A stretch of DNA of 64,000 nt from Bacteroidaceae bacterium (lineage in GTDB: Bacteria > Bacteroidota > Bacteroidia > Bacteroidales > Bacteroidaceae): positions 1-64,000 of the forward strand of contig JAEEGS010000009.1 in NCBI GenBank assembly GCA_016280445.1. The letters are read 5' to 3'. Under the pieces are notes generated by a model. It saw only the letters and a list, made by a program, of their open reading frames with translations, made no database searches and was not told where the DNA came from. The position numbers were made by a program, and so were the translations under genes. Positions 1 to 64,000 of the stretch are shown here, in pieces (positions within the stretch are counted from its first letter, which is position 1; every line of letters begins with the position of its first letter).

Positions 1-1
1 C

Positions 2-103
2 TCATTGACAGACAAAACTCACTTGCGAGATCTGTTCGATAAGACTAATTTCAACGATGTCAAAGATCAATTTGGTCCCCTCATTCCGGGGCTATTTGAT
101 TAA
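2..103 (+). CDS. 3' end of an uncharacterised protein (partial, runs off left edge)
   Basis: Open frame 2 from the window edge, ...HLRDLFDKTNFNDVKDQFGPLIPGLFD*, stop TAA at 101-103. Confidence 0.45.
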   Translation, partial: SLTDKTHLRDLFDKTNFNDVKDQFGPLIPGLFD

Positions 104-241
104 TATTTAAACTCGTCCCATTTTAACGGGACACTAATGTAAAATTGTTAAAAAACAAACACATTCTGCAAGAAAAACGTACTGATATTCAGCCACCGTT
201 TAGGTAGCAGTGGAAGAGTAAGCGAAAAAATTCGAAATTAT

Positions 242-291
242 AAAAGAAGTAAGGCAAGTACTTGGTGACAGGTACTTGCCTTACTTCTTTT
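242..291. terminator. Rho-independent, probably bidirectional terminator hairpin
   Basis: 20-bp perfect inverted repeat AAAAGAAGTAAGGCAAGTAC / GTACTTGCCTTACTTCTTTT followed by T's; lies downstream of the DUF2271 gene on the minus strand. Confidence 0.85.
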
Positions 292-362
292 TTGACCATT
301 CTGCTCATAAAAGAAGCAGCCCAAGGGAAACAGTCAGAATTATTATTATCCTTCCCGGTGGA

Positions 363-947
363 TTATTTCAGTACGGCTTTCACGTCGGTGATCATGTTCT
401 TATGCTGCTCCTCAGGTTTGGCCAGTTCTGAAGTGAGCTTGATGGCACCAGCCTTGCTTTGGGTGGAGAATGTGCCAGTGTAGATGATGTCGCTTTCGAA
501 ATACAATGTGGCCTCCACCTTCACTTTGTATGTGCCATTGGGCACAACCTTGCCTTGCTCGTCTTTGAAGTCCCATGTGAAAGTCTGTGTACCGTTGCTC
601 TGAGGTGTGGCACCCGTGACAGCATCCAACTGCTGATTGCTCTTCGATGCGGCATTGGAAGCTTTCACCCATGTAGGAACACAAGTGGGGCGCATGACAT
701 AGCCACGTTGAGCAGGTGCGTTGCCACGAGCACGTCCCTTTGTGGTGAAAGAGGTCACGAAGAGTGTCTTCACACACTCTCCCTTCGTATTTTCTATCCA
801 GACAGCATATTGGTTGGAGCCAGCTCCAGCCTGCTTCTGATAGTTGAATGACACTTCAAGGCTCTTGCCTTTCTTGCCTTGTCCCATTGCAGGAACCGCC
901 AGCAGTATGGCTGCCAAAAAGGCGATGAAAAATTTCTTTTGTCCCAT
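363..947 (-). CDS. DUF2271 domain-containing secreted protein
   Basis: Signal peptide MGQKKFFIAFLAAILLAVPAMGQ; C-terminal TFTWDFKDEQGKVVPNGTYKVKVEATLYFESD. Start moved inside the ORF track because a TATATTTG -7 element lies at 999-1006. Confidence 0.7.
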   Translation of the reverse strand: MGQKKFFIAFLAAILLAVPAMGQGKKGKSLEVSFNYQKQAGAGSNQYAVWIENTKGECVKTLFVTSFTTKGRARGNAPAQRGYVMRPTCVPTWVKASNAASKSNQQLDAVTGATPQSNGTQTFTWDFKDEQGKVVPNGTYKVKVEATLYFESDIIYTGTFSTQSKAGAIKLTSELAKPEEQHKNMITDVKAVLK

Positions 948-1135
948 AATTACAATTCTTTTGTCGTGTTTATGAATGATTTTATATAAAAGCAGGGGCA
1001 AATATAAGAAATATTTCATTATTATTCATACATTTGCAATGATTATTTCAAATAATAAGGTTTGAGACATATGATTGACCAGATTATTGCTTATGTTTTT
1101 AACTTCGAGCGTAGCAATAACTTCAGAAACTTAAA

Positions 1136-1612
1136 TTGATTGATATGAAGAAGATCATTAACCCTTGGATCGGGCATCCAGAATACAACTGTTTTGCTTG
1201 TTGTCCAGACAATCCCATCGGACTTCATTTGGAGTTCTATGAGGATGGCGATTATATAGTTAGCACTTGGCATCCAAAACGTAATTATCAGGGATGGATC
1301 AACACCATGCATGGCGGCATTCTGAGTACGCTGATTGATGAAGTGTGTGGATGGGTGGTTACCCGTAAACTACAGACCAGTGGCTATACCGTTCAGTTAA
1401 ATGTGAAGTTCAAGAAGGCTATCCCAACTACAGAGCCTGAGTTGACGATACGAGCTAAAGTTTCGAAACAAGTCCGCAATCTGGTATATATCAATGCGGA
1501 AATAATCAACTCAAAGGGAGAACTCTGCAATGAGGGTGAGACTGTCTATTTCCTGCTGAATCAGGAGAAGGCAAAGGAAATGGGATTCCTGCATTGTGAA
1601 GTAGAGGATTAA
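1136..1612 (+). CDS. PaaI-like hotdog-fold thioesterase
   Basis: 158 aa; NCFACCPDNPIGLHL...GGILSTLIDEVCGWV hotdog/PaaI pattern. Confidence 0.8.
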   Translation: MIDMKKIINPWIGHPEYNCFACCPDNPIGLHLEFYEDGDYIVSTWHPKRNYQGWINTMHGGILSTLIDEVCGWVVTRKLQTSGYTVQLNVKFKKAIPTTEPELTIRAKVSKQVRNLVYINAEIINSKGELCNEGETVYFLLNQEKAKEMGFLHCEVED

Positions 1613-1630
1613 TAATGATAAAACGAATAT

Positions 1631-2341
1631 ATGGATTTCAAAGGAAAAATAGCCATAATAACTGGTGGTGCACAGGGCATCGGGCGGTGTATTGCGGAGG
1701 AGTTTCAGAAAGCAGGCGCAACGGCCAGTGTGATAGATAAGCAGCAGGGCAACCACTTTGTTGGCGACCTTGCTGACAAACAAGTGCTGGAGCGATTCGC
1801 TAAAGAAGTGATAGAACAGCACGGCCATGTGGATTTCCTCGTCAATAATGCCCTGCCGTTGATGAAAGGTGTCGACGAGTGCAGCTATGAGGAGTTTCAG
1901 TATGCCATGAGCGTAGGTGTGACGGCGCCGTTCTACCTCGCCAAGCTCTTCGCCCCGTATTTCGCCGAAGGTGCTGCCATCGTGAATATCTCGTCTTCAC
2001 GCGACCGCATGAGCCAGCCACAGACAGAGAGCTACACGGCAGCAAAGGGTGGCATTGCGGCACTGACCCATGCTCTTGCAGTAAGCCTGGCGGGCAAGGT
2101 ACGTGTGAACAGCATTTCGCCTGGTTGGATAGACACTGCCTATACCGTTTACGAGGGTCCCGATGCCGTGCAGCAGCCAGCCGGACGTGTGGGTAATCCC
2201 TTGGATATTGCAAACATGGTGCTTTTTCTCTGTTCCGACAAGGCGGGCTTCATCACAGGCGAGAACGTCTGCATCGATGGTGGTATGACCCGTCAGATGA
2301 TATACCACGGTGACCATGGTTGGACTTTGGGAACAAAATAA
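1631..2341 (+). CDS. SDR family oxidoreductase
   Basis: TGGAQGIG Rossmann motif, YTAAK active site, NSISPGWI, C-terminal GENVCIDGGMT. Confidence 0.9.
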   Translation: MDFKGKIAIITGGAQGIGRCIAEEFQKAGATASVIDKQQGNHFVGDLADKQVLERFAKEVIEQHGHVDFLVNNALPLMKGVDECSYEEFQYAMSVGVTAPFYLAKLFAPYFAEGAAIVNISSSRDRMSQPQTESYTAAKGGIAALTHALAVSLAGKVRVNSISPGWIDTAYTVYEGPDAVQQPAGRVGNPLDIANMVLFLCSDKAGFITGENVCIDGGMTRQMIYHGDHGWTLGTK

Positions 2342-2423
2342 TTGTATGATGACGATTGATACGACTAATATGTGCTCGCACTTGCATTAGGCTAAGCAGT
2401 ACTGCTGCAGGAGAAATGTTAGC

Positions 2424-3245
2424 TTACCATGGAAACGTTTCGGGGTCGTTAAGAACGTTCGAGCGCAGGTTTTGGTTTAGGGCACTGATGGCCTTCATAT
2501 CATCATCGGAGAGCGAGAACGTCATGATTCCTAGATTCTCGGCAAAGTGGTTGGGCTTGGCTCTTGGAATTGTAATCAGTCCTCGCTGCACAATCCAGCG
2601 AAGTACAATCTGCGGAGCAGTCTTCTGATATTTCTCGGCCAGCGACTGGAGCAACGGATGCCCCACCACGTCGATGTCACCCTGTCCGAAAGGTCCCCAT
2701 GCCTCTACTTGAATGTCCAGCTGATGGTTGTAGGCAATGTTCTCTTCCTGTGTCATAAAAGGATGCACTTCTATCTGGTTGATGACAGGCCTGATTTCGG
2801 CATATGTGAGCAGGTCGTCCAGATGATGACGGTTGCAATTGCTCACGCCGATGGACTTTACCATGCCCTGTCTCACATACTCCTCCATTACTTGCCAGGT
2901 ATCTTTCACACAGTCCCTTACTGGCCAGTGGATCAGCAGCAGGTCTATATAGCCAGTCTTCAGTTTGGTCAGGCTTTCATCGATAGACTTCCTGACAGCC
3001 TCTCGACCTTCACGCATAATGTTAGTGGCAACCTTGGTAGTGACGAAAATATCCCGTCTCAGTATTCCGCTGTCAATAATGCCATGTCCCACTTCAGCCT
3101 CGTTCTCATAGCCTTGTGCCGTGTCGACGTGACGGAACCCAGCTTCCAAGGCCAGGCGCACATTCTGTCGGGCCGTTTCTCCACGTAGCGTCCATGTACC
3201 GACACCTATCTGCGGAATCTCGCTGTTATTATTGAGTCTAACCAT
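2424..3245 (-). CDS. Aldo/keto reductase
   Basis: GVGTWTLRG, GFRHVDTAQGYENEAEVG, LLLIHWP, SIGVSNCNRHHL. Confidence 0.92.
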   Translation of the reverse strand: MVRLNNNSEIPQIGVGTWTLRGETARQNVRLALEAGFRHVDTAQGYENEAEVGHGIIDSGILRRDIFVTTKVATNIMREGREAVRKSIDESLTKLKTGYIDLLLIHWPVRDCVKDTWQVMEEYVRQGMVKSIGVSNCNRHHLDDLLTYAEIRPVINQIEVHPFMTQEENIAYNHQLDIQVEAWGPFGQGDIDVVGHPLLQSLAEKYQKTAPQIVLRWIVQRGLITIPRAKPNHFAENLGIMTFSLSDDDMKAISALNQNLRSNVLNDPETFPW

Positions 3246-3365
3246 AATGCTATCTGATATAATGTGTTTCTACTAACTCTTCCTGAATCTTTGGCGAACC
3301 AAACTGTTCAATTCCAAGACGAATGGACTTGATGAGGAATGCCATGTTCATGTCATTTTATTCTG

Positions 3366-4835
3366 TCACTTACCAATCTTTTGTTTCAATTGTCGTAGTT
3401 CCTGGTTGCTGACGGCGTAGTTATAAATGCGGAAGTCGACCACGTCGGTCTGCGTCAGGTATTTGTCGCCACGGAAGGGAGCACGACCTATCCAGCAGTT
3501 GGCGGGGGCATCGCGGAAAATCTCTGCAAGGATGGGCATGTTATCGTTCCGTCCGATGAGTTTGCCGTCGAGGAACAGCTCGCCCTTGTGGCCCTGCTGA
3601 CGGTAGAGGGCGTGAATCCATACATTGCGTTTGGGTTTGTAGCCTTGCATGATAATCTGCTCGTGCTCGTAGCCGCCGGTGGAGGTCTCAAAACGCTGCT
3701 CGTTCAGTCGCATGGCCATGTAGGGGCCTTCGTGTGCGCTGTTCTCAGCCAGTTGGGAGAAAGCAAAGAGGAAGTGACCGTAGCCGTCGAGCGAATTCTC
3801 GGAATTGACCTTGAAATGGACGGAAACGGTGAAGTTGCGTAGCTGACTGATGAGAACACCGGTCTTGGCTGTGAGGTCGTAGTAGCCGTTGTTAGCTCCC
3901 AGATGGAGAATGGCGGGATTTGTCTCGTCTATGCAGGCCGTCCGGCGCAGGTATTCGGGTTGCCAATCAAATCGGTATTCTGCCTGCTGTTCGGTCTTGA
4001 TGGTCGGCGCAGGTAGGGCAGAGGTCATTTTGGCGGTCAGGCGCAAGATGTGGTCTTTCAGAATCTTATAGGCAGGTTGCGGCATGGCGCCGTGGTTGTA
4101 GCCCTGCATTTCGTAGAGCGTCTCGTCATTGTGCCCAACGAGTTTCAACATGCGCCAGAAGTAGGCCTGCTCCTCATAACGGCCATAAAGTTCCAGTTCC
4201 CTGTCACCTGAAATGATGACGATGGGCGGGGCATCGGCACGGACGTAGGTGAGCGGGGCGTATTGGTCAATGGTGGCCTGCAAAGGCGGGATACCCTTCT
4301 GCTTGCGGATGTTGTAGTGCGTGATGCACTGTCCGCTGAAGGGTACGAGGGCAGCCAGCGAGTCGGCATCAACGCCATATTTGGCTAGCCATTTCTTGTT
4401 CAGTCCTATCATGTCGAGCAGATAGCCACCTGCAGAGTGTCCAGCCACGAAGATCTTACGATGACTGCCACCGTATTTCTCAATGTTCTTATAGGTCCAG
4501 GCTACAGCGGCTGCGGCATCGTCAAGGATATCATCGATGTTAGCCTTTGGCAGCAAGCGGTAATTGGCAGCAACGACCACCAAACCGCTGTTCTTCAGCT
4601 CTTGGTCGATGTGCTTGTTGCCGCCCTCAATGCCACCCCCATGGAACCACACCACCACGGGTGCATCTTTTAGATTCGTAGGGTAATAGACATCAAGCTT
4701 GCAACGCTCTTGGGCGTAAGCATCGGAGGACGATGTGTAGGAGATGTCGTTTACTTGCTGATACTGCTGACGTTGCGCCTGTGAAATCATCGGCAGCAGC
4801 ATGAGCACGAGGGTTGTGGTAATTTTCAATCTCAT
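3366..4835 (-). CDS. Secreted alpha/beta hydrolase (esterase) with C-terminal LamG/concanavalin-like domain
   Basis: Signal peptide; HGGG oxyanion hole, GHSAGG nucleophile; C-terminal half resembles a LamG-like jelly roll (LFLDGKLIGRND...DFRIYNYAVS). Confidence 0.8.
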   Translation of the reverse strand: MRLKITTTLVLMLLPMISQAQRQQYQQVNDISYTSSSDAYAQERCKLDVYYPTNLKDAPVVVWFHGGGIEGGNKHIDQELKNSGLVVVAANYRLLPKANIDDILDDAAAAVAWTYKNIEKYGGSHRKIFVAGHSAGGYLLDMIGLNKKWLAKYGVDADSLAALVPFSGQCITHYNIRKQKGIPPLQATIDQYAPLTYVRADAPPIVIISGDRELELYGRYEEQAYFWRMLKLVGHNDETLYEMQGYNHGAMPQPAYKILKDHILRLTAKMTSALPAPTIKTEQQAEYRFDWQPEYLRRTACIDETNPAILHLGANNGYYDLTAKTGVLISQLRNFTVSVHFKVNSENSLDGYGHFLFAFSQLAENSAHEGPYMAMRLNEQRFETSTGGYEHEQIIMQGYKPKRNVWIHALYRQQGHKGELFLDGKLIGRNDNMPILAEIFRDAPANCWIGRAPFRGDKYLTQTDVVDFRIYNYAVSNQELRQLKQKIGK

Positions 4836-4883
4836 TATTTTGTGTTTGTTAGGTTACTTGATAAAGAATCGTTAATTTGGGTG

Positions 4884-4891
4884 CAAATATA
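4884..4891 (-). promoter_or_regulatory. Bacteroidota -7 promoter element (TATATTTG)
   Basis: CAAATATA on + strand just upstream of the esterase gene start at 4835. Confidence 0.6.
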
Positions 4892-4948
4892 ATGATAATT
4901 CTGTAATTATCACTATCTTTGCCATCAGTTTTAAAATGTAACCGTGCG

Positions 4949-4992
4949 AATAGACTTTTCATTCACGGTTTCTATGCTAGTAGGCAGTGCAT
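4949..4992 (+). pseudogene. Fragment of a YqiA/YcfP-like esterase gene, paralogous to 7249..7845
   Basis: Frame encodes RLFIHGFYASRQCI versus LFLHGFYASGQCI at the N-terminus of the intact gene; homology ends right after this. Confidence 0.6.
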
Positions 4993-5005
4993 AAAAAAAT
5001 GCGCA

Positions 5006-5176
5006 TCAATCGTAACTTGCCTGGGTGCTCTCCTTCGTCTCCTTGATGACATCTTCATAGCCATTCAACGCAGAGAAAGGAGCGAACTGAGCCGCTCGAT
5101 TCCACATCGACATTTGTGGATGACACTTCGAGACGTGATGGGGTAGGTGGATAATATCGTCATATTCGTTGGTCAT
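5006..5176 (-). CDS. YolD-like small protein (56 aa), not in the supplied ORF track
   Basis: Translation MTNEYDDIIHLPHHVSKCHPQMSMWNRAAQFAPFSALNGYEDVIKETKESTQASYD*; resembles the YDDIIxLPHHVSxxHPxMSxxxRAAQFxPFxALxGYxxxxxET pattern of small proteins encoded beside Y-family polymerases; ATGA overlap with the polymerase stop. Confidence 0.82.
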   Translation of the reverse strand: MTNEYDDIIHLPHHVSKCHPQMSMWNRAAQFAPFSALNGYEDVIKETKESTQASYD

Positions 5177-6681
5177 GCCTTGTGTCCTCCAATTTGTTTA
5201 TTACGTTCCTTTGCTGTTGCACCTTCCTCGAAATTTAGACCTCTGAGAATGGCGTTCTTGCCGAAACGCTGTTTGATTATCAGTTGTGCCTCCTGCATCC
5301 TTCGTTCTTTGTCGAACCGTGCCTGTTCCTCCTGGTGTTGCTGCGCTAATGCTTCGTAGTCAGTAAAGAGGTCAAGCTGTTGGGGCGCATTTTCTTGTGC
5401 CGCTGCCTCTGACACCACATGATTCGTCGTCAGATTCAACCGACGGATGAGCAAATCTGCATTCACGCAGCAATCAAATAGTTCTGCAGCACCCTCCATG
5501 ATGAGCCGTGAAGATGATGTGGGTCTTTCAAAATTGAAAGTCCCATGGGCATGTTTGGGTACTGGCTTGCCATAGTGGTTGGTGGTGATTTCACCGTGAT
5601 ATTTTTCACGGATTTCTGGACGAGTTAGACTTTCCGCATCGTAACCTACGGTGAGCGCCAGTTGGTCTGTCACCAGCCGCTTGGAAACAAGGTCGAGTGC
5701 CATTCCTTCTGCCATTTCCTGTATCACCACACGGGCTTTTTTCCAAGTGTATGCTTCCTGCAACACCTGTCCGCTGCTGAAGCTGTTCGTCTCAGGCCGA
5801 TAGGCTTTCACCGCCTCCATCGTACAAGGTTCCCAGCCCCAAGCATGGTCTATCAGCAGTTCAGCATTCACACCAAACAGTTGGTAAAGCAGTTCCTCGT
5901 TTTCTTCTGACATCCTAGCCAACTTTCCCATCGTGTCAATACCGTATAGTGCCAGTTTCTGCGCGATGCCACGTCCCACCCGCCAGAATTTTGTGATAGG
6001 CTGATAGTCCCACAATTGTTGTCGATACGACATCTCATCCAATTCGGCAATACGTACTCCGTCCTCGTCTGCTGGCATCTTCTTGGCTACGATGTCCATC
6101 GCCACCTTGCAAAGATACAGGTTCGTGCCGATGCCCGCTGTCGCAGTGATGCCTGTCTGTGAGAGTACATCTCTTATCATCTTCATCGCCAACTCATGCG
6201 CAGTCATTTTGTAGCTCCTGAGATATGCCGTCACGTCCATCATCACCTCGTCAATGCTATACACGTGGATGTCTTCAGGCGCAATGTACTTCAGGTAGAT
6301 ACTGTAAATTTTGGAACTGACTTCAATGTAATGAGCCATCTGAGGGGGTGCAGCGATATAGTCAACAGCCCAATCAGGATGCGCTTGAAGTTCTGTGTTC
6401 GATACCGATTTACCCGTCAACCTCCTTGTGAGAGATTTCATCTGTCGCTCATAGTTCACCTCTCGAACCCTCTGCACAACCTCAAACAGTCTTGCACGTC
6501 CACCAATGCCATAAGCCTTTAAGGAGGGGGAAACAGCCAAACATATTGTCTTCTCCGTCCTCGACACATCTGCCACCACAAGGTTTGTGGTCAGAGGATC
6601 GAGTCCCCTGTCCGTGCATTCTACTGAAGCGTAAAACGACTTCAGATCAATGGCGATATATGTCCGTTGTTGCTCTGACAT
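5173..6681 (-). CDS. Y-family (UmuC/DinB-like) DNA polymerase
   Basis: YIAIDLKSFYASVEC, VYSIDEVMMDVT, GIGTNLYLCKVAMDI; start set at MSEQQ because a TATATTTG -7 lies at 6697-6704. Confidence 0.88.
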   Translation of the reverse strand: MSEQQRTYIAIDLKSFYASVECTDRGLDPLTTNLVVADVSRTEKTICLAVSPSLKAYGIGGRARLFEVVQRVREVNYERQMKSLTRRLTGKSVSNTELQAHPDWAVDYIAAPPQMAHYIEVSSKIYSIYLKYIAPEDIHVYSIDEVMMDVTAYLRSYKMTAHELAMKMIRDVLSQTGITATAGIGTNLYLCKVAMDIVAKKMPADEDGVRIAELDEMSYRQQLWDYQPITKFWRVGRGIAQKLALYGIDTMGKLARMSEENEELLYQLFGVNAELLIDHAWGWEPCTMEAVKAYRPETNSFSSGQVLQEAYTWKKARVVIQEMAEGMALDLVSKRLVTDQLALTVGYDAESLTRPEIREKYHGEITTNHYGKPVPKHAHGTFNFERPTSSSRLIMEGAAELFDCCVNADLLIRRLNLTTNHVVSEAAAQENAPQQLDLFTDYEALAQQHQEEQARFDKERRMQEAQLIIKQRFGKNAILRGLNFEEGATAKERNKQIGGHKA

Positions 6682-6848
6682 CAATAATTTTTGATGCAAA
6701 TATAGGGATATTTCCATTATTATCTCTATCTTTGCCACTATAATTTCTGAAAACTTATTCGAACGGAAATCTAAACAACATTTCGCTAAAACTTAGATGA
6801 CGATAACAGTATAACCACAAATTGCAACAGAAAAAATGAAATAACAAA

Positions 6849-7262
6849 ATGGAACTAATAGATGACAATCTGATTAACGGCGTGGTGGAAAAAGCAAAGC
6901 AGTCACCACGCCTGAGAATGAACTACAATTTTCACCAGAGCCTTGATGACAAATGCCACCGATTCCTCAATGCCTTGGAGCTTGGTACTGTTATTCCCGT
7001 ACATCACCATCCTACCAAGGACGAGACTTTTGTTATACTGAAGGGTAGGGTGAGGGTGTCGACTTATAATGATGATGGCGAGGTGTTGGAATCATGCGTC
7101 ATCAGTCATGAAGATGGCAAATACGGCGTTGATATTCCTAAGAATGTTTGGCACGGCGTGGAATGCCTTGAACCGAGTGTCTTATTGGAATGTAAGGCTG
7201 GCCCCTTTGTCGAGCATGAAGTGGATGGAATCTTGGAGATAAAGAAGCATGGACATGAATAA
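6849..7262 (+). CDS. WbuC-family cupin-fold metalloprotein
   Basis: RLRMNYNFHQSLDDKCHRFLNALELGTVIPVHHHPTKDETFVILKGRVRV cupin motif. Confidence 0.8.
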   Translation: MELIDDNLINGVVEKAKQSPRLRMNYNFHQSLDDKCHRFLNALELGTVIPVHHHPTKDETFVILKGRVRVSTYNDDGEVLESCVISHEDGKYGVDIPKNVWHGVECLEPSVLLECKAGPFVEHEVDGILEIKKHGHE

Positions 7263-7845
7263 GAAGATATTGTTCCTTCACGGATTTTATGCCAGTGGCC
7301 AGTGCATTCCGGCTTTGGCATTGCGAAAAGCATTTGCTGAAAAAGTGCAAGTGTTGACGCCAGACCTTCCTCAGTATCCCAAAGCGGCAATGAATCTGAT
7401 AAAAGACATCTGTGAAAGAGAAAAGCCAGACCTTCTTGTCGGTAACAGCTGTGGTTCTTTCTATGCGCAGATGCTGGTATCCATTGTTGGAGTACCTGCC
7501 TTATTAGGAAACCCACATTTCAAGATGACTGAGTTCCTGAAGCAGCGCATCGGTGAGCATGAATACAAATCTCCCAGAAGTGACGGCAAACAGAAGTTTG
7601 TTATTGACGATGCCTTGATATTAGAGTTTGCTGAACAGGAATCCATTCAGTTCAACAATTGTAATCCCTATTACAAAGAGCGTGTATGGGGTTTGTTTGG
7701 TGAACAAGACACATTGGCTCATTTTGAACCTTTGTTCTTGGAACATTATAGTCACTCGTTCCATTTCCCTGGTGGTCACACCCCGACTGCAGATGAGGTC
7801 TATAATTGGTATGTGCCTCTCATTGAGGAAATGCTACATTATTAA
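7249..7845 (+). CDS. YqiA/YcfP-like alpha/beta fold hydrolase
   Basis: ILFLHGFYASGQC, LLVGNSCGSFYAQ nucleophile region, FPGGHTPT; start overlaps the cupin gene (alternative ATG at 7255). Confidence 0.8.
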   Translation: MDMNKKILFLHGFYASGQCIPALALRKAFAEKVQVLTPDLPQYPKAAMNLIKDICEREKPDLLVGNSCGSFYAQMLVSIVGVPALLGNPHFKMTEFLKQRIGEHEYKSPRSDGKQKFVIDDALILEFAEQESIQFNNCNPYYKERVWGLFGEQDTLAHFEPLFLEHYSHSFHFPGGHTPTADEVYNWYVPLIEEMLHY

Positions 7846-7972
7846 GAAAATGATGTTCCATAAGAATAGTTTTGTAAAGATTTGGGAATAAATTCATCGA
7901 TTTGCATATTTTTTGCATTTTGGCAGTTTTCTTTTTATATTACTTTTCTTCGACATAACTGCAGAAGTGCGC

Positions 7973-9364
7973 TTATCTGATGAACACTTTTTTGTTTTGG
8001 GAGAAGTATAGTCCGCGCTTCAATTTCTTGACTGCATCCTTTCGTGTAACACCATGGAGCACCTTGGTGCCATTCAGCATATAGATATCCAGTACGCTTT
8101 CATCATCTGTTTCCGTGGCGTCAATGCTTGAATAGCCAGTCTCGCCATAATACCCTTTGACTATGGCATCAACCAAGTCCTGTTGGTTGAACTTCGGCAC
8201 TGTGCGATGTTTTTCGTCGGATAGTCCCATCCAGTGGAAGGTGGCAATGTCGCTGGCTTTGGTCTGCTCTATGAAGTAACGGGCGAACGCTAAGTAATTG
8301 TTTCGATAGTTTTCGTAGGCTCCATTCGTGCTTGAGCCCCATTCTCCGATAATGACAGGTGCTCCCTTGGTGACAAGATGTTTGTTCAGATTGCTGACGA
8401 GGCTTCTTACCTCTTTTTTCGCTGTCGTCAGGCTCTTGATATCTGGATATGAATGCACTTCAAAAATTAGATGCCCCTCCGTTTCGTCTTCAGGCAGTTT
8501 CATCTCTGTTAGCGGCTCCTTCAGGTGTTGGCTCCACGTTCCACTGCCGTCACAGGCTCCGTAGGTGCAGACCACAAGGTTGCGCTGGCTGTTGTTCCCT
8601 CCTGTCGCCCTGACAGCATTGACAAAACTTTGGGCATAATTGTTGATGGCCTTGTAGGCTGAAGCAGCCATGGCCGCATTATAATTATTGTCGGCAGCAA
8701 ACGAAGCGAAGCACCAGGAGCGCTTCACATCGAGCATTTCGTTGTAGCCTTCGAAGAGCAAATGCTCGTCATAGTCCTTAAATTCTTCCGCAATCTGCCG
8801 CCACACAGTTTCAAAGCGCTCCCGCTGCTGGGAATACACCGCCTCATCGGCAATGAGCCAGGCCGTGTTAGCAGCACCTGTGTCGTGGTGGATGTTGAGA
8901 ATGCAGTACATCCCCTGACTGATGACATAATCCACCACCTCGTGTACCCGCTTCATCCATGCTTTCTGAATCGTAGTCCCGATGCTGTCCTCTGATGGTA
9001 GCCAGGGCGAATAAGTCCATTGTCCGTTGGTATCGTAATACCCCTTGACGTTGCTGAACGTTGCTTCCATGTGGGGATACCATGTGACGGGCACTCGGAC
9101 GGCGTTGAACCCCGCCTCCTTTAACATATTGAACAGTTCCGGCTTGGTCACCTTCTGTCCCCAGGCCTGTTCATAGTCCCGCCACGTACGGTTTTTGTTT
9201 GTCTCAATCCACATCCGCAGCGAGTCACCGGAATTGCTGTCGAGCGTGTTGCCGAGATTCCAGCCAATCCGCATGTTTTTGACCGCCTCTTTGGCTGACT
9301 CAAAACTCTGTGCCGTCATCATCATCGGGATGAGCAGCAGTGATAGACAAATTTTTCTCATCAT
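7973..9364 (-). CDS. Glycoside hydrolase family 5 (endoglucanase-like)
   Basis: IGWNLGNTLD, VRVPVTW, acid/base FEGYNEML, nucleophile VIIGEWGSS; signal peptide MMRKICLSLLLIPMMMTAQ; C-terminal sorting-like tail. Confidence 0.88.
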   Translation of the reverse strand: MMRKICLSLLLIPMMMTAQSFESAKEAVKNMRIGWNLGNTLDSNSGDSLRMWIETNKNRTWRDYEQAWGQKVTKPELFNMLKEAGFNAVRVPVTWYPHMEATFSNVKGYYDTNGQWTYSPWLPSEDSIGTTIQKAWMKRVHEVVDYVISQGMYCILNIHHDTGAANTAWLIADEAVYSQQRERFETVWRQIAEEFKDYDEHLLFEGYNEMLDVKRSWCFASFAADNNYNAAMAASAYKAINNYAQSFVNAVRATGGNNSQRNLVVCTYGACDGSGTWSQHLKEPLTEMKLPEDETEGHLIFEVHSYPDIKSLTTAKKEVRSLVSNLNKHLVTKGAPVIIGEWGSSTNGAYENYRNNYLAFARYFIEQTKASDIATFHWMGLSDEKHRTVPKFNQQDLVDAIVKGYYGETGYSSIDATETDDESVLDIYMLNGTKVLHGVTRKDAVKKLKRGLYFSQNKKVFIR

Positions 9365-9393
9365 TATTGTTATGAGTTTAGAAATTATGTCTG

Positions 9394-9401
9394 CAAAGGT
9401 A
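9394..9401 (-). promoter_or_regulatory. -7 promoter element (TACCTTTG) for the GH5 gene
   Basis: CAAAGGTA on + strand about 30 bp upstream of the GH5 start. Confidence 0.6.
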
Positions 9402-9476
9402 ATCATTTCTGCCGGACTATACAATAGCATACAATCTTCCGAGTATGCTTTGGGAGCAAATGACACATCTTCATCA

Positions 9477-11423
9477 TCATCTGTCTTCAGCCACTTCTTC
9501 CACATAGTGGATGAGTTTGCGGTAGAAGGCGTGATGCTGCAGGGTAGCTTTGTCGCCGAAAATGATGAGTTTCATGCGTGCGCGAGTCATGGCGACATTC
9601 ATGCGGCGAAGGTCGGAGAGGAATCCTATCTGTCCGCTGTCGTTGCTGCGCACTAGGCTGATGAGGATGATGTCGCGTTCTTGTCCCTGGAAACCATCAA
9701 CGGTGTTGACGCTGATGGCTTGGCGGAAAGGACGGAACTCCTCGCGCTTGCGAATTTGCTGACGCAGATATTGTGTCTGCACTTTATAGGGGGAGATAAT
9801 GCCCACATCGAATCGCTCGGACAGAAAACGTGCAGCCCCAATTTTGTCAATATAGTTCTTGAGTGTGGAGAGCACCAGTTCGGCTTCGGCCTTGTTGATG
9901 CGGCCATGATTTTCGCCGATAAATTGTTCTGTGAAGTCGATGTCCAGTTTGTCTTCGGGTGTTCCCTGGCTTTCCAACTCCTGATTCACCTGTTGAAGCA
10001 TCTCGTTGCCATCAATCCAGAGGATGGGGTGCTCGAAGTCGAGCACGGAACGATGTTTCACGCTTTGGTCCGACTCCACTTGGCCATGATAGAACCAATC
10101 AGAAGAGAAGCGCATGATGGCATCGTTCATGCGGTATTGTACCTTGAGCAAGGTGACGGCTTCGGGCTGATTCTCCACGATGCGCTCCATCAGCGTCTTG
10201 CCCAGTCCCTGCCGCATGGCATCGAAGCACTTGATGGTGGGCGGCAGTTGTTGGTGGTCGCCTGCCAGAACGACACGTGAAGCACGTCGGATGGCAATCC
10301 AGCAGGCTGGTTCGAGTGCCTGTGCCGCTTCGTCGATGAAGAGCGTGGAGAAGTGATGGCGAACCAAAATCTTGTTGGCGGAACCGACGAGGGTGCACGC
10401 CACTACACGCGCCTCGTCGAAGAGTTGCGCATTGATGGCCATTTCTATTTCGGCGGCTCTGTCGCGCAGACGTGCTATTTTCTGGTGCACGTTGTCGCCA
10501 CGCTTTCGGTTCTCCCTGATTTGTCGGATGGCCTTGCGGATGCACCACAGTTCCGGGTAGTCGGGATGACTTTCGAATCGACGCTCGTAGGTGAACGAGA
10601 GCATCTTGTTGTTGATGCGGGAGGGATTGCCGATGCGAAGGACAGGCACTCCGTGGTCGACCAGTTTCTCGCTAATCCAATCGACAGCCATGTTGCTCTG
10701 GGCACACACCAGCACTTGGGTCTCGCGGTGCAGGGTCTCGTATATGGCTTCGACCAGGGTGGTGGTTTTGCCGGTTCCCGGAGGACCATGCACCACTTCC
10801 ACATCTTTTGCCCACAGCACTTCGTTGACGGCTTGTTCCTGTGTCTTGTTTAGCCAGGGGAATTGCATGGGTGTGAACGTGCGTTTCTGTGGTTTCACCT
10901 GTCCGGAAAAGATGTCGCGCAAGTAGGCCATGCGGTTATTTTTTGCATTAATGGCTTCGTCGAGTGCGTGAAACATGGTTTTGTAGGAGGTCTCGTCGAA
11001 GTAGAGTTGCACGCCCAGATTGTTCGCGTTTTGAAGGTCGATGAGGGCTTGCGAGGAGGGGATGGTGACGACCATGCGGTCGCCATCCACATAGGAGACG
11101 GTGGAGGAGAACGGATAATAGTGTGCCTCCATTTCGTCAGAGGTGGGCGGGCAGAAGAACTGAATGGGCTTGCCGTATTCGAAGAGGTGCTCAATGTCCT
11201 CGTCGGTCTCGTCGTGGTCTTTCTTGGTGATTTCCACCACCAACTGGTTCAATGAGTTATAGTAACTGTGTCCGGCATCGACGGGATACCAGCAGATGCC
11301 CCGATGAATCTTTCGCTTGATGTTCATCTTCTCCGACTGCATACGGAACTCTTCTTTCTCGGCGTCGTGTTCCATCTGAAGAAGACTGCGGAGGCGTTGT
11401 AGATAGAGGGTGCTGTTCTGCAT
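9477..11423 (-). CDS. SF1 (UPF1/Dna2/IGHMBP2-like) helicase/ATPase
   Basis: GPPGTGKTTTLVEA Walker A, IDEAAQALEPACW, GDHQQLPPT, QYRMN, TVDGFQGQERDIILISLVRSN, NVAMTRAR. Confidence 0.9.
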   Translation of the reverse strand: MQNSTLYLQRLRSLLQMEHDAEKEEFRMQSEKMNIKRKIHRGICWYPVDAGHSYYNSLNQLVVEITKKDHDETDEDIEHLFEYGKPIQFFCPPTSDEMEAHYYPFSSTVSYVDGDRMVVTIPSSQALIDLQNANNLGVQLYFDETSYKTMFHALDEAINAKNNRMAYLRDIFSGQVKPQKRTFTPMQFPWLNKTQEQAVNEVLWAKDVEVVHGPPGTGKTTTLVEAIYETLHRETQVLVCAQSNMAVDWISEKLVDHGVPVLRIGNPSRINNKMLSFTYERRFESHPDYPELWCIRKAIRQIRENRKRGDNVHQKIARLRDRAAEIEMAINAQLFDEARVVACTLVGSANKILVRHHFSTLFIDEAAQALEPACWIAIRRASRVVLAGDHQQLPPTIKCFDAMRQGLGKTLMERIVENQPEAVTLLKVQYRMNDAIMRFSSDWFYHGQVESDQSVKHRSVLDFEHPILWIDGNEMLQQVNQELESQGTPEDKLDIDFTEQFIGENHGRINKAEAELVLSTLKNYIDKIGAARFLSERFDVGIISPYKVQTQYLRQQIRKREEFRPFRQAISVNTVDGFQGQERDIILISLVRSNDSGQIGFLSDLRRMNVAMTRARMKLIIFGDKATLQHHAFYRKLIHYVEEVAEDR

Positions 11424-11430
11424 GAGGTTG

Positions 11431-13638
11431 TCAGTTGATGTGGAGGATCAGGGCATCCATGAAGAGTGTGGCTGCATTGCGTTTCATCATTTTCAGATTC
11501 ACCAGCGTGTGCAGATGCTGCCGCAGGGTGGTGAGGGTTTCGTCGTTCATGCTGTGACGAAGTCGTTGGTATGCCTCATTGGGTTGTCCGTCGAGCAGCA
11601 TGATGAGGGTGAAAATCACGTTGATTTCGGGGTTGACGGCATCGTCGGCAGACAACGAGAGGATGAGTTTGGCGGCAGCCTCCCGGTCGCCACAAAGTGT
11701 GAGACACCATGCGAGCAGTTGCTTGACATGCAGGGAGTTCTCGTCGAGATAGGAGGCTTTGTGGAGCAGGGGAAGTGCATCTTGATGCCGATGGGAGTGC
11801 ATCAACGCCTGTGCTGCCCCCAAGAGGAACTTTTGGCTGTCGGGATTGATTTGTAGCAGTTCCTGATAGTGCTTGGCTGCCTCTTCCATCTGTCCGGCCG
11901 CATAGCAGAGTGAAGCCAGGTGACTCAGTGTCCACTTGGAGTTGGGCTTGATGTTGTTCGCCACGGTGTAGGCATGGATAGTCTCGGTGGTGTGTCCCAG
12001 TTTCTGGTGGCAAAAGCCCATCTTCTGCCAGATGCTGGCCAGGGAGACGTCAAATTCATTGTCGGCCAATGTGCTAAAGATGTCGAGCGCTGCCTGATAG
12101 AATTCTTTTCTCATCAGGAAGTCGGCATATTGAGCCAGTTCTTCCTTGTCGTCCACCAGGAGTTTTTCCAACCACGGGTTGCTGAAGGGTGTGACGGGAT
12201 GTTCCTTCAGTTGAGCAAAGGGGTTGTAGAACTGCTGTTTGTAGGGATAACTGTAGTAGAAACGGTAGAGATCAAACACGTAGTGGCGGCGGATGTCGGC
12301 CTTCTGTGGTTTCTGCAGTTCTTCACTCTCGGAGAGTTCGTCCATGTCCATTCCATCGGGAATCTGGCTGGCGATTTGTGCTTCAATTGCATCCTCGGCC
12401 ATGCTGCCAAGATTGTTGAAGGTGAAGCAGAGGGAGTATTTGTCGCTGTTGCAGAAGGGACTTCCGTTCAGAATCAGCCGAATCAGTTTGTTGACCTTTC
12501 CGTTGGTGAAAGTCTTGAGTTCGGGCATATGGCTGTCGGACAAGGAGAAGGGGTAGAACCAATGGGGCATCTGATTGAAGAACGAGTAGCCTTTCATCAT
12601 GGAGAAGGTGCCGTAGTAGATGTCGGCACCATCGAGTTGCATCTCTGCCATCTCGTGCATCTTCTTGTTCATGTGCTCGTCGTTCATCCACTCGGGGTTC
12701 TCGCCATGCTCGATGAAGGCATCGGGGTCGAGGTCTTTTTCTTTGGATTTCCTTTTCACCATCACGCCTTTCATCAGCGCGGGCATGATGTCGTTGCGCA
12801 TCCGTGAGGTGACACTGTCGGTGGTGCAACTCATCTGCAACTGCATCATGGTGGCATACATGTCGTGGATGAAGGAGGCATCGTCGCGATAGATGAATAG
12901 TCTGTTTTTCAGTTCTTGGTTGCCTCTGACACGGTCGAAATGCAGATGGAACGCCAACAGGAAACCTGTCAACGCCCGCATGGACACTTGGTCTTCCTCT
13001 ACCAAATAGCAGTCGAGCAGGAAGAGCAACTTAGCCATATCTGCAAACTCGAGCAACGAGAGAGTGACTGCGCTGATGAAGACAGCTTTGTCATTCGTCT
13101 TGATGCTGTCCGAGAAGATAAGTCTGTTGGCCACATCGGTGTCCACATTCTGCCACACCTCACTCGTCCATGTCCAGTTGAAGAGATTCAGCAACGCCGT
13201 TTCACGCTGCTCCGTCAGGCTCTCCATGCGGTGCTGACGAATAGATTCGCGTAGCAACTCGTCGTGGGCCACCTCGTCTATCTCGCTTGAGACCGTCTCC
13301 AGCTGGTTGACGATGGACTCGAACGAGGGAATATTCTTGAGGCTCTTTCTGACACTGACATACTTTTCGCTAGTATTGTTCCTGAGCCGTTCCAACCGTT
13401 CCAACCGGCTGGCCACAAAACCCAGTTGGCGGCAGATGTTGGTGCGGATACGCTCACTCTGGTCGTCATTCATGCCTTTCAGCATGAACTGTAGCATCTG
13501 CTGATAGGTGGTCCACAGACTTTCCACCTCCTCCGTCAGTTCCCAGTTGCCCATCTCGGCTGACTTCTTGCGGAGAAGTGGAAAGGTGTCCGCCAAATTC
13601 TGCGTGTTCAGTTTTGTTTGTATATCTGTGTAATCCAT
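11431..13638 (-). CDS. Large tetratricopeptide-repeat protein
   Basis: C-terminal TPR-like repeats (GFCHQKLGHTTETIHAYTVANNIKPNSKWTLSHLASLCYAAGQMEEAAKHYQELLQINPDS). Confidence 0.75.
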   Translation of the reverse strand: MDYTDIQTKLNTQNLADTFPLLRKKSAEMGNWELTEEVESLWTTYQQMLQFMLKGMNDDQSERIRTNICRQLGFVASRLERLERLRNNTSEKYVSVRKSLKNIPSFESIVNQLETVSSEIDEVAHDELLRESIRQHRMESLTEQRETALLNLFNWTWTSEVWQNVDTDVANRLIFSDSIKTNDKAVFISAVTLSLLEFADMAKLLFLLDCYLVEEDQVSMRALTGFLLAFHLHFDRVRGNQELKNRLFIYRDDASFIHDMYATMMQLQMSCTTDSVTSRMRNDIMPALMKGVMVKRKSKEKDLDPDAFIEHGENPEWMNDEHMNKKMHEMAEMQLDGADIYYGTFSMMKGYSFFNQMPHWFYPFSLSDSHMPELKTFTNGKVNKLIRLILNGSPFCNSDKYSLCFTFNNLGSMAEDAIEAQIASQIPDGMDMDELSESEELQKPQKADIRRHYVFDLYRFYYSYPYKQQFYNPFAQLKEHPVTPFSNPWLEKLLVDDKEELAQYADFLMRKEFYQAALDIFSTLADNEFDVSLASIWQKMGFCHQKLGHTTETIHAYTVANNIKPNSKWTLSHLASLCYAAGQMEEAAKHYQELLQINPDSQKFLLGAAQALMHSHRHQDALPLLHKASYLDENSLHVKQLLAWCLTLCGDREAAAKLILSLSADDAVNPEINVIFTLIMLLDGQPNEAYQRLRHSMNDETLTTLRQHLHTLVNLKMMKRNAATLFMDALILHIN

Positions 13639-13643
13639 AAATG

Positions 13644-14546
13644 CTATTTCTTCACCAATCCTCTTCCTATTGCCCACTTCTTCATGTCCACCAGCATCGA
13701 GTCGTGGAAAGCCGTGCTCGGCTTCAGAGGCACATAGGTGAAGAGCGTGTCGGGCAAATCCATCCGATGCGCCTCGGGGAAAAACGCCATCACCTGTAAG
13801 GTGCTGTCCTGGTTCATCGCCTCCACAGCCTTGTCGTATGCCTTCTGAATCTTGTCAATCTCTGCCTTCCGAGCACGATAGACAGAATCGGCAAACACGA
13901 CACACATCAAGTTGCCCACTTTCATGCCCACACTGCTGTTCAGCCTTTTCGCACCTCTTGCCACCGCCTCGCTGGCAAAGGGTTCGGGCATGATGGCGCC
14001 ATCCAGTTGGTCTTGGTCAACCATCAGCGCACGAAGCCTCAGGTTGTTGATTTGTGGCTTGTTCAGGTCGATGCTCTGCAATTTCACCGATTCCAGAATC
14101 TTGTCCGTGAAGTAATCCAATGCCGAATGTCTGGTGATGCCGATAATCTTCTCCTTCAGGCTCTCCGCCTTCAGCAATCTTGCCTTCTGAGCCGTGATGA
14201 GCCAGAGCCTCAATTCGCTCACCATCACCACTTGTGCTGTGTCGCCCTTGTCTTGCCAGAGCGCCACCTTCATTAAATCGGTGACAGACCCCTCCACACG
14301 TCCGCGCATGAAAGCCGTGTCGGCATCCATCGCTGCATCGAACGTGACGAGTTTGACATTAATGTCCAAGGAATCGAACAGCCCCACTGAGTCGGCATAG
14401 TAGAAGGGCAAACACTCCATTGTGGGCAGAACACCCAACCGGATGGCGGTGGAATCCTCATCCGTCGTTGAGTCGCCTGTCTGACCGCACGAACCGTACA
14501 TCCCAGCCAACGCTACCCATAAGAAAGCATATAACAGTTTTCGCAT
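13644..14546 (-). CDS. ABC-type substrate-binding lipoprotein (SsuA/ThiY/NitT-like)
   Basis: Lipobox-like MYGSCG; IRLGVLPTMECLPFYYADSVGLF...; LDGAIMPEPFASEAVARG. Confidence 0.75.
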   Translation of the reverse strand: MRKLLYAFLWVALAGMYGSCGQTGDSTTDEDSTAIRLGVLPTMECLPFYYADSVGLFDSLDINVKLVTFDAAMDADTAFMRGRVEGSVTDLMKVALWQDKGDTAQVVMVSELRLWLITAQKARLLKAESLKEKIIGITRHSALDYFTDKILESVKLQSIDLNKPQINNLRLRALMVDQDQLDGAIMPEPFASEAVARGAKRLNSSVGMKVGNLMCVVFADSVYRARKAEIDKIQKAYDKAVEAMNQDSTLQVMAFFPEAHRMDLPDTLFTYVPLKPSTAFHDSMLVDMKKWAIGRGLVKK

Positions 14547-14581
14547 CTTTTTTATTTCATGATTTACAACTTGCAAAGTTC

Positions 14582-15757
14582 TTATCTTTGTATTTTTCTT
14601 CGTATAAACTTCATCTCATCCACAATCCAATAGACACCCTCATCCTCTAAAACATGATATCCGATAGATTCGGATTCACACACCCAATCGTTTCCCGATT
14701 TGTCAATATAATGAGGACCCCCGTCTGGATCCATGGTGACATCTTGATAGTTTTCTGGATGTCGTTTGTAGTCTTTTGCAATCTCTTCGCATTTGGCATC
14801 ATAAATGGAATCCTTTTCGTAGCAGATCACAAGTTTCGGCTTGAAATGAAGAAGATATCTTTTGCTGTCAACACCTACTACAAAATATTTGTCGCCATCC
14901 ATTTCTAATTTGTAATCATCCCATAATTCATCGAAAGCTAATTCATGCATCTTATTGCCAACTTTCAGGAAATATTTCACAGGATAATCTATTCCACCTT
15001 CCTTCTTCAATTCCGCATAAATATCGTGATCATATTGAACAAGGTTGCTTTTCTTGGCTCGAAAAAAATATACTTTTCCGCTTTTGATATTCACCAGCAG
15101 CAGTTTTTGTAGTTTTCCTATCGGAACAGTCTCGTTCTTCCTGCTGAGTTCTTCATCAAAGGTGAAGATATACACCAAACGGCAGTCTTGATAGTTGTTT
15201 TCAACTTCAAGGGCTGTTCTCTCATCTTCTATGGCGACTTTGACACTTGTGAATGTGATGAGTGGACTCACTATGCCCAAATATCGGAAATCAACATAAT
15301 ATGTAGATGAGTATCCGATTGCATCGGTGTATTGATGAAAATAGAAAGCCTTTTTTCTTAAATCATAATCAGTCTTGTGGATATCCGAAACAATATAAAA
15401 TGTATCTGCCAGAAGAAATGTCCTTTCTGTCTCCAAATGTTCTAACAGGGTTTGATACTCTTCGCTTTCCTTGAACATTTTCCGCTTCAAAGGGCTATCA
15501 TATTTGTTTTCTAATTGATAGTATGTCATTACATCGGAATCCAATAACCCATCAATGTCTCCTTTGATGACTTTGCCTTGGTAATTTCTGTGTGAAACGC
15601 CATCGCAGGCAGAATAAAAACCATCCAAATACTGAGAAAACGACACTTTAATCTTGTCCACATCAGAAGGATAACGTTGGCCGTACATTGCGGAAGCCAA
15701 CGCAAAAAATAATAAAGCTAATATGATTTCAACCCTTTTCATTTTCAAGACCGACAA
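14582..15757 (-). CDS. Hypothetical secreted protein
   Basis: 391 aa ORF with N-terminal hydrophobic signal (MKRVEIILALLFFALASAMYGQ); no recognised domain. Confidence 0.6.
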   Translation of the reverse strand: MSVLKMKRVEIILALLFFALASAMYGQRYPSDVDKIKVSFSQYLDGFYSACDGVSHRNYQGKVIKGDIDGLLDSDVMTYYQLENKYDSPLKRKMFKESEEYQTLLEHLETERTFLLADTFYIVSDIHKTDYDLRKKAFYFHQYTDAIGYSSTYYVDFRYLGIVSPLITFTSVKVAIEDERTALEVENNYQDCRLVYIFTFDEELSRKNETVPIGKLQKLLLVNIKSGKVYFFRAKKSNLVQYDHDIYAELKKEGGIDYPVKYFLKVGNKMHELAFDELWDDYKLEMDGDKYFVVGVDSKRYLLHFKPKLVICYEKDSIYDAKCEEIAKDYKRHPENYQDVTMDPDGGPHYIDKSGNDWVCESESIGYHVLEDEGVYWIVDEMKFIRRKIQR

Positions 15758-15874
15758 CTGCTAAGTTTTTTATCATAATACATTCGCAGTTCATTGGGAT
15801 GTTCTCTGAGTGCAAAGTTACGATTTTTCTCTCACATGCTCCAAACTTTTCTTGTCATAAATGCTGGATGAAGA

Positions 15875-15950
15875 CACTCGTAAAGCTCATGAGGGTAACG
15901 ACGTAAAGCTCGTGAGCCTTGCGGGTAAAGGCTCACGGGCTCAGTGGAAG
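15875..15950 (+). repeat. Dispersed palindromic intergenic element, copy A
   Basis: CACTCGTAAAGCTCATGAGGGTAACGACGTAAAGCTCGTGAGCCTTGCGGGTAAAGGCTCACGGGCTCAGTGGAAG; shares core with 28243.. and with the reverse complement of 45438..45474. Confidence 0.75.
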
Positions 15951-16004
15951 GAAGGTTATAGGAGATTGTGAATGGGGATGCCAAATTGTAAAAAGGGATG
16001 GACG

Positions 16005-17321
16005 TTACTGTGGCAAGGTCTTGGGACTTAGCCTTATGGGGTAACTGATGACCAATTCGGCGCAGTCGGCTCGGGTGAGATGTGCCTTCACTTCGATGCC
16101 TGCTGTCAGGGAGTGCAGTTGTGGAATGGTGTAGTGGACACCGATGCGGTTGAAGAGGAAAGGGTCGTTGCGTTTGGCGTAATCGCCCAGTTGCTTATAG
16201 AGGTACATGCCTCCACCCAACGAGAGCGATATGTTGCCATAGAAAAGGGTGTGCTTCACGTCGAGGGCTATCGTCCATGGACTGTGAGGACAGTCGTGAC
16301 CCTTCTCGATGTCGAGGTCGCGAATATGGGCATAGCCCGAATAGTATTGGATGTCGATACCACCACCTAGGGCTCCGATGCGGCAATAACGATACATGGC
16401 ATCGGCTTGGAAGGATGCCACGGAATATAGTGTGAAGTGTTCCGTTCGCCAATCTGGATGGTCTTTGGTGAGCCGATATTGAGTGCGCTCCCAGTCTTCT
16501 ATGTGTGTCTTTGCACCCACGCCACCCTTGAAGTTCAGATACCAATAGGGCTTGAACTTGGGAGGGATGTAGGTTTGCCGATCTTTGAGCAATGATTCAT
16601 AGTAGGGATAATAGATGACGCCGAGTGTGGGGCCAAGCACGTTGGCACTGCGGTTGGGCTGCCGTGTGCTGCCGTTGCTGATGTGCCAATAGTCGAGACC
16701 TGTCTTGATGCCCCATGAGGTCGCGAAACGGTAAGTGGCATTTACACCGCCTCCAGCATAGAAGAGCAGGTGTGAGCCTATCATGTCATTGTCCACGCTG
16801 GTGTGCTTGTCGTATTTGCGGGTGGAATAGGCCACACCCAAATTGCCGCTGAGGGCTATCTCCCAGTGGCGGCTACGATGGAGAGGGTAGGAGAAGGAGC
16901 CGAAAATGGCAAACGAATTGCCCAGATGCGTGTTGTAGGGAGCCAACTCATAGTAGGCATAGTCGAGCGCGTTCCAATGGGGATAGTCGATGTTGCGGTG
17001 CATGGAGGCACCGTTGTTTTTGCAGAATTTGCCGACGATGGAGAAAGTGGGGTAGTGGTAGTCATGTGCATAGGCGTCGCTGTCGGAAGGCAGCGCCACA
17101 TGATTGAACTTGAAAGCAGCCGAATAGTCAGACTTCCTAAGCATGTAGGCCTTCTGGTATTTGTCCAAAACCAGCACCTGCCCTGCCTGAAACTCCGTTT
17201 CATAACCCCAATGTCTTGGCCGAGATGATGCATCGGCAACAGTGGCTGTGTCGGTTGTCACCGCTGGCTGACCCTGTGCTGCAAGACATGACAGAAAGAA
17301 AAATGCTATGAGTGACTTCAA
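16005..17321 (-). CDS. Acyloxyacyl hydrolase / PagL-like lipid A deacylase family outer-membrane protein
   Basis: WHISNGSTRQPN PagL-type motif; beta-barrel-like alternation; signal peptide. Confidence 0.7.
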   Translation of the reverse strand: MKSLIAFFFLSCLAAQGQPAVTTDTATVADASSRPRHWGYETEFQAGQVLVLDKYQKAYMLRKSDYSAAFKFNHVALPSDSDAYAHDYHYPTFSIVGKFCKNNGASMHRNIDYPHWNALDYAYYELAPYNTHLGNSFAIFGSFSYPLHRSRHWEIALSGNLGVAYSTRKYDKHTSVDNDMIGSHLLFYAGGGVNATYRFATSWGIKTGLDYWHISNGSTRQPNRSANVLGPTLGVIYYPYYESLLKDRQTYIPPKFKPYWYLNFKGGVGAKTHIEDWERTQYRLTKDHPDWRTEHFTLYSVASFQADAMYRYCRIGALGGGIDIQYYSGYAHIRDLDIEKGHDCPHSPWTIALDVKHTLFYGNISLSLGGGMYLYKQLGDYAKRNDPFLFNRIGVHYTIPQLHSLTAGIEVKAHLTRADCAELVISYPIRLSPKTLPQ

Positions 17322-17402
17322 TGTTGATTGATAATTGATAGAGAAAGTGGCAACCTTGCACGGATGCAGATTGCCACTTCTTGATTGTTTCTAAAGAGTT
17401 GC

Positions 17403-18671
17403 TTACTCACCCTTCACAGCAGCGATGCCTGGGAGCACCTTGCCTTCGATGGCCTCGAGAAGAGCACCACCACCAGTGGAGATGTAAGAAACCTTGTCGG
17501 CAAGACCGAACTTGTTTACGCATGCAACAGAGTCGCCACCACCGATGAGGGAGAATGCGCCTTCCTGTGTTGCCTTGGCAACAGCCTCACCTACAGCACG
17601 AGAACCAGCGGTGAAATCTTCGCACTCGAAGCAGCCTGCAGGACCGTTCCAGAGGATGGTCTTGGCACCTTCGATAGCCTTGGTGAACTTCTCGCGGCTG
17701 ATAGGACCGATGTCGAGACCGTCCCAACCTGCTTCGATGGCATTGGATGGGAATGTCTTGATTTGAGCGCCTGGCTTCACAGAGAAGGTTGAGAAGTCGT
17801 AGCCGGTGCAGCATACAGAGTCCTCACCGAGCACGAGTTCAACACCGTTTTCCTTGGCCATCTTTTCTACGCCGAGAGCCACGTCGAGTTTGTCGAGCTC
17901 TACGATAGAATTGCCGATTTCGCCACCATGAGCCTTCATGAAGGTGTAAGTCATACCACCGCAGAGGATGAGTTTGTCCACCTTGCCGAGGAGGTTCTCG
18001 ATGATGCCAATCTTGGTGGAAACCTTGGAACCACCCATGATGGCAACGAATGGACGCTTGATGTTGTTGAGCACGTTGTCAACAGCCTGCACTTCCTTCT
18101 CCATGAGGAGACCGAGCATTACGTCCTTCTTGTCGAAGTAGTCAGCGATGACAGCGGTGGAAGCGTGCTTGCGGTGAGCAGTACCGAAGGCGTCCATCAC
18201 CCAGCAGTCAGCGTAAGAAGCCAACTTCTTGGCAAATTCCTTCTGGCTTGCTTTCATGGCCTTCTTGGCCTCATCGTACTCAGGAGTGCCTTTCTCAACA
18301 CCTACTGGCTTGCCTTCCTCTTCAGGATAGTAGCGAAGGTTCTCGAGAAGCAGCACTTCGCCTGGCTTCAAAGCAGCAGCCTGATTCTCAGCCTTCTGGC
18401 AGTCGTCAGCAAACTGAACAGGAACACCAAGTGCCTTGCTCACAGCAGGAACAATCTGCTTCAGAGAGAGTTCTGGCTTCACCTTACCCTTTGGCTTGCC
18501 CATGTGTGACATGATGATGAGAGCACCGCCTTTCTCAAGAATCAACTTGAGGGTGGGGACTGCACCACGAATACGAGTGTCGTCTGTGATGACACCGTTC
18601 TGGATTGGCACGTTGAAATCTACACGCACGATTGCCTTCTTACCGGCAAAGTTGTACTCATTGATAGTCAT
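17403..18671 (-). CDS. pgk: Phosphoglycerate kinase
   Basis: [56 protein letters not shown]. Confidence 0.98.
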
Positions 18672-18747
18672 AAGCGTTTGGATTTTTAATGTTAAATATA
18701 AAATGTTTATTATTTGGAGTTTGTCTTATCTTTCAACTCTTTAATTT

Positions 18748-19569
18748 TTAATATTGTTCGTTCTCATTCGGAAAGTTGCCTTCTTTCACATCTTCCACAT
18801 AATGTCCGATGGCATCGGTCATCACGGTGTTCAGGTCGGCATAGCGGCGCAGGAACTTCGGAGAGAATCCGCGTGTCATGCCCAGCATGTCGGAAATGAC
18901 TAGCACCTGTCCGTCACATCCGCCACCTGCACCAATGCCAATCACGGGAATCCTCAGTTCGCTGGCCACCTGTGTTGCCAACTTGGCAGGAATCTTCTCC
19001 AGCACCACAGCAAAACATCCTGCCTCTTCCAAAGCACGGGCGTCGCTGATAAGTTTTTGAGCTTCAGCCTCTTCCTTGGCTCGCACGGTGTAAGTGCCGA
19101 ACTTATTGATGGATTGGGGAGTCAAGCCCAGGTGTCCGCAGATAGGGATGCCCGCGTCCAGAATCTTCTTCACGGCTGGAATAATCTCCACGCCACCTTC
19201 CAGTTTGAGGGCATCGCAGTGCGTCTCCTTCATAATTCGGATGGCGTTGCTCACGGCTTCCGTCTCGTTCACCTGATAGGTGCCGAAAGGCATGTCGCAA
19301 ATGACCAATGCGCGCTTTACACCACGCACGACAGCTTTGGCGTGGTAAATCATCTGGTCGAGTGTAATAGGGAGGGTTGTCCAGTTTCCTGCCATCACGT
19401 TACTGGCAGAATCGCCCACGAGGATGATGTCTATGCCGGCATTGTCGGTGATGGTGGCTGTTGTGTAATCATATGATGTAAGCATGGCAATCTTCTTGCC
19501 CTCAGCTTTCATCTGAATCAATCGATGCGTAGTGACCTTCCGCTGGTCTTCTACTAAGTATCCTGCCAT
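18748..19569 (-). CDS. panB: 3-methyl-2-oxobutanoate hydroxymethyltransferase
   Basis: [53 protein letters not shown]; start at MAGYLVEDQ because the TAACTTTG -7 is at 19591-19598. Confidence 0.97.
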
Positions 19570-19608
19570 GTTGTTTTTTTTAATGAGTGGCAAAGTTACA
19601 CATTATTA

Positions 19609-22011
19609 TTAAAACTCAAACAATAAACGAGCATTTATTTGTCGTCGTGTCAGATAATTTGGCACCGCATACTGGTGATTTGTAATGTCTGTCACCCAAT
19701 AATAACTGTTCACGTTGGAAATGTCGAGAATGTTGAAGGCATCAATGCCCAGCCAAATGTTGCGGAATGCACGACCGATGCCCGTGTAGATGTGACGGTC
19801 TTCGTTCTTGAGCAGTCGGTAACTGATGCCCAAATCGACACGCCGATAACTGGGCATGCGGAACACCTGCTTTTCACGTCCAGAGTGTGGAGGACCAAAG
19901 GGAAGTCCACCCGCATAATGCCCCTGCACGGTCACCTTCCAGCGGTCGGTGTTGGGGAAATAGTCGCTGAAGAACACGGCACAATTCAGTCGCTGGTCGG
20001 TGGGACGAGGCACATACTTTCCGTCGTTGATTTTCTCTGCTGTCTTCATGATGCCCACACTCAGCCATGAATCCGTTCCCGGCACAAACTCTCCATAGAT
20101 TTTCATGTCCAACCCTGCCGCATAGCCTTTCGAGATGTTCCCGCCATAATACACAACACGCACATTGTCAATGTTGTAGGGAATCAAATCGTCCAATGCC
20201 TTGTAATACGCTTCGGCAGTGAATTTGAATGGACGCATGTTCACCCGGAACTTATACTCCATGCCCAGCACGAAATGGATGCTTCGCTGTGACTTGATGT
20301 CCTTGCGTAAGAAGGCCATCGTGTTGCCGTTCACGGTGGTGGTGTCACGCATTTCCTTGTAGAAGGGCGTTTGATAGTACAAACCCGTGGAGAATCGGTA
20401 CGTTAAATTGTCATTGCTTGCAGGTGTGAAGGCGATGGTGGCCCTGGGCGAGAAGAGTGTTTCTTTGTTCCAGTCCCAGTGTGTTAGACGGGCACCATAG
20501 TTCAACACCAAACTTCCTTCATTATATTCTTTACGGAAAGTATCTTGAAAATAAAACTCGTAATGTTTTGATTTTTCGCTATTTAATGAAGTTGTATTGT
20601 AGATGAGGTCTAAGCGGTCAGACGAGTGGGGGAGTGAGTATCCTGCCGAATCTCTCATCTCCCATTCACGCATGGTTTCATCCACTTTTTCCATCTTCAT
20701 CAACAATCCATAGCGAAAATCGTGGCTGGTCAGACGGTTGCGGCCCGTGAGGCCAATATTCATCATCCTGGCATTGAGTCGGTTTCTCGCATGTTCATGA
20801 TAGGTTCCGATGCCCAAACTCTCTGTGTCACCGTCGTTGTTCAGCCAATATTCACCATTGATGTCATACGTTTCCCGTTCTTTGGTCTTGAAACCCGACC
20901 AGTTGAAGGTCAGCGAGTTCATCTTGTTGAAATTGTGGGTGGCAGAAAAAGCACCGAAATAAGTGTGGAATTTGTCGTGCTCGCTGCCATCGAAATACAC
21001 CTTGAATTCCTTCACGTCCTCAGCCGTTCCAAACTTGGTGGTACGGTCTTTGGGTGTGAAGTCATAATCGTTCGTCGAAATCACACCCATCAAATCAAAC
21101 GTCCATCGCTGATTGGGACTCCAACTCATATAAGTTTGATAATCAAAGTCCTTTGGCTTGTATTCTCCCTTTGTTTCCAGTGTGCCTAACAAATTCTTCA
21201 TGGTTTTGTAGCGCACGGCATGCGTCATCGAAAACTTATCAGAGCCAAATCCCACATAGCCACTGGCACCCAACAAACTGGCACTCACACTGCCTTCAAA
21301 GCCTTTCACCTTCTTGTAGGTGATGTCCAGCACACTCGACATCTTCTCCCCATATCTGGCTTCAAAACCACCTGCTGAGAACCCAATGCGTTCCACCATG
21401 TCAGGGTTGATAATGCTCAATCCTTCCTGTTGTCCACTACGAATCAGCAAGGGACGATAAACTTCTACTCCGTTGATATACACAGAGTTCTCATCGAAAG
21501 AGCCACCGCGTACATTGTACTGGGAAGACAACTCATTGTGCGTGGAAACACCTGCCTGGCTCGTGATGAGTTTCTCCACGCCACCTCCAGAGGCATTGCC
21601 CATGTGCCGCATGTCCTGCATGTTCACATCAGTCATGGTGCTTGTCTGCCGACGAATATCCGTCACTTCAACCTCGCCCAGTTCATATCCGAGCGAAGGC
21701 AGCATCACGTTCAACGTCACAGAATCCACAGGGTTGGCCAACACACGTTTTCTGGTTTCGTAGCCAATCATGGAAAAAATGACCACCATAGAATCACTGC
21801 TTTCGCATGAAAAACGATATTCGCCCTTCAAATTACACACAGCGCCGCATCCGGTGCCTTCCACACGAACCTGAGCAAGTTCAAGAGCTGATTTCTTGTC
21901 ATCAGTCACTTTGCCCTTAATAATCACTGTTTGTGCCTGTGCACATAACACGCCAAGCACAAACAGCAACAAAGCCATTCCTGTATATTTATAAATAATG
22001 TGTCTTATCAT
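19609..22011 (-). CDS. TonB-dependent receptor with N-terminal carboxypeptidase-regulatory-like domain
   Basis: VIIKGKVTDDKKSALELAQVRVEGT..., plug domain VEKLITSQAGVSTHNELSSQYNVRGGSFDENSVYINGVEVYRP, beta-barrel ending in LLFEF. Confidence 0.92.
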   Translation of the reverse strand: MIRHIIYKYTGMALLLFVLGVLCAQAQTVIIKGKVTDDKKSALELAQVRVEGTGCGAVCNLKGEYRFSCESSDSMVVIFSMIGYETRKRVLANPVDSVTLNVMLPSLGYELGEVEVTDIRRQTSTMTDVNMQDMRHMGNASGGGVEKLITSQAGVSTHNELSSQYNVRGGSFDENSVYINGVEVYRPLLIRSGQQEGLSIINPDMVERIGFSAGGFEARYGEKMSSVLDITYKKVKGFEGSVSASLLGASGYVGFGSDKFSMTHAVRYKTMKNLLGTLETKGEYKPKDFDYQTYMSWSPNQRWTFDLMGVISTNDYDFTPKDRTTKFGTAEDVKEFKVYFDGSEHDKFHTYFGAFSATHNFNKMNSLTFNWSGFKTKERETYDINGEYWLNNDGDTESLGIGTYHEHARNRLNARMMNIGLTGRNRLTSHDFRYGLLMKMEKVDETMREWEMRDSAGYSLPHSSDRLDLIYNTTSLNSEKSKHYEFYFQDTFRKEYNEGSLVLNYGARLTHWDWNKETLFSPRATIAFTPASNDNLTYRFSTGLYYQTPFYKEMRDTTTVNGNTMAFLRKDIKSQRSIHFVLGMEYKFRVNMRPFKFTAEAYYKALDDLIPYNIDNVRVVYYGGNISKGYAAGLDMKIYGEFVPGTDSWLSVGIMKTAEKINDGKYVPRPTDQRLNCAVFFSDYFPNTDRWKVTVQGHYAGGLPFGPPHSGREKQVFRMPSYRRVDLGISYRLLKNEDRHIYTGIGRAFRNIWLGIDAFNILDISNVNSYYWVTDITNHQYAVPNYLTRRQINARLLFEF

Positions 22012-22156
22012 CATAAATAGAATAACGAAAACACCCATTCGTATATTGTGCCAACACACACAATCCTTTTGTTTCCTTTTTCGATTTTAATCGCGGTTAT
22101 GTTAAATAAGAAAAAAATGAATAACTACTTCATTTCTTTGAGTGAAGAAAAAATCG

Positions 22157-22164
22157 TACCTTTG
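22157..22164 (+). promoter_or_regulatory. -7 promoter element (TACCTTTG) upstream of mazG
   Basis: TACCTTTG with TTTG at 22137-22140 upstream. Confidence 0.6.
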
Positions 22165-22251
22165 CAGCAAGTTATCAATTACAACAAAACCCTGTTGTCA
22201 ATTATAGTAGAAAATAGATATTAACTGTACAGAAAAATTGCTAAAGAAATT

Positions 22252-23094
22252 ATGCATACAAGAAAAGAAAAGATGGAGGCTTTCGGCCGTTTACTCGATG
22301 TGATGGACGACCTCCGCGAGAAATGTCCTTGGGACAGAAAACAGACCAACGAATCGCTGCGTGCCAACACTATTGAGGAAACTTACGAATTGTACGATGC
22401 GCTCCTCAAGAATGACAATGTCAATATTTGCAAAGAGTTGGGCGATGTGTTACTCCACATTGTTTTTTATTCCAAGATTGGCGAAGAAAAAAATGCGTTC
22501 GATGTGGCCGATGTCTGCAACCAGCTCTGCGACAAACTCATTTTCCGTCATCCGCATGTGTATGGCGATGTGAAGGCCGAAACAGCCAGCGATGTGAAAC
22601 GCACATGGGAACAAATCAAAACAAAGGAGAAAGATGGCAACAAGACGGTCCTTTCAGGAGTGCCAGATGCACTTCCATCGCTCATCAAGGCTTATCGTAT
22701 TCAGGACAAGGCACGCAATGTCGGTTTCGACTGGGAAGAACGTCGGGATGTGTGGAAAAAGGTGAAGGAGGAAATTACCGAGTTTGAAGCTGAAGTGGAA
22801 CAAGCCCACGCGCTTGGTGGTTCTCTTCATCCTGATAATGCCATTGCTGATGCCGACAAGGAAGCTGCAAAACGTCGCGTCACAGATGAGTTTGGCGATG
22901 TGATGTTCAGTCTTATCAATGCTGCCCGTCTCTACAAAATCAATCCTGACAACGCGCTGGAACACACCAACCAGAAGTTCATCCACCGTTTCAATTATGT
23001 AGAAGCGAAAGCCAAAGAAAAAGGTCTGGACTTGAAAGACCTGACCTTAGAACAAATGGATGCGTGGTGGAACGAAGCGAAAACGCTGAATTGA
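22252..23094 (+). CDS. mazG: Nucleoside triphosphate pyrophosphohydrolase MazG
   Basis: LREKCPWDRKQTNESLRANTIEETYEL, KELGDVLLHIVFYSKI, second domain DEFGDVMFSLINAAR. Confidence 0.95.
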   Translation: MHTRKEKMEAFGRLLDVMDDLREKCPWDRKQTNESLRANTIEETYELYDALLKNDNVNICKELGDVLLHIVFYSKIGEEKNAFDVADVCNQLCDKLIFRHPHVYGDVKAETASDVKRTWEQIKTKEKDGNKTVLSGVPDALPSLIKAYRIQDKARNVGFDWEERRDVWKKVKEEITEFEAEVEQAHALGGSLHPDNAIADADKEAAKRRVTDEFGDVMFSLINAARLYKINPDNALEHTNQKFIHRFNYVEAKAKEKGLDLKDLTLEQMDAWWNEAKTLN

Positions 23095-23125
23095 GGATTC
23101 CAAACCTCGTTCAATTCGTGGTTTT

Positions 23126-25903
23126 TTAATCAAAGTAATTAGGCTTTCTCTTTCGTGCCTCCTCCAAACTGACCATGCCGGACTCCCCTTCTCCTCTTTC
23201 AGAACGGAGTTCGGCATATTTTTTGTCCAATTCATCGGTCAATTCGGCTCTTGTTTCGGGATTCAGCAATTTGGCACTGGCTATCACATTCTGCGAAGCG
23301 TCTTTCATCCAAAGGACTGGGCCATGATAAACGGGTGCAATCTTCAGGGCCGTATGCAATTCGCTGGTCGTCGCACCTCCAATCATGATGGGGATGTTAG
23401 CACTACGTTCTTCCAAGGCGCGAGCCACATTCACCATTTCTTCCAGAGATGGTGTGATGAGTCCGGAAAGCCCGATGATATCGACTTTTTCTTCAATGGC
23501 GCGCTCCACAATGGTTTCTGTTGGCACCATGACACCTAGGTCGATGATTTCGTAGTTATTGCAAGCGAGGATCACGCTCACAATGTTCTTGCCGATGTCG
23601 TGCACATCGCCTTTGACGGTAGCCAATAACACTTTTCCCGCTTTTTGTGCTCCTTCCGAACGGCTGGCCTCAATCAGCGGTTGCAGAATGCCCACGGCCC
23701 TTTTCATCGTCCGAGCCGTTTTCACTACTTGTGGCAAGAACATCTTACCAGCTCCGAAGAGTTCTCCCACGGTGTTCATGGCGTCCATCAAGGGGCCTTC
23801 AATAATCTTGACAGGGTTATTATAAAGTTGTGCCGCCTCGTCCAAATCGGTTTCGAGATAGTCACCGATACCCTTCACCAGAGCATGCTTCAATCGTTCT
23901 TCCACGGTGCCGTTTCGCCAATCATCCGCAGAGTTTTTTGGTAAAACACCTCCATTCTTCAGTGCTTCCTTTTCAGCGTCCTTCTCTGCTTTAATTCGAG
24001 CCGCGATATCAATCAACCTTTCCGTCGCTCCGGCATCTCGATTCAGCAGCACATCGTCAATGGCCGTCAGCACATCGTCAGGGATGTCGCTGTACAGAAC
24101 CTGTGTGGCAGGGTTGACAATACCCATGTCTTGCCCTTTGCCGATGGTGTGATAGAGAAAGACCGCATGCATCGCCTCACGGATGTAATTGTTGCCACGA
24201 AACGAGAAGGACAAGTTGCTAATGCCACCCGACACATGTGCTCCTGGCAGATTCTGACGAATCCACTCGGTGGCACGTATGAAATCGAGCCCGTAGGCGT
24301 TATGCTCTTCCATGCCCGTCGCCACTGCCAGCACGTTGGGGTCAAAAATGATGTCAAGCGGATTGAAGCCCACCTTGTCCACTAACAGGCGGTAAGCACG
24401 TTCACAAATCTCAATTTTTCGTTCGTATGTGGTGGCTTGTCCCATTTCATCGAATGCCATCACCACTGCGGCGGCACCCAAACGCTTGATTTCACGGGCT
24501 TTTTCCAGGAACTTCTCCTCCCCTTCTTTCAGCGAGATGCTGTTCACAATACTTTTTCCCTGCACGCATTTCAAGCCTGCTGTAATCACATTCCAGTCGC
24601 TGGAATCAATCATGACAGGCACCTTGGCAATGTCGGGGTCGCTCATCAGCATATTGAGGAACGTAACCATCTCATGTTTGGCATCCAGAAGGCCGTCGTC
24701 CATGTTTACATCGATGACCAACGCACCGTCCTCCACCTGTTTTCTTGCGATGGAAAGGGCTTCTTCGTAGTTCTTTTCGCTGATGAGACGGAGGAATTTG
24801 CGCGAACCAGCCACATTGCACCGTTCGCCCACATTGACGAAACGGCGTTCTGGAGTGAGTTCCAGAAGTTCCAATCCGCTCAGCCACATGTTCACAGGTT
24901 TTCCGACGGGCACATGGGGATTTTTCCCCTCGACAAGGGCTGGATAAAGTTCTATGAATTTCTCGGTCGTTCCGCAACAACCACCGATGATGTTCACCAA
25001 TCCTTCGTCCACATATTCCTTCACCTGTTCTGCCATCATCGTGGGTGTTTGGTCGTAAAGTCCTAACGAATTGGGAAGGCCAGCATTCGGGTGTGCAGAG
25101 ATATAATAAGGCGCTTTTTCTGCCAGCACTTTCAGGAAGGGTTTCAACTGGCGTGCACCAAACGAGCAGTTCAAGCCGATGGAAAAGATGTCGGCATGTT
25201 GCACACTTGCCAAGAATGCCTCCAATGTCTGTCCTGAGAGTGTCCGTCCGGCGGTGTCGCTCACAGTGATGGACAGCATCAATGGCACACGCTTCCCCAC
25301 TCTTTCCATCGCCTTTTCTGCCGAATAAATGGCGGCTTTCGCGTTCAGCGAGTCGAAAATGGTCTCAATCAAAAGGGCATCCACTCCACCCTCCAACAAC
25401 GCTTCCATCTGCTCCACGTATGCCTCTACCAGTTCTTCATAGGTCAGACTTCGCAATGCCGGATTGTTCACATCGGGCGAAATGCTCAGCGTCTTGTTCG
25501 TCGGTCCCACATCGCCCAAAACAAAGCGCGGTTTCATCGGTGTTTCCCGAGTGTATTCATCGGCCAACTGACGAGCAAGTTTTGTGGCAGCCAGGTTGAT
25601 GTCGCGGCAATGTTCCTGCATATGATAATCGGCCATCGACACACGTTGCGACGAGAAGGTGCAAGTGGTGATAAGGTCGGCTCCTGCATCAAGATACTTC
25701 CGGTGAATATCGGCGATTACATCGGGACGGGTCAAACAAAGGATGTCGTTGTTGCCCTTCATCAATCCAGGCACATCAACGAATTGTGAGCCTCTGAAGT
25801 CTTCCTCCACAAGCCCGTATTGCTGAATCATGGTGCCCATTGCACCGTCCAGAATCAGTATCCTTTCTTTGATGATATCGTGTATGCCCTTGTTTGTGTT
25901 CAT
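23126..25903 (-). CDS. metH: Cobalamin-dependent methionine synthase lacking the C-terminal activation domain
   Basis: Hcy domain (GLNCSFG, GGCCGTT), pterin-binding domain (VNVGERCNVAGSRKF), B12-binding GDVHDIGKNIV; 925 aa, ends in ...LEEARKRKPNYFD*. Confidence 0.95.
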   Translation of the reverse strand: MNTNKGIHDIIKERILILDGAMGTMIQQYGLVEEDFRGSQFVDVPGLMKGNNDILCLTRPDVIADIHRKYLDAGADLITTCTFSSQRVSMADYHMQEHCRDINLAATKLARQLADEYTRETPMKPRFVLGDVGPTNKTLSISPDVNNPALRSLTYEELVEAYVEQMEALLEGGVDALLIETIFDSLNAKAAIYSAEKAMERVGKRVPLMLSITVSDTAGRTLSGQTLEAFLASVQHADIFSIGLNCSFGARQLKPFLKVLAEKAPYYISAHPNAGLPNSLGLYDQTPTMMAEQVKEYVDEGLVNIIGGCCGTTEKFIELYPALVEGKNPHVPVGKPVNMWLSGLELLELTPERRFVNVGERCNVAGSRKFLRLISEKNYEEALSIARKQVEDGALVIDVNMDDGLLDAKHEMVTFLNMLMSDPDIAKVPVMIDSSDWNVITAGLKCVQGKSIVNSISLKEGEEKFLEKAREIKRLGAAAVVMAFDEMGQATTYERKIEICERAYRLLVDKVGFNPLDIIFDPNVLAVATGMEEHNAYGLDFIRATEWIRQNLPGAHVSGGISNLSFSFRGNNYIREAMHAVFLYHTIGKGQDMGIVNPATQVLYSDIPDDVLTAIDDVLLNRDAGATERLIDIAARIKAEKDAEKEALKNGGVLPKNSADDWRNGTVEERLKHALVKGIGDYLETDLDEAAQLYNNPVKIIEGPLMDAMNTVGELFGAGKMFLPQVVKTARTMKRAVGILQPLIEASRSEGAQKAGKVLLATVKGDVHDIGKNIVSVILACNNYEIIDLGVMVPTETIVERAIEEKVDIIGLSGLITPSLEEMVNVARALEERSANIPIMIGGATTSELHTALKIAPVYHGPVLWMKDASQNVIASAKLLNPETRAELTDELDKKYAELRSERGEGESGMVSLEEARKRKPNYFD

Positions 25904-25914
25904 TTCCTCTCCTG

Positions 25915-26391
25915 TTAATAAATGTGAGCCTTCTTCACTCTGTCTATTTCCCTCCTGTCTTCTTTCTCCTTCAGCGTCTGGCGTTTGTCATACTCCTTCT
26001 TGCCTCGTGCCAAAGCGATGTCGAGTTTTGCCAATCCCTTCTCATTGATATACAGACGGACAGGCACGATGGTGAATCCCGGTGCTTTTGTGTCTTCCTG
26101 CAAATTGTGGATTTCCTTACGGTTCAGGAGCAGTTTCCGTTCCCTGCGCTCCACATGATTGTTGTACGAACCCTCCGAATAGAGTGCCACATACATGTTC
26201 TTCACCCAAATCTCCCCGTTATTGATGTAGCAGTAGGTGTCCACCAGACTTGCCTTGCCGGCACGGATACTCTTGATTTCCGTACCCGTCAACACAATGC
26301 CAGCCGTGAAGGTATCGATAAACTCATAGTCGAACGACGCCCTCTTGTTCTTGATGTTCACCTGCTGATTCTTCGCCACTTTCTTCGCCAT
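25915..26391 (-). CDS. smpB: SsrA-binding protein
   Basis: [58 protein letters not shown]-terminal [21 protein letters not shown]. Confidence 0.97.
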
Positions 26392-26413
26392 AGTCCTTAT
26401 TGTCAATTGCCAA

Positions 26414-26935
26414 CTAAATAAACTTGTCCATGTTCTCCATAATCATCTTTGCCACCGCAGGAGTCACCTCCTCCTGATGCTCATCCAGGAAATCATCGCC
26501 CAACTCGTTCAACTCCTCCAACTGCTCATACATCGCCATGAATTCCTCGTCATCCATCTCTTTGGCAAATTCCTCCTGATGCTTGTGGTACTCTTTCTTC
26601 ACCTCATACAGCAATTTGGAAAAATCCTTCATCACCTTCTCTTGACCTTCTACACTTCCCCACTCTTTTTTCACCACCATCGGGAACGGTCCTTCCAGCA
26701 CATACGGAGCAAACCCATTCATAATCAGTTGAATGAATCCGCCCTCCATCACCTCGTCCAGCACATAGCGGTAGCACAACACCGCGTGCTGCTCCGCACT
26801 CGGCATTTCCATGTTCTCCGCCGTCAACGCACCGCCCACAGCCGTCAGATACCCGTCCGTCACCCATTGGATGAACCCGATGCTATCCTGCTGTTCATAC
26901 TTCTCCCGTGCCAGTTGCTTGTCCAAATGTATCAT
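26414..26935 (-). CDS. DMP19/DUF4375-like protein
   Basis: [33 protein letters not shown] pattern; start at MIHLDK because TACCTTTG lies at 26957-26964. Confidence 0.6.
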
Positions 26936-27117
26936 ACTTATGCGTTTAAAAGTTTGCAAAGGTACGACTAAGTGAGAGAAAAAACAAATTTATTGAGTTT
27001 TTTCCGAATATGAGCACCTTTGGCGTAGTATGCAAACTCTTGGAGGACGCTCCTTTGTCAGAGTCGTTCCAAGGTTAGATTGCCAGGATGGCGGCCTGCA
27101 TCCATCCATCCATCGTT

Positions 27118-28077
27118 TTATCTGCCTCCCTGCAGTATTTCTATTATTTTAGGTACAATCTGTTTGCGCACTAGATTTTCCTTGGAATAGGTTACACCTG
27201 TACGGAGCGAGGGGCCGAAGATAGCCTCGGCAACAGCCTGTGTTCCTTCTCCGTAATATATGAAATAGATGCCGTCTATCTCATAATCCTTGTAGTCCGA
27301 TAGAAGAATCTCGCTATCGCTCATGCCATCGTAATTAATGGCGGCATCAGCCATTTTGCGGTTGATTTCGTCCACCTTGTCCTCCAAATGCAACTGGGTG
27401 ACAAGCGCCTCCCATGCCACGGAGTCCATATGCTGTGTGGTAGTCATGCTGAGATTACGTGTGTCGGACAGCAATCCGGCAAGCAGTATCTTGGCAGTCT
27501 CATCATCAATTCTGACACCCAGTTCCCTGTACATCTCGTAAATGATGGTGCAGGTGGCCCCTATCATCTCTCTGCGCACGTAGGGTATGTTACTATTCGA
27601 AATGTCGCCCTCCACATGGTGGTCTATCTTCTGCAGGATGATGGCCTCTCTGGCACCGTCCACACACTGGGCATAGTCGGTGTGGTCGGTCAGAATTAGA
27701 CGTGTCTGTGGCACCACACTACTCTTCAACTCGGGCAAGGAAAAGCCAAATTCACCTGCAATATAGGCTGTCTCGCGGTTAGTTGCACTCGACACCTTTG
27801 CCTTGCAGTTGTAGCCAAGTGCTCTCATCAGCTTGGCATAGCCCAACGACGAACAGACAGCATCCGCGTCAGGCGTTTTGTGGCCATACACGTATGTGGT
27901 GTCCGTCCCCCAGTCGAGCGATTTCAGCATGGCACGAATTGCAGCGCCTTGCTCGGATGTCTTTACTACATCGTCATCCGACGAGCATGATGTGAACACA
28001 AAATAGCCACAAATCATCAGGATGGCGGCAAGCATCCAACAGTTGTCCTTTTGCATGTTTCTTTCCTTATGTTCCAT
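27118..28077 (-). CDS. Lipoprotein-anchored family-II (DHH/DHHA2) inorganic pyrophosphatase-like protein
   Basis: Signal/lipobox MLAAILMICGYFVFTSC|SSDDD; GHKTPDADAVCSS, LTDHTDYAQ, KIDHHVEGD, AGLLSDTRN, NLVRKQIVPKI; -7 TAACTTTG at 28110-28117 (alternative start 28056). Confidence 0.85.
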   Translation of the reverse strand: MEHKERNMQKDNCWMLAAILMICGYFVFTSCSSDDDVVKTSEQGAAIRAMLKSLDWGTDTTYVYGHKTPDADAVCSSLGYAKLMRALGYNCKAKVSSATNRETAYIAGEFGFSLPELKSSVVPQTRLILTDHTDYAQCVDGAREAIILQKIDHHVEGDISNSNIPYVRREMIGATCTIIYEMYRELGVRIDDETAKILLAGLLSDTRNLSMTTTQHMDSVAWEALVTQLHLEDKVDEINRKMADAAINYDGMSDSEILLSDYKDYEIDGIYFIYYGEGTQAVAEAIFGPSLRTGVTYSKENLVRKQIVPKIIEILQGGR

Positions 28078-28109
28078 TAATCTCTCCGTTTTGAAAAACC
28101 TTACAGAGG

Positions 28110-28117
28110 CAAAGTTA
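28110..28117 (-). promoter_or_regulatory. -7 promoter element (TAACTTTG) of the lipoprotein pyrophosphatase gene
   Basis: CAAAGTTA on + strand, about 33 bp upstream of the chosen start. Confidence 0.6.
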
Positions 28118-28242
28118 CAAAAGATTCGGAAAACGCGTCCATTCGTCACATAAGAAATATGATGATGCCATACCTTTTTCTTCATTGTTGTCTCAAAATG
28201 CTACCTTCGCATTTCCTTTCCCTGTCATGTTTCCTTAGGGAG

Positions 28243-28312
28243 CACACTCACAAAGCTCACGAGGCTAACGACGTTAGGCTCGTGAGCTTTGTGGAAGGAG
28301 GCTCGTGGAGGA
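28243..28312 (+). repeat. Dispersed palindromic intergenic element, copy B
   Basis: Contains 45-nt palindrome CACAAAGCTCACGAGGCTAACGACGTTAGGCTCGTGAGCTTTGTG (28249-28293; 21 of 22 pairs complementary) then GAAGGAGGCTCGTGGAGG. Confidence 0.8.
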
Positions 28313-28384
28313 TGTGACAGGAGGGAAAACGGGGATTGTATGATAAAAGCAGAGTGGCTCAAATCCTGTGTCCAAACGGATTTG

Positions 28385-29032
28385 TTATTTGCCGCTGGAT
28401 TCATCATCTACGAAGAAATCTTCCGACTTTGCGGCTGAGAAACTTGTGCCACCTGCCAGTTTGTTGTAGAAGGCACTGCGTGAGAGTTTTTCTTTCAGGA
28501 ACATCTTCTTAGTGCCTGCGGAGTCGGACATGAAGTTCATGCCGTGGTCGATGCCCATTTCTTTGGCTACAGCCAGTGCGTCTTGGTTGGCTCCGATATA
28601 GGTGAAGAGCCAGTTCTTTTTCTTCAAGTCCTCAACCAACAGGGTGATTCGCTGATGATGCCACTCCATAGAAGAGTTCTCATATCCGTCTGTGATGATA
28701 GTCACCAGCACGTTGTCGTTCTCATTAATGTATTGGTGCAGATGCGTGATGGAATCGCCCATGGCATCGTAGAGAGGCGTGTTGTCTGTAGGCAAGTAGT
28801 CCTTCGCCTTGAAGTCCTCCACTTTGGTGATGGGCATACGGTCGTAAACGGTGGCGATGCGCTTGCCATTGAACACGACTAGGCTGAACAGTTGCTCCTG
28901 GCTAGCGTTCTCCTCCTGAGCGGTACGGATGGTCTGGATGGTTTCAACTACGCCGGCAATGGCTTCATTTCTGATGCTGTACATGGAACCTGAGGCGTCA
29001 AGGATGATGAGATTGTAGATTTTCTGTTTCAT
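28385..29032 (-). CDS. vWA-domain protein
   Basis: MIDAS DASGSM, TPLYDAMGD, TIITDGYEN. Confidence 0.85.
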   Translation of the reverse strand: MKQKIYNLIILDASGSMYSIRNEAIAGVVETIQTIRTAQEENASQEQLFSLVVFNGKRIATVYDRMPITKVEDFKAKDYLPTDNTPLYDAMGDSITHLHQYINENDNVLVTIITDGYENSSMEWHHQRITLLVEDLKKKNWLFTYIGANQDALAVAKEMGIDHGMNFMSDSAGTKKMFLKEKLSRSAFYNKLAGGTSFSAAKSEDFFVDDESSGK

Positions 29033-29079
29033 GATGGATAAAGTTTTTGAGGGGTTAATCATTCTTTTTCTGTTTTTTG

Positions 29080-29499
29080 TTATGAGTTTTTCTTTAAGTA
29101 GATGTAGGCAGGATACCTTCCAAGCACAAACAGGGTGACAGGACAGAGCCATATCTGTCTGGTGAATCCTTCCAGACCACTCACCTCATAATGCGCTCCA
29201 CCCGTGAGCGAGTGATCCGTCCGACGCAGTTCGGCATAACCTTCATGCTTTTCCTTTCTCGATGCGGGAATCACGTTGACTCGTGTCTCCACATTGTCAT
29301 CAGAGAGGTATGCACAGAGTTTGTCTGCGCCAGCTACCATCATCAGGTTGTGGTGGTCGAAGGGCCAGTTCGGGAAGTCTACATACCAGAAGCCGTCGAC
29401 CTCGTGGTTGAACTTCAAGTGATACTCACTCTTTTTACCGAACACGCTCTTTTGAATAAGAGAGGCTGCATTCTTCAAATCTTTCAATGAATAATCCAT
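29080..29499 (-). CDS. DUF6717-like small protein
   Basis: FNHEVDGFWYVDFPNWPFDHHNLMMVAGADKLC...; -7 TAACTTTG at 29543-29550. Confidence 0.6.
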   Translation of the reverse strand: MDYSLKDLKNAASLIQKSVFGKKSEYHLKFNHEVDGFWYVDFPNWPFDHHNLMMVAGADKLCAYLSDDNVETRVNVIPASRKEKHEGYAELRRTDHSLTGGAHYEVSGLEGFTRQIWLCPVTLFVLGRYPAYIYLKKNS

Positions 29500-29572
29500 A
29501 ATTTTGATAAATTTGAGGTTTGACATTGGTTCTTTGTCGATGCAAAGTTACTCTATATATAACGGACATGCA

Positions 29573-29615
29573 AATCCCTGCAAGCCTTGCAAACATCGCA
29601 AGTCTTGCAGGGATT
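29573..29615. repeat. Long imperfect palindrome (18-bp arms, 7-nt loop, one mismatch)
   Basis: AATCCCTGCAAGCCTTGC AAACATC GCAAGTCTTGCAGGGATT. Confidence 0.8.
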
Positions 29616-29640
29616 CTGCTTTGTGTTGATAATGAATTGG

Positions 29641-30741
29641 TTAGCGTGGCATCTCCCAGGTGACCATCTCTGGGGGCAGTAGAATCTTCTTGGCTTCTCC
29701 TCTTTCTCCTGTGATATAGTAATTTTTGGCAATGCTGTCATCAAACTCTCGCAGGAACGCCTGTTTGATTCGCGAGCATTTCTCGTTGATGGAGTTTCGT
29801 GTCGGATCGGTCACGTCGTCAATGCTTCTCTGGATATCCTCAGGGTTGTCGCGTCCAGTAATCAGTTCATACACGTTTAGCAATTCATTGCGATAATCTG
29901 GCAGATAAGAAAACTTGATTCCTTCAGGATGGCGCAGGTAAAGCAGATAAATAGCCTTTGACAAAGGAGGCATCTTTATTTCTTTATTATTATAGTCGGG
30001 TAGGAAGATGCGTCCGTAGCGGACGTGTAGGCGGCTCAATTCCTGTGTGGGTTTGAACAATCGCTGGAGGGCAATTTCCCCTACTCCGCTTTGGCGAAGA
30101 CGCTCCACGAGCATCTGCACCTCGCTCATCACCATCTCCACATCCTCCTCTTCGGACATGGAGATAGGCGGATGCATGCGAGGTGTTTCGCTGACACGAG
30201 ACAAAGGCGCACTCCGGGATGTCTGAAAAAAACGGTCGAAACAATGCCCACTTGAGCGCCTTTCAAAGAAAGCATCACGAACACCATGCTGCTCCACATA
30301 CTCTTGAACCAGACAGGTAGAATATTCGTCGATGTCATGAGGTAATGGCGTGTATGAAAACGTATATGTATTCGCCTTGTCGAAACCTTCACCCATGTAT
30401 TGAATGAGGCCGGGTTCCAGACGCTGTGCATCGTAATCAATCACCATGTACTCCAGCAAATCCCTGTCTTCATATAAGCCGATGTTGAGCTCGTAGTCAT
30501 TCTCGTTTGCCTGTGGATTGAAATAGTGGTAAATCTTTTTCAAATCCATATCATTCGCGATTCTTGGCAAGAAACAGAACTCCAGCCCTCCACGTCGGAA
30601 TTCCTCCATAATCCAGTCGTAATGGTCGTTGAGGAAATGATAATAACGTTTAAACCCTACACCCATCACGTCAAAATAGATGACCACATTTGACTTTGGC
30701 TTAAAAGGTAGACGGTTTTTGTAAAAACTGATGTATTGCAT
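29641..30741 (-). CDS. Uncharacterised protein with C-terminal PPLSKAIYLLYLRHPEGI... domain
   Basis: 366 aa ORF; conserved-looking C-terminal block MPPLSKAIYLLYLRHPEGIKFSYLPDYRNELLNVYELITGR...RNSINEKCSRIKQAFL. Confidence 0.75.
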   Translation of the reverse strand: MQYISFYKNRLPFKPKSNVVIYFDVMGVGFKRYYHFLNDHYDWIMEEFRRGGLEFCFLPRIANDMDLKKIYHYFNPQANENDYELNIGLYEDRDLLEYMVIDYDAQRLEPGLIQYMGEGFDKANTYTFSYTPLPHDIDEYSTCLVQEYVEQHGVRDAFFERRSSGHCFDRFFQTSRSAPLSRVSETPRMHPPISMSEEEDVEMVMSEVQMLVERLRQSGVGEIALQRLFKPTQELSRLHVRYGRIFLPDYNNKEIKMPPLSKAIYLLYLRHPEGIKFSYLPDYRNELLNVYELITGRDNPEDIQRSIDDVTDPTRNSINEKCSRIKQAFLREFDDSIAKNYYITGERGEAKKILLPPEMVTWEMPR

Positions 30742-30776
30742 GGTGTATCCGCTTTTGTGCTGATTTTGATGTTGAA

Positions 30777-31868
30777 TTATGCCTGCTGATTTCTTTTCGT
30801 TCTTCCCCGATAAATGAAACTACCGATGGCCATGAGGATGACGAGGATGGTGATGACGTATGCCCAGATGTGGGTGACACGCGAGGTGGCCGTGATGGTG
30901 TAGTCGCCAGGGATGAGGCGTTCGCCCGTGAGTGGGTAGTAGATGACACCCTCCTTGATGGTGCCAGCACCAGGGTTCATCACCGTTCCCGGCATTGTGA
31001 GAGAGTAAGGAACATCGAACGAGAAGATGTTCAGTTGGGTGGTAAATTTGTCGGAAAGTCCCTTCCCAAGCGATGTTTTTTCATCGAAGAAAACAGTGTA
31101 GGCATCAGAATGAAAGAACTCTTTGTAAACATCTTGAATCTCAATATCTAACATATTGTCATCTTTACTGATGATATAATTGTAAACAGAGTCATGTAAT
31201 TCCACGAAACGCTCCTTGCTGACAGGTGGATTGGGGATGGAATCGTAGTTGTTCACCATGTATTCAAAGACGGATTGATAAAAGTTGGCATTCACCCATT
31301 GGTCCACCTGAATTTCCATTTTGTTGATCCGTTGTGCAACCTCTGCTCCTGTGAGTCCCTGCATGAGGTTAGGCTGTCCTGTGAACCAGTAACTGACGAC
31401 ATCCTTGTCAGCATAGTTGGTGGCAGGGAGTTTGAAAGTGTCAGCCACAGAGATGAAGGTCTCCGTGAATGCATATTCTGTGTAGAACCAACGGAAACGC
31501 TTCTCCAGCGACGCCTTCGATTGGATGCGGCTGCCATTCAGGTTCAGCGGCGTCATCTGGCACATCTCCTCCACAGAGTTGAAACTGCTAGAGAACGTGG
31601 TGGTCACCGTGTCGCCATCCACATCGGTGTGTGTGCTCATGAAGGCATCCGTGTTCAGGCATTCGGGTAAAGGCTGTGCCCAAGCCACATTATTATCACC
31701 CCAGAGGGAATCACGCATTTCCTTCGACATGACGGTGTGGTAGGAGACTTCGCGCTCACAACGGCCGTCTTCGTGAATGATGGTGTGTAGCTGCACATTG
31801 GGTTTGTCGCAAGAAGCGACGAACGCTGCTGATGTCAGGAGCATCAGATATAAACTAATTTTTCGCAT
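30777..31868 (-). CDS. Uncharacterised lipoprotein with C-terminal transmembrane helix
   Basis: Lipobox SAAFVASC; C-terminal IWAYVITILVILMAIGSFIYRGRTKR; start overlaps the upstream ORF. Confidence 0.65.
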   Translation of the reverse strand: MRKISLYLMLLTSAAFVASCDKPNVQLHTIIHEDGRCEREVSYHTVMSKEMRDSLWGDNNVAWAQPLPECLNTDAFMSTHTDVDGDTVTTTFSSSFNSVEEMCQMTPLNLNGSRIQSKASLEKRFRWFYTEYAFTETFISVADTFKLPATNYADKDVVSYWFTGQPNLMQGLTGAEVAQRINKMEIQVDQWVNANFYQSVFEYMVNNYDSIPNPPVSKERFVELHDSVYNYIISKDDNMLDIEIQDVYKEFFHSDAYTVFFDEKTSLGKGLSDKFTTQLNIFSFDVPYSLTMPGTVMNPGAGTIKEGVIYYPLTGERLIPGDYTITATSRVTHIWAYVITILVILMAIGSFIYRGRTKRNQQA

Positions 31869-32229
31869 AGAGCATTCTTTTGATTTGAGTGTAACTGATT
31901 GTTTTTGGTTGACTTGCCTGCAAGTGGCGTGTGTACATGTTCTCGAGCGTGCCACCATGTGGGAAGTCGATTGTATGAGTATAGGCATTTTGTGCCTCGG
32001 TCTTCACGGGTTGGTTCACATAGACGAAAAGCCCTATCAGCAGCATGGCTGCTACAGAGGTGATGGTGCGCAAAGCTACCAGAATGGCATGTTGCTTCGA
32101 TGCCTTCTGGGAAAGGTCATCCTTTCTGTCGGGAAGGCTCTCCATGATGCTGTCCACCATTTCATCGGGGTTTTCCAATGTTGGCATCTGCCTCTGAAGC
32201 CTGTTGAATAATTCATCTATCTGTGCCAT
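31855..32229 (-). CDS. Small single-TM protein, putative anti-sigma factor
   Basis: 124 aa; TM helix ITSVAAMLLIGLFVYV; starts inside the end of the sigma-factor gene; no zinc-type anti-sigma motif seen. Confidence 0.55.
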   Translation of the reverse strand: MAQIDELFNRLQRQMPTLENPDEMVDSIMESLPDRKDDLSQKASKQHAILVALRTITSVAAMLLIGLFVYVNQPVKTEAQNAYTHTIDFPHGGTLENMYTRHLQASQPKTISYTQIKRMLYAKN

Positions 32230-32773
32230 ATCCTAATTGTTTTAATCGTTCACGAATTGTTTGCCGGGCCACATACAGGTCGCTCTTCACCTGTTTGGCA
32301 TCCATGCCAGTTATCTCTTCCACTTCCGATGATGAAAGTCCTTCCAGTTGGCAGAGCGTGAACACCATGCGTTGCTTCTCCCCTAGCCCTTCGGCCAGCA
32401 TCCTCACAATCGACACCCATTCCCTGTTTTCCAAAATCCTGTGTGTGTCTGCGTCGGAAGCGAAACGCCGAAGCACTTTTTCATCTTCAGGCATGGGGAC
32501 GGTGTGCTTCATGTTCTTCAACCTGTCCAGGCAGAGGCGTGTGGCAATGGTGTAAATCCAGGTGGAAAAACTCTTCTGTAAATCATACTCGCCCATGTTC
32601 TTCCACACGCGGATGAAGGTTTCCTGCACCATGTCCTTCGCTTCTTCTTCGTCGCATAACAGTTTCAGAGCCAACGAGAAAACCATCCGCTGATACGTTA
32701 GCACGACGCTACGAAAAGCCTCCTTTTCGCCTCGCTGGCACTTGAGCACTATGTCCTCTTCTATCTGAATCAT
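32213..32773 (-). CDS. ECF-type RNA polymerase sigma factor
   Basis: DMVQETFIRVWKNM (region 2), FSTWIYTIATRLCLDRLK, QLEGLSSSEVEEITGM (region 4). Confidence 0.92.
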   Translation of the reverse strand: MIQIEEDIVLKCQRGEKEAFRSVVLTYQRMVFSLALKLLCDEEEAKDMVQETFIRVWKNMGEYDLQKSFSTWIYTIATRLCLDRLKNMKHTVPMPEDEKVLRRFASDADTHRILENREWVSIVRMLAEGLGEKQRMVFTLCQLEGLSSSEVEEITGMDAKQVKSDLYVARQTIRERLKQLGYGTDR

Positions 32774-32838
32774 TGTTTGAGTTTCTTTGACCTGTATACG
32801 ACCGAACAGAAGAAAAGTCAAATGGAAAGTCAAAAAAA

Positions 32839-33588
32839 TTAATTCTTTTCTTTTTCTGCCTCGTCACGCATGGGGAAATGGCCTAAATGCTTCATCTGTT
32901 TGAGGCACCATGACTGACGGCGATACATGTAGTTGGTGGGGCTGGCAGAGTTCATCTTGAGGGGATTGGGCAGCGTGACGGCAATCATGGCACATTGGTT
33001 ACGTGTCAGACTCTTGGCGTCGCGGCCGAAATGTTCCTGTGCCACGGCCTCCGCTCCATAGATGCCATCGCCCATCTCGATGGTGTTGAGATACACCTCC
33101 ATGATGCGCTGTTTGTCCCACATAAACTCGATGAGCACCGTGAAATAGGCCTCCACCCCTTTGCGTGCCCAAGCCAACTTGCCTGTGGCGGATGTGGGGA
33201 AAAGAAAGACGTTTTTGGCCGTCTGCTGGCTGATGGTGCTACCACCCCTGAAACGTTTGCCCTCCTCGCGCTCTGCCATCACTTTTTGAATTTCATCCCA
33301 ATCGAAACCGTTGTGGTTGAGGAATCTTTGGTCTTCACACGACATGACGGCCAAGGGAAGGTCGGGCGACATATCTTCGAGCGGCACCCATTGATGGTGC
33401 CAACGGATTTTCTCTCCACGGGCGACTTGCTCATATGCTCTGATGAACATCAGCGGTGAGGTGGGTACTGGCACATAACGGAACAGCAGAACAAGGAGGA
33501 TGCTCCCTGCCAGCATCGTGATAAGCACCCACTTAATGATGTTGCCTAATATTGAGAAGAATTTCAGGGGTCCAGCAGTCTTTTTCAT
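32839..33588 (-). CDS. mtgA: Monofunctional biosynthetic peptidoglycan transglycosylase
   Basis: CEDQRFLNHNGFDWDEI, FRGGSTISQQTAKNVFL, EVYLNTIEMGDGIYGAEAVAQEHFG; TACCTTTG -7 at 33652-33659. Confidence 0.95.
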   Translation of the reverse strand: MKKTAGPLKFFSILGNIIKWVLITMLAGSILLVLLFRYVPVPTSPLMFIRAYEQVARGEKIRWHHQWVPLEDMSPDLPLAVMSCEDQRFLNHNGFDWDEIQKVMAEREEGKRFRGGSTISQQTAKNVFLFPTSATGKLAWARKGVEAYFTVLIEFMWDKQRIMEVYLNTIEMGDGIYGAEAVAQEHFGRDAKSLTRNQCAMIAVTLPNPLKMNSASPTNYMYRRQSWCLKQMKHLGHFPMRDEAEKEKN

Positions 33589-33744
33589 TTATCAATTAGT
33601 GGCCTTTTATATTTTCAATATACAATTTGACTTGCTTTCATTTTTGTGCCACAAAGGTACGCATCTCTCACTTTAAAACAAAGAAATGAGGGTGAAAATG
33701 CACAATAAATTCAGAAACAGCACCTCCGTTTCGAGATTTTTGCG

Positions 33745-33752
33745 TAATTTTG
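33745..33752 (+). promoter_or_regulatory. -7 promoter element (TAATTTTG) of proS
   Basis: TAATTTTG upstream of proS start. Confidence 0.5.
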
Positions 33753-33787
33753 CACCTTTGTAATAATAAATACATAAAACAATAAAT

Positions 33788-35266
33788 ATGGCAACAGAAC
33801 TGAAAGACCTGACCAAGCGTTCGGAAGACTACTCGAAGTGGTACAACGAACTGGTGGTGAAGGCAGAATTGGCTGAACAGGCCGATGTGAGAGGATGTAT
33901 GGTGATTCGTCCTTACGGATATGCTATCTGGGAGAAGATGCAGCGTGTACTCGACGATATGTTTAAGGAGACAGGTGTACAGAACGCCTATTTCCCATTG
34001 CTCATTCCGAAGAGTTTTTTGAGCAGGGAGGCCGAACACGTGGAGGGATTCGCCAAGGAATGTGCTGTGGTGACCCACTATCGATTGAAGACGAACGAAA
34101 CACATGACGGTGTGGTGGTGGATCCTGCTGCCAAACTGGAAGAGGAACTCATCATCCGTCCCACTTCGGAGACCATCATCTGGAACACTTATAAGAACTG
34201 GATTAAGTCTTATCGCGACCTGCCCATCTTGTGCAACCAATGGTGCAACGTGATGCGTTGGGAAATGCGCACACGCCTGTTTCTTCGTACCTCGGAGTTC
34301 CTTTGGCAAGAGGGTCACACGGCTCATGCCACTCGCGAAGAGGCGGAAGAACGTGCCAAGCAGATGTTGAAGGTGTATGCCAAATTTGCTGAAGAATACA
34401 TGGCTGTGCCTGTTATCCAGGGTGTGAAGAGCGAAACCGAGCGTTTTGCAGGTGCCCTCGACACCTACACGATTGAGGCCATGATGCAGGATGGTAAGGC
34501 ATTGCAGAGTGGTACCAGCCACTTCCTCGGACAGAATTTCGGCAAGGCTTTCGATGTGCAGTTCCTCAACAAGGACAACAAGACAGAATATGCTTGGGCC
34601 ACTTCATGGGGTGTTTCCACCCGACTGATGGGTGCGCTCATTATGACCCACTCCGACGACAACGGTCTGGTGCTGCCACCCGCTTTGGCTCCTCTGCAGG
34701 TGGTCATCATCCCGATTGGAAAGGGCGACCAGATGGCCATGCTCGACGAGAAGGCCGAATCCATCGTGAAGAACCTGAAGGCTATGGGCATCAGCGTGAA
34801 GTATGACAATGCCGACAACAAGCGTCCGGGCTTCAAGTTTGCTGACTATGAGTTGAGGGGTATTCCTGTTCGCCTCGTGCTGGGTGCCCGCGACTTGGAG
34901 AAGGGTCTTGTGGAAGTGATGCGCCGTGACACTTTGGAGAAAGAGAATGTGTCCATCGACGGCATTGAAGACTACATCAAGAATCTGCTCGACAACATCC
35001 AGCAGAACATCTACCAGAAGGCGCTCGCATATCGCGATGCACATATCTATGAGTGCGACAACTACGAAGAGTTCAAGGAGCGCATCAAGGATGGTGGCTT
35101 CTTCCTCTGCCACTGGGATGGTACCGAAGAGACCGAGGCACAAATCAAGGAAGAGACACAGGCAACAATCCGTTGTGTGCCATTCATGTTTGAGCAGACA
35201 GAAGGCGTTGATATGGTGAGCGGAAAACCTGCCAAAGCACGTGTGCTGATTGCAAGAGCCTATTAG
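33788..35266 (+). CDS. proS: Prolyl-tRNA synthetase (short, archaeal/eukaryote-like type)
   Basis: [40 protein letters not shown]-terminal ARVLIARAY. Confidence 0.97.
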
Positions 35267-35278
35267 AAAAGAGAGTAA

Positions 35279-36580
35279 ATGAAGAAACTGACCCTATCAC
35301 TCCTGTTCGTGCTGGCAACCATGGGGCTGTCGGCACAAACGGATTCCACCCAGTTCATGAAACAACTGTGTGCACTGGAGAGTGTGCGTGACGTGAAACC
35401 ACTGGAGACCACGCGGTTCAAGGAAAAGTATGTGATGAAGATTGACCAGCAGGTCGATTGGAAATCCATGTCGAAAGGCACATTCGGTGAGCGCATCATT
35501 GTGGGCATGAGAGGTGTGGACAAGCCTACCGTGATTGTCACCGAAGGATACTTCGCCGAGTATGGATTGTCTCCTGAGTACGAGGAGGAACTGAGTGCAT
35601 TGTTCGATGCCAACGTGGTGCTGTGTGAGTATCGCTACTTTGCCGAGAGCGTACCACAGCCAACGAATTGGGATTACATGACTGTCGATAACTCTTTGGC
35701 GGATTATCACCATGTGCGTCAAGTGATGGGTCGGCTCTTCACAGGAAAGTGGATTAGCACAGGTATTAGCAAGGGCGGACAGACAACGATGTTCTACCGT
35801 GCCACCTATCCCGACGATGTAGATGTGAGTGTCAGCTATGTGGCTCCGCTGAACCGTTCCATAGAGGATGGACGGCATGAGAAGTTCTTGGCAAAAAAGG
35901 TCGGCACCAAGGAAAAACGCAAAATCATCGAGGCGGGCATGCAGGAGTTGATGAAGCGCAAGGCAGAACTAATGCCGATGTTCCGTGAATACAATGCTGA
36001 GCATGGTTACCAATTCTACCTGCCAGAAGAAGACATCTACGACTATTGTGTGTTGGAGTATCCTTTCGCCCTGTGGCAGTGGGGATCGCCTGTATACAGC
36101 ACCGTACCATCGCTGAAGGCAGACAACGAGACCTGGTTGAAGACCTTGGTGGATGTCGCAAGTCCAGATTATTTCGCTTATCCTAATAAATACATGCCTT
36201 TTGATGTACAAGCCATCAAGGAGTTGGGTTATTATGGCTATTCGCTCAAGCCCATCAAAAAGTGGACTTCGCTGAAAAGCACGAAGGGGTATCTGAAGCA
36301 AATCATGCTGCCCGACAGCTTACGCCATTACGACTTCGACCCAACCCTATACAAACGTACGGTGAAGTTCCTGAAAGAAGAGGACCCCACACATATCTTT
36401 ATATATGGTGAGATTGACCCTTGGAGTGCCAGCGGTGTCTGCACATGGCTCAATTGCAAAAAGAAAAAGAATATGCGTGTGTATGTACAACCCAATGGAA
36501 GTCATAAGGCACGCATCTACAACATGCCCGATGACATGAAAAAAGAAATCATCGAGCGACTGACAAAATGGCTGGAGTGA
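35279..36580 (+). CDS. Secreted S37/PS-10-type peptidase (tripeptidyl aminopeptidase-like)
   Basis: Signal peptide; VLCEYRYFAESVPQPTNWDYMTVDNSLADYH, GISKGGQTTMFYRATYPDDVD nucleophile, C-terminal GEIDPWSASGVC, NGSHKARI. Confidence 0.85.
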   Translation: MKKLTLSLLFVLATMGLSAQTDSTQFMKQLCALESVRDVKPLETTRFKEKYVMKIDQQVDWKSMSKGTFGERIIVGMRGVDKPTVIVTEGYFAEYGLSPEYEEELSALFDANVVLCEYRYFAESVPQPTNWDYMTVDNSLADYHHVRQVMGRLFTGKWISTGISKGGQTTMFYRATYPDDVDVSVSYVAPLNRSIEDGRHEKFLAKKVGTKEKRKIIEAGMQELMKRKAELMPMFREYNAEHGYQFYLPEEDIYDYCVLEYPFALWQWGSPVYSTVPSLKADNETWLKTLVDVASPDYFAYPNKYMPFDVQAIKELGYYGYSLKPIKKWTSLKSTKGYLKQIMLPDSLRHYDFDPTLYKRTVKFLKEEDPTHIFIYGEIDPWSASGVCTWLNCKKKKNMRVYVQPNGSHKARIYNMPDDMKKEIIERLTKWLE

Positions 36581-36670
36581 GTGCCACGGCATCAGTTTTG
36601 CTAGTCTTCTGAAAGCGGTGATAACAATGTCCCCTAACAAACAACAACAAACGAAGTTTTCTGCAAACAG

Positions 36671-39190
36671 ATGAACTATAAATATTCAGACAGAGTAACA
36701 CGTATATTGGGTTACAGCAAGGAAGAGGCTATTCGTCTCAATAATGACTATATCGGCCCTGAACACTTGATGCTGGGATTGATTCGTGATGGCGAAAGCC
36801 GTGCCATTGACGTGTTGCGCAAGAAATTCTATGTCAACATTCCATCGGTGAAAGATGTGTTGGAACGTTCGGTGAGAGATATGGGTGAAAGGCTTTTGTC
36901 CACCGACATCACGTTGAATCAGAAATCCAACACCATCATGCGTTTGGCAGTGCTTGAAGCGCGTTTGCTGAAAAGTGACGAAAGCGATGCCGAACACATC
37001 TTGCTGGCCATGCTCAAACAGAACGACAACATCGTGGCGAGGATTCTGAACGATTGCGATGTCAGTTATAATGCCTTCTACGAGTCGCTGACCACTCAGC
37101 CCGCCACCACTCAACCTAAAGCCGATGTGGATTATGACGAAGAGGAGGATGATGAGGATGCTCCCCCACCAGCAAGTGGAAAGACTTCTGCCAACACGAC
37201 CAATTCCACTTCGTCGAAGACGGTCAAAAAGGGCAACTCTGACACACCTGCTGTCGACAAGTTCAGTTTCGACCTAACTCGCGCTGCCCGTGAAGGCAAA
37301 CTTGATCCTGTGGTGGGACGTGAAACAGAAATAGAACGTTTGGCTCAAATTCTCTCGCGCCGAAAGAAGAACAACCCAGTGCTCATCGGTGAGCCTGGTG
37401 TGGGAAAGAGTGCGATTGTCGAAGGTTTGGCCACACGCATCAACGAGCGTAAAGTGGCGCGTGTCCTGTTTGGCAAACGCATTGTGAGCCTTGACATGTC
37501 GAGCGTGGTGGCTGGCACCAAATATCGTGGACAGTTTGAGGAGCGCATGCGCAGCATCATCAACGAACTGCGTGCAAATCCCGACATCATTGTCTTTATC
37601 GATGAAATCCATACGCTTGTGGGTGCTGGCAATCAGGCAGGTCAGATGGATGCTGCCAACATGATGAAGCCTGCTTTGGCACGAGGCGAATTGCAATGTA
37701 TCGGTGCCACAACGCTGGACGAATACCGCAAGAGCATCGAGAAAGATGGTGCGCTGGAACGTCGTTTCCAAAAAGTGATTGTGGAACAAACCACTCCCGA
37801 AGAGACACTCACTATCCTTCATAACATCAAGGACCGATACGAAGATCACCACAATGTCAGCTATACGGATGAGGCTTTGGAGGCATGTGTGAAGTTGACA
37901 GAACGATACATCACCGACAGAAGTTTCCCCGACAAGGCGATTGACGTGTTGGACGAGGTGGGCTCGCGCGTACGTATTATAAATATAAGTGTGCCCAAGG
38001 AGATTGAGGAGAAAGAGATGGACCTGGTGACGCTCAACACCCAAAAGGAGAATGCTGTGCGTGACGAGAACTATGCTTTGGCAAGCACACTTCGTGACCG
38101 TGCCAAAACTGTCAGCGAGGAACTGGAACAGATGAAAAAACAATGGGAGGAGACACTGGTGGACAAACGCCAGAAGGTGCAAGCCGACGACGTGGCACAG
38201 ACGGTGTCGATGATGACGGGAGTGCCTGTCAGCAAGATGGCCAATGCCGAGGGCATCCGCATGAAGGGCATGAGGCAAGAGTTGAAAAACAACGTCATTG
38301 CACAGGATGCAGCTGTCGATAAACTGGTGAATGCTATCCAGCGCAGCCGTGTCGGCTTGAAAGACCCCAACCGCCCTATCGGCACATTCATGTTCTTGGG
38401 TCCTACCGGTGTCGGAAAGACATTCTTGGCCAAGAAACTGGCAGAACACATGTTCGGCTCAACAGATGCATTGATTCGTATCGACATGAGTGAATATATG
38501 GAGAAGTTCACCGTTAGCCGTTTGGTCGGTGCGCCTCCAGGATATGTGGGTTACGAAGAAGGTGGCATGCTCACCGAGAAAGTGCGCCGCAAGCCCTACT
38601 CTATCGTTCTGCTCGACGAGATTGAGAAAGCGCATCCCGATGTGTTCAACCTGCTCCTGCAGGTGATGGACGATGGCCGTCTGACCGACACACAAGGTCG
38701 TACCATCGACTTCCGCAACACCGTCATCATCATGACCAGCAACGTGGGAACACGCCAACTGAAGGAGTTCGGCCGTGGTGTTGGATTCTCGGCCATGGCA
38801 GGCAAGGATGACAAGGAAGTGTCACGATCGGTGATTCAAAAGGCGCTCAACAAGCAGTTCTCGCCTGAGTTCCTGAACCGTATAGACGAAATCATCACGT
38901 TCGACCAATTGGAGTTGGATGCCATTCTGCAAATCATTGGCATCGAACTGAAAGGATTGTACAAACGTGTCGAAGAACTTGGCATGACACTTGAAATCAC
39001 CGATGAAGCTAAGAAGTTCATTGCCGAGAAAGGGTATGACAAACAATTCGGTGCACGTCCACTCCGTCGAGCCATCCAACAGTACCTCGAAGACCGTATC
39101 AGCGAAATGCTGGTGGAAGAAGAGGTGACGGCTGGTGACACCATTCTGGCAGAACTGCAGGAATACAAGATTGTCATCAACAAGAGATAG
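36671..39190 (+). CDS. clpC: ATP-dependent Clp protease ATP-binding subunit
   Basis: Clp N-domain; [13 protein letters not shown] and [13 protein letters not shown] Walker A motifs; UVR-like middle region. Confidence 0.97.
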
Positions 39191-39204
39191 AGACAAATAC
39201 CGAC

Positions 39205-39236
39205 AAAATGTCAGTCATGAACATGGCTGGCATTTT
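39205..39236 (+). terminator. Terminator after clpC
   Basis: AAAATGTCAGTCATG aa CATGGCTGGCATTTT hairpin (with G-U pairs) followed by T-run. Confidence 0.75.
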
Positions 39237-39296
39237 TTTTGACCATTACCCAAAAACGGAAAATAAACAGCAAATTCTAAAATTATAAATAAATTT

Positions 39297-41153
39297 ATGG
39301 CACAACAAGGTAACATCGGGGTTACGACCGAGAACATATTCCCCGTCATCAAAAAGTTTCTCTATTCCGACCATGACATTTTCATCCGTGAGATTGTAAG
39401 CAATGCAGTCGATGCCACCCAGAAACTCAAGACCCTTGCCAGCAAGGGAGAGTTGAAGGAGGAGGCAGGCGACCTCACCGTGCGTGTCAGCATCAACAAG
39501 GACAAAGGCACACTGACCGTGAGTGACCGCGGTATCGGCATGACCGAGGAGGAAATCGACAAGTACATCAACCAAATAGCCTTCTCTGGTGCCAACGACT
39601 TCCTTGACAAGTATAAGGAAGACGCCAACGCCATCATCGGCCACTTTGGATTGGGCTTCTACTCTGCCTTCATGGTGAGCAAGAAGGTGGAAATCATCAC
39701 CAAGAGTTGGCAAGAAGGCAGCAAGGCTGTGAAGTGGAGTTGCGACGGCAGCCCTGAATTCACCATCGAGGATGCTGACAAGGCTGATCGCGGTACCGAC
39801 ATCGTGATGTACATCGACGACGACTGCAAGGACTTCCTTGAGAAGTACAAAATCAGCGAACTGCTCAACAAATACTGCAAGTTCCTCCCTGTGCCCGTGG
39901 CATTCGGCAAGAAGACCAAGTGGGACGACAAGGAGAAGAAGAGCGTGGAGACCGACGAGGACGATATCATCAACGATACCACCCCACTCTGGACAAAGAA
40001 GCCATCGGAGTTGAAGGATGAGGACTACAAGGAGTTCTACAAGAAACTCTACCCCATGAGCGACGAACCACTCTTCTGGATTCACCTCAATGTTGACTAC
40101 CCCTTCAATCTCACGGGTATCCTCTACTTCCCTAAGGTGAAGAGCAACCTTGACATCCAGAAGAACAAAATTAACCTCTACTGCAATCAGGTGTTCGTCA
40201 CCGACAATGTGGAGGGCATCGTGCCCGACTTCATGACCCTCCTGCATGGTGTCATCGATTCTCCAGACATCCCTCTGAATGTGAGCCGTAGTTATTTGCA
40301 GAGCGATTCCAACGTGAAGAAGATTTCCACCTATATATCCAAGAAGGTGAGCGACCGTCTCTCCTCCATCTTCAAGAGCGACCGCAAGCAGTTTGAGGAG
40401 AAGTGGGACGACATCAAGATTTTCATCAACTACGGAATGCTTTCCGAGAGTGACTTCTACGACAAGGCCAAGTCATTCGCCTTGCTCAAGGACACCGAAG
40501 GCAAGATGTACACCTTTGAGGAGTACCAGACACTCATCAAAGGCGAGCAAACCGACAAGGACGGCAACCTCATCTATCTCTATGCCAACAACAAGGACGA
40601 CCAGTACAGTTACATCGATGCAGCCAATGCTAAGGGCTACAATGTGCTGCTGATGGATGGACAACTCGACCCTGCCATGTGCAACATGTATGAGGAGAAG
40701 TTTGAGAAGAGCCGCTTCACCCGTGTCGATTCTGATGTGGTTGACCGTCTCATCGTGAAGAGCGACGAGAAGAAGGAAGAGTTGCCTGAGGATGATAAGA
40801 AGGCACTCACCGAGACCTTCAAGAACGCTCTGCCAAAACTCGAAAAGATTGAGTTCAACGTCGAGCCACAAGCATTGGGTGAAACAGCTGCACCTGTCAT
40901 CATGACTCAAAGCGAGTATATGCGACGCATGAAGGACATGTCACGTCTGCAACCAGGCATGGCCTTCTACGGAGAGATGCCTACGATGCTCAACCTCGTG
41001 CTCAATACCGATCACCCGCTCATCAAGGCGAACATCAAGGATGCCAAATCGGAAGTGGTCAGCCAACTCATCGACCTGGCACTCCTCCAGAACGGTCTCT
41101 TACGCGGCGAGGCACTCAACAACTTCGTGAAGCGAAGCATTGACCTCATTTAA
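39297..41153 (+). CDS. htpG: Molecular chaperone HtpG (Hsp90 family)
   Basis: REIVSNAVDA, DRGIGMTEEEI, GHFGLGFYSAFMV, GVIDSPDIPLNVSRSYLQ. Confidence 0.97.
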   Translation: MAQQGNIGVTTENIFPVIKKFLYSDHDIFIREIVSNAVDATQKLKTLASKGELKEEAGDLTVRVSINKDKGTLTVSDRGIGMTEEEIDKYINQIAFSGANDFLDKYKEDANAIIGHFGLGFYSAFMVSKKVEIITKSWQEGSKAVKWSCDGSPEFTIEDADKADRGTDIVMYIDDDCKDFLEKYKISELLNKYCKFLPVPVAFGKKTKWDDKEKKSVETDEDDIINDTTPLWTKKPSELKDEDYKEFYKKLYPMSDEPLFWIHLNVDYPFNLTGILYFPKVKSNLDIQKNKINLYCNQVFVTDNVEGIVPDFMTLLHGVIDSPDIPLNVSRSYLQSDSNVKKISTYISKKVSDRLSSIFKSDRKQFEEKWDDIKIFINYGMLSESDFYDKAKSFALLKDTEGKMYTFEEYQTLIKGEQTDKDGNLIYLYANNKDDQYSYIDAANAKGYNVLLMDGQLDPAMCNMYEEKFEKSRFTRVDSDVVDRLIVKSDEKKEELPEDDKKALTETFKNALPKLEKIEFNVEPQALGETAAPVIMTQSEYMRRMKDMSRLQPGMAFYGEMPTMLNLVLNTDHPLIKANIKDAKSEVVSQLIDLALLQNGLLRGEALNNFVKRSIDLI

Positions 41154-41206
41154 TGGGCTGCTTATCGTTCAAGGAATTATAGAGAATTCTATTCATCATA
41201 TATCAG

Positions 41207-41246
41207 AAGATTGGGCAGATTCATGCGTTGAAATCTGCCCAATCTT
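41207..41246. terminator. Terminator between htpG and the M61 peptidase gene
   Basis: 15-bp inverted repeat AAGATTGGGCAGATT / AATCTGCCCAATCTT followed by T-run. Confidence 0.85.
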
Positions 41247-41286
41247 TTTTTGTTTTTGCACCAAACAGCCTTATGACTGATTTGAA

Positions 41287-42798
41287 CTACAGCTTCATGG
41301 CTTTTAAGAAAGTCTGCTGGGATTTAGTGGGATTGGCCACTCTGCGGATGCTCCAATCAGTGGTGTCAACACAGAGTCCTGCAGGTGCAAGCAAACGGTT
41401 GTAGTCAATATCTGTGGTGGTGTCCACCAAGCGACGCATTTCTGGGAGAGGCGTTCCTGACACCTCCGTAACCGCTGCCCAAAATTCCTCTTCAGTAAAT
41501 CCGCGTTTCAACTCAAGATAATAGCGGTTGTAGAGCAGGCGCATCACATCGTCCAAAGAATGTTGCTGATGGGTTTGCTGGCGGATAGCGACATCAAGAA
41601 GCAAACCGATGACAGGTCCCTTGAAATAGTAGTTCACACGCACCTCACGTTCGTTGTCATCATGGTTCATGAAGTTCAGCCAGATATCGTAACTGCTCTG
41701 ACGCAGGCTCATGTGACGCTGACCTTCGTAGGGGGCGTACATCGAGAAATAAGTGGAAAGCAGTTGCAAAGCCTCGTCCGTATTGGTAATACCGGCATAC
41801 TGCAACAGACGAAACTCATAATAGCACGTCAGCCCCTCGCTCACCCAAAGCATCGGGGTGATGGCCTCACGGTCATAGTCGAGGGGCCAGAGCTCTGCCG
41901 GACGGATGCATTTCACGTTATAGAGATGGAAATATTCATGCGCCACGAAAGCGAGGAATTTCACATGTGCTCGACGAGATGAAAAACGATAGGTTCCGTC
42001 GGTATAGCAAGCCTGAGAGTTCAGATGCTCAAGACCTCCACCTCCTTCACCCATGTGGATGAGGCAGTAGTTGTCGTAGGGCACATGACCCATCAATTGA
42101 GTGGCAGCGCTGACGATACGTTTGAAATCATCCTGCAAGCCACACTCTTCCACCCCATCTGGTTCCTCCAGAGCAAATTCATAATCATGTCCTTCGTGAG
42201 AGAAACGCGACAAATAGTAGTTGCCCAGCAGGAAGGGAGAATCGTAGAGCGTGTCAAAATCTGGAGCTGTGAATGTGCAGGCATCATCGGCATGCGGCTT
42301 CAAGCCCGTAGAGATATGCTGCCAATGCGCTGGCATCTTGAAGGTGACGGTGACAGGATGCTGTATGTTGCCATCCACATGCATGAACACACCCGGTGGA
42401 GCGATAAAGGCAATGCTGGTCTCAACACGACTGGAGGCCACGTCGCGCTCATTGGCATATACACGGTAGGAAACCTTCACCGATGCATCTTCGGGCAGTT
42501 GGATTCGCCAACGATTCAAACCATCCTTACGCCATGCGAGTGCATTTCCTTTACTGTCTGTAGCGGAGAAGTCGCAGAGGTGCTTGGCAAAATCGAGCAT
42601 TTGGTAATATCCGGGAGCCCAGCGTGGCATATTGAGCACCAGTTCCTTGGCATCTGATGTCGGCTGGTAGTTGAGCGTCACGTGCACGTAGTGATTCGCG
42701 GTGTCAAGAGTCACAAAATAATGCATCTCGTCATTCGTTTGAGCCTGCAAGCCCAACGAAGCCACAAGGAGGACGAGAGTCAGTAGCGCTTTTCTCAT
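41287..42798 (-). CDS. M61-family (glycyl aminopeptidase-like) metallopeptidase
   Basis: AFVAHEYFHLYNVKCIRP zinc motif; M61 N-terminal domain MPRWAPGYYQMLDFAKHLCDF. Confidence 0.9.
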   Translation of the reverse strand: MRKALLTLVLLVASLGLQAQTNDEMHYFVTLDTANHYVHVTLNYQPTSDAKELVLNMPRWAPGYYQMLDFAKHLCDFSATDSKGNALAWRKDGLNRWRIQLPEDASVKVSYRVYANERDVASSRVETSIAFIAPPGVFMHVDGNIQHPVTVTFKMPAHWQHISTGLKPHADDACTFTAPDFDTLYDSPFLLGNYYLSRFSHEGHDYEFALEEPDGVEECGLQDDFKRIVSAATQLMGHVPYDNYCLIHMGEGGGGLEHLNSQACYTDGTYRFSSRRAHVKFLAFVAHEYFHLYNVKCIRPAELWPLDYDREAITPMLWVSEGLTCYYEFRLLQYAGITNTDEALQLLSTYFSMYAPYEGQRHMSLRQSSYDIWLNFMNHDDNEREVRVNYYFKGPVIGLLLDVAIRQQTHQQHSLDDVMRLLYNRYYLELKRGFTEEEFWAAVTEVSGTPLPEMRRLVDTTTDIDYNRLLAPAGLCVDTTDWSIRRVANPTKSQQTFLKAMKL

Positions 42799-44972
42799 AG
42801 TTTATATTTCTTTCCGTTGATGATATAGATGCCGGGATGCAAAGGTGTCACCACCTGACGTCCTTGCAGGTCATAGATTTTGTTACTTGCCCTACCCTTT
42901 GGATCATTTGGAATCATGATATCCTCGATGCCTGTAGGATCATCATATTCAATGCTGGACAGCTGGGCATATGCATCACCTGCTGCCAAGTGGATATTGA
43001 ACACGAAACGAGCCGTTGCTTTCTCCGTGGCGCTCTTCTTGTAAACCAATGCCTGCGAGACGGTGTAGGTATTTCCGTTACTGCCCTTGCCTGGAAATTG
43101 CCCGATAGTGAATGTCAGCGTGTTGAGGTCGGCTTCGCTATACACATAGCCTGACGTGTACTCGCTCACAGTGCCAGCGGAATTGAACCAGTGACCGTAA
43201 CCGTTGGCAGTACTCATGCTGTTTGCTGTAACTCCCGTTTTCGGATTGCATGCATAGAACATGATTTTCCCTGTGGAAGGGCCACTTGCGGAATAGGTCT
43301 GCATCTTGCCGGCAATGTCGCTGGTGGCCATTTGGAATGCGGTGCCAAGAGTGCCGCCAGCCTTTCCCGTGATGTTGAACGTCACACCAGGATAAGTAGT
43401 GGAAGAGGCGGGGAAATACACATCATAAGTCAGCGTCACATCGCTGATGGCACGACCATCGATGACTGGAGCTGCTGCTGGCTCATACACGGTAGCCTTG
43501 GTGCCCAATCGGGTACCTTCCAGTTCGAAGCTGTAGGGCCACATCTCCGCATTGTCGATTTTCTCTGTCCATTTATGCTGCACATACTTCTTTGGAGCTG
43601 GAACCACAAGGAGCCACAGACGGTCAACCCCTTCTGGCACTGTCATCTTCACATCTTCAGTCTTTACGTCTGTGCCCGTACAATAAAGCTGATCCTCATT
43701 GAAGTACTGGCGAGTACCATTTTTCATCAGCGCCACATATCCCAGACGGAAACCACGGTTAGAGCGGTTCGAGTTGTTGACATACATAGTGCGTTTCGTT
43801 GATGTCCATGCTGTCTCGCCATTCAACATCTCAGCAGGGTCGCCAGTGGCCAGTTTGGTGCCTGTACCACGCAGTGCCGTGAAATGGGTTGTGATTTCCG
43901 TTCCAGCTTCAGGTACTTGCAGAGGAATCACATTGAAGCCGCTCGATTGGGGTGCTGAAGCAAGTGCTACCTGATAAGCCTCCTTCTCTTCATCAATCTT
44001 GACACAACGGTATTCGAAGTCGCCGATATATGCGTTACGATAGGGTTTGCAGGCCTCCATGTCCCATGATGCGCAATGAGCGGCATAGTCGTAATAGAGT
44101 TTGAACAGCCCAGTGGCATCAAGATCCTTCAGTTTCATCAGCGCCTGAATGAAATCGGTGCCGTTTCCATTGCTCTGCCCAGTCATCGGTGTGTTCCACA
44201 CTTGTGCGACCGTCGTGAGGTCGTTGTAATATTCACAGAGATAATAGTGGAACCAGTACGACTGGTAGCGGTGCCACTCATGCGAGAAGGCATAGTTGTG
44301 CGACTTGCGGAACACCGAGATGCTCTGAGAATACATCTCCTCAGGATAGGACTGCAGGGACTGCCACTGTGCGGTCTGTTCCCAGATGGCTTGACCATTA
44401 CCGCATGCGAGGTGGAAGCCCGTGTTGTCGGTCTGTGAATCCTTATGCCCGCTGTGTTCAGCGTAACACATATAGTGGAACGAGTGACCCACCTCGTGAG
44501 CCACAGCCGAACCGACAGGCTTACAAGCAGAAGGACCTAACCAAAGTGCAGAGATTTGATAATCGTATCCACCGCCATAACACACCCAGTCAGTGGTGTG
44601 GTTGAGCAGCACCATCACCTTATACTTTGTCAGGTTCGAATTGTTCGGATCCACAAAGCCGAGTTTGTTAATCTCCAAATCGTAAAATGCCTCACACTTC
44701 TGCAGCAGGTCTTGCTCGTCAACTCGGTAGGCCGATGGGGACTTCGATGGCAAGGTGTTGCCATAATATTTGTCCCAGAACACAATGACATTGTCAGATT
44801 CCACCGAACGGCTCTTCGACCAAGTGTATTTGTTGTCGGGGTCACTCTCCTTGTAGAGCAACGAATCGCTGGGCCAAGGATTAAGCCACTCGTTAGGAAT
44901 GTAAACTGTTTTCTGTGCCATTGCCGCCATTCCTGTCAGCATGCAGATGGCTAATGTGATTAACTTTTTCAT
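42795..44972 (-). CDS. Secreted metallopeptidase-like protein (DUF6055- and DUF4859-like domains) with C-terminal sorting-like tail
   Basis: VAHEVGHSFHYMCYAE HEXXH motif; DUF4859-like block LTYDVYFPASSTTYPGVTFNITGK; tail KIYDLQGRQVVTPLHPGIYIINGKKYKL; ATGA overlap with the M61 gene. Confidence 0.75.
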   Translation of the reverse strand: MKKLITLAICMLTGMAAMAQKTVYIPNEWLNPWPSDSLLYKESDPDNKYTWSKSRSVESDNVIVFWDKYYGNTLPSKSPSAYRVDEQDLLQKCEAFYDLEINKLGFVDPNNSNLTKYKVMVLLNHTTDWVCYGGGYDYQISALWLGPSACKPVGSAVAHEVGHSFHYMCYAEHSGHKDSQTDNTGFHLACGNGQAIWEQTAQWQSLQSYPEEMYSQSISVFRKSHNYAFSHEWHRYQSYWFHYYLCEYYNDLTTVAQVWNTPMTGQSNGNGTDFIQALMKLKDLDATGLFKLYYDYAAHCASWDMEACKPYRNAYIGDFEYRCVKIDEEKEAYQVALASAPQSSGFNVIPLQVPEAGTEITTHFTALRGTGTKLATGDPAEMLNGETAWTSTKRTMYVNNSNRSNRGFRLGYVALMKNGTRQYFNEDQLYCTGTDVKTEDVKMTVPEGVDRLWLLVVPAPKKYVQHKWTEKIDNAEMWPYSFELEGTRLGTKATVYEPAAAPVIDGRAISDVTLTYDVYFPASSTTYPGVTFNITGKAGGTLGTAFQMATSDIAGKMQTYSASGPSTGKIMFYACNPKTGVTANSMSTANGYGHWFNSAGTVSEYTSGYVYSEADLNTLTFTIGQFPGKGSNGNTYTVSQALVYKKSATEKATARFVFNIHLAAGDAYAQLSSIEYDDPTGIEDIMIPNDPKGRASNKIYDLQGRQVVTPLHPGIYIINGKKYKL

Positions 44973-45213
44973 ATCAAATTGAATGGTTTATCTTTTCTGT
45001 TTTAGGTTTCTGATGCAAAGTAACGAAATAAATCCAGAAATAAAGCGTTCAATTGTCCAAGACTATAAGAAAATCGTCTACAAAGACGAAAAAAGCGGCT
45101 GTTTGGACTATATTTCGGTAACGAGTGCTGCGTAATTTCGGCAATGGAGGTGTCGTTGACCCTCAAACACCACCTCCACTGCCCCCATGAGCTTCCTTCC
45201 ACACTTTCAAAAG

Positions 45214-45317
45214 AGGCAGTGGAACAGAGTCATTCGAGGCAGTGGAACAGAGTCATTCGAGGCAGTGGAGGAGAGTCATTTGACTCAGTGGAAGAGAGTC
45301 ACCTGAAGCAGTGGAAG
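45214..45317 (+). repeat. 23-bp tandem repeat, about 4.5 copies
   Basis: Units AGGCAGTGGAACAGAGTCATTCG x2, AGGCAGTGGAGGAGAGTCATTTG, ACTCAGTGGAAGAGAGTCACCTG, partial AAGCAGTGGAAG. Confidence 0.9.
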
Positions 45318-45437
45318 TGCCCATATGGAAAGTGCAGAAAAGACACCCTTTCTTCTCCGAGTCAATACAACGGGAAATGTTTGGCGGATTTTATGAAGTA
45401 TATCTTTGGTGTTTTATGTGAAAAATCTGCATAAAGT

Positions 45438-45474
45438 GCTTTACGTCGTTACCCTCGTGAGCTTTACGAGTGTG
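45438..45474 (-). repeat. Dispersed palindromic intergenic element, copy C (core only)
   Basis: Reverse complement GCACACTCGTAAAGCTCACGAGGGTAACGACGTAAAGC matches copy A with a single internal mismatch over the core. Confidence 0.75.
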
Positions 45475-45497
45475 CACCCATGCTGTGAAATAATCAT

Positions 45498-45537
45498 AAA
45501 AAAATCCTCCGTATCGCAATGGTGTGGAGGATTTTTT
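45498..45537. terminator. Hairpin terminator
   Basis: AAAAAATCCTCC ... GGAGGATTTTTT inverted repeat with A/T tails on both sides. Confidence 0.7.
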
Positions 45538-45575
45538 GTAAATTCGCGGCAAAACTAAATAAAGCAAATTGAACT

Positions 45576-46748
45576 ATGCAAGGAAATTTTTCTTACCACA
45601 ACCCCACCAAACTGTATTTTGGTGATGAGTCTTTGAACTATCTCAAGGACGAGTTAACCCACTTTGGACCCGTTGTATTGTTGAACTACGGCAGCGGTAG
45701 TGTGAAACGTAATGGCATCTATGACCAGGTGGTGGCTATTCTACGTGAGGCTGGCAAGACTATTGTGGAGAATCCGGGTGTGATGAGCAACCCAACGTTG
45801 GAGAAGCTGCGCGAGGGTGTCAAGATTGCCTGCGAGAACAAGGTGGATTGGATTCTCGCCCTTGGTGGCGGCAGCGTCTGCGACTATTCGAAGGCTGTGG
45901 CGGCTTCTGTCTTCTACGATGGTGACTACTGGGATAAGTTCTGGCTGAAACAGGAACAGCCTGATGCCGACCAAAAGCTGTTGCCCGTAGGTTGCATCCT
46001 GACAATGGCAGGCACGGGTTCGGAGATGAATGCAGGCACGGTGATTACCGATGCGGAGCACACGTTCAAGGTGGGTCATGTGTTCGACGACCGCTTGATG
46101 CCAAAGTTCTCTATCTTGAATCCAAAGTTCACGATGACCGTACCCGACAACCAGATGAAGGCTGGCATCTACGACATCATTAACCACATCATGGAACAAT
46201 ACTTCTCCGACTTCGACGACAACACGAGCGACTATCTCTCCGAAGGCCTGATGCGCAGTCTCATCACGGCTTCCCGCATCGCAGTGAAGAATCCGCAGGA
46301 CTATGAGGCCCGTTCGAATATCATGTGGACGGCAACGTGGGCACTCAACACACTCATCGGTCTTGGCAAGCGTCAGGACTGGATGGTACACATGATTGGT
46401 CACAGTGTCGGAGCCTGGACACATGCCCCTCATGGTTACGCTCTTGCTGCCGTTTCGATGGCTTACTATCGTCGTGCCATGAAGCCAGGTCTTTCCAAGT
46501 TCGTTCGCTTTGCCCAGAATGTTTGGAATATTGATGGCAACGGCATGACCGACGAGCAGATTGCCGAAGCAGGTATTGAAGCCCTGAAGAACTGGATGCT
46601 GGAGATTGGCCTTCCACTGACTATCAGCGAAATTGGTGCCACCCCCGACATGATTCCTGGCATCACCCAAGGAACCATCTGCTATCCTGCCGGCTACATG
46701 AACCTGACCCCCGCAGATATTACTGAAATATTGAAGGAGAGTTTGTGA
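45576..46748 (+). CDS. Iron-containing alcohol dehydrogenase (butanol dehydrogenase-like)
   Basis: LALGGGSVCDYSKAVA, TMAGTGSEMN, GHSVGAWTHAPHGYALA. Confidence 0.92.
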   Translation: MQGNFSYHNPTKLYFGDESLNYLKDELTHFGPVVLLNYGSGSVKRNGIYDQVVAILREAGKTIVENPGVMSNPTLEKLREGVKIACENKVDWILALGGGSVCDYSKAVAASVFYDGDYWDKFWLKQEQPDADQKLLPVGCILTMAGTGSEMNAGTVITDAEHTFKVGHVFDDRLMPKFSILNPKFTMTVPDNQMKAGIYDIINHIMEQYFSDFDDNTSDYLSEGLMRSLITASRIAVKNPQDYEARSNIMWTATWALNTLIGLGKRQDWMVHMIGHSVGAWTHAPHGYALAAVSMAYYRRAMKPGLSKFVRFAQNVWNIDGNGMTDEQIAEAGIEALKNWMLEIGLPLTISEIGATPDMIPGITQGTICYPAGYMNLTPADITEILKESL

Positions 46749-46794
46749 TTGGGTAAAAATGAAGAAAGGATTTGGTTGTATTGGAAATTTGGTA

Positions 46795-46802
46795 TAACTT
46801 TG
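46795..46802 (+). promoter_or_regulatory. -7 promoter element (TAACTTTG) of xpt
   Basis: TAACTTTG upstream of the xpt start at 46857. Confidence 0.6.
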
Positions 46803-46856
46803 CAATCTGTATTTTAAAGAATAATACGATTGTTAAACATTGAATGGGAATTTGAT

Positions 46857-47477
46857 ATGAATTTCTTGGAAGAAAAAATCCTGCGTGATGGATTTATCAA
46901 GCCTGGCAACATCTTGAAGATTGACAGTTTCCTCAATCATCAAATAGACATTGACATCATGCGCCAGATGGCCTATGAACTGAAACGCCGTTTCAAGGGA
47001 GTGGAGGTGAACAAGGTGCTCACGATTGAAGCCAGCGGCATCGCCATTGCTACCATGCTGGGCAATCTCTACGATGTGCCTGTGGTGTTCGCCAAGAAGA
47101 ATGAGACCGCCAACAGCACTGATGACAAGTATGTGTCGCAGGCGTATTCGTTCACCCACAAGAAGCAGAACAACGTCTTCATTTCGCGCCCCTACCTGAG
47201 TGCCACCGATAAGGTGCTCATTGTGGATGACTTCCTTGCCGACGGTCAGGCGACGCATGCCTTGATTGACCTGGTGCATCAGGCTGGTGGCGAGGTGGTG
47301 GGCATCGGCATCGCCGTGGAGAAAGGACAACAAAAAGGTGGAAGCCTGTTGCGCGAAGAGGGTTACCACTTGGAATCCCTCGCCATTGTGGAGTCGATGG
47401 ACTGGGAGACCCAGACCATCCGTTTCCGTGAGCAACCAGCCCGCCCGTTGGGTGATTGCAACCTCAAGGCTTTATAA
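46857..47477 (+). CDS. xpt: Xanthine phosphoribosyltransferase
   Basis: LEEKILRDGFIKPGNILKIDSFLNHQID, LIVDDFLADGQATHALIDLVHQAG PRPP motif. Confidence 0.95.
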   Translation: MNFLEEKILRDGFIKPGNILKIDSFLNHQIDIDIMRQMAYELKRRFKGVEVNKVLTIEASGIAIATMLGNLYDVPVVFAKKNETANSTDDKYVSQAYSFTHKKQNNVFISRPYLSATDKVLIVDDFLADGQATHALIDLVHQAGGEVVGIGIAVEKGQQKGGSLLREEGYHLESLAIVESMDWETQTIRFREQPARPLGDCNLKAL

Positions 47478-47495
47478 CTCTAAACTCCAGCAAGT

Positions 47496-48797
47496 ATGGC
47501 AGACAATAGTAAACTCTATGAGTTGGATGGCCGTGTGCCTCTGTTGCAAGCGATTCCGTTTGGCTTGCAACATGTGCTCGCCATGTTCGTGTCTAACATC
47601 ACCCCAATCATCATTCTTGCCAATGTGGTGGGCATCGAGCCCAAAATCAGCGCCGCACTGATTCAGAACTGTATGGTGATTGCAGGTATTGGCACGCTCA
47701 TCCAACTCTATCCCATCTGGCGCATCGGTTCTCGCCTGCCCATTGTGATGGGTATATCCTTCACCTTCCTCTCGATTGCCATTTTTATTGCCACCTCACA
47801 GGGAATGGGTGTGCTGATGGGGGCTGTGGTCATCGGCGGTGTCGTGGAAGGACTGTTGGGACTTTGTGCGAAGTATTGGGTGAAAATAGTTCCACATATC
47901 GTGGCGGCCACGGTGGTGACGGCCATCGGATTCTCCCTGTTGCCTATTGGTGCCAATAGTTTTGCCGGAGGTCAGGGAGCTGCCGATTTCGGCTCCATGA
48001 ACAATTGGATTGTAGGTTCTGTCACGCTTGTATCCTGTCTTCTCTGCCAGGTGTTTGCAAAAGGTTTTCTCCGTTCCCTTTCGGTACTTGTCGGACTGGT
48101 TGTAGGCTATGTCGTCGCAGTATGTATGGGTATGGTTGATTTTTCGGGGTTCGAGAATGTCAGTTTCGTTTCTTTGCCCACATTCCTGCCTTTCAAACTA
48201 GAGTTCAACCTGGGAGCCATCCTTTCCATCATTTGTGTGTATCTCGTATCTGCCACAGAGACAATCGGCGACACCAGTGCGTTGTGTAACGGTGCGTTGA
48301 AGCGAAATCCGCATAAGGTGGAACTGGGTGCATCCATCTCATGCGACGGCTTCGTGTCCTCCTTTGCAGGCCTATTCGGGTGTACACCTATCACCACCTT
48401 CTCCCAGAATGTCGGTTTGGCAGCCATGTCAGGTGTGGTCAACAGATTCACTATTGCCACAGGCGCATGCATCATGATATTCGGCGGCATCTTCCCCGCC
48501 GTCGGCTATGCATTGACAACGATTCCCCAGGCCGTCTTGGGCGGATGCACGCTCCTGATGTTTGGCTCCATCCTCTTTGCCGGATTCGGCATGATGGCAC
48601 GAAGCGGCTTCACGCAGCGCAACATGGTGATTGTCTCACTCTCTCTTGCCGTAGGCATCGGGTTCACTCAGGCAGCAGACATGTTTAGCATCTTCCCGCA
48701 GATTGTGCAGACCGTCTTCGCCGAGAACTGTGTGGCGGTGGTTTTCCTCCTTGCGGTGATTCTGAACCTTGTTCTGCCGAAGGACAAAAAGGAATGA
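47496..48797 (+). CDS. Uracil-xanthine permease family (NCS2) transporter
   Basis: PLLQAIPFGLQHVLAMFVSNITPIIILA, multiple TM helices, TFSQNVGLAAMSGVVNR. Confidence 0.92.
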   Translation: MADNSKLYELDGRVPLLQAIPFGLQHVLAMFVSNITPIIILANVVGIEPKISAALIQNCMVIAGIGTLIQLYPIWRIGSRLPIVMGISFTFLSIAIFIATSQGMGVLMGAVVIGGVVEGLLGLCAKYWVKIVPHIVAATVVTAIGFSLLPIGANSFAGGQGAADFGSMNNWIVGSVTLVSCLLCQVFAKGFLRSLSVLVGLVVGYVVAVCMGMVDFSGFENVSFVSLPTFLPFKLEFNLGAILSIICVYLVSATETIGDTSALCNGALKRNPHKVELGASISCDGFVSSFAGLFGCTPITTFSQNVGLAAMSGVVNRFTIATGACIMIFGGIFPAVGYALTTIPQAVLGGCTLLMFGSILFAGFGMMARSGFTQRNMVIVSLSLAVGIGFTQAADMFSIFPQIVQTVFAENCVAVVFLLAVILNLVLPKDKKE

Positions 48798-48912
48798 AAT
48801 GAGTGTCCATAGATTGCTTTCGTTTTGTGTCATTTCGTCACGAAAATAATCTTTTTACTTTCAAATAGTGAAAAAACGTGCCAGATATGATGATAAAACG
48901 AAAATAAGTCCG

Positions 48913-48920
48913 TAACTTTG
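48913..48920 (+). promoter_or_regulatory. -7 promoter element (TAACTTTG) of glmS
   Basis: TAACTTTG upstream of glmS. Confidence 0.6.
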
Positions 48921-48943
48921 CACCAACAAAATGAAAGACTATT

Positions 48944-50788
48944 ATGTGTGGAATTGTTGGATATTTAGGTAAGCGCAATGCCTACCCCGTCCTGATTAAA
49001 GGACTGAAGAGATTGGAATACAGAGGCTACGACAGTGCAGGAGTGGCACTCCTGACAAAAGATGGCGGACTGCATGTGTATAAAACCAAAGGAAAGGTGG
49101 CCGATTTGGAGGTGTATGCATCGGATAAAGACACCACGGGAACTGTCGGCATTGCCCACACGCGTTGGGCTACTCACGGCGAACCGAATTCCACGAATGC
49201 CCACCCACACATTTCTTATACGGGCAATCTGGCCATCATCCACAACGGCATTATTGAGAACTATGCGGTGCTGAAGAAGCAACTCATGGAGCAGGGCATC
49301 GAATTCAAGAGCAACACCGACACGGAAGTGCTGGTGCAGTTGATTGAGTATGTTCGCCAGAAACGGAGCGTGGATTTGCTTACGGCTGTGCGCATCGCCT
49401 TGCGCTCGGTGATTGGTGCTTATGCTATCGCTATTCTCGACAAAGACGACCCCGATCAGATTATCGCTGCCCGAAAGAGCAGTCCCTTGGTGGTGGGCAT
49501 CGGCGAAGAGGAATTCTTCCTCGGTTCGGATGCCAGCCCTATCATCGAATATACCGACAAGGTGATTTATCTGGACGACAAGGATATTGCAGTGATTCGT
49601 CGTAACGAGGAGGTGAAAGTGGTTGACTTCAACAATGAGAAGATGGAGCATGAGGTGACGAAGGTGGACTTGAATCTAGCTCAGATAGAGAAAGGTGGTT
49701 TCCCCCACTTCATGTTGAAGGAAATCTTTGAGCAACCCGATTGCTTGAAAGACTGTATGAGAGGCCGTGTGAATGTGGAGGCGAACAACGTGGTGCTTTC
49801 TGCCATCATCGACTACCGCAAGCATCTTATCAATCCTCGACGTATCATTATTGTTGCATGTGGTACTTCATGGCATGCCGGACTCATCGGTAAGCAGTTG
49901 ATTGAGGACTTCTGCCAGATTCCTGTTGAAGTGGTATATGCTTCGGAATTCCGTTACAGTAAACCTGTCATCAACGAGCAGGATGTGATTATTGCCATCA
50001 GTCAGTCGGGTGAGACCGCCGACACTTTGGCTGCCATTGAGTTGGCCAAGAGCAAGGGTGCTTTCATCTACGGTATCTGCAACGCCATCGGCAGCAGCAT
50101 TCCTCGTGCCACCCACACGGGTTCCTACATTCACGTGGGACCGGAAATTGGTGTGGCCTCCACGAAGGCTTTCACGGGTCAGGTGACGGTGCTCACGATG
50201 CTGGCACTTGCCTTGGGCAAGGAGCGCGGCACCATCGATAATACGCGTTATTCCAAGGTGCTGACAGAATTGAATGCTATTCCTCAGAAGATGGAGGAAC
50301 TGCTGAAACAGAGCGATGCCATCAAGGACATCAGCCGCATTTTCACTTATGCCCACAACTTCCTCTATTTGGGTCGTGGCTACAACTACCCTGTTGCCCT
50401 CGAAGGTGCATTGAAACTGAAGGAAATCTCCTACATCCACGCCGAGGGTTATCCTGCCGCCGAGATGAAGCACGGTCCTATCGCCTTGATTGATGACGAG
50501 ATGCCTGTGGTGGTGATTGCAACACATAACGTACTCTACGAAAAGGTGGTCAGCAACATTCAGGAAATCAAGGCGCGTAAGGCACGTGTCATTGCCATCG
50601 TTTCAGAGGGTGATGAGACCATCCGCAAGATGGCTGACAGCGTCATCGAACTGCCTCAAACCGAGGAATGTCTCGAACCACTCTTGGCGTCCATCCCGCT
50701 CCAGATGCTTGCCTACTACATTGCCGTAGCAAAGGGCAAGGATGTGGATCAGCCACGCAACTTGGCAAAATCAGTGACAGTGGAATAA
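48944..50788 (+). CDS. glmS: Glutamine--fructose-6-phosphate aminotransferase (isomerizing)
   Basis: MCGIVGYLG, RLEYRGYDSAG, TRWATHGEPN; SIS domains; C-terminal DQPRNLAKSVTVE. Confidence 0.99.
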   Translation: MCGIVGYLGKRNAYPVLIKGLKRLEYRGYDSAGVALLTKDGGLHVYKTKGKVADLEVYASDKDTTGTVGIAHTRWATHGEPNSTNAHPHISYTGNLAIIHNGIIENYAVLKKQLMEQGIEFKSNTDTEVLVQLIEYVRQKRSVDLLTAVRIALRSVIGAYAIAILDKDDPDQIIAARKSSPLVVGIGEEEFFLGSDASPIIEYTDKVIYLDDKDIAVIRRNEEVKVVDFNNEKMEHEVTKVDLNLAQIEKGGFPHFMLKEIFEQPDCLKDCMRGRVNVEANNVVLSAIIDYRKHLINPRRIIIVACGTSWHAGLIGKQLIEDFCQIPVEVVYASEFRYSKPVINEQDVIIAISQSGETADTLAAIELAKSKGAFIYGICNAIGSSIPRATHTGSYIHVGPEIGVASTKAFTGQVTVLTMLALALGKERGTIDNTRYSKVLTELNAIPQKMEELLKQSDAIKDISRIFTYAHNFLYLGRGYNYPVALEGALKLKEISYIHAEGYPAAEMKHGPIALIDDEMPVVVIATHNVLYEKVVSNIQEIKARKARVIAIVSEGDETIRKMADSVIELPQTEECLEPLLASIPLQMLAYYIAVAKGKDVDQPRNLAKSVTVE

Positions 50789-50810
50789 TCAAAAACACTC
50801 AATACACAAA

Positions 50811-51926
50811 ATGAGAAACGTAACACTTTTGTTAGAAGACGGCACCGCTTTCCACGGCAAATCTTTCGGATATGAAAAACCTGTGGCTGGCGAGGTGGTC
50901 TTCAACACCGCCATGATGGGTTATCCTGAGAGTTTGACAGACCCCTCTTATGCGGGTCAGCTCATGGCACTCACCTACCCTCTTGTCGGCAACTATGGTG
51001 TGCCTCCCTTCAGCATAGAAGAGAACGGCATCGCCACTTTCATGGAAAGCGAAAAAATCCATGCGGAGGCTATCATCGTCAGTGACTACAGCGAAGAATA
51101 CTCCCACTGGAATGCCAAGGAAAGTTTGGCCGATTGGCTAAAACGTGAGCAAGTGCCAGGCATTACCGGCATCGACACTCGCCAACTTACCAAAGTGCTC
51201 CGTGAACATGGTGTGATGATGGGCAAAATCCTCTTCGACGATGAGCCGGACAATATCCCCACAGCACAATATGAGGGCGTGAACTATATCGCCAAGGTTT
51301 CTTGCAAGGAGGTGGTGCGGTATCAGAGCAATCAGAGTTCTCAGAATACTCCCAAGAAGGTTCTCCTTGTTGACTGCGGTGTGAAGAACAACATCATCCG
51401 TTGCCTGCTCAAACGTGGCGTTGAGGTGATTCGTGTTCCTTGGAACTATGACTTCAACACGCTCGACTTTGACGGACTTTTCCTGGCTAATGGTCCTGGT
51501 GACCCCGATACAGCTACTGACGCTGTGGAAAACATCAAAACTTTCCTTGCTGAGGAGAAGGCTAAAGCAGCCAAGGGCGAGAAGGTACGTCCTTGCATGG
51601 GTATCTGTATGGGAAACCAATTGCTTTCAAAGGCTGCCGGTGCCAAGATATACAAACTGAAATACGGACACCGTTCCCACAACCAGCCCGTTCAGCAGGT
51701 GGGCACCAACCGTTGCTTCATCACCTCGCAGAACCACGGCTATGCAGTGGACAGCACTACCCTTCCATCCGATTGGGAACCTCTCTTCGTCAACATGAAC
51801 GACGGTTCTAACGAAGGCATCCGCCATAAGAAGTACCCCTGGTTCTCGGCACAGTTCCATCCTGAGGCTACCAGCGGTCCTGTCGACACGGAGTTTATGT
51901 TTGATGAATTTGTAGAAATCCTTTAA
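50811..51926 (+). CDS. carA: Carbamoyl-phosphate synthase small subunit
   Basis: FNTAMMGYPESLTDPSYAGQL, GICMGNQLLSKAAG, QFHPEATSGP. Confidence 0.98.
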   Translation: MRNVTLLLEDGTAFHGKSFGYEKPVAGEVVFNTAMMGYPESLTDPSYAGQLMALTYPLVGNYGVPPFSIEENGIATFMESEKIHAEAIIVSDYSEEYSHWNAKESLADWLKREQVPGITGIDTRQLTKVLREHGVMMGKILFDDEPDNIPTAQYEGVNYIAKVSCKEVVRYQSNQSSQNTPKKVLLVDCGVKNNIIRCLLKRGVEVIRVPWNYDFNTLDFDGLFLANGPGDPDTATDAVENIKTFLAEEKAKAAKGEKVRPCMGICMGNQLLSKAAGAKIYKLKYGHRSHNQPVQQVGTNRCFITSQNHGYAVDSTTLPSDWEPLFVNMNDGSNEGIRHKKYPWFSAQFHPEATSGPVDTEFMFDEFVEIL

Positions 51927-51938
51927 GACATCAAGACA

Positions 51939-54900
51939 ATGAATAGATCTCATATAAAGAAAGTGCTCCTTCTTGGTTCTGGAGCCTTGAAGATTGGCGA
52001 GGCGGGCGAATTCGACTACTCAGGTAGTCAGGCTCTGAAAGCCTTGAAGGAAGAAGGTATCGAAACCGTCCTTATCAATCCAAATATCGCCACGGTGCAG
52101 ACCTCGGAAGGTGTTGCTGACAAGATTTATTTCTTGCCCGTCACACCTTTCTTTGTGGAGAAGGTTATCCAGAAGGAGAAACCGCAGGGCATTCTCTTAG
52201 CCTTCGGTGGACAAACCGCACTCAACTGCGGTGTGGAACTCTATCAACAGCACATCCTTGAGAAATATAACGTCCAAGTGCTTGGCACTCCTGTTCAGGC
52301 CATCATCGACACAGAAGACCGTGAACTCTTCGTGAAGAAATTGGATGAGATTGATGTGAAGACCATCAAGAGCCACGCTTGCGATAATATCGAAGATGCA
52401 CGTAAAGCGGCTGCCGACCTCGGCTATCCCGTCATCATCCGTGCGGCATACGCACTCGGCGGTCTTGGCTCAGGTTTTTGTGACAACGAGGATGAACTCA
52501 ACAAGATTGCGGAGAAAGCCTTCTCGTTCTCTCCACAGGTGCTTGTCGAGAAATCGTTGAAGGGTTGGAAAGAAATTGAGTATGAAGTGGTGCGTGACCG
52601 TTTCGACAACTGCATCACCGTCTGCAACATGGAGAACTTCGACCCCCTCGGCATCCACACAGGAGAGTCGATTGTGATTGCTCCTTCGCAGACTCTCACC
52701 AATAGCGAATACCATAAACTTAGAGCACTTGCCATTAAGATTATTCGCCATATCGGCATTGTCGGCGAGTGCAACGTACAATATGCATTCGACCCTGAAA
52801 GCGAGGATTACCGTGTGATTGAGGTGAACGCTCGTCTTTCCCGTTCATCGGCTTTGGCATCGAAAGCAACAGGCTATCCATTGGCCTTTGTCGCTGCCAA
52901 GCTCGGCCTCGGCTATGGTCTCTTCGATTTGAAGAACTCCGTCACCAAGACCACCTCTGCCTTCTTCGAACCAGCCCTCGACTACGTGGTGTGCAAGATT
53001 CCACGTTGGGATCTCGGAAAGTTCCGCGGAGTTGACCGTGAACTCGGCTCATCTATGAAATCTGTGGGTGAGGTGATGGCCATTGGCCGCACCTTCGAGG
53101 AAGCCATTCAGAAGGGACTCCGCATGATTGGCCAGGGTCTGCATGGATTCGTTGGCAACCACGAACTGGAAATTGAAGATGTGGATGCAGCCCTCAAGGC
53201 ACCGACAGACAAGCGTGTACTTGTGGTGGAAAAGGCTCTGCACATGGGCTACACTGTTGACCACATCCACGACCTCACTAAGATTGACAAGTGGTTCCTC
53301 TGCAAGTTGCAGAACATCCTCAATACTTACGTTGAGTTACAGCAGAAAGGAGCCATCCAACACGTTGATGCGGAACTGATGCGCCGTGCCAAAGTGCAGG
53401 GCTTCACTGATTTCCAGATTGCTCGTGCAGTAGGTCTCGAAAGTCTTATCGATGCTGAAATCGCAACCAAACTGGTGCGTGAACTTCGCAAGCAGATGGG
53501 AATCCTTCCTTCTGTCAAACAGATAGACACCCTTGCTGCTGAATATCCTGCCCAAACAAATTACCTCTACCTTACCTACCAAGGCTGTGGTTCTGTGGGC
53601 AGTGATCATGCCGCAGCAAAGGGGACGAACCAGCATGATATTACTTACGAGAACGACCGACGTTCCATCATCGTCTTGGGTTCCGGTGCTTACAGAATCG
53701 GTTCAAGTGTTGAGTTTGACTGGTGTGGTGTTCAAGCACTTAACACCATCCGAAAAGAGGGTTATCGTTCCGTGATGATTAACTATAATCCTGAAACGGT
53801 TTCGACTGACTACGATATGTGCGACCGTCTCTATTTCGATGAACTCACCTTTGAGCGTGTGATGGACATCATTGAGTTGGAGAATCCGCACGGAGTCATT
53901 GTGTCGACAGGTGGACAGATTCCAAATAACCTCGCCATGCGTCTCGACAGCGAGCGAGTGCCCATCCTCGGCACTTCCGCGAAGAGCATCGACAATGCCG
54001 AAGACCGCGACAAGTTCTCAGCTATGTGTGACCGCATCGGTGTGGATCAGCCAGCATGGGCTGCACTCACCTCGATGGACGATATCAACCAGTTCATTAA
54101 TAAGGTTGGATTTCCTGTCCTTGTGCGTCCGTCCTATGTGTTGTCAGGTGCAGCGATGAATGTCTGCTCAAACCAAGAAGAACTGGAACGATTCCTCCAA
54201 CTTGCCGCCAACATTAGCAAAAAGCATCCTGTGGTGGTCAGCAAGTTCCACGAGCACAACAAGGAAATCGAAATGGATGCGGTGGCAAAGGATGGCGAGA
54301 TTATCGCTTATGCCATCAGCGAACACATCGAGTTTGCAGGTGTCCACTCAGGCGATGCAACTATCCAGTTCCCACCTCAGAAGATATATGTCGAGACCGT
54401 TCGCCAAATCAAGAAGGTCTCCAAAAAGATTGCTAAAGAACTGAACATCTCAGGTCCGTTCAACATCCAGTTCCTTGCCGAGCAGAACCATCTGCGCGTC
54501 ATCGAATGCAATTTGCGCGCCTCGCGTTCCTTCCCGTTCGTGTCGAAGGTGCTGAAACTCAACTTGATTGAACTGGCTACAAAAATCATGCTTGGTGTGC
54601 CCTTCGAGCGTCCTGACAAGAATCTCTTTGACCTCGACTACGTGGGCATCAAGGCATCGCAGTTCTCTTTCAATCGCTTGCAAAAGGCTGACCCCGTACT
54701 GGGTGTCGATATGGCATCGACTGGTGAAGTGGGCTGCATCGGTGACGATACGGCATCTGCCCTACTCTGTGCCATGCTTTCCGTGGGACATCGTATTCCG
54801 AAGAAAGGCATTCTTCTCTCTACAGGCCCAGGCAAGCAGAAAGCCGACATGCTCCGTGCTGCCCAGCAACTCATCGAACATGGTTACCGACTCTATGCCA

Positions 54901-55205
54901 CAGGCGGCACCTCTCATTATTTAGCAGAGAACGGCATTGACAATACGCTCGTTCATTGGCCCAGCGAGGAAAGTCAGCAGCCACAAGCCCTTGACCTGCT
55001 CCACAGCCACGACATAGACATGGTGGTCAACGTGCCCAAGAACCTCTCTGTTGGCGAACTCACCAATGGCTACAAGATACGCCGTGCTGCCATTGACCTC
55101 AACATTCCTCTTATCACGAACTCCCGCCTTGCCTCTGCTTTCATCGATGCCTTCTGCACGAAGAGCCTCGACGATATTGAAATCAAGGCATGGAGCGAGT
55201 TCTAA
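51939..55205 (+). CDS. carB: Carbamoyl-phosphate synthase large subunit
   Basis: Duplicated ATP-grasp halves, KVLLLGSGALKIGEAGEFDYSGSQA, C-terminal MGS-like domain. Confidence 0.98.
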   Translation: MNRSHIKKVLLLGSGALKIGEAGEFDYSGSQALKALKEEGIETVLINPNIATVQTSEGVADKIYFLPVTPFFVEKVIQKEKPQGILLAFGGQTALNCGVELYQQHILEKYNVQVLGTPVQAIIDTEDRELFVKKLDEIDVKTIKSHACDNIEDARKAAADLGYPVIIRAAYALGGLGSGFCDNEDELNKIAEKAFSFSPQVLVEKSLKGWKEIEYEVVRDRFDNCITVCNMENFDPLGIHTGESIVIAPSQTLTNSEYHKLRALAIKIIRHIGIVGECNVQYAFDPESEDYRVIEVNARLSRSSALASKATGYPLAFVAAKLGLGYGLFDLKNSVTKTTSAFFEPALDYVVCKIPRWDLGKFRGVDRELGSSMKSVGEVMAIGRTFEEAIQKGLRMIGQGLHGFVGNHELEIEDVDAALKAPTDKRVLVVEKALHMGYTVDHIHDLTKIDKWFLCKLQNILNTYVELQQKGAIQHVDAELMRRAKVQGFTDFQIARAVGLESLIDAEIATKLVRELRKQMGILPSVKQIDTLAAEYPAQTNYLYLTYQGCGSVGSDHAAAKGTNQHDITYENDRRSIIVLGSGAYRIGSSVEFDWCGVQALNTIRKEGYRSVMINYNPETVSTDYDMCDRLYFDELTFERVMDIIELENPHGVIVSTGGQIPNNLAMRLDSERVPILGTSAKSIDNAEDRDKFSAMCDRIGVDQPAWAALTSMDDINQFINKVGFPVLVRPSYVLSGAAMNVCSNQEELERFLQLAANISKKHPVVVSKFHEHNKEIEMDAVAKDGEIIAYAISEHIEFAGVHSGDATIQFPPQKIYVETVRQIKKVSKKIAKELNISGPFNIQFLAEQNHLRVIECNLRASRSFPFVSKVLKLNLIELATKIMLGVPFERPDKNLFDLDYVGIKASQFSFNRLQKADPVLGVDMASTGEVGCIGDDTASALLCAMLSVGHRIPKKGILLSTGPGKQKADMLRAAQQLIEHGYRLYATGGTSHYLAENGIDNTLVHWPSEESQQPQALDLLHSHDIDMVVNVPKNLSVGELTNGYKIRRAAIDLNIPLITNSRLASAFIDAFCTKSLDDIEIKAWSEF

Positions 55206-55221
55206 AGATGTCCCATCCCTT

Positions 55222-55265
55222 ATAGGCAACGTCGTTTCCACTTAATTGAAACGCCCGTTTCCTAT
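55222..55265. repeat. 44-nt imperfect palindrome, first of an adjacent pair
   Basis: ATAGGCAACGTCGTTTC cacttaatt GAAACGCCCGTTTCCTAT. Confidence 0.7.
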
Positions 55266-55267
55266 CA

Positions 55268-55311
55268 AATAGCACCGCCGTTCCCAATTCATTGGCAACG
55301 GCGGTGCTATT
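55268..55311. terminator. Strong hairpin terminator between convergent carB and dapA
   Basis: AATAGCACCGCCGTTcCCAAT tc ATTGGcAACGGCGGTGCTATT followed by T-run; 15-bp perfect outer stem. Confidence 0.9.
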
Positions 55312-55331
55312 TTTTTATGTTATATAGAAAT

Positions 55332-56234
55332 TCAGCACTTGATGTTGAGTTCCTTAATAATAGCTGAAATTTTTTCGAAAGTGGAGATGCGGGACGGCAC
55401 GAGGGGGAGACGAAGCTCGTTCTCAATCAGTCCCATCGAGTTGAGCATGGCTTTTACGCCTGCGGGGTTGCCATCGACGAAAAGGAGTTTGAAGAGTTCG
55501 GTGAACTGATGGTGGATGGTCAGGGCGTTGTTGTAGTCGCCGTTGAGAGCAAGACGTACCATGCGGCTGAACTCTTTGGGCAATGCATTACCGATGACGG
55601 AGATGACTCCAACTGCACCAAGGGTGATGAGGGGGAAGGTGATGCCATCATCGCCGGAAATGACATCAAAGTGTGCGGGCTTGTTCTTGATGATGTCATC
55701 AATCTGTGTGAAGTTGCCCGATGCCTCCTTTATAGCCACGATGTTCTCGCATTCATTAGCCAGACGGAGGGTTGTTTCTGCCGTCATGTTAACTCCCACA
55801 CGTCCAGGCACATTATAAAGCACAACGGACAGGTTGCGCGTGCTGGCTGCTGCAGCGATGGCCTTGAAATGCTGGTAGAGTCCTTCCTGCGATGGCTTGT
55901 TGTAGTAGGGACAAACGCTAAGAATACCTTGGATGCCCGTGAAGTCGTCCGTCTTGATTTGTTCCACGACGGCTGCGGTGTTGTTTCCTCCGCACCCCAT
56001 GAGGATAGGCACTTGTCCGTTCACTTTCTCTACTACAAGTTGCTTCACCATCTGTCGCTCCTCGACGGAAAGCGTTGGTGTCTCGGCAGTGGTTCCCAGC
56101 AGGCAGATGAAGTCCACTCCGTTGGAGAGTTGGTAGTCAAGCAGACGACGCAACGAGGTGGTGTCTACTGCACCTTCTTTGGTGAAGGGGGTGATGAGCG
56201 CTACGCCCAGTCCTTTAAATTTGTTATGTACCAT
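55332..56234 (-). CDS. dapA: 4-hydroxy-tetrahydrodipicolinate synthase
   Basis: GLGVALITPF, CLLGTTAETPTLS, VVLYNVPGRVGVNM, VAIKEASGN. Confidence 0.97.
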   Translation of the reverse strand: MVHNKFKGLGVALITPFTKEGAVDTTSLRRLLDYQLSNGVDFICLLGTTAETPTLSVEERQMVKQLVVEKVNGQVPILMGCGGNNTAAVVEQIKTDDFTGIQGILSVCPYYNKPSQEGLYQHFKAIAAAASTRNLSVVLYNVPGRVGVNMTAETTLRLANECENIVAIKEASGNFTQIDDIIKNKPAHFDVISGDDGITFPLITLGAVGVISVIGNALPKEFSRMVRLALNGDYNNALTIHHQFTELFKLLFVDGNPAGVKAMLNSMGLIENELRLPLVPSRISTFEKISAIIKELNIKC

Positions 56235-56258
56235 ATAGATATGATGTTTATTTTCGTT

Positions 56259-57878
56259 TTACGAGAAATCCTTGATATATAAATCGTTCTCCTGAAATCT
56301 CTTCATTAAGTCGTCCGTGTTAGCCTCGGCATAGTCATACCATTGCTCGAAAGGTAGGCTGTATGGGAAATAACCCTCATACACTTTCTTCACCAGGTCA
56401 GGTGTTTCATTACATGCTGTCTTGAAGAGTTTGAGGAACTGGTCTGGCTGTCCCAATTTCAGATAGGTAACTGACTTTGCTGCTGAAATGTTCTTGAAGA
56501 ATGGACTTTTGTGGTTTTCGGGGAAATTACCGAGTGCATCGAGTACGTCTAACGCAAACTGGTCATAGTTGTTGATTAAGAAGGTGAGCGCAATGTCCAC
56601 TCCCATCATTACACGGTCATCTGCCCACTGCAAAGCCAATGAAAAAGTGGAGGTTGCCTCTTGATATTGCTCCAGCGCCAAATGGTTGACGCCCTGCATG
56701 AAGTAACCTTCCGCATATTCCTCGCACTGATTGGTGATGCGCTTGTACATCTCAGCACTTTTCTCGTAATAACCGGCATGATGATAGATGTCCCCTATTT
56801 CGGTGAGCGTCCGCTTGAACTGATTGCAGGCTTCATCGCGAGCCTGTAGTGCTTGATGAACATCTTTCGATTCACAGAAGATGTTGCTTCTCGCTTCCTC
56901 ATAGTAACGCTCTGCCTCACTCATCTGTACTTCAATGTCGTGGGCAAGCATTTCCAGACATGCAAACGCTTCTTTGTTTTCACCTGTACGAAACAGCGTC
57001 TCGGCATAAGGGATGGCTTGCGACTGGTCACCTCCCTTGTCCAGATATTCCTTAAAGAGGGCTTTCGCGGTATCGGTCTGCCCCATTGTCTGAAGGGTGT
57101 GTGCTTTGGTCAGCAAGGCGTCAAGGTCGTCAGGATTGACTGCCAAGGCGAAGTCGCACGACTCCAATGCCTGTTCATATTGCTCTGCCAAATATTGTGC
57201 CAGTGCCAGACTTGACCAACCATTTGGCATATAGGGACGTTCTTCCAGCACCTGTGCTAATGACTCGCTCATCAAGTCAGGAAGCTCATTCTCACGGCAG
57301 ATTTCCACAATCTGTTCGTCTTCTTCGTATTTGCCCAATGGCTGAAACAGGTCGATGTACTCGCGAATCCATCGGCGCACGGCTGCCATATCTGATTTCT
57401 CGTTCTTGGCGCTATGGCCACCGAGTTCGGCCAGAGAGGAGATGATGTGGATATAGTTTTCGCGCTTGGCCTCTTCTGGTGCGAGTCGATTCTCTTCCAT
57501 GTCCAACCATGCGCGCCACATCTGTTCTGCCTTTTCTGTATCGCCATTATTGGCATATTCCATTTGAGCACGTTGATACAGCACATCAGGGTTTGCAACG
57601 TCCAGACGTTGCAACACCTCCATGGCTTTCTCATAGGAATGTTGGTAAATATAGGCAGAACTTTGCATGGAGAGCAACATTTCTTCATCAGGGTGCATGG
57701 ACAATCCTTCGCTGATAGCATCGAGAGCCAATGCAGGCTTGTCGACAGTGAGATAGAAATCCGCAATGTCGGCAAAATCATCTGCATCGAAATAGGTATT
57801 TCTACCCTTTTTCCGCTGCTCCTCGTATGCTTTCAGCAAGTCCTTAAACTCTTCTGATTGAAAATAACTTCTCGACAT
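56259..57878 (-). CDS. Tetratricopeptide repeat protein
   Basis: Repeated TPR-like helices (SLALAQYLAEQYEQALESCDFALAVNPDDLDALLTKAHTLQTMGQTDTAKALF). Confidence 0.85.
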   Translation of the reverse strand: MSRSYFQSEEFKDLLKAYEEQRKKGRNTYFDADDFADIADFYLTVDKPALALDAISEGLSMHPDEEMLLSMQSSAYIYQHSYEKAMEVLQRLDVANPDVLYQRAQMEYANNGDTEKAEQMWRAWLDMEENRLAPEEAKRENYIHIISSLAELGGHSAKNEKSDMAAVRRWIREYIDLFQPLGKYEEDEQIVEICRENELPDLMSESLAQVLEERPYMPNGWSSLALAQYLAEQYEQALESCDFALAVNPDDLDALLTKAHTLQTMGQTDTAKALFKEYLDKGGDQSQAIPYAETLFRTGENKEAFACLEMLAHDIEVQMSEAERYYEEARSNIFCESKDVHQALQARDEACNQFKRTLTEIGDIYHHAGYYEKSAEMYKRITNQCEEYAEGYFMQGVNHLALEQYQEATSTFSLALQWADDRVMMGVDIALTFLINNYDQFALDVLDALGNFPENHKSPFFKNISAAKSVTYLKLGQPDQFLKLFKTACNETPDLVKKVYEGYFPYSLPFEQWYDYAEANTDDLMKRFQENDLYIKDFS

Positions 57879-57948
57879 GATGTTTGTGTGAATCAACCAT
57901 TGTTCTCATTCATCTCTCCAACACGTCTCTAGCATTAAGTCGTTCCTC

Positions 57949-59730
57949 TCATTTGTTTATCTTCTTCCACGAATCGGTGAGTCCTACCGTGCGGTTGAAC
58001 ACGAGATGGTCGGGTGTAGAGTCGGGGTCGACATTATAGTAACCTATGCGCTGGAACTGTAGATAATCCATCGGTTTGCGTGTGGCGAGCCACTTCTCCA
58101 CGTATGCCTTCTTCACTTCAAGGCTGTTTGGGTTGAGGAAGGGACGCATGGCTTCTATGCCGCGCACGTCGCCATGTTCCTTGGAGTAGGCAGCCACCTC
58201 GTCACGCGGGTTCTCAACCATCCACAAGCGGTCGTAGTTTCTCACCTCTGCTTCCAAGCAGTGCTTGCAACTCACCCAGTGAATGGTCTTACCCTTGATC
58301 TTCATATTGCTGTTGGGTTGGCCAGTCTTCGTCTCAGGAATCAGTTCTGCATGAATCTCCACAATGTTGCCTTCAGCGTCCTTCACCACACAATCCTCCA
58401 GATTCTCGGGACACTGAATAATGTAGGAGTTCTTCAGTCGCACCTGCTTGCCAGGACCCAGACGGAAGAATTTCTTTGGAGCATCCTCCATAAAGTCCTC
58501 GCGCTCTATCCATAGTTCGCGGCTGAACTCTATCTCATGTGTGCCATCGGCTTCATTTTCGGGGTTGTTGATTGCATCATATACCTCTGTCTCTCCTTCG
58601 GGGAAGTTAGTGATGACCAACTTGACAGGGTTGATGACTGCACTGACACGCTGTGCACGTTTGTTCAGATCGTCACGAATAGCAGACTCAAAGAGCGACA
58701 TCTGGTTCAGAGCGTCGAACTTCGTGTAGCCAATTTTGTTAATGAATGCAAGAATTCCTTCCGGACTGCAACCACGGCGGCGGAAACCGCAGATGGTCGG
58801 CATGCGGGGGTCGTCCCATCCATTTACCACACCTTCTTCCACCAAAACAAGCAAATTGCGCTTTGAGAGAAGAATGTGAGTTAGATTAAGTTTGTTGAAC
58901 TCCGTCTGTCGTGGACGGTTGTCATCGAGGGGATTGTCGGTGCCATCAGTTTGTTTTGCCCAGTCGACAAATAGGTCGTAAAGTGGACGGTGGCTGACAA
59001 ACTCCAGCGTACACCACGAGTGTGTCACACCCTCCCAATAGTCGCATTGACCATGGGTGAAGTCATACATCGGGTATGCGTTCCACTGATGGCCTGTGCG
59101 CCAGTGAGGCATGTTGAGCACACGATACATGATGGGGTCACGGAAGTGCATGTTGGGACTGGCCATGTCTATTTTTGCACGCAACACCATCTTCCCTGGT
59201 TCCACTTTTCCGGAGTTCATCTCCTCGAACAAAAGCAGACTCTCCTCCACGGGACGGTTACGATAAGGTGAGTTGGTACCAGCCTGTGTGGGCGTGCCCT
59301 TTTGTTCGGCAATCTGTTCAGCCGTCTGTTCATCTATATAGGCTCTACCCTGCTTGATAAGTGCCACGGCAAAGTCCCACAACTGCTGGAAGTAGTCGCT
59401 GGCATAGTAGATGTTTCCCCACTTGAAACCTAACCACTCGATGTCACGCTTGATGGCCTCCACATATTCTGTGTCTTCCTTCTGTGGATTGGTGTCATCC
59501 ATTCGAAGATTGCAGACTCCTCCGTATTTTTGTGCCATGCCAAAATCGAGGGCAATCGCCTTCGCGTGTCCAATATGCAGATAACCATTCGGCTCGGGTG
59601 GGAAGCGTGTTTGCATCCTGCCTCCATTCTTGCCCTCAGCCAAATCTTTCACCAATAGTTCTTCGATAAAGTTAAGAGACTCTTTTTTGCCTCCATCTGC
59701 CTTTATTTCTTCCGAAACATCTGCATTCAT
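57949..59730 (-). CDS. glnS: Glutaminyl-tRNA synthetase
   Basis: TRFPPEPNGYLHIGHAKAI HIGH motif, LLSKRNL KMSKS-like motif, RMDDTNPQKEDTEYVE. Confidence 0.98.
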   Translation of the reverse strand: MNADVSEEIKADGGKKESLNFIEELLVKDLAEGKNGGRMQTRFPPEPNGYLHIGHAKAIALDFGMAQKYGGVCNLRMDDTNPQKEDTEYVEAIKRDIEWLGFKWGNIYYASDYFQQLWDFAVALIKQGRAYIDEQTAEQIAEQKGTPTQAGTNSPYRNRPVEESLLLFEEMNSGKVEPGKMVLRAKIDMASPNMHFRDPIMYRVLNMPHWRTGHQWNAYPMYDFTHGQCDYWEGVTHSWCTLEFVSHRPLYDLFVDWAKQTDGTDNPLDDNRPRQTEFNKLNLTHILLSKRNLLVLVEEGVVNGWDDPRMPTICGFRRRGCSPEGILAFINKIGYTKFDALNQMSLFESAIRDDLNKRAQRVSAVINPVKLVITNFPEGETEVYDAINNPENEADGTHEIEFSRELWIEREDFMEDAPKKFFRLGPGKQVRLKNSYIIQCPENLEDCVVKDAEGNIVEIHAELIPETKTGQPNSNMKIKGKTIHWVSCKHCLEAEVRNYDRLWMVENPRDEVAAYSKEHGDVRGIEAMRPFLNPNSLEVKKAYVEKWLATRKPMDYLQFQRIGYYNVDPDSTPDHLVFNRTVGLTDSWKKINK

Positions 59731-60007
59731 ATATGTCTTCCTCTATATTAATATATGTGTGTATGTTTTCTGTGTTCGGGCATATAGCCACCTTTATATT
59801 GGCTGCAAAATTACAACTTTTTTCTCGGTTTGGCACATGTTCAGAGATAAAAATGACAGAAAACCACAAATTATCTGTGTATAACATGCTCAGACAAGAT
59901 GGCAAGTGATGCTATTGTTCTTATTTTTTTGTTCCAATAATAAGGAAAGAATCACGAAATGAGCATCTTTTTCCCATGAAAAGCATGTGTGTTAAGTGTT
60001 TTTTTCG

Positions 60008-60015
60008 TAACTTTG
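60008..60015 (+). promoter_or_regulatory. -7 promoter element (TAACTTTG) of the amidase gene
   Basis: TAACTTTG about 21 bp upstream of the chosen start at 60036. Confidence 0.6.
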
Positions 60016-60035
60016 CAACGTTTTATCACATCCCT

Positions 60036-61133
60036 ATGAAACGATTCTTACACATTATTATATATATAACATTTTCTCTGATGACATTGCCTCTATCGGC
60101 GAAAGACGATGGCGGATCATTTATAGTGGTGCTTGATGCCGGTCATGGAGGAAAAGACCCTGGCACAATTGGCTCTGTTCCATCCCACAGAGAAAAGGAT
60201 ATAGCCTACAATATCACCATGGAAGTGGGAAGGTTGCTGAAAAACAACCATCCGGAAATAAAGATTGTCTATACGCGCTCTACAGACGTGTTCGTAGAAC
60301 TCGGCCGACGTGCAGAGATTGCGAACAAGGCGAAGGCGAATCTTTTTGTGTCCATCCATGTCAATGCGTTGCCGAAAAATGCTGGACATTATGCCTATGG
60401 TGTGCAGTCATACACCTTGAGTCTCAAGACGGTTGGCACCAATCTCGAAGTGGAGAAACGAGAAAACTCTGTCATCGCCTTAGAGGGAGACGCTGCAAAA
60501 AAATACAACTACAATTCTTCAGCAGAAAGCAACATTATGTTTGAACTGATGCAAGACCATGACATGAAAGAAAGTGTTGCATTTGCCAAGATGGCACAAC
60601 ACGAGATGGTGCATACAGGCGGACGGAAAGACATGGGAGTGAGACAAGCAAATCTGGCAGTGCTCCGACTCACCTATATGCCCAGCGTGTTGCTTGAAGT
60701 GGGTTTCATTTCCACCCCTGAGGAAGAAAAGTTTTTGATGACAAAGGATGGACAAAACAAAATGGCACGTTCCATCTACAATGCCATCGTAAAATATGCT
60801 GCACAAAGAACAGGCAGACAACCTAAAATAGAAAAGCCTATTCCACCAACACAGACAGAAGAGCCGACCTCTCAGGATGTCACGGCTCCGGTGACTACCC
60901 CTGTTACAAACGGTGAGAAAAATACAGTGTATAAGGTACAAGTGCTGGCAGGCAGTGTCAAGTTGAAAAGCGATGACAGACAATTCAAAGGGTTGGAGTG
61001 TGAAATGCATAGTAAAGACGGACGCTACATCTATACCTACGGCTCTGCGTCAACATTAGAAGAAGCAAAGAAACTACGTCAATCCATTTTGGACAAATTT
61101 CCACAAGCATTTATCGTGACATTTGAAGAATAA
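60036..61133 (+). CDS. N-acetylmuramoyl-L-alanine amidase with C-terminal SPOR-like region
   Basis: IVVLDAGHGGKDPGTIGSVPSHREKDIAYNI, FVSIHVNALPKN, VLLEVGFIST; C-terminal YKVQVLAGSVKL... Confidence 0.93.
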   Translation: MKRFLHIIIYITFSLMTLPLSAKDDGGSFIVVLDAGHGGKDPGTIGSVPSHREKDIAYNITMEVGRLLKNNHPEIKIVYTRSTDVFVELGRRAEIANKAKANLFVSIHVNALPKNAGHYAYGVQSYTLSLKTVGTNLEVEKRENSVIALEGDAAKKYNYNSSAESNIMFELMQDHDMKESVAFAKMAQHEMVHTGGRKDMGVRQANLAVLRLTYMPSVLLEVGFISTPEEEKFLMTKDGQNKMARSIYNAIVKYAAQRTGRQPKIEKPIPPTQTEEPTSQDVTAPVTTPVTNGEKNTVYKVQVLAGSVKLKSDDRQFKGLECEMHSKDGRYIYTYGSASTLEEAKKLRQSILDKFPQAFIVTFEE

Positions 61134-61134
61134 T

Positions 61135-62046
61135 ATGAAGATAAGTAAAGAAATCAAGATAGCATTGGTGGCAATACTATCTGGCATTATCATTTATGTT
61201 GGCATCATCTTTCTGAAAGGACTGAAACTTTTCAATGATGAGGTGTCATATTTTGTTGAAATAGCAGACGTGCAGGGCATGCCTACTGCATCAGATGTCA
61301 GGGCAAACGGTCTGAAAGTGGGCACTGTCAAGTCTATCTCATTCAATCCCGACAAGCAGAACTTAACAGTGGAGATAACAATAGACCCAACCTTTGTGAT
61401 TCCACAAGGAACCAGTGTCTACATGACCAAGGAAATGCTGGGTAACGCTATGATGAATCTGAAGTTGGGTCCCAACCCTGCCAATCTCCTACATCCTGGT
61501 GACACCATCAAGGGGGAACCTATGGTTGATCTCATGACGGCTGCAGGTAACATGATACCACAAGTGGAATCTATGTTGCCTAAAGTGGATTCCATTCTCA
61601 CGGCGCTGAACACCTTGACGAATGATCCTGCGCTGGCTGCTTCTGTTCATAACATGGAAGTTGTTTCTGCTGATTTGAGAATAACAACCAGACAAATCAA
61701 TAGTATATTGGGTAATGATGTACCACAACTCATGGCGCGGACAAATGCAATTTGTTCGAATTTGCAAACAACAACCAACACTTTGAATCAAATAGACATG
61801 CTTGGAATGGCACAAAAAGCGGATGAGACGCTTTCTGGTGTTCAAGACATGACTTTCAAGATCAACACGGCCATGAGCAGCAAAGACACTTCGCTTGGAA
61901 TGTTGATGAACGATAACACGATAGCATTGCATATTGATTCGACAATTGTGAACTCATCGTTGCTATTGGAGGACCTGCGTCTTCACCCGAAACGGTATGT
62001 GCATTTCTCTCTCTTCGGGAAGAAAGATTCGGAGAAAAAAAAGTGA
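61135..62046 (+). CDS. MlaD/MCE-family protein (phospholipid transport-like)
   Basis: MKISKEIKIALVAILSGIIIYVGIIFLKGLKLF..., MCE block VQGMPTASDVRANGLKVGTVKSI. Confidence 0.9.
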   Translation: MKISKEIKIALVAILSGIIIYVGIIFLKGLKLFNDEVSYFVEIADVQGMPTASDVRANGLKVGTVKSISFNPDKQNLTVEITIDPTFVIPQGTSVYMTKEMLGNAMMNLKLGPNPANLLHPGDTIKGEPMVDLMTAAGNMIPQVESMLPKVDSILTALNTLTNDPALAASVHNMEVVSADLRITTRQINSILGNDVPQLMARTNAICSNLQTTTNTLNQIDMLGMAQKADETLSGVQDMTFKINTAMSSKDTSLGMLMNDNTIALHIDSTIVNSSLLLEDLRLHPKRYVHFSLFGKKDSEKKK

Positions 62047-62057
62047 AATGAAAAGAG

Positions 62058-62102
62058 AAAGAAGGATGTTATTTGAATATTGTTTAAACAACATCCTTCT
62101 TT
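62058..62102 (+). terminator. Terminator after the MCE gene
   Basis: AAAGAAGGATGTT ... AACATCCTTCTTT 13-bp inverted repeat followed by T's. Confidence 0.85.
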
Positions 62103-62181
62103 TTGAGAGGGGGAAGTCAAGCACTAGAAAATATATCAAAAACAACGAATTAAGCACTAGGATTTTTTTTTATATGACAAA

Positions 62182-62199
62182 TGTTTCACATGTGAAACA
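62182..62199. promoter_or_regulatory. 18-bp perfect palindrome in the dnaA leader, parS-like half-sites
   Basis: TGTTTCACATGTGAAACA: half-sites TGTTTCAC and GTGAAACA separated by AT. Confidence 0.5.
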
Positions 62200-62381
62200 A
62201 TCATGTAACCATTTGAGAGTCAGCATATAGAAGAAAGAAGAAATAAAACAAACCCTCTGTGAACTTAGCAAGCGTAAATGCTTGAAAAAAAGCACTTTTC
62301 ATGGAGCGGCATAAAACAGGGGGAAAGATAAATTTTGTTGTTTCAAAAAAAAACTCGAACTTTGCACCTGTTAAGAATTAC

Positions 62382-63827
62382 ATGAGAATCACCAACCCTA
62401 AAATGGTAGAAATGGAAAAAGATCCAAAACTTCTGTGGGAGAGATGCCTCGAAATTATTCGTGACAACATCACTCCCCAACAATTCGCGGCATCGTTTGC
62501 CTTCGTCAAGCTGCACAGCTTTGAAGAGGGTAAAGGTAAGCTTGTGCTTAGTGTGCCGAGCGAATTTGTGAAGAAACTTTTGGAGGATAATTTCTTGCCG
62601 TTAATGGCTTCCACTTTTAGAAGGGTGTTCGGCAATAGCATCAAGTCTTTATATTATAATGTAGAGGTAGTGAGAACGGAACAGGGAGGAAAAGTGATTG
62701 AAAAAACAGACATGCCCCTCCCCCAACTGAATGGTAAGCCACGTGAGGATGTTCGCAAGGCACCAGACATTGTGACGGCTCCCCAAGTTCAGGATCTCGA
62801 TTCTCAACTCATCCCCAATTATACGTTTGACAATTACTTGGAAGGTGAAAGTAATCGTTTGGCACGTTCTGTTGGTGAATCCATTGCTACAAACCCAGCA
62901 AAGACATTCAACCCATTCTTCGTGTATGGTCCATCTGGATGTGGTAAGACCCACCTCATCAATGCTATCGGTCATCGTATAAAAGAGTTGCACCCGCACA
63001 AGAGGGTTTTATATCTGTCTGCGCATCTCTTTACTGTACAATACACCGATGCAGTCCAACAGAATAAGTTGAATGACTATATCCGTTTTTATCAGACTAT
63101 TGACACGCTGATATTAGACGATGTGCAAGAGTTGTCTGGTAAGACTAAAACCCAAAACACATTCTTCCACATCTTTAATCACTTGCACATGAATGGCAAG
63201 CAGATTATCCTATCCGCCGACCGCCCTCCTGTTGCCATCAAAGATGTAGAAGACCGCTTGCTTACACGTTTCAAGTGGGGAATGTTAGCCGAAATAGAAA
63301 AGCCCACACAAAACCTTCGTCTGGACATCCTTATGGCGAAAGTGGAAAAAGAGGGCTTGGATATTCCTTCTCACATTCTGAAGTACATCGCCGAAAACGT
63401 GGATGACAGTGTGCGTGATCTTGAGGGTTTCATCAATTCATTGATGGCCTACTCTGTTGAATATAATTGCAACATTAATATGTCATTGGTGCAGAAGGTG
63501 ATGCCCCGCTTTGTTATCAAGGAGAACAGGCCTGTCACAATTGATGATGTAAAGATGTGCGTATGTAACTATTTCAATCTGAAGATAAGCCAACTTGACT
63601 CCCGTGTTCGTACTCAAAAAATAGCATTTGCCAGACAACTTGCGATGTATTTGGCAAACACCCTGACAGACAAGTCGCACGTTCAAATAGGTCTCCATAT
63701 TGGAAATCGCAATCATGCGACCGTGATTCATGCCATCAAACAAATCAAAGACATGATTGAGGTGGATGAACAGGCGCGACAGACGGTGGAGGAACTGACG
63801 GGTACACTTGGAGCATCCTCTAAATAA
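62382..63827 (+). CDS. dnaA: Chromosomal replication initiator protein DnaA
   Basis: NYTFDNYLEGESNRLA, FVYGPSGCGKTHLINAIGHRI Walker A, LILDDVQELSGK, C-terminal HIGNRNHATVIHAIKQI. Start placed after the AACTTTGC -7-like element near 62360; exact start uncertain. Confidence 0.97.
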   Translation: MRITNPKMVEMEKDPKLLWERCLEIIRDNITPQQFAASFAFVKLHSFEEGKGKLVLSVPSEFVKKLLEDNFLPLMASTFRRVFGNSIKSLYYNVEVVRTEQGGKVIEKTDMPLPQLNGKPREDVRKAPDIVTAPQVQDLDSQLIPNYTFDNYLEGESNRLARSVGESIATNPAKTFNPFFVYGPSGCGKTHLINAIGHRIKELHPHKRVLYLSAHLFTVQYTDAVQQNKLNDYIRFYQTIDTLILDDVQELSGKTKTQNTFFHIFNHLHMNGKQIILSADRPPVAIKDVEDRLLTRFKWGMLAEIEKPTQNLRLDILMAKVEKEGLDIPSHILKYIAENVDDSVRDLEGFINSLMAYSVEYNCNINMSLVQKVMPRFVIKENRPVTIDDVKMCVCNYFNLKISQLDSRVRTQKIAFARQLAMYLANTLTDKSHVQIGLHIGNRNHATVIHAIKQIKDMIEVDEQARQTVEELTGTLGASSK

Positions 63828-63840
63828 CATAAAAAAAATA

Positions 63841-63879
63841 GAAACGCCCCGCAAATTGTCACAATTTGCGGGGCGTTTC
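63841..63879. terminator. Bidirectional terminator after dnaA
   Basis: 19-bp perfect inverted repeat GAAACGCCCCGCAAATTGT c ACAATTTGCGGGGCGTTTC with A-run before and T's after. Confidence 0.9.
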
Positions 63880-63909
63880 CGTGTTTTAAGAAATGACGAA
63901 ACGTATAGA

Positions 63910-64000
63910 TTAATCTTTATAATAATCGATGTTCTCTTTCGTCAACAGTTCTATTGAAATATAATGATCGCGTGGAATGTTCATCTTCAAGACACAGGTG
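63910..64000 (-). CDS. C-terminal end of an unidentified protein (partial, runs off right edge)
   Basis: Reverse frame ...CVLKMNIPRDHYISIELLTKENIDYYKD*; tail resembles periplasmic sugar-binding/LacI effector domains but too short to assign. Confidence 0.45.
   Translation of the reverse strand, partial: TCVLKMNIPRDHYISIELLTKENIDYYKD

Follow-up and report, generated by a model that had tools for sequence, protein, structure and literature searches.

Family II inorganic pyrophosphatases (PPases) with secretion signals appear to form a lineage of their own in gut and rumen bacteria, and one of its members has lost 62 residues from the DHHA2 domain. That member lies in the window, a stretch of 64,000 nucleotides from a Bacteroidaceae bacterium (contig JAEEGS010000009.1). 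We think it probable that the window copy is still exported but is inactive or strongly impaired after this loss, and that a separate HAD-type enzyme handles cytosolic PPi. The coding sequence, for an exported family II PPase-like lipoprotein, occupies positions 27118-28056 on the minus strand (312 aa from the ATG at 28056). The first-pass annotation had described the open reading frame 27118-28077 (minus strand; 319 aa if the ATG at 28077 is used as an alternative start), with a hydrophobic N-terminal segment, the sequence TSC|SSDDD and the motifs GHKTPDADA, DHTDYAQ, DHH, SDTRN and RKQ. All of these are present in the translation.

The DHH core and the likely substrate

The DHH domain is complete; the window protein matches nearly the full Pfam DHH profile (8.3e-18). 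Its best solved relatives are family II Mn-PPases (E ~1e-33). The equivalog cut-off of NCBIfam PRK05427 was not reached (165.5 versus 283 bits). Eighty loci encoding relatives were fetched, and 55 sequences were aligned. GHKTPDADA (27859-27885) contains the metal ligands corresponding to B. subtilis H9, D13 and D15, which are invariant in 55/55 sequences. DHTDYAQ (27667-27687) supplies D75, likewise invariant in the alignment. DHH (27616-27624) corresponds to D96, H97 and H98, and SDTRN (27454-27468) includes the ligand D149. Lys256 (27289-27291) aligns with the substrate-binding residue K205. The RKQ motif (27160-27168) provides R297 and K298, the equivalents of R295 and K296. All of these elements are on the minus strand. 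The window copy keeps every metal and phosphate ligand (H9, D13, D15, D75, H97, H98, D149, K205, R295 and K296), and the catalytic residues are invariant or nearly so across the 55 sequences. B. subtilis PpaC and the S. gordonii PPase (1k23, 1k20, 1wpm) also have this DHH core, these metal ligands and K205, R295 and K296; for intact relatives, the resemblance to these enzymes extends to the complete two-domain fold.

Intact members are best read as Mn/Co-dependent enzymes that hydrolyse extracytoplasmic PPi. In them, the DHH core with its two metals would carry out the reaction together with the DHHA2 lid and its K205, R295 and K296 equivalents. Hydrolysis may free phosphate for uptake, or may clear PPi made outside the cytoplasm. 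Action on another phosphoanhydride instead of PPi, such as short polyphosphate or a nucleoside polyphosphate, is unlikely. In its favour, motif IV reads SDTRNL in most clade members, whereas aligned classical PPases have SDTLL or similar, and the next DHHA2-type match is yeast exopolyphosphatase PPX1 (2qb6), which has the DHH-DHHA2 architecture in common with the clade. However, PPX1 is a longer protein and a far weaker match: in a PDB search with a profile of the intact relatives, full-length family II PPases scored 1e-54 to 1e-68 and the yeast enzyme 1e-13. In both sequence and fold comparisons PPases take all the top places, far ahead of other proteins, and K205, R295 and K296 are kept.

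A 62-codon deletion in DHHA2

Nucleotide alignment of the window copy with five close relatives (L055, L048, L068, L069 and L090) reveals that 186 nt (62 codons) are missing as one clean in-frame block, with collinear DNA on both sides. The junction, GAGATA|GACGGC, is at 27276-27277 (minus strand). In the relatives, the ends of the gap are marked by a short imperfect repeat, GGTGGC ... GACGGC. Since these 62 codons are absent between 27277 and 27276, the match to the Pfam DHHA2 profile is confined to positions 2-31 of 126 (E=0.049) and is below the cut-off. Conversely, the intact relative P0002/L038 passes the Pfam cut-offs for both DHH (61.5 bits) and DHHA2 (49.3 bits, along its entire length). 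For the window protein, the whole DHH/DHHA2 signature set had been reported; the motif strings are indeed all there, but the DHHA2 domain is incomplete. Compared with B. subtilis PpaC and the S. gordonii PPase, about half of DHHA2 is missing.

AlphaFold models of the window protein and intact L038 were built with the same relatives. The L038 model contains two strands (262-272 and 298-308) and a helix (273-293) with no counterpart in the window model. According to the models, the lost 62 residues would be the central strands of DHHA2 together with its long helix. The L038 model superposes both domains on 1i74, 1k20, 2enx, 1wpm and 2iw4 (TM 0.84-0.87, 3.1-3.4 A), with lower TM values for 1k23_A, 9m0m and similar entries. 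For the window model, only the DHH core fits well (1wpn, TM 0.92, 1.8 A). Its full-length matches have TM values of ~0.57-0.65, mostly at ~8-9 A rmsd, and the two domains do not superpose together. In a related enzyme, CBS-PPase, full removal of DHHA2 abolished PPi hydrolysis (PMC10742508). The window copy is thus probably a deletion derivative, inactive on PPi or strongly impaired. The earlier suggestion that it may hydrolyse extracellular pyrophosphate does not sit well with the loss of half of the lid and the inactivity of DHHA2-less CBS-PPase (PMC10742508); it is a better fit for the intact relatives than for the window gene.

Could the window protein still be an active exported PPase, with a shortened lid that brings K256, R297 and K298 to the DHH site? 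We consider this unlikely. All catalytic residues are kept, the deletion is in frame and there is no sign of relaxed selection. Outside the gap, the window copy has zero changes at columns that are >=85% conserved in the 55-sequence alignment, and its pairwise dN/dS (0.12-0.22) is similar to that of intact sisters. The overall confidence of the model is also high (mean pLDDT 90), a value that may reflect the relatives in the alignment. Against activity stand the absence of the DHHA2 central strands and long helix, the failed Pfam DHHA2 match, the poor superposition of the full-length model on solved enzymes and the restriction of the deletion to this copy among the relatives compared. Two window-only changes near active-site loops, K204 to M and S296 to V, are unseen in the other aligned members. 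By its sequence, the window copy does not resemble an ordinary pseudogene. Because the catalytic residues are all kept and dN/dS is normal, the deletion is either recent or tolerated, or else an error of the assembly. If real, it makes the window copy a natural experiment on how large a DHHA2 lid the enzyme requires.

An error in the draft assembly, with an intact exported PPase in the organism itself, is also improbable. The genome is a draft of 84 contigs, the rest of the gene is pristine and the deletion was seen in none of the relatives compared. Yet the gap is exactly in frame and has collinear flanks, and its ends coincide with a short imperfect repeat, which is common in real deletions. 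Furthermore, a second copy in the same genome is broken too. This paralogue, L002 (1495-2319; C61:15984-16799), retains the lipobox and the first ~155-161 residues, followed by an in-frame tail of ~119 residues. In the tree, L002 groups with the intact proteins L075, L077 and L078. The tail had no PDB match, is single copy in the genome and gave E=0.14 with Pfam AAA; by our own reading of the sequence, it faintly resembles the end of an AAA ATPase. L002 looks like either a recombination fusion or a chimeric assembly. With L002 truncated and the window copy lacking 62 codons, both lipoprotein-PPase copies of this genome are damaged. Elsewhere in the family, shortened or interrupted frames occur in L079, L080 and L099 (328, 257 and 89 aa, respectively), which suggests repeated decay or assembly errors.

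Distribution, cytosolic PPi and gene neighbourhood

The relatives come mainly from Prevotellaceae and Bacteroidaceae of the rumen and gut, including rumen Prevotella and Segatella baroniae B14 (L055); Parabacteroides, Paludibacteraceae and Fibrobacter are also represented. The tree had an ingroup of 57 rows (the window protein, its relatives and one Selenomonas plasmid protein) and was rooted on plasmid-borne family II PPases, some with long branches. In this tree, the plasmid-borne proteins, which are family II PPases of the cytosolic type, fall outside the exported group (support 100/98). The Selenomonas member, which is basal, has a signal of its own. The sequences thus point to a real lineage of exported family II PPases in gut and rumen bacteria, in which a DHH-DHHA2 enzyme would have gained secretion signals in Bacteroidales and Fibrobacter. 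When 395 Bacteroidota genomes were sampled with the clade profile, scoring few candidates per genome, only the window's genome was found, a hint that few Bacteroidota have the family. A distant family II PPase-like protein on a plasmid of Photobacterium sp. DA100 (L129) also has a signal-peptide-like N-terminus, and perhaps represents an independent export event.

A recent review presents soluble PPases as housekeeping enzymes of the cytoplasm (PMC11210485), and known family II PPases are described as cytosolic. By contrast, members of the exported clade carry a lipoprotein or Sec signal, with a linker ahead of GHK. Our literature search, of partial coverage, turned up no account of exported family II PPases, and nothing on Prevotella lipoproteins of this family or on an extracellular or periplasmic pyrophosphatase. 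Within the scope of that search, the group is previously unremarked.

The window's genome encodes a second PPase candidate. A HAD protein (C30:10478-11257), with no visible signal peptide, has PDB relatives that include the BT2127 inorganic pyrophosphatase of Bacteroides thetaiotaomicron (3qu2 and others, 5.6e-89); its top PDB match is 3dv9, labelled beta-phosphoglucomutase. BT2127 catalyses the same reaction by annotation but differs from the exported clade in having an unrelated fold and no signal peptide, and is presumed to be cytosolic. A BT2127-type HAD PPase is present in 20/21 genomes examined. No family I PPase was found in the window's genome, and among the genomes examined this type is restricted to Fibrobacter. 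A membrane PPase was found neither in the window's genome nor in its genus; it occurs in four genomes, all outside the genus. Distribution of the exported PPase is patchy, with copies in 11/28 genomes of the genus and in 9/14 of those of good quality. Given this patchiness, and the separate cytosolic-type HAD PPase, the exported enzyme is accessory. Cytosolic PPi would be left to the HAD-type enzyme. The first-pass annotation had proposed a role other than the removal of biosynthetic PPi. The leaderless, BT2127-like protein, a candidate for the second cytosolic PPase that the annotation had suggested looking for, makes such a role plausible; for the window copy, PPi hydrolysis is doubtful. An exported clade that spans two or three phyla, in hosts that have a cytosolic-type PPase too, points to an economy of extracellular PPi, or a related compound, in the rumen and gut, of which the papers searched gave no description. 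Cultivated hosts, Segatella baroniae B14 among them, would allow a direct test.

Large surface proteins are encoded beside some of the relatives. In Segatella baroniae B14 (L055, 7058-17125), the PPase gene is tightly flanked by a lipoprotein gene and by one for a LamG-domain protein (at least 2658 aa), the two gaps being 23 and 27 nt. L113 also has a similar lipoprotein gene and large LamG genes close by. On pSRC7, a mobilizable plasmid of Selenomonas ruminantium (L126), a family II PPase with a Sec-type signal is encoded between a TpsB transporter and TpsA, a giant filamentous adhesin. The TpsB-PPase-TpsA and lipoprotein-PPase-LamG arrangements underlie a further reading. Exported family II PPases might be a distinct surface class, placed beside large adhesin or lectin-like proteins and hydrolysing an extracellular phosphoanhydride within a surface module, with the window allele as a functional, minimal-lid variant. 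We regard this as quite doubtful. The window copy has no adhesin or LamG-type neighbours, and a conserved gene neighbourhood was rejected; no neighbour family occurs at more than 8 of the 80 loci, and several of those are from near-identical genomes. The surface-protein neighbourhood is best treated as a lead.

The lipoprotein signal and start of the gene

From the ATG at 28056, the N-terminus reads MQKDNCWMLAAILMICGYFVFTS|CSSDDD. The predicted lipoprotein signal peptide, MQKDNCWMLAAILMICGYFVFTS (27988-28056, minus strand), has a hydrophobic core with a mean Kyte-Doolittle value of 2.55. Translation more likely begins at this ATG (MQKDNCWMLAAIL...) than at 28077, because the starts of the closest relatives align at the corresponding Met. 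A promoter-like box, TAACTTTG (28110-28117, minus strand), lies upstream of both candidate starts. It resembles the Bacteroidota -7 element, and L069 and L048 have similar -7-like boxes at the same place relative to the gene. Between this putative promoter and a vWA-like gene there is an inverted repeat (28249-28293; ~21/22 paired), CACAAAGCTCACGAGCCTAACG ... CGTTAGCCTCGTGAGCTTTGTG, which is probably a terminator.

The signal is followed by the putative lipidated residue, Cys24 of the lipobox (FTS|C; 27985-27987, minus strand), recognised by inspection and by its conservation in relatives. The Cys is present in 52/55 aligned sequences. The three exceptions are L093 and L100, which have no signal, and L117 (Lachnospiraceae), which has an N-terminal hydrophobic anchor. 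Acidic residues usually follow: in 31 of 53 distinct N-termini, two or more of the five positions after the Cys are acidic, a count in which one row, L103, was scored on the wrong Cys. Hence export of the clade looks real and conserved. A cytosolic enzyme made from a start downstream of the apparent signal is highly improbable; an internal ATG does exist (Met43 of the 312-aa form, 15 residues before GHK), but Met43 occurs in 12/55 sequences, against 52/55 for the lipobox Cys, and the promoter-like box is upstream of the signal, so this start was rejected.

In the window copy, the polar and then acidic residues after the Cys, SSDDD (27970-27984, minus strand), are like the Bacteroidota lipoprotein surface-export signal. 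Experiments have shown that surface exposure is driven by the consensus SDDDD of B. fragilis and by the signal C-X-K-(D/E)2 of Capnocytophaga (PMC5080379). The surface lipoproteins described there have the same Cys, then Ser and acidic residues, as the window copy; their cargo is mainly Sus-like and other glycan-acquisition lipoproteins, not PPases. The proposal that the window protein is an exported lipoprotein is supported by the conservation of the signal across the clade and by the closeness of CSSDDD to the tested B. fragilis sequence. Clade members would be made as outer-membrane, probably surface-exposed, lipoproteins.

Two unrelated proteins have comparable signals. In a genome of the same genus (G023), a complete phosphoglycerate mutase, GpmI (L023; Pfam 7e-78 and 2e-75), carries a similar-style lipoprotein signal, PTACSSNDDNP, and on this basis is predicted to be another glycolytic enzyme for export; no paper on surface phosphoglycerate mutase lipoproteins in rumen Prevotella was found in our literature search. 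A HAD-type phosphatase lipoprotein (L036, 490-1623, genome G027) has a signal peptide ~62% identical to that of the window PPase. Thus, signal peptides seem to be common to unrelated lipoproteins in these genomes.
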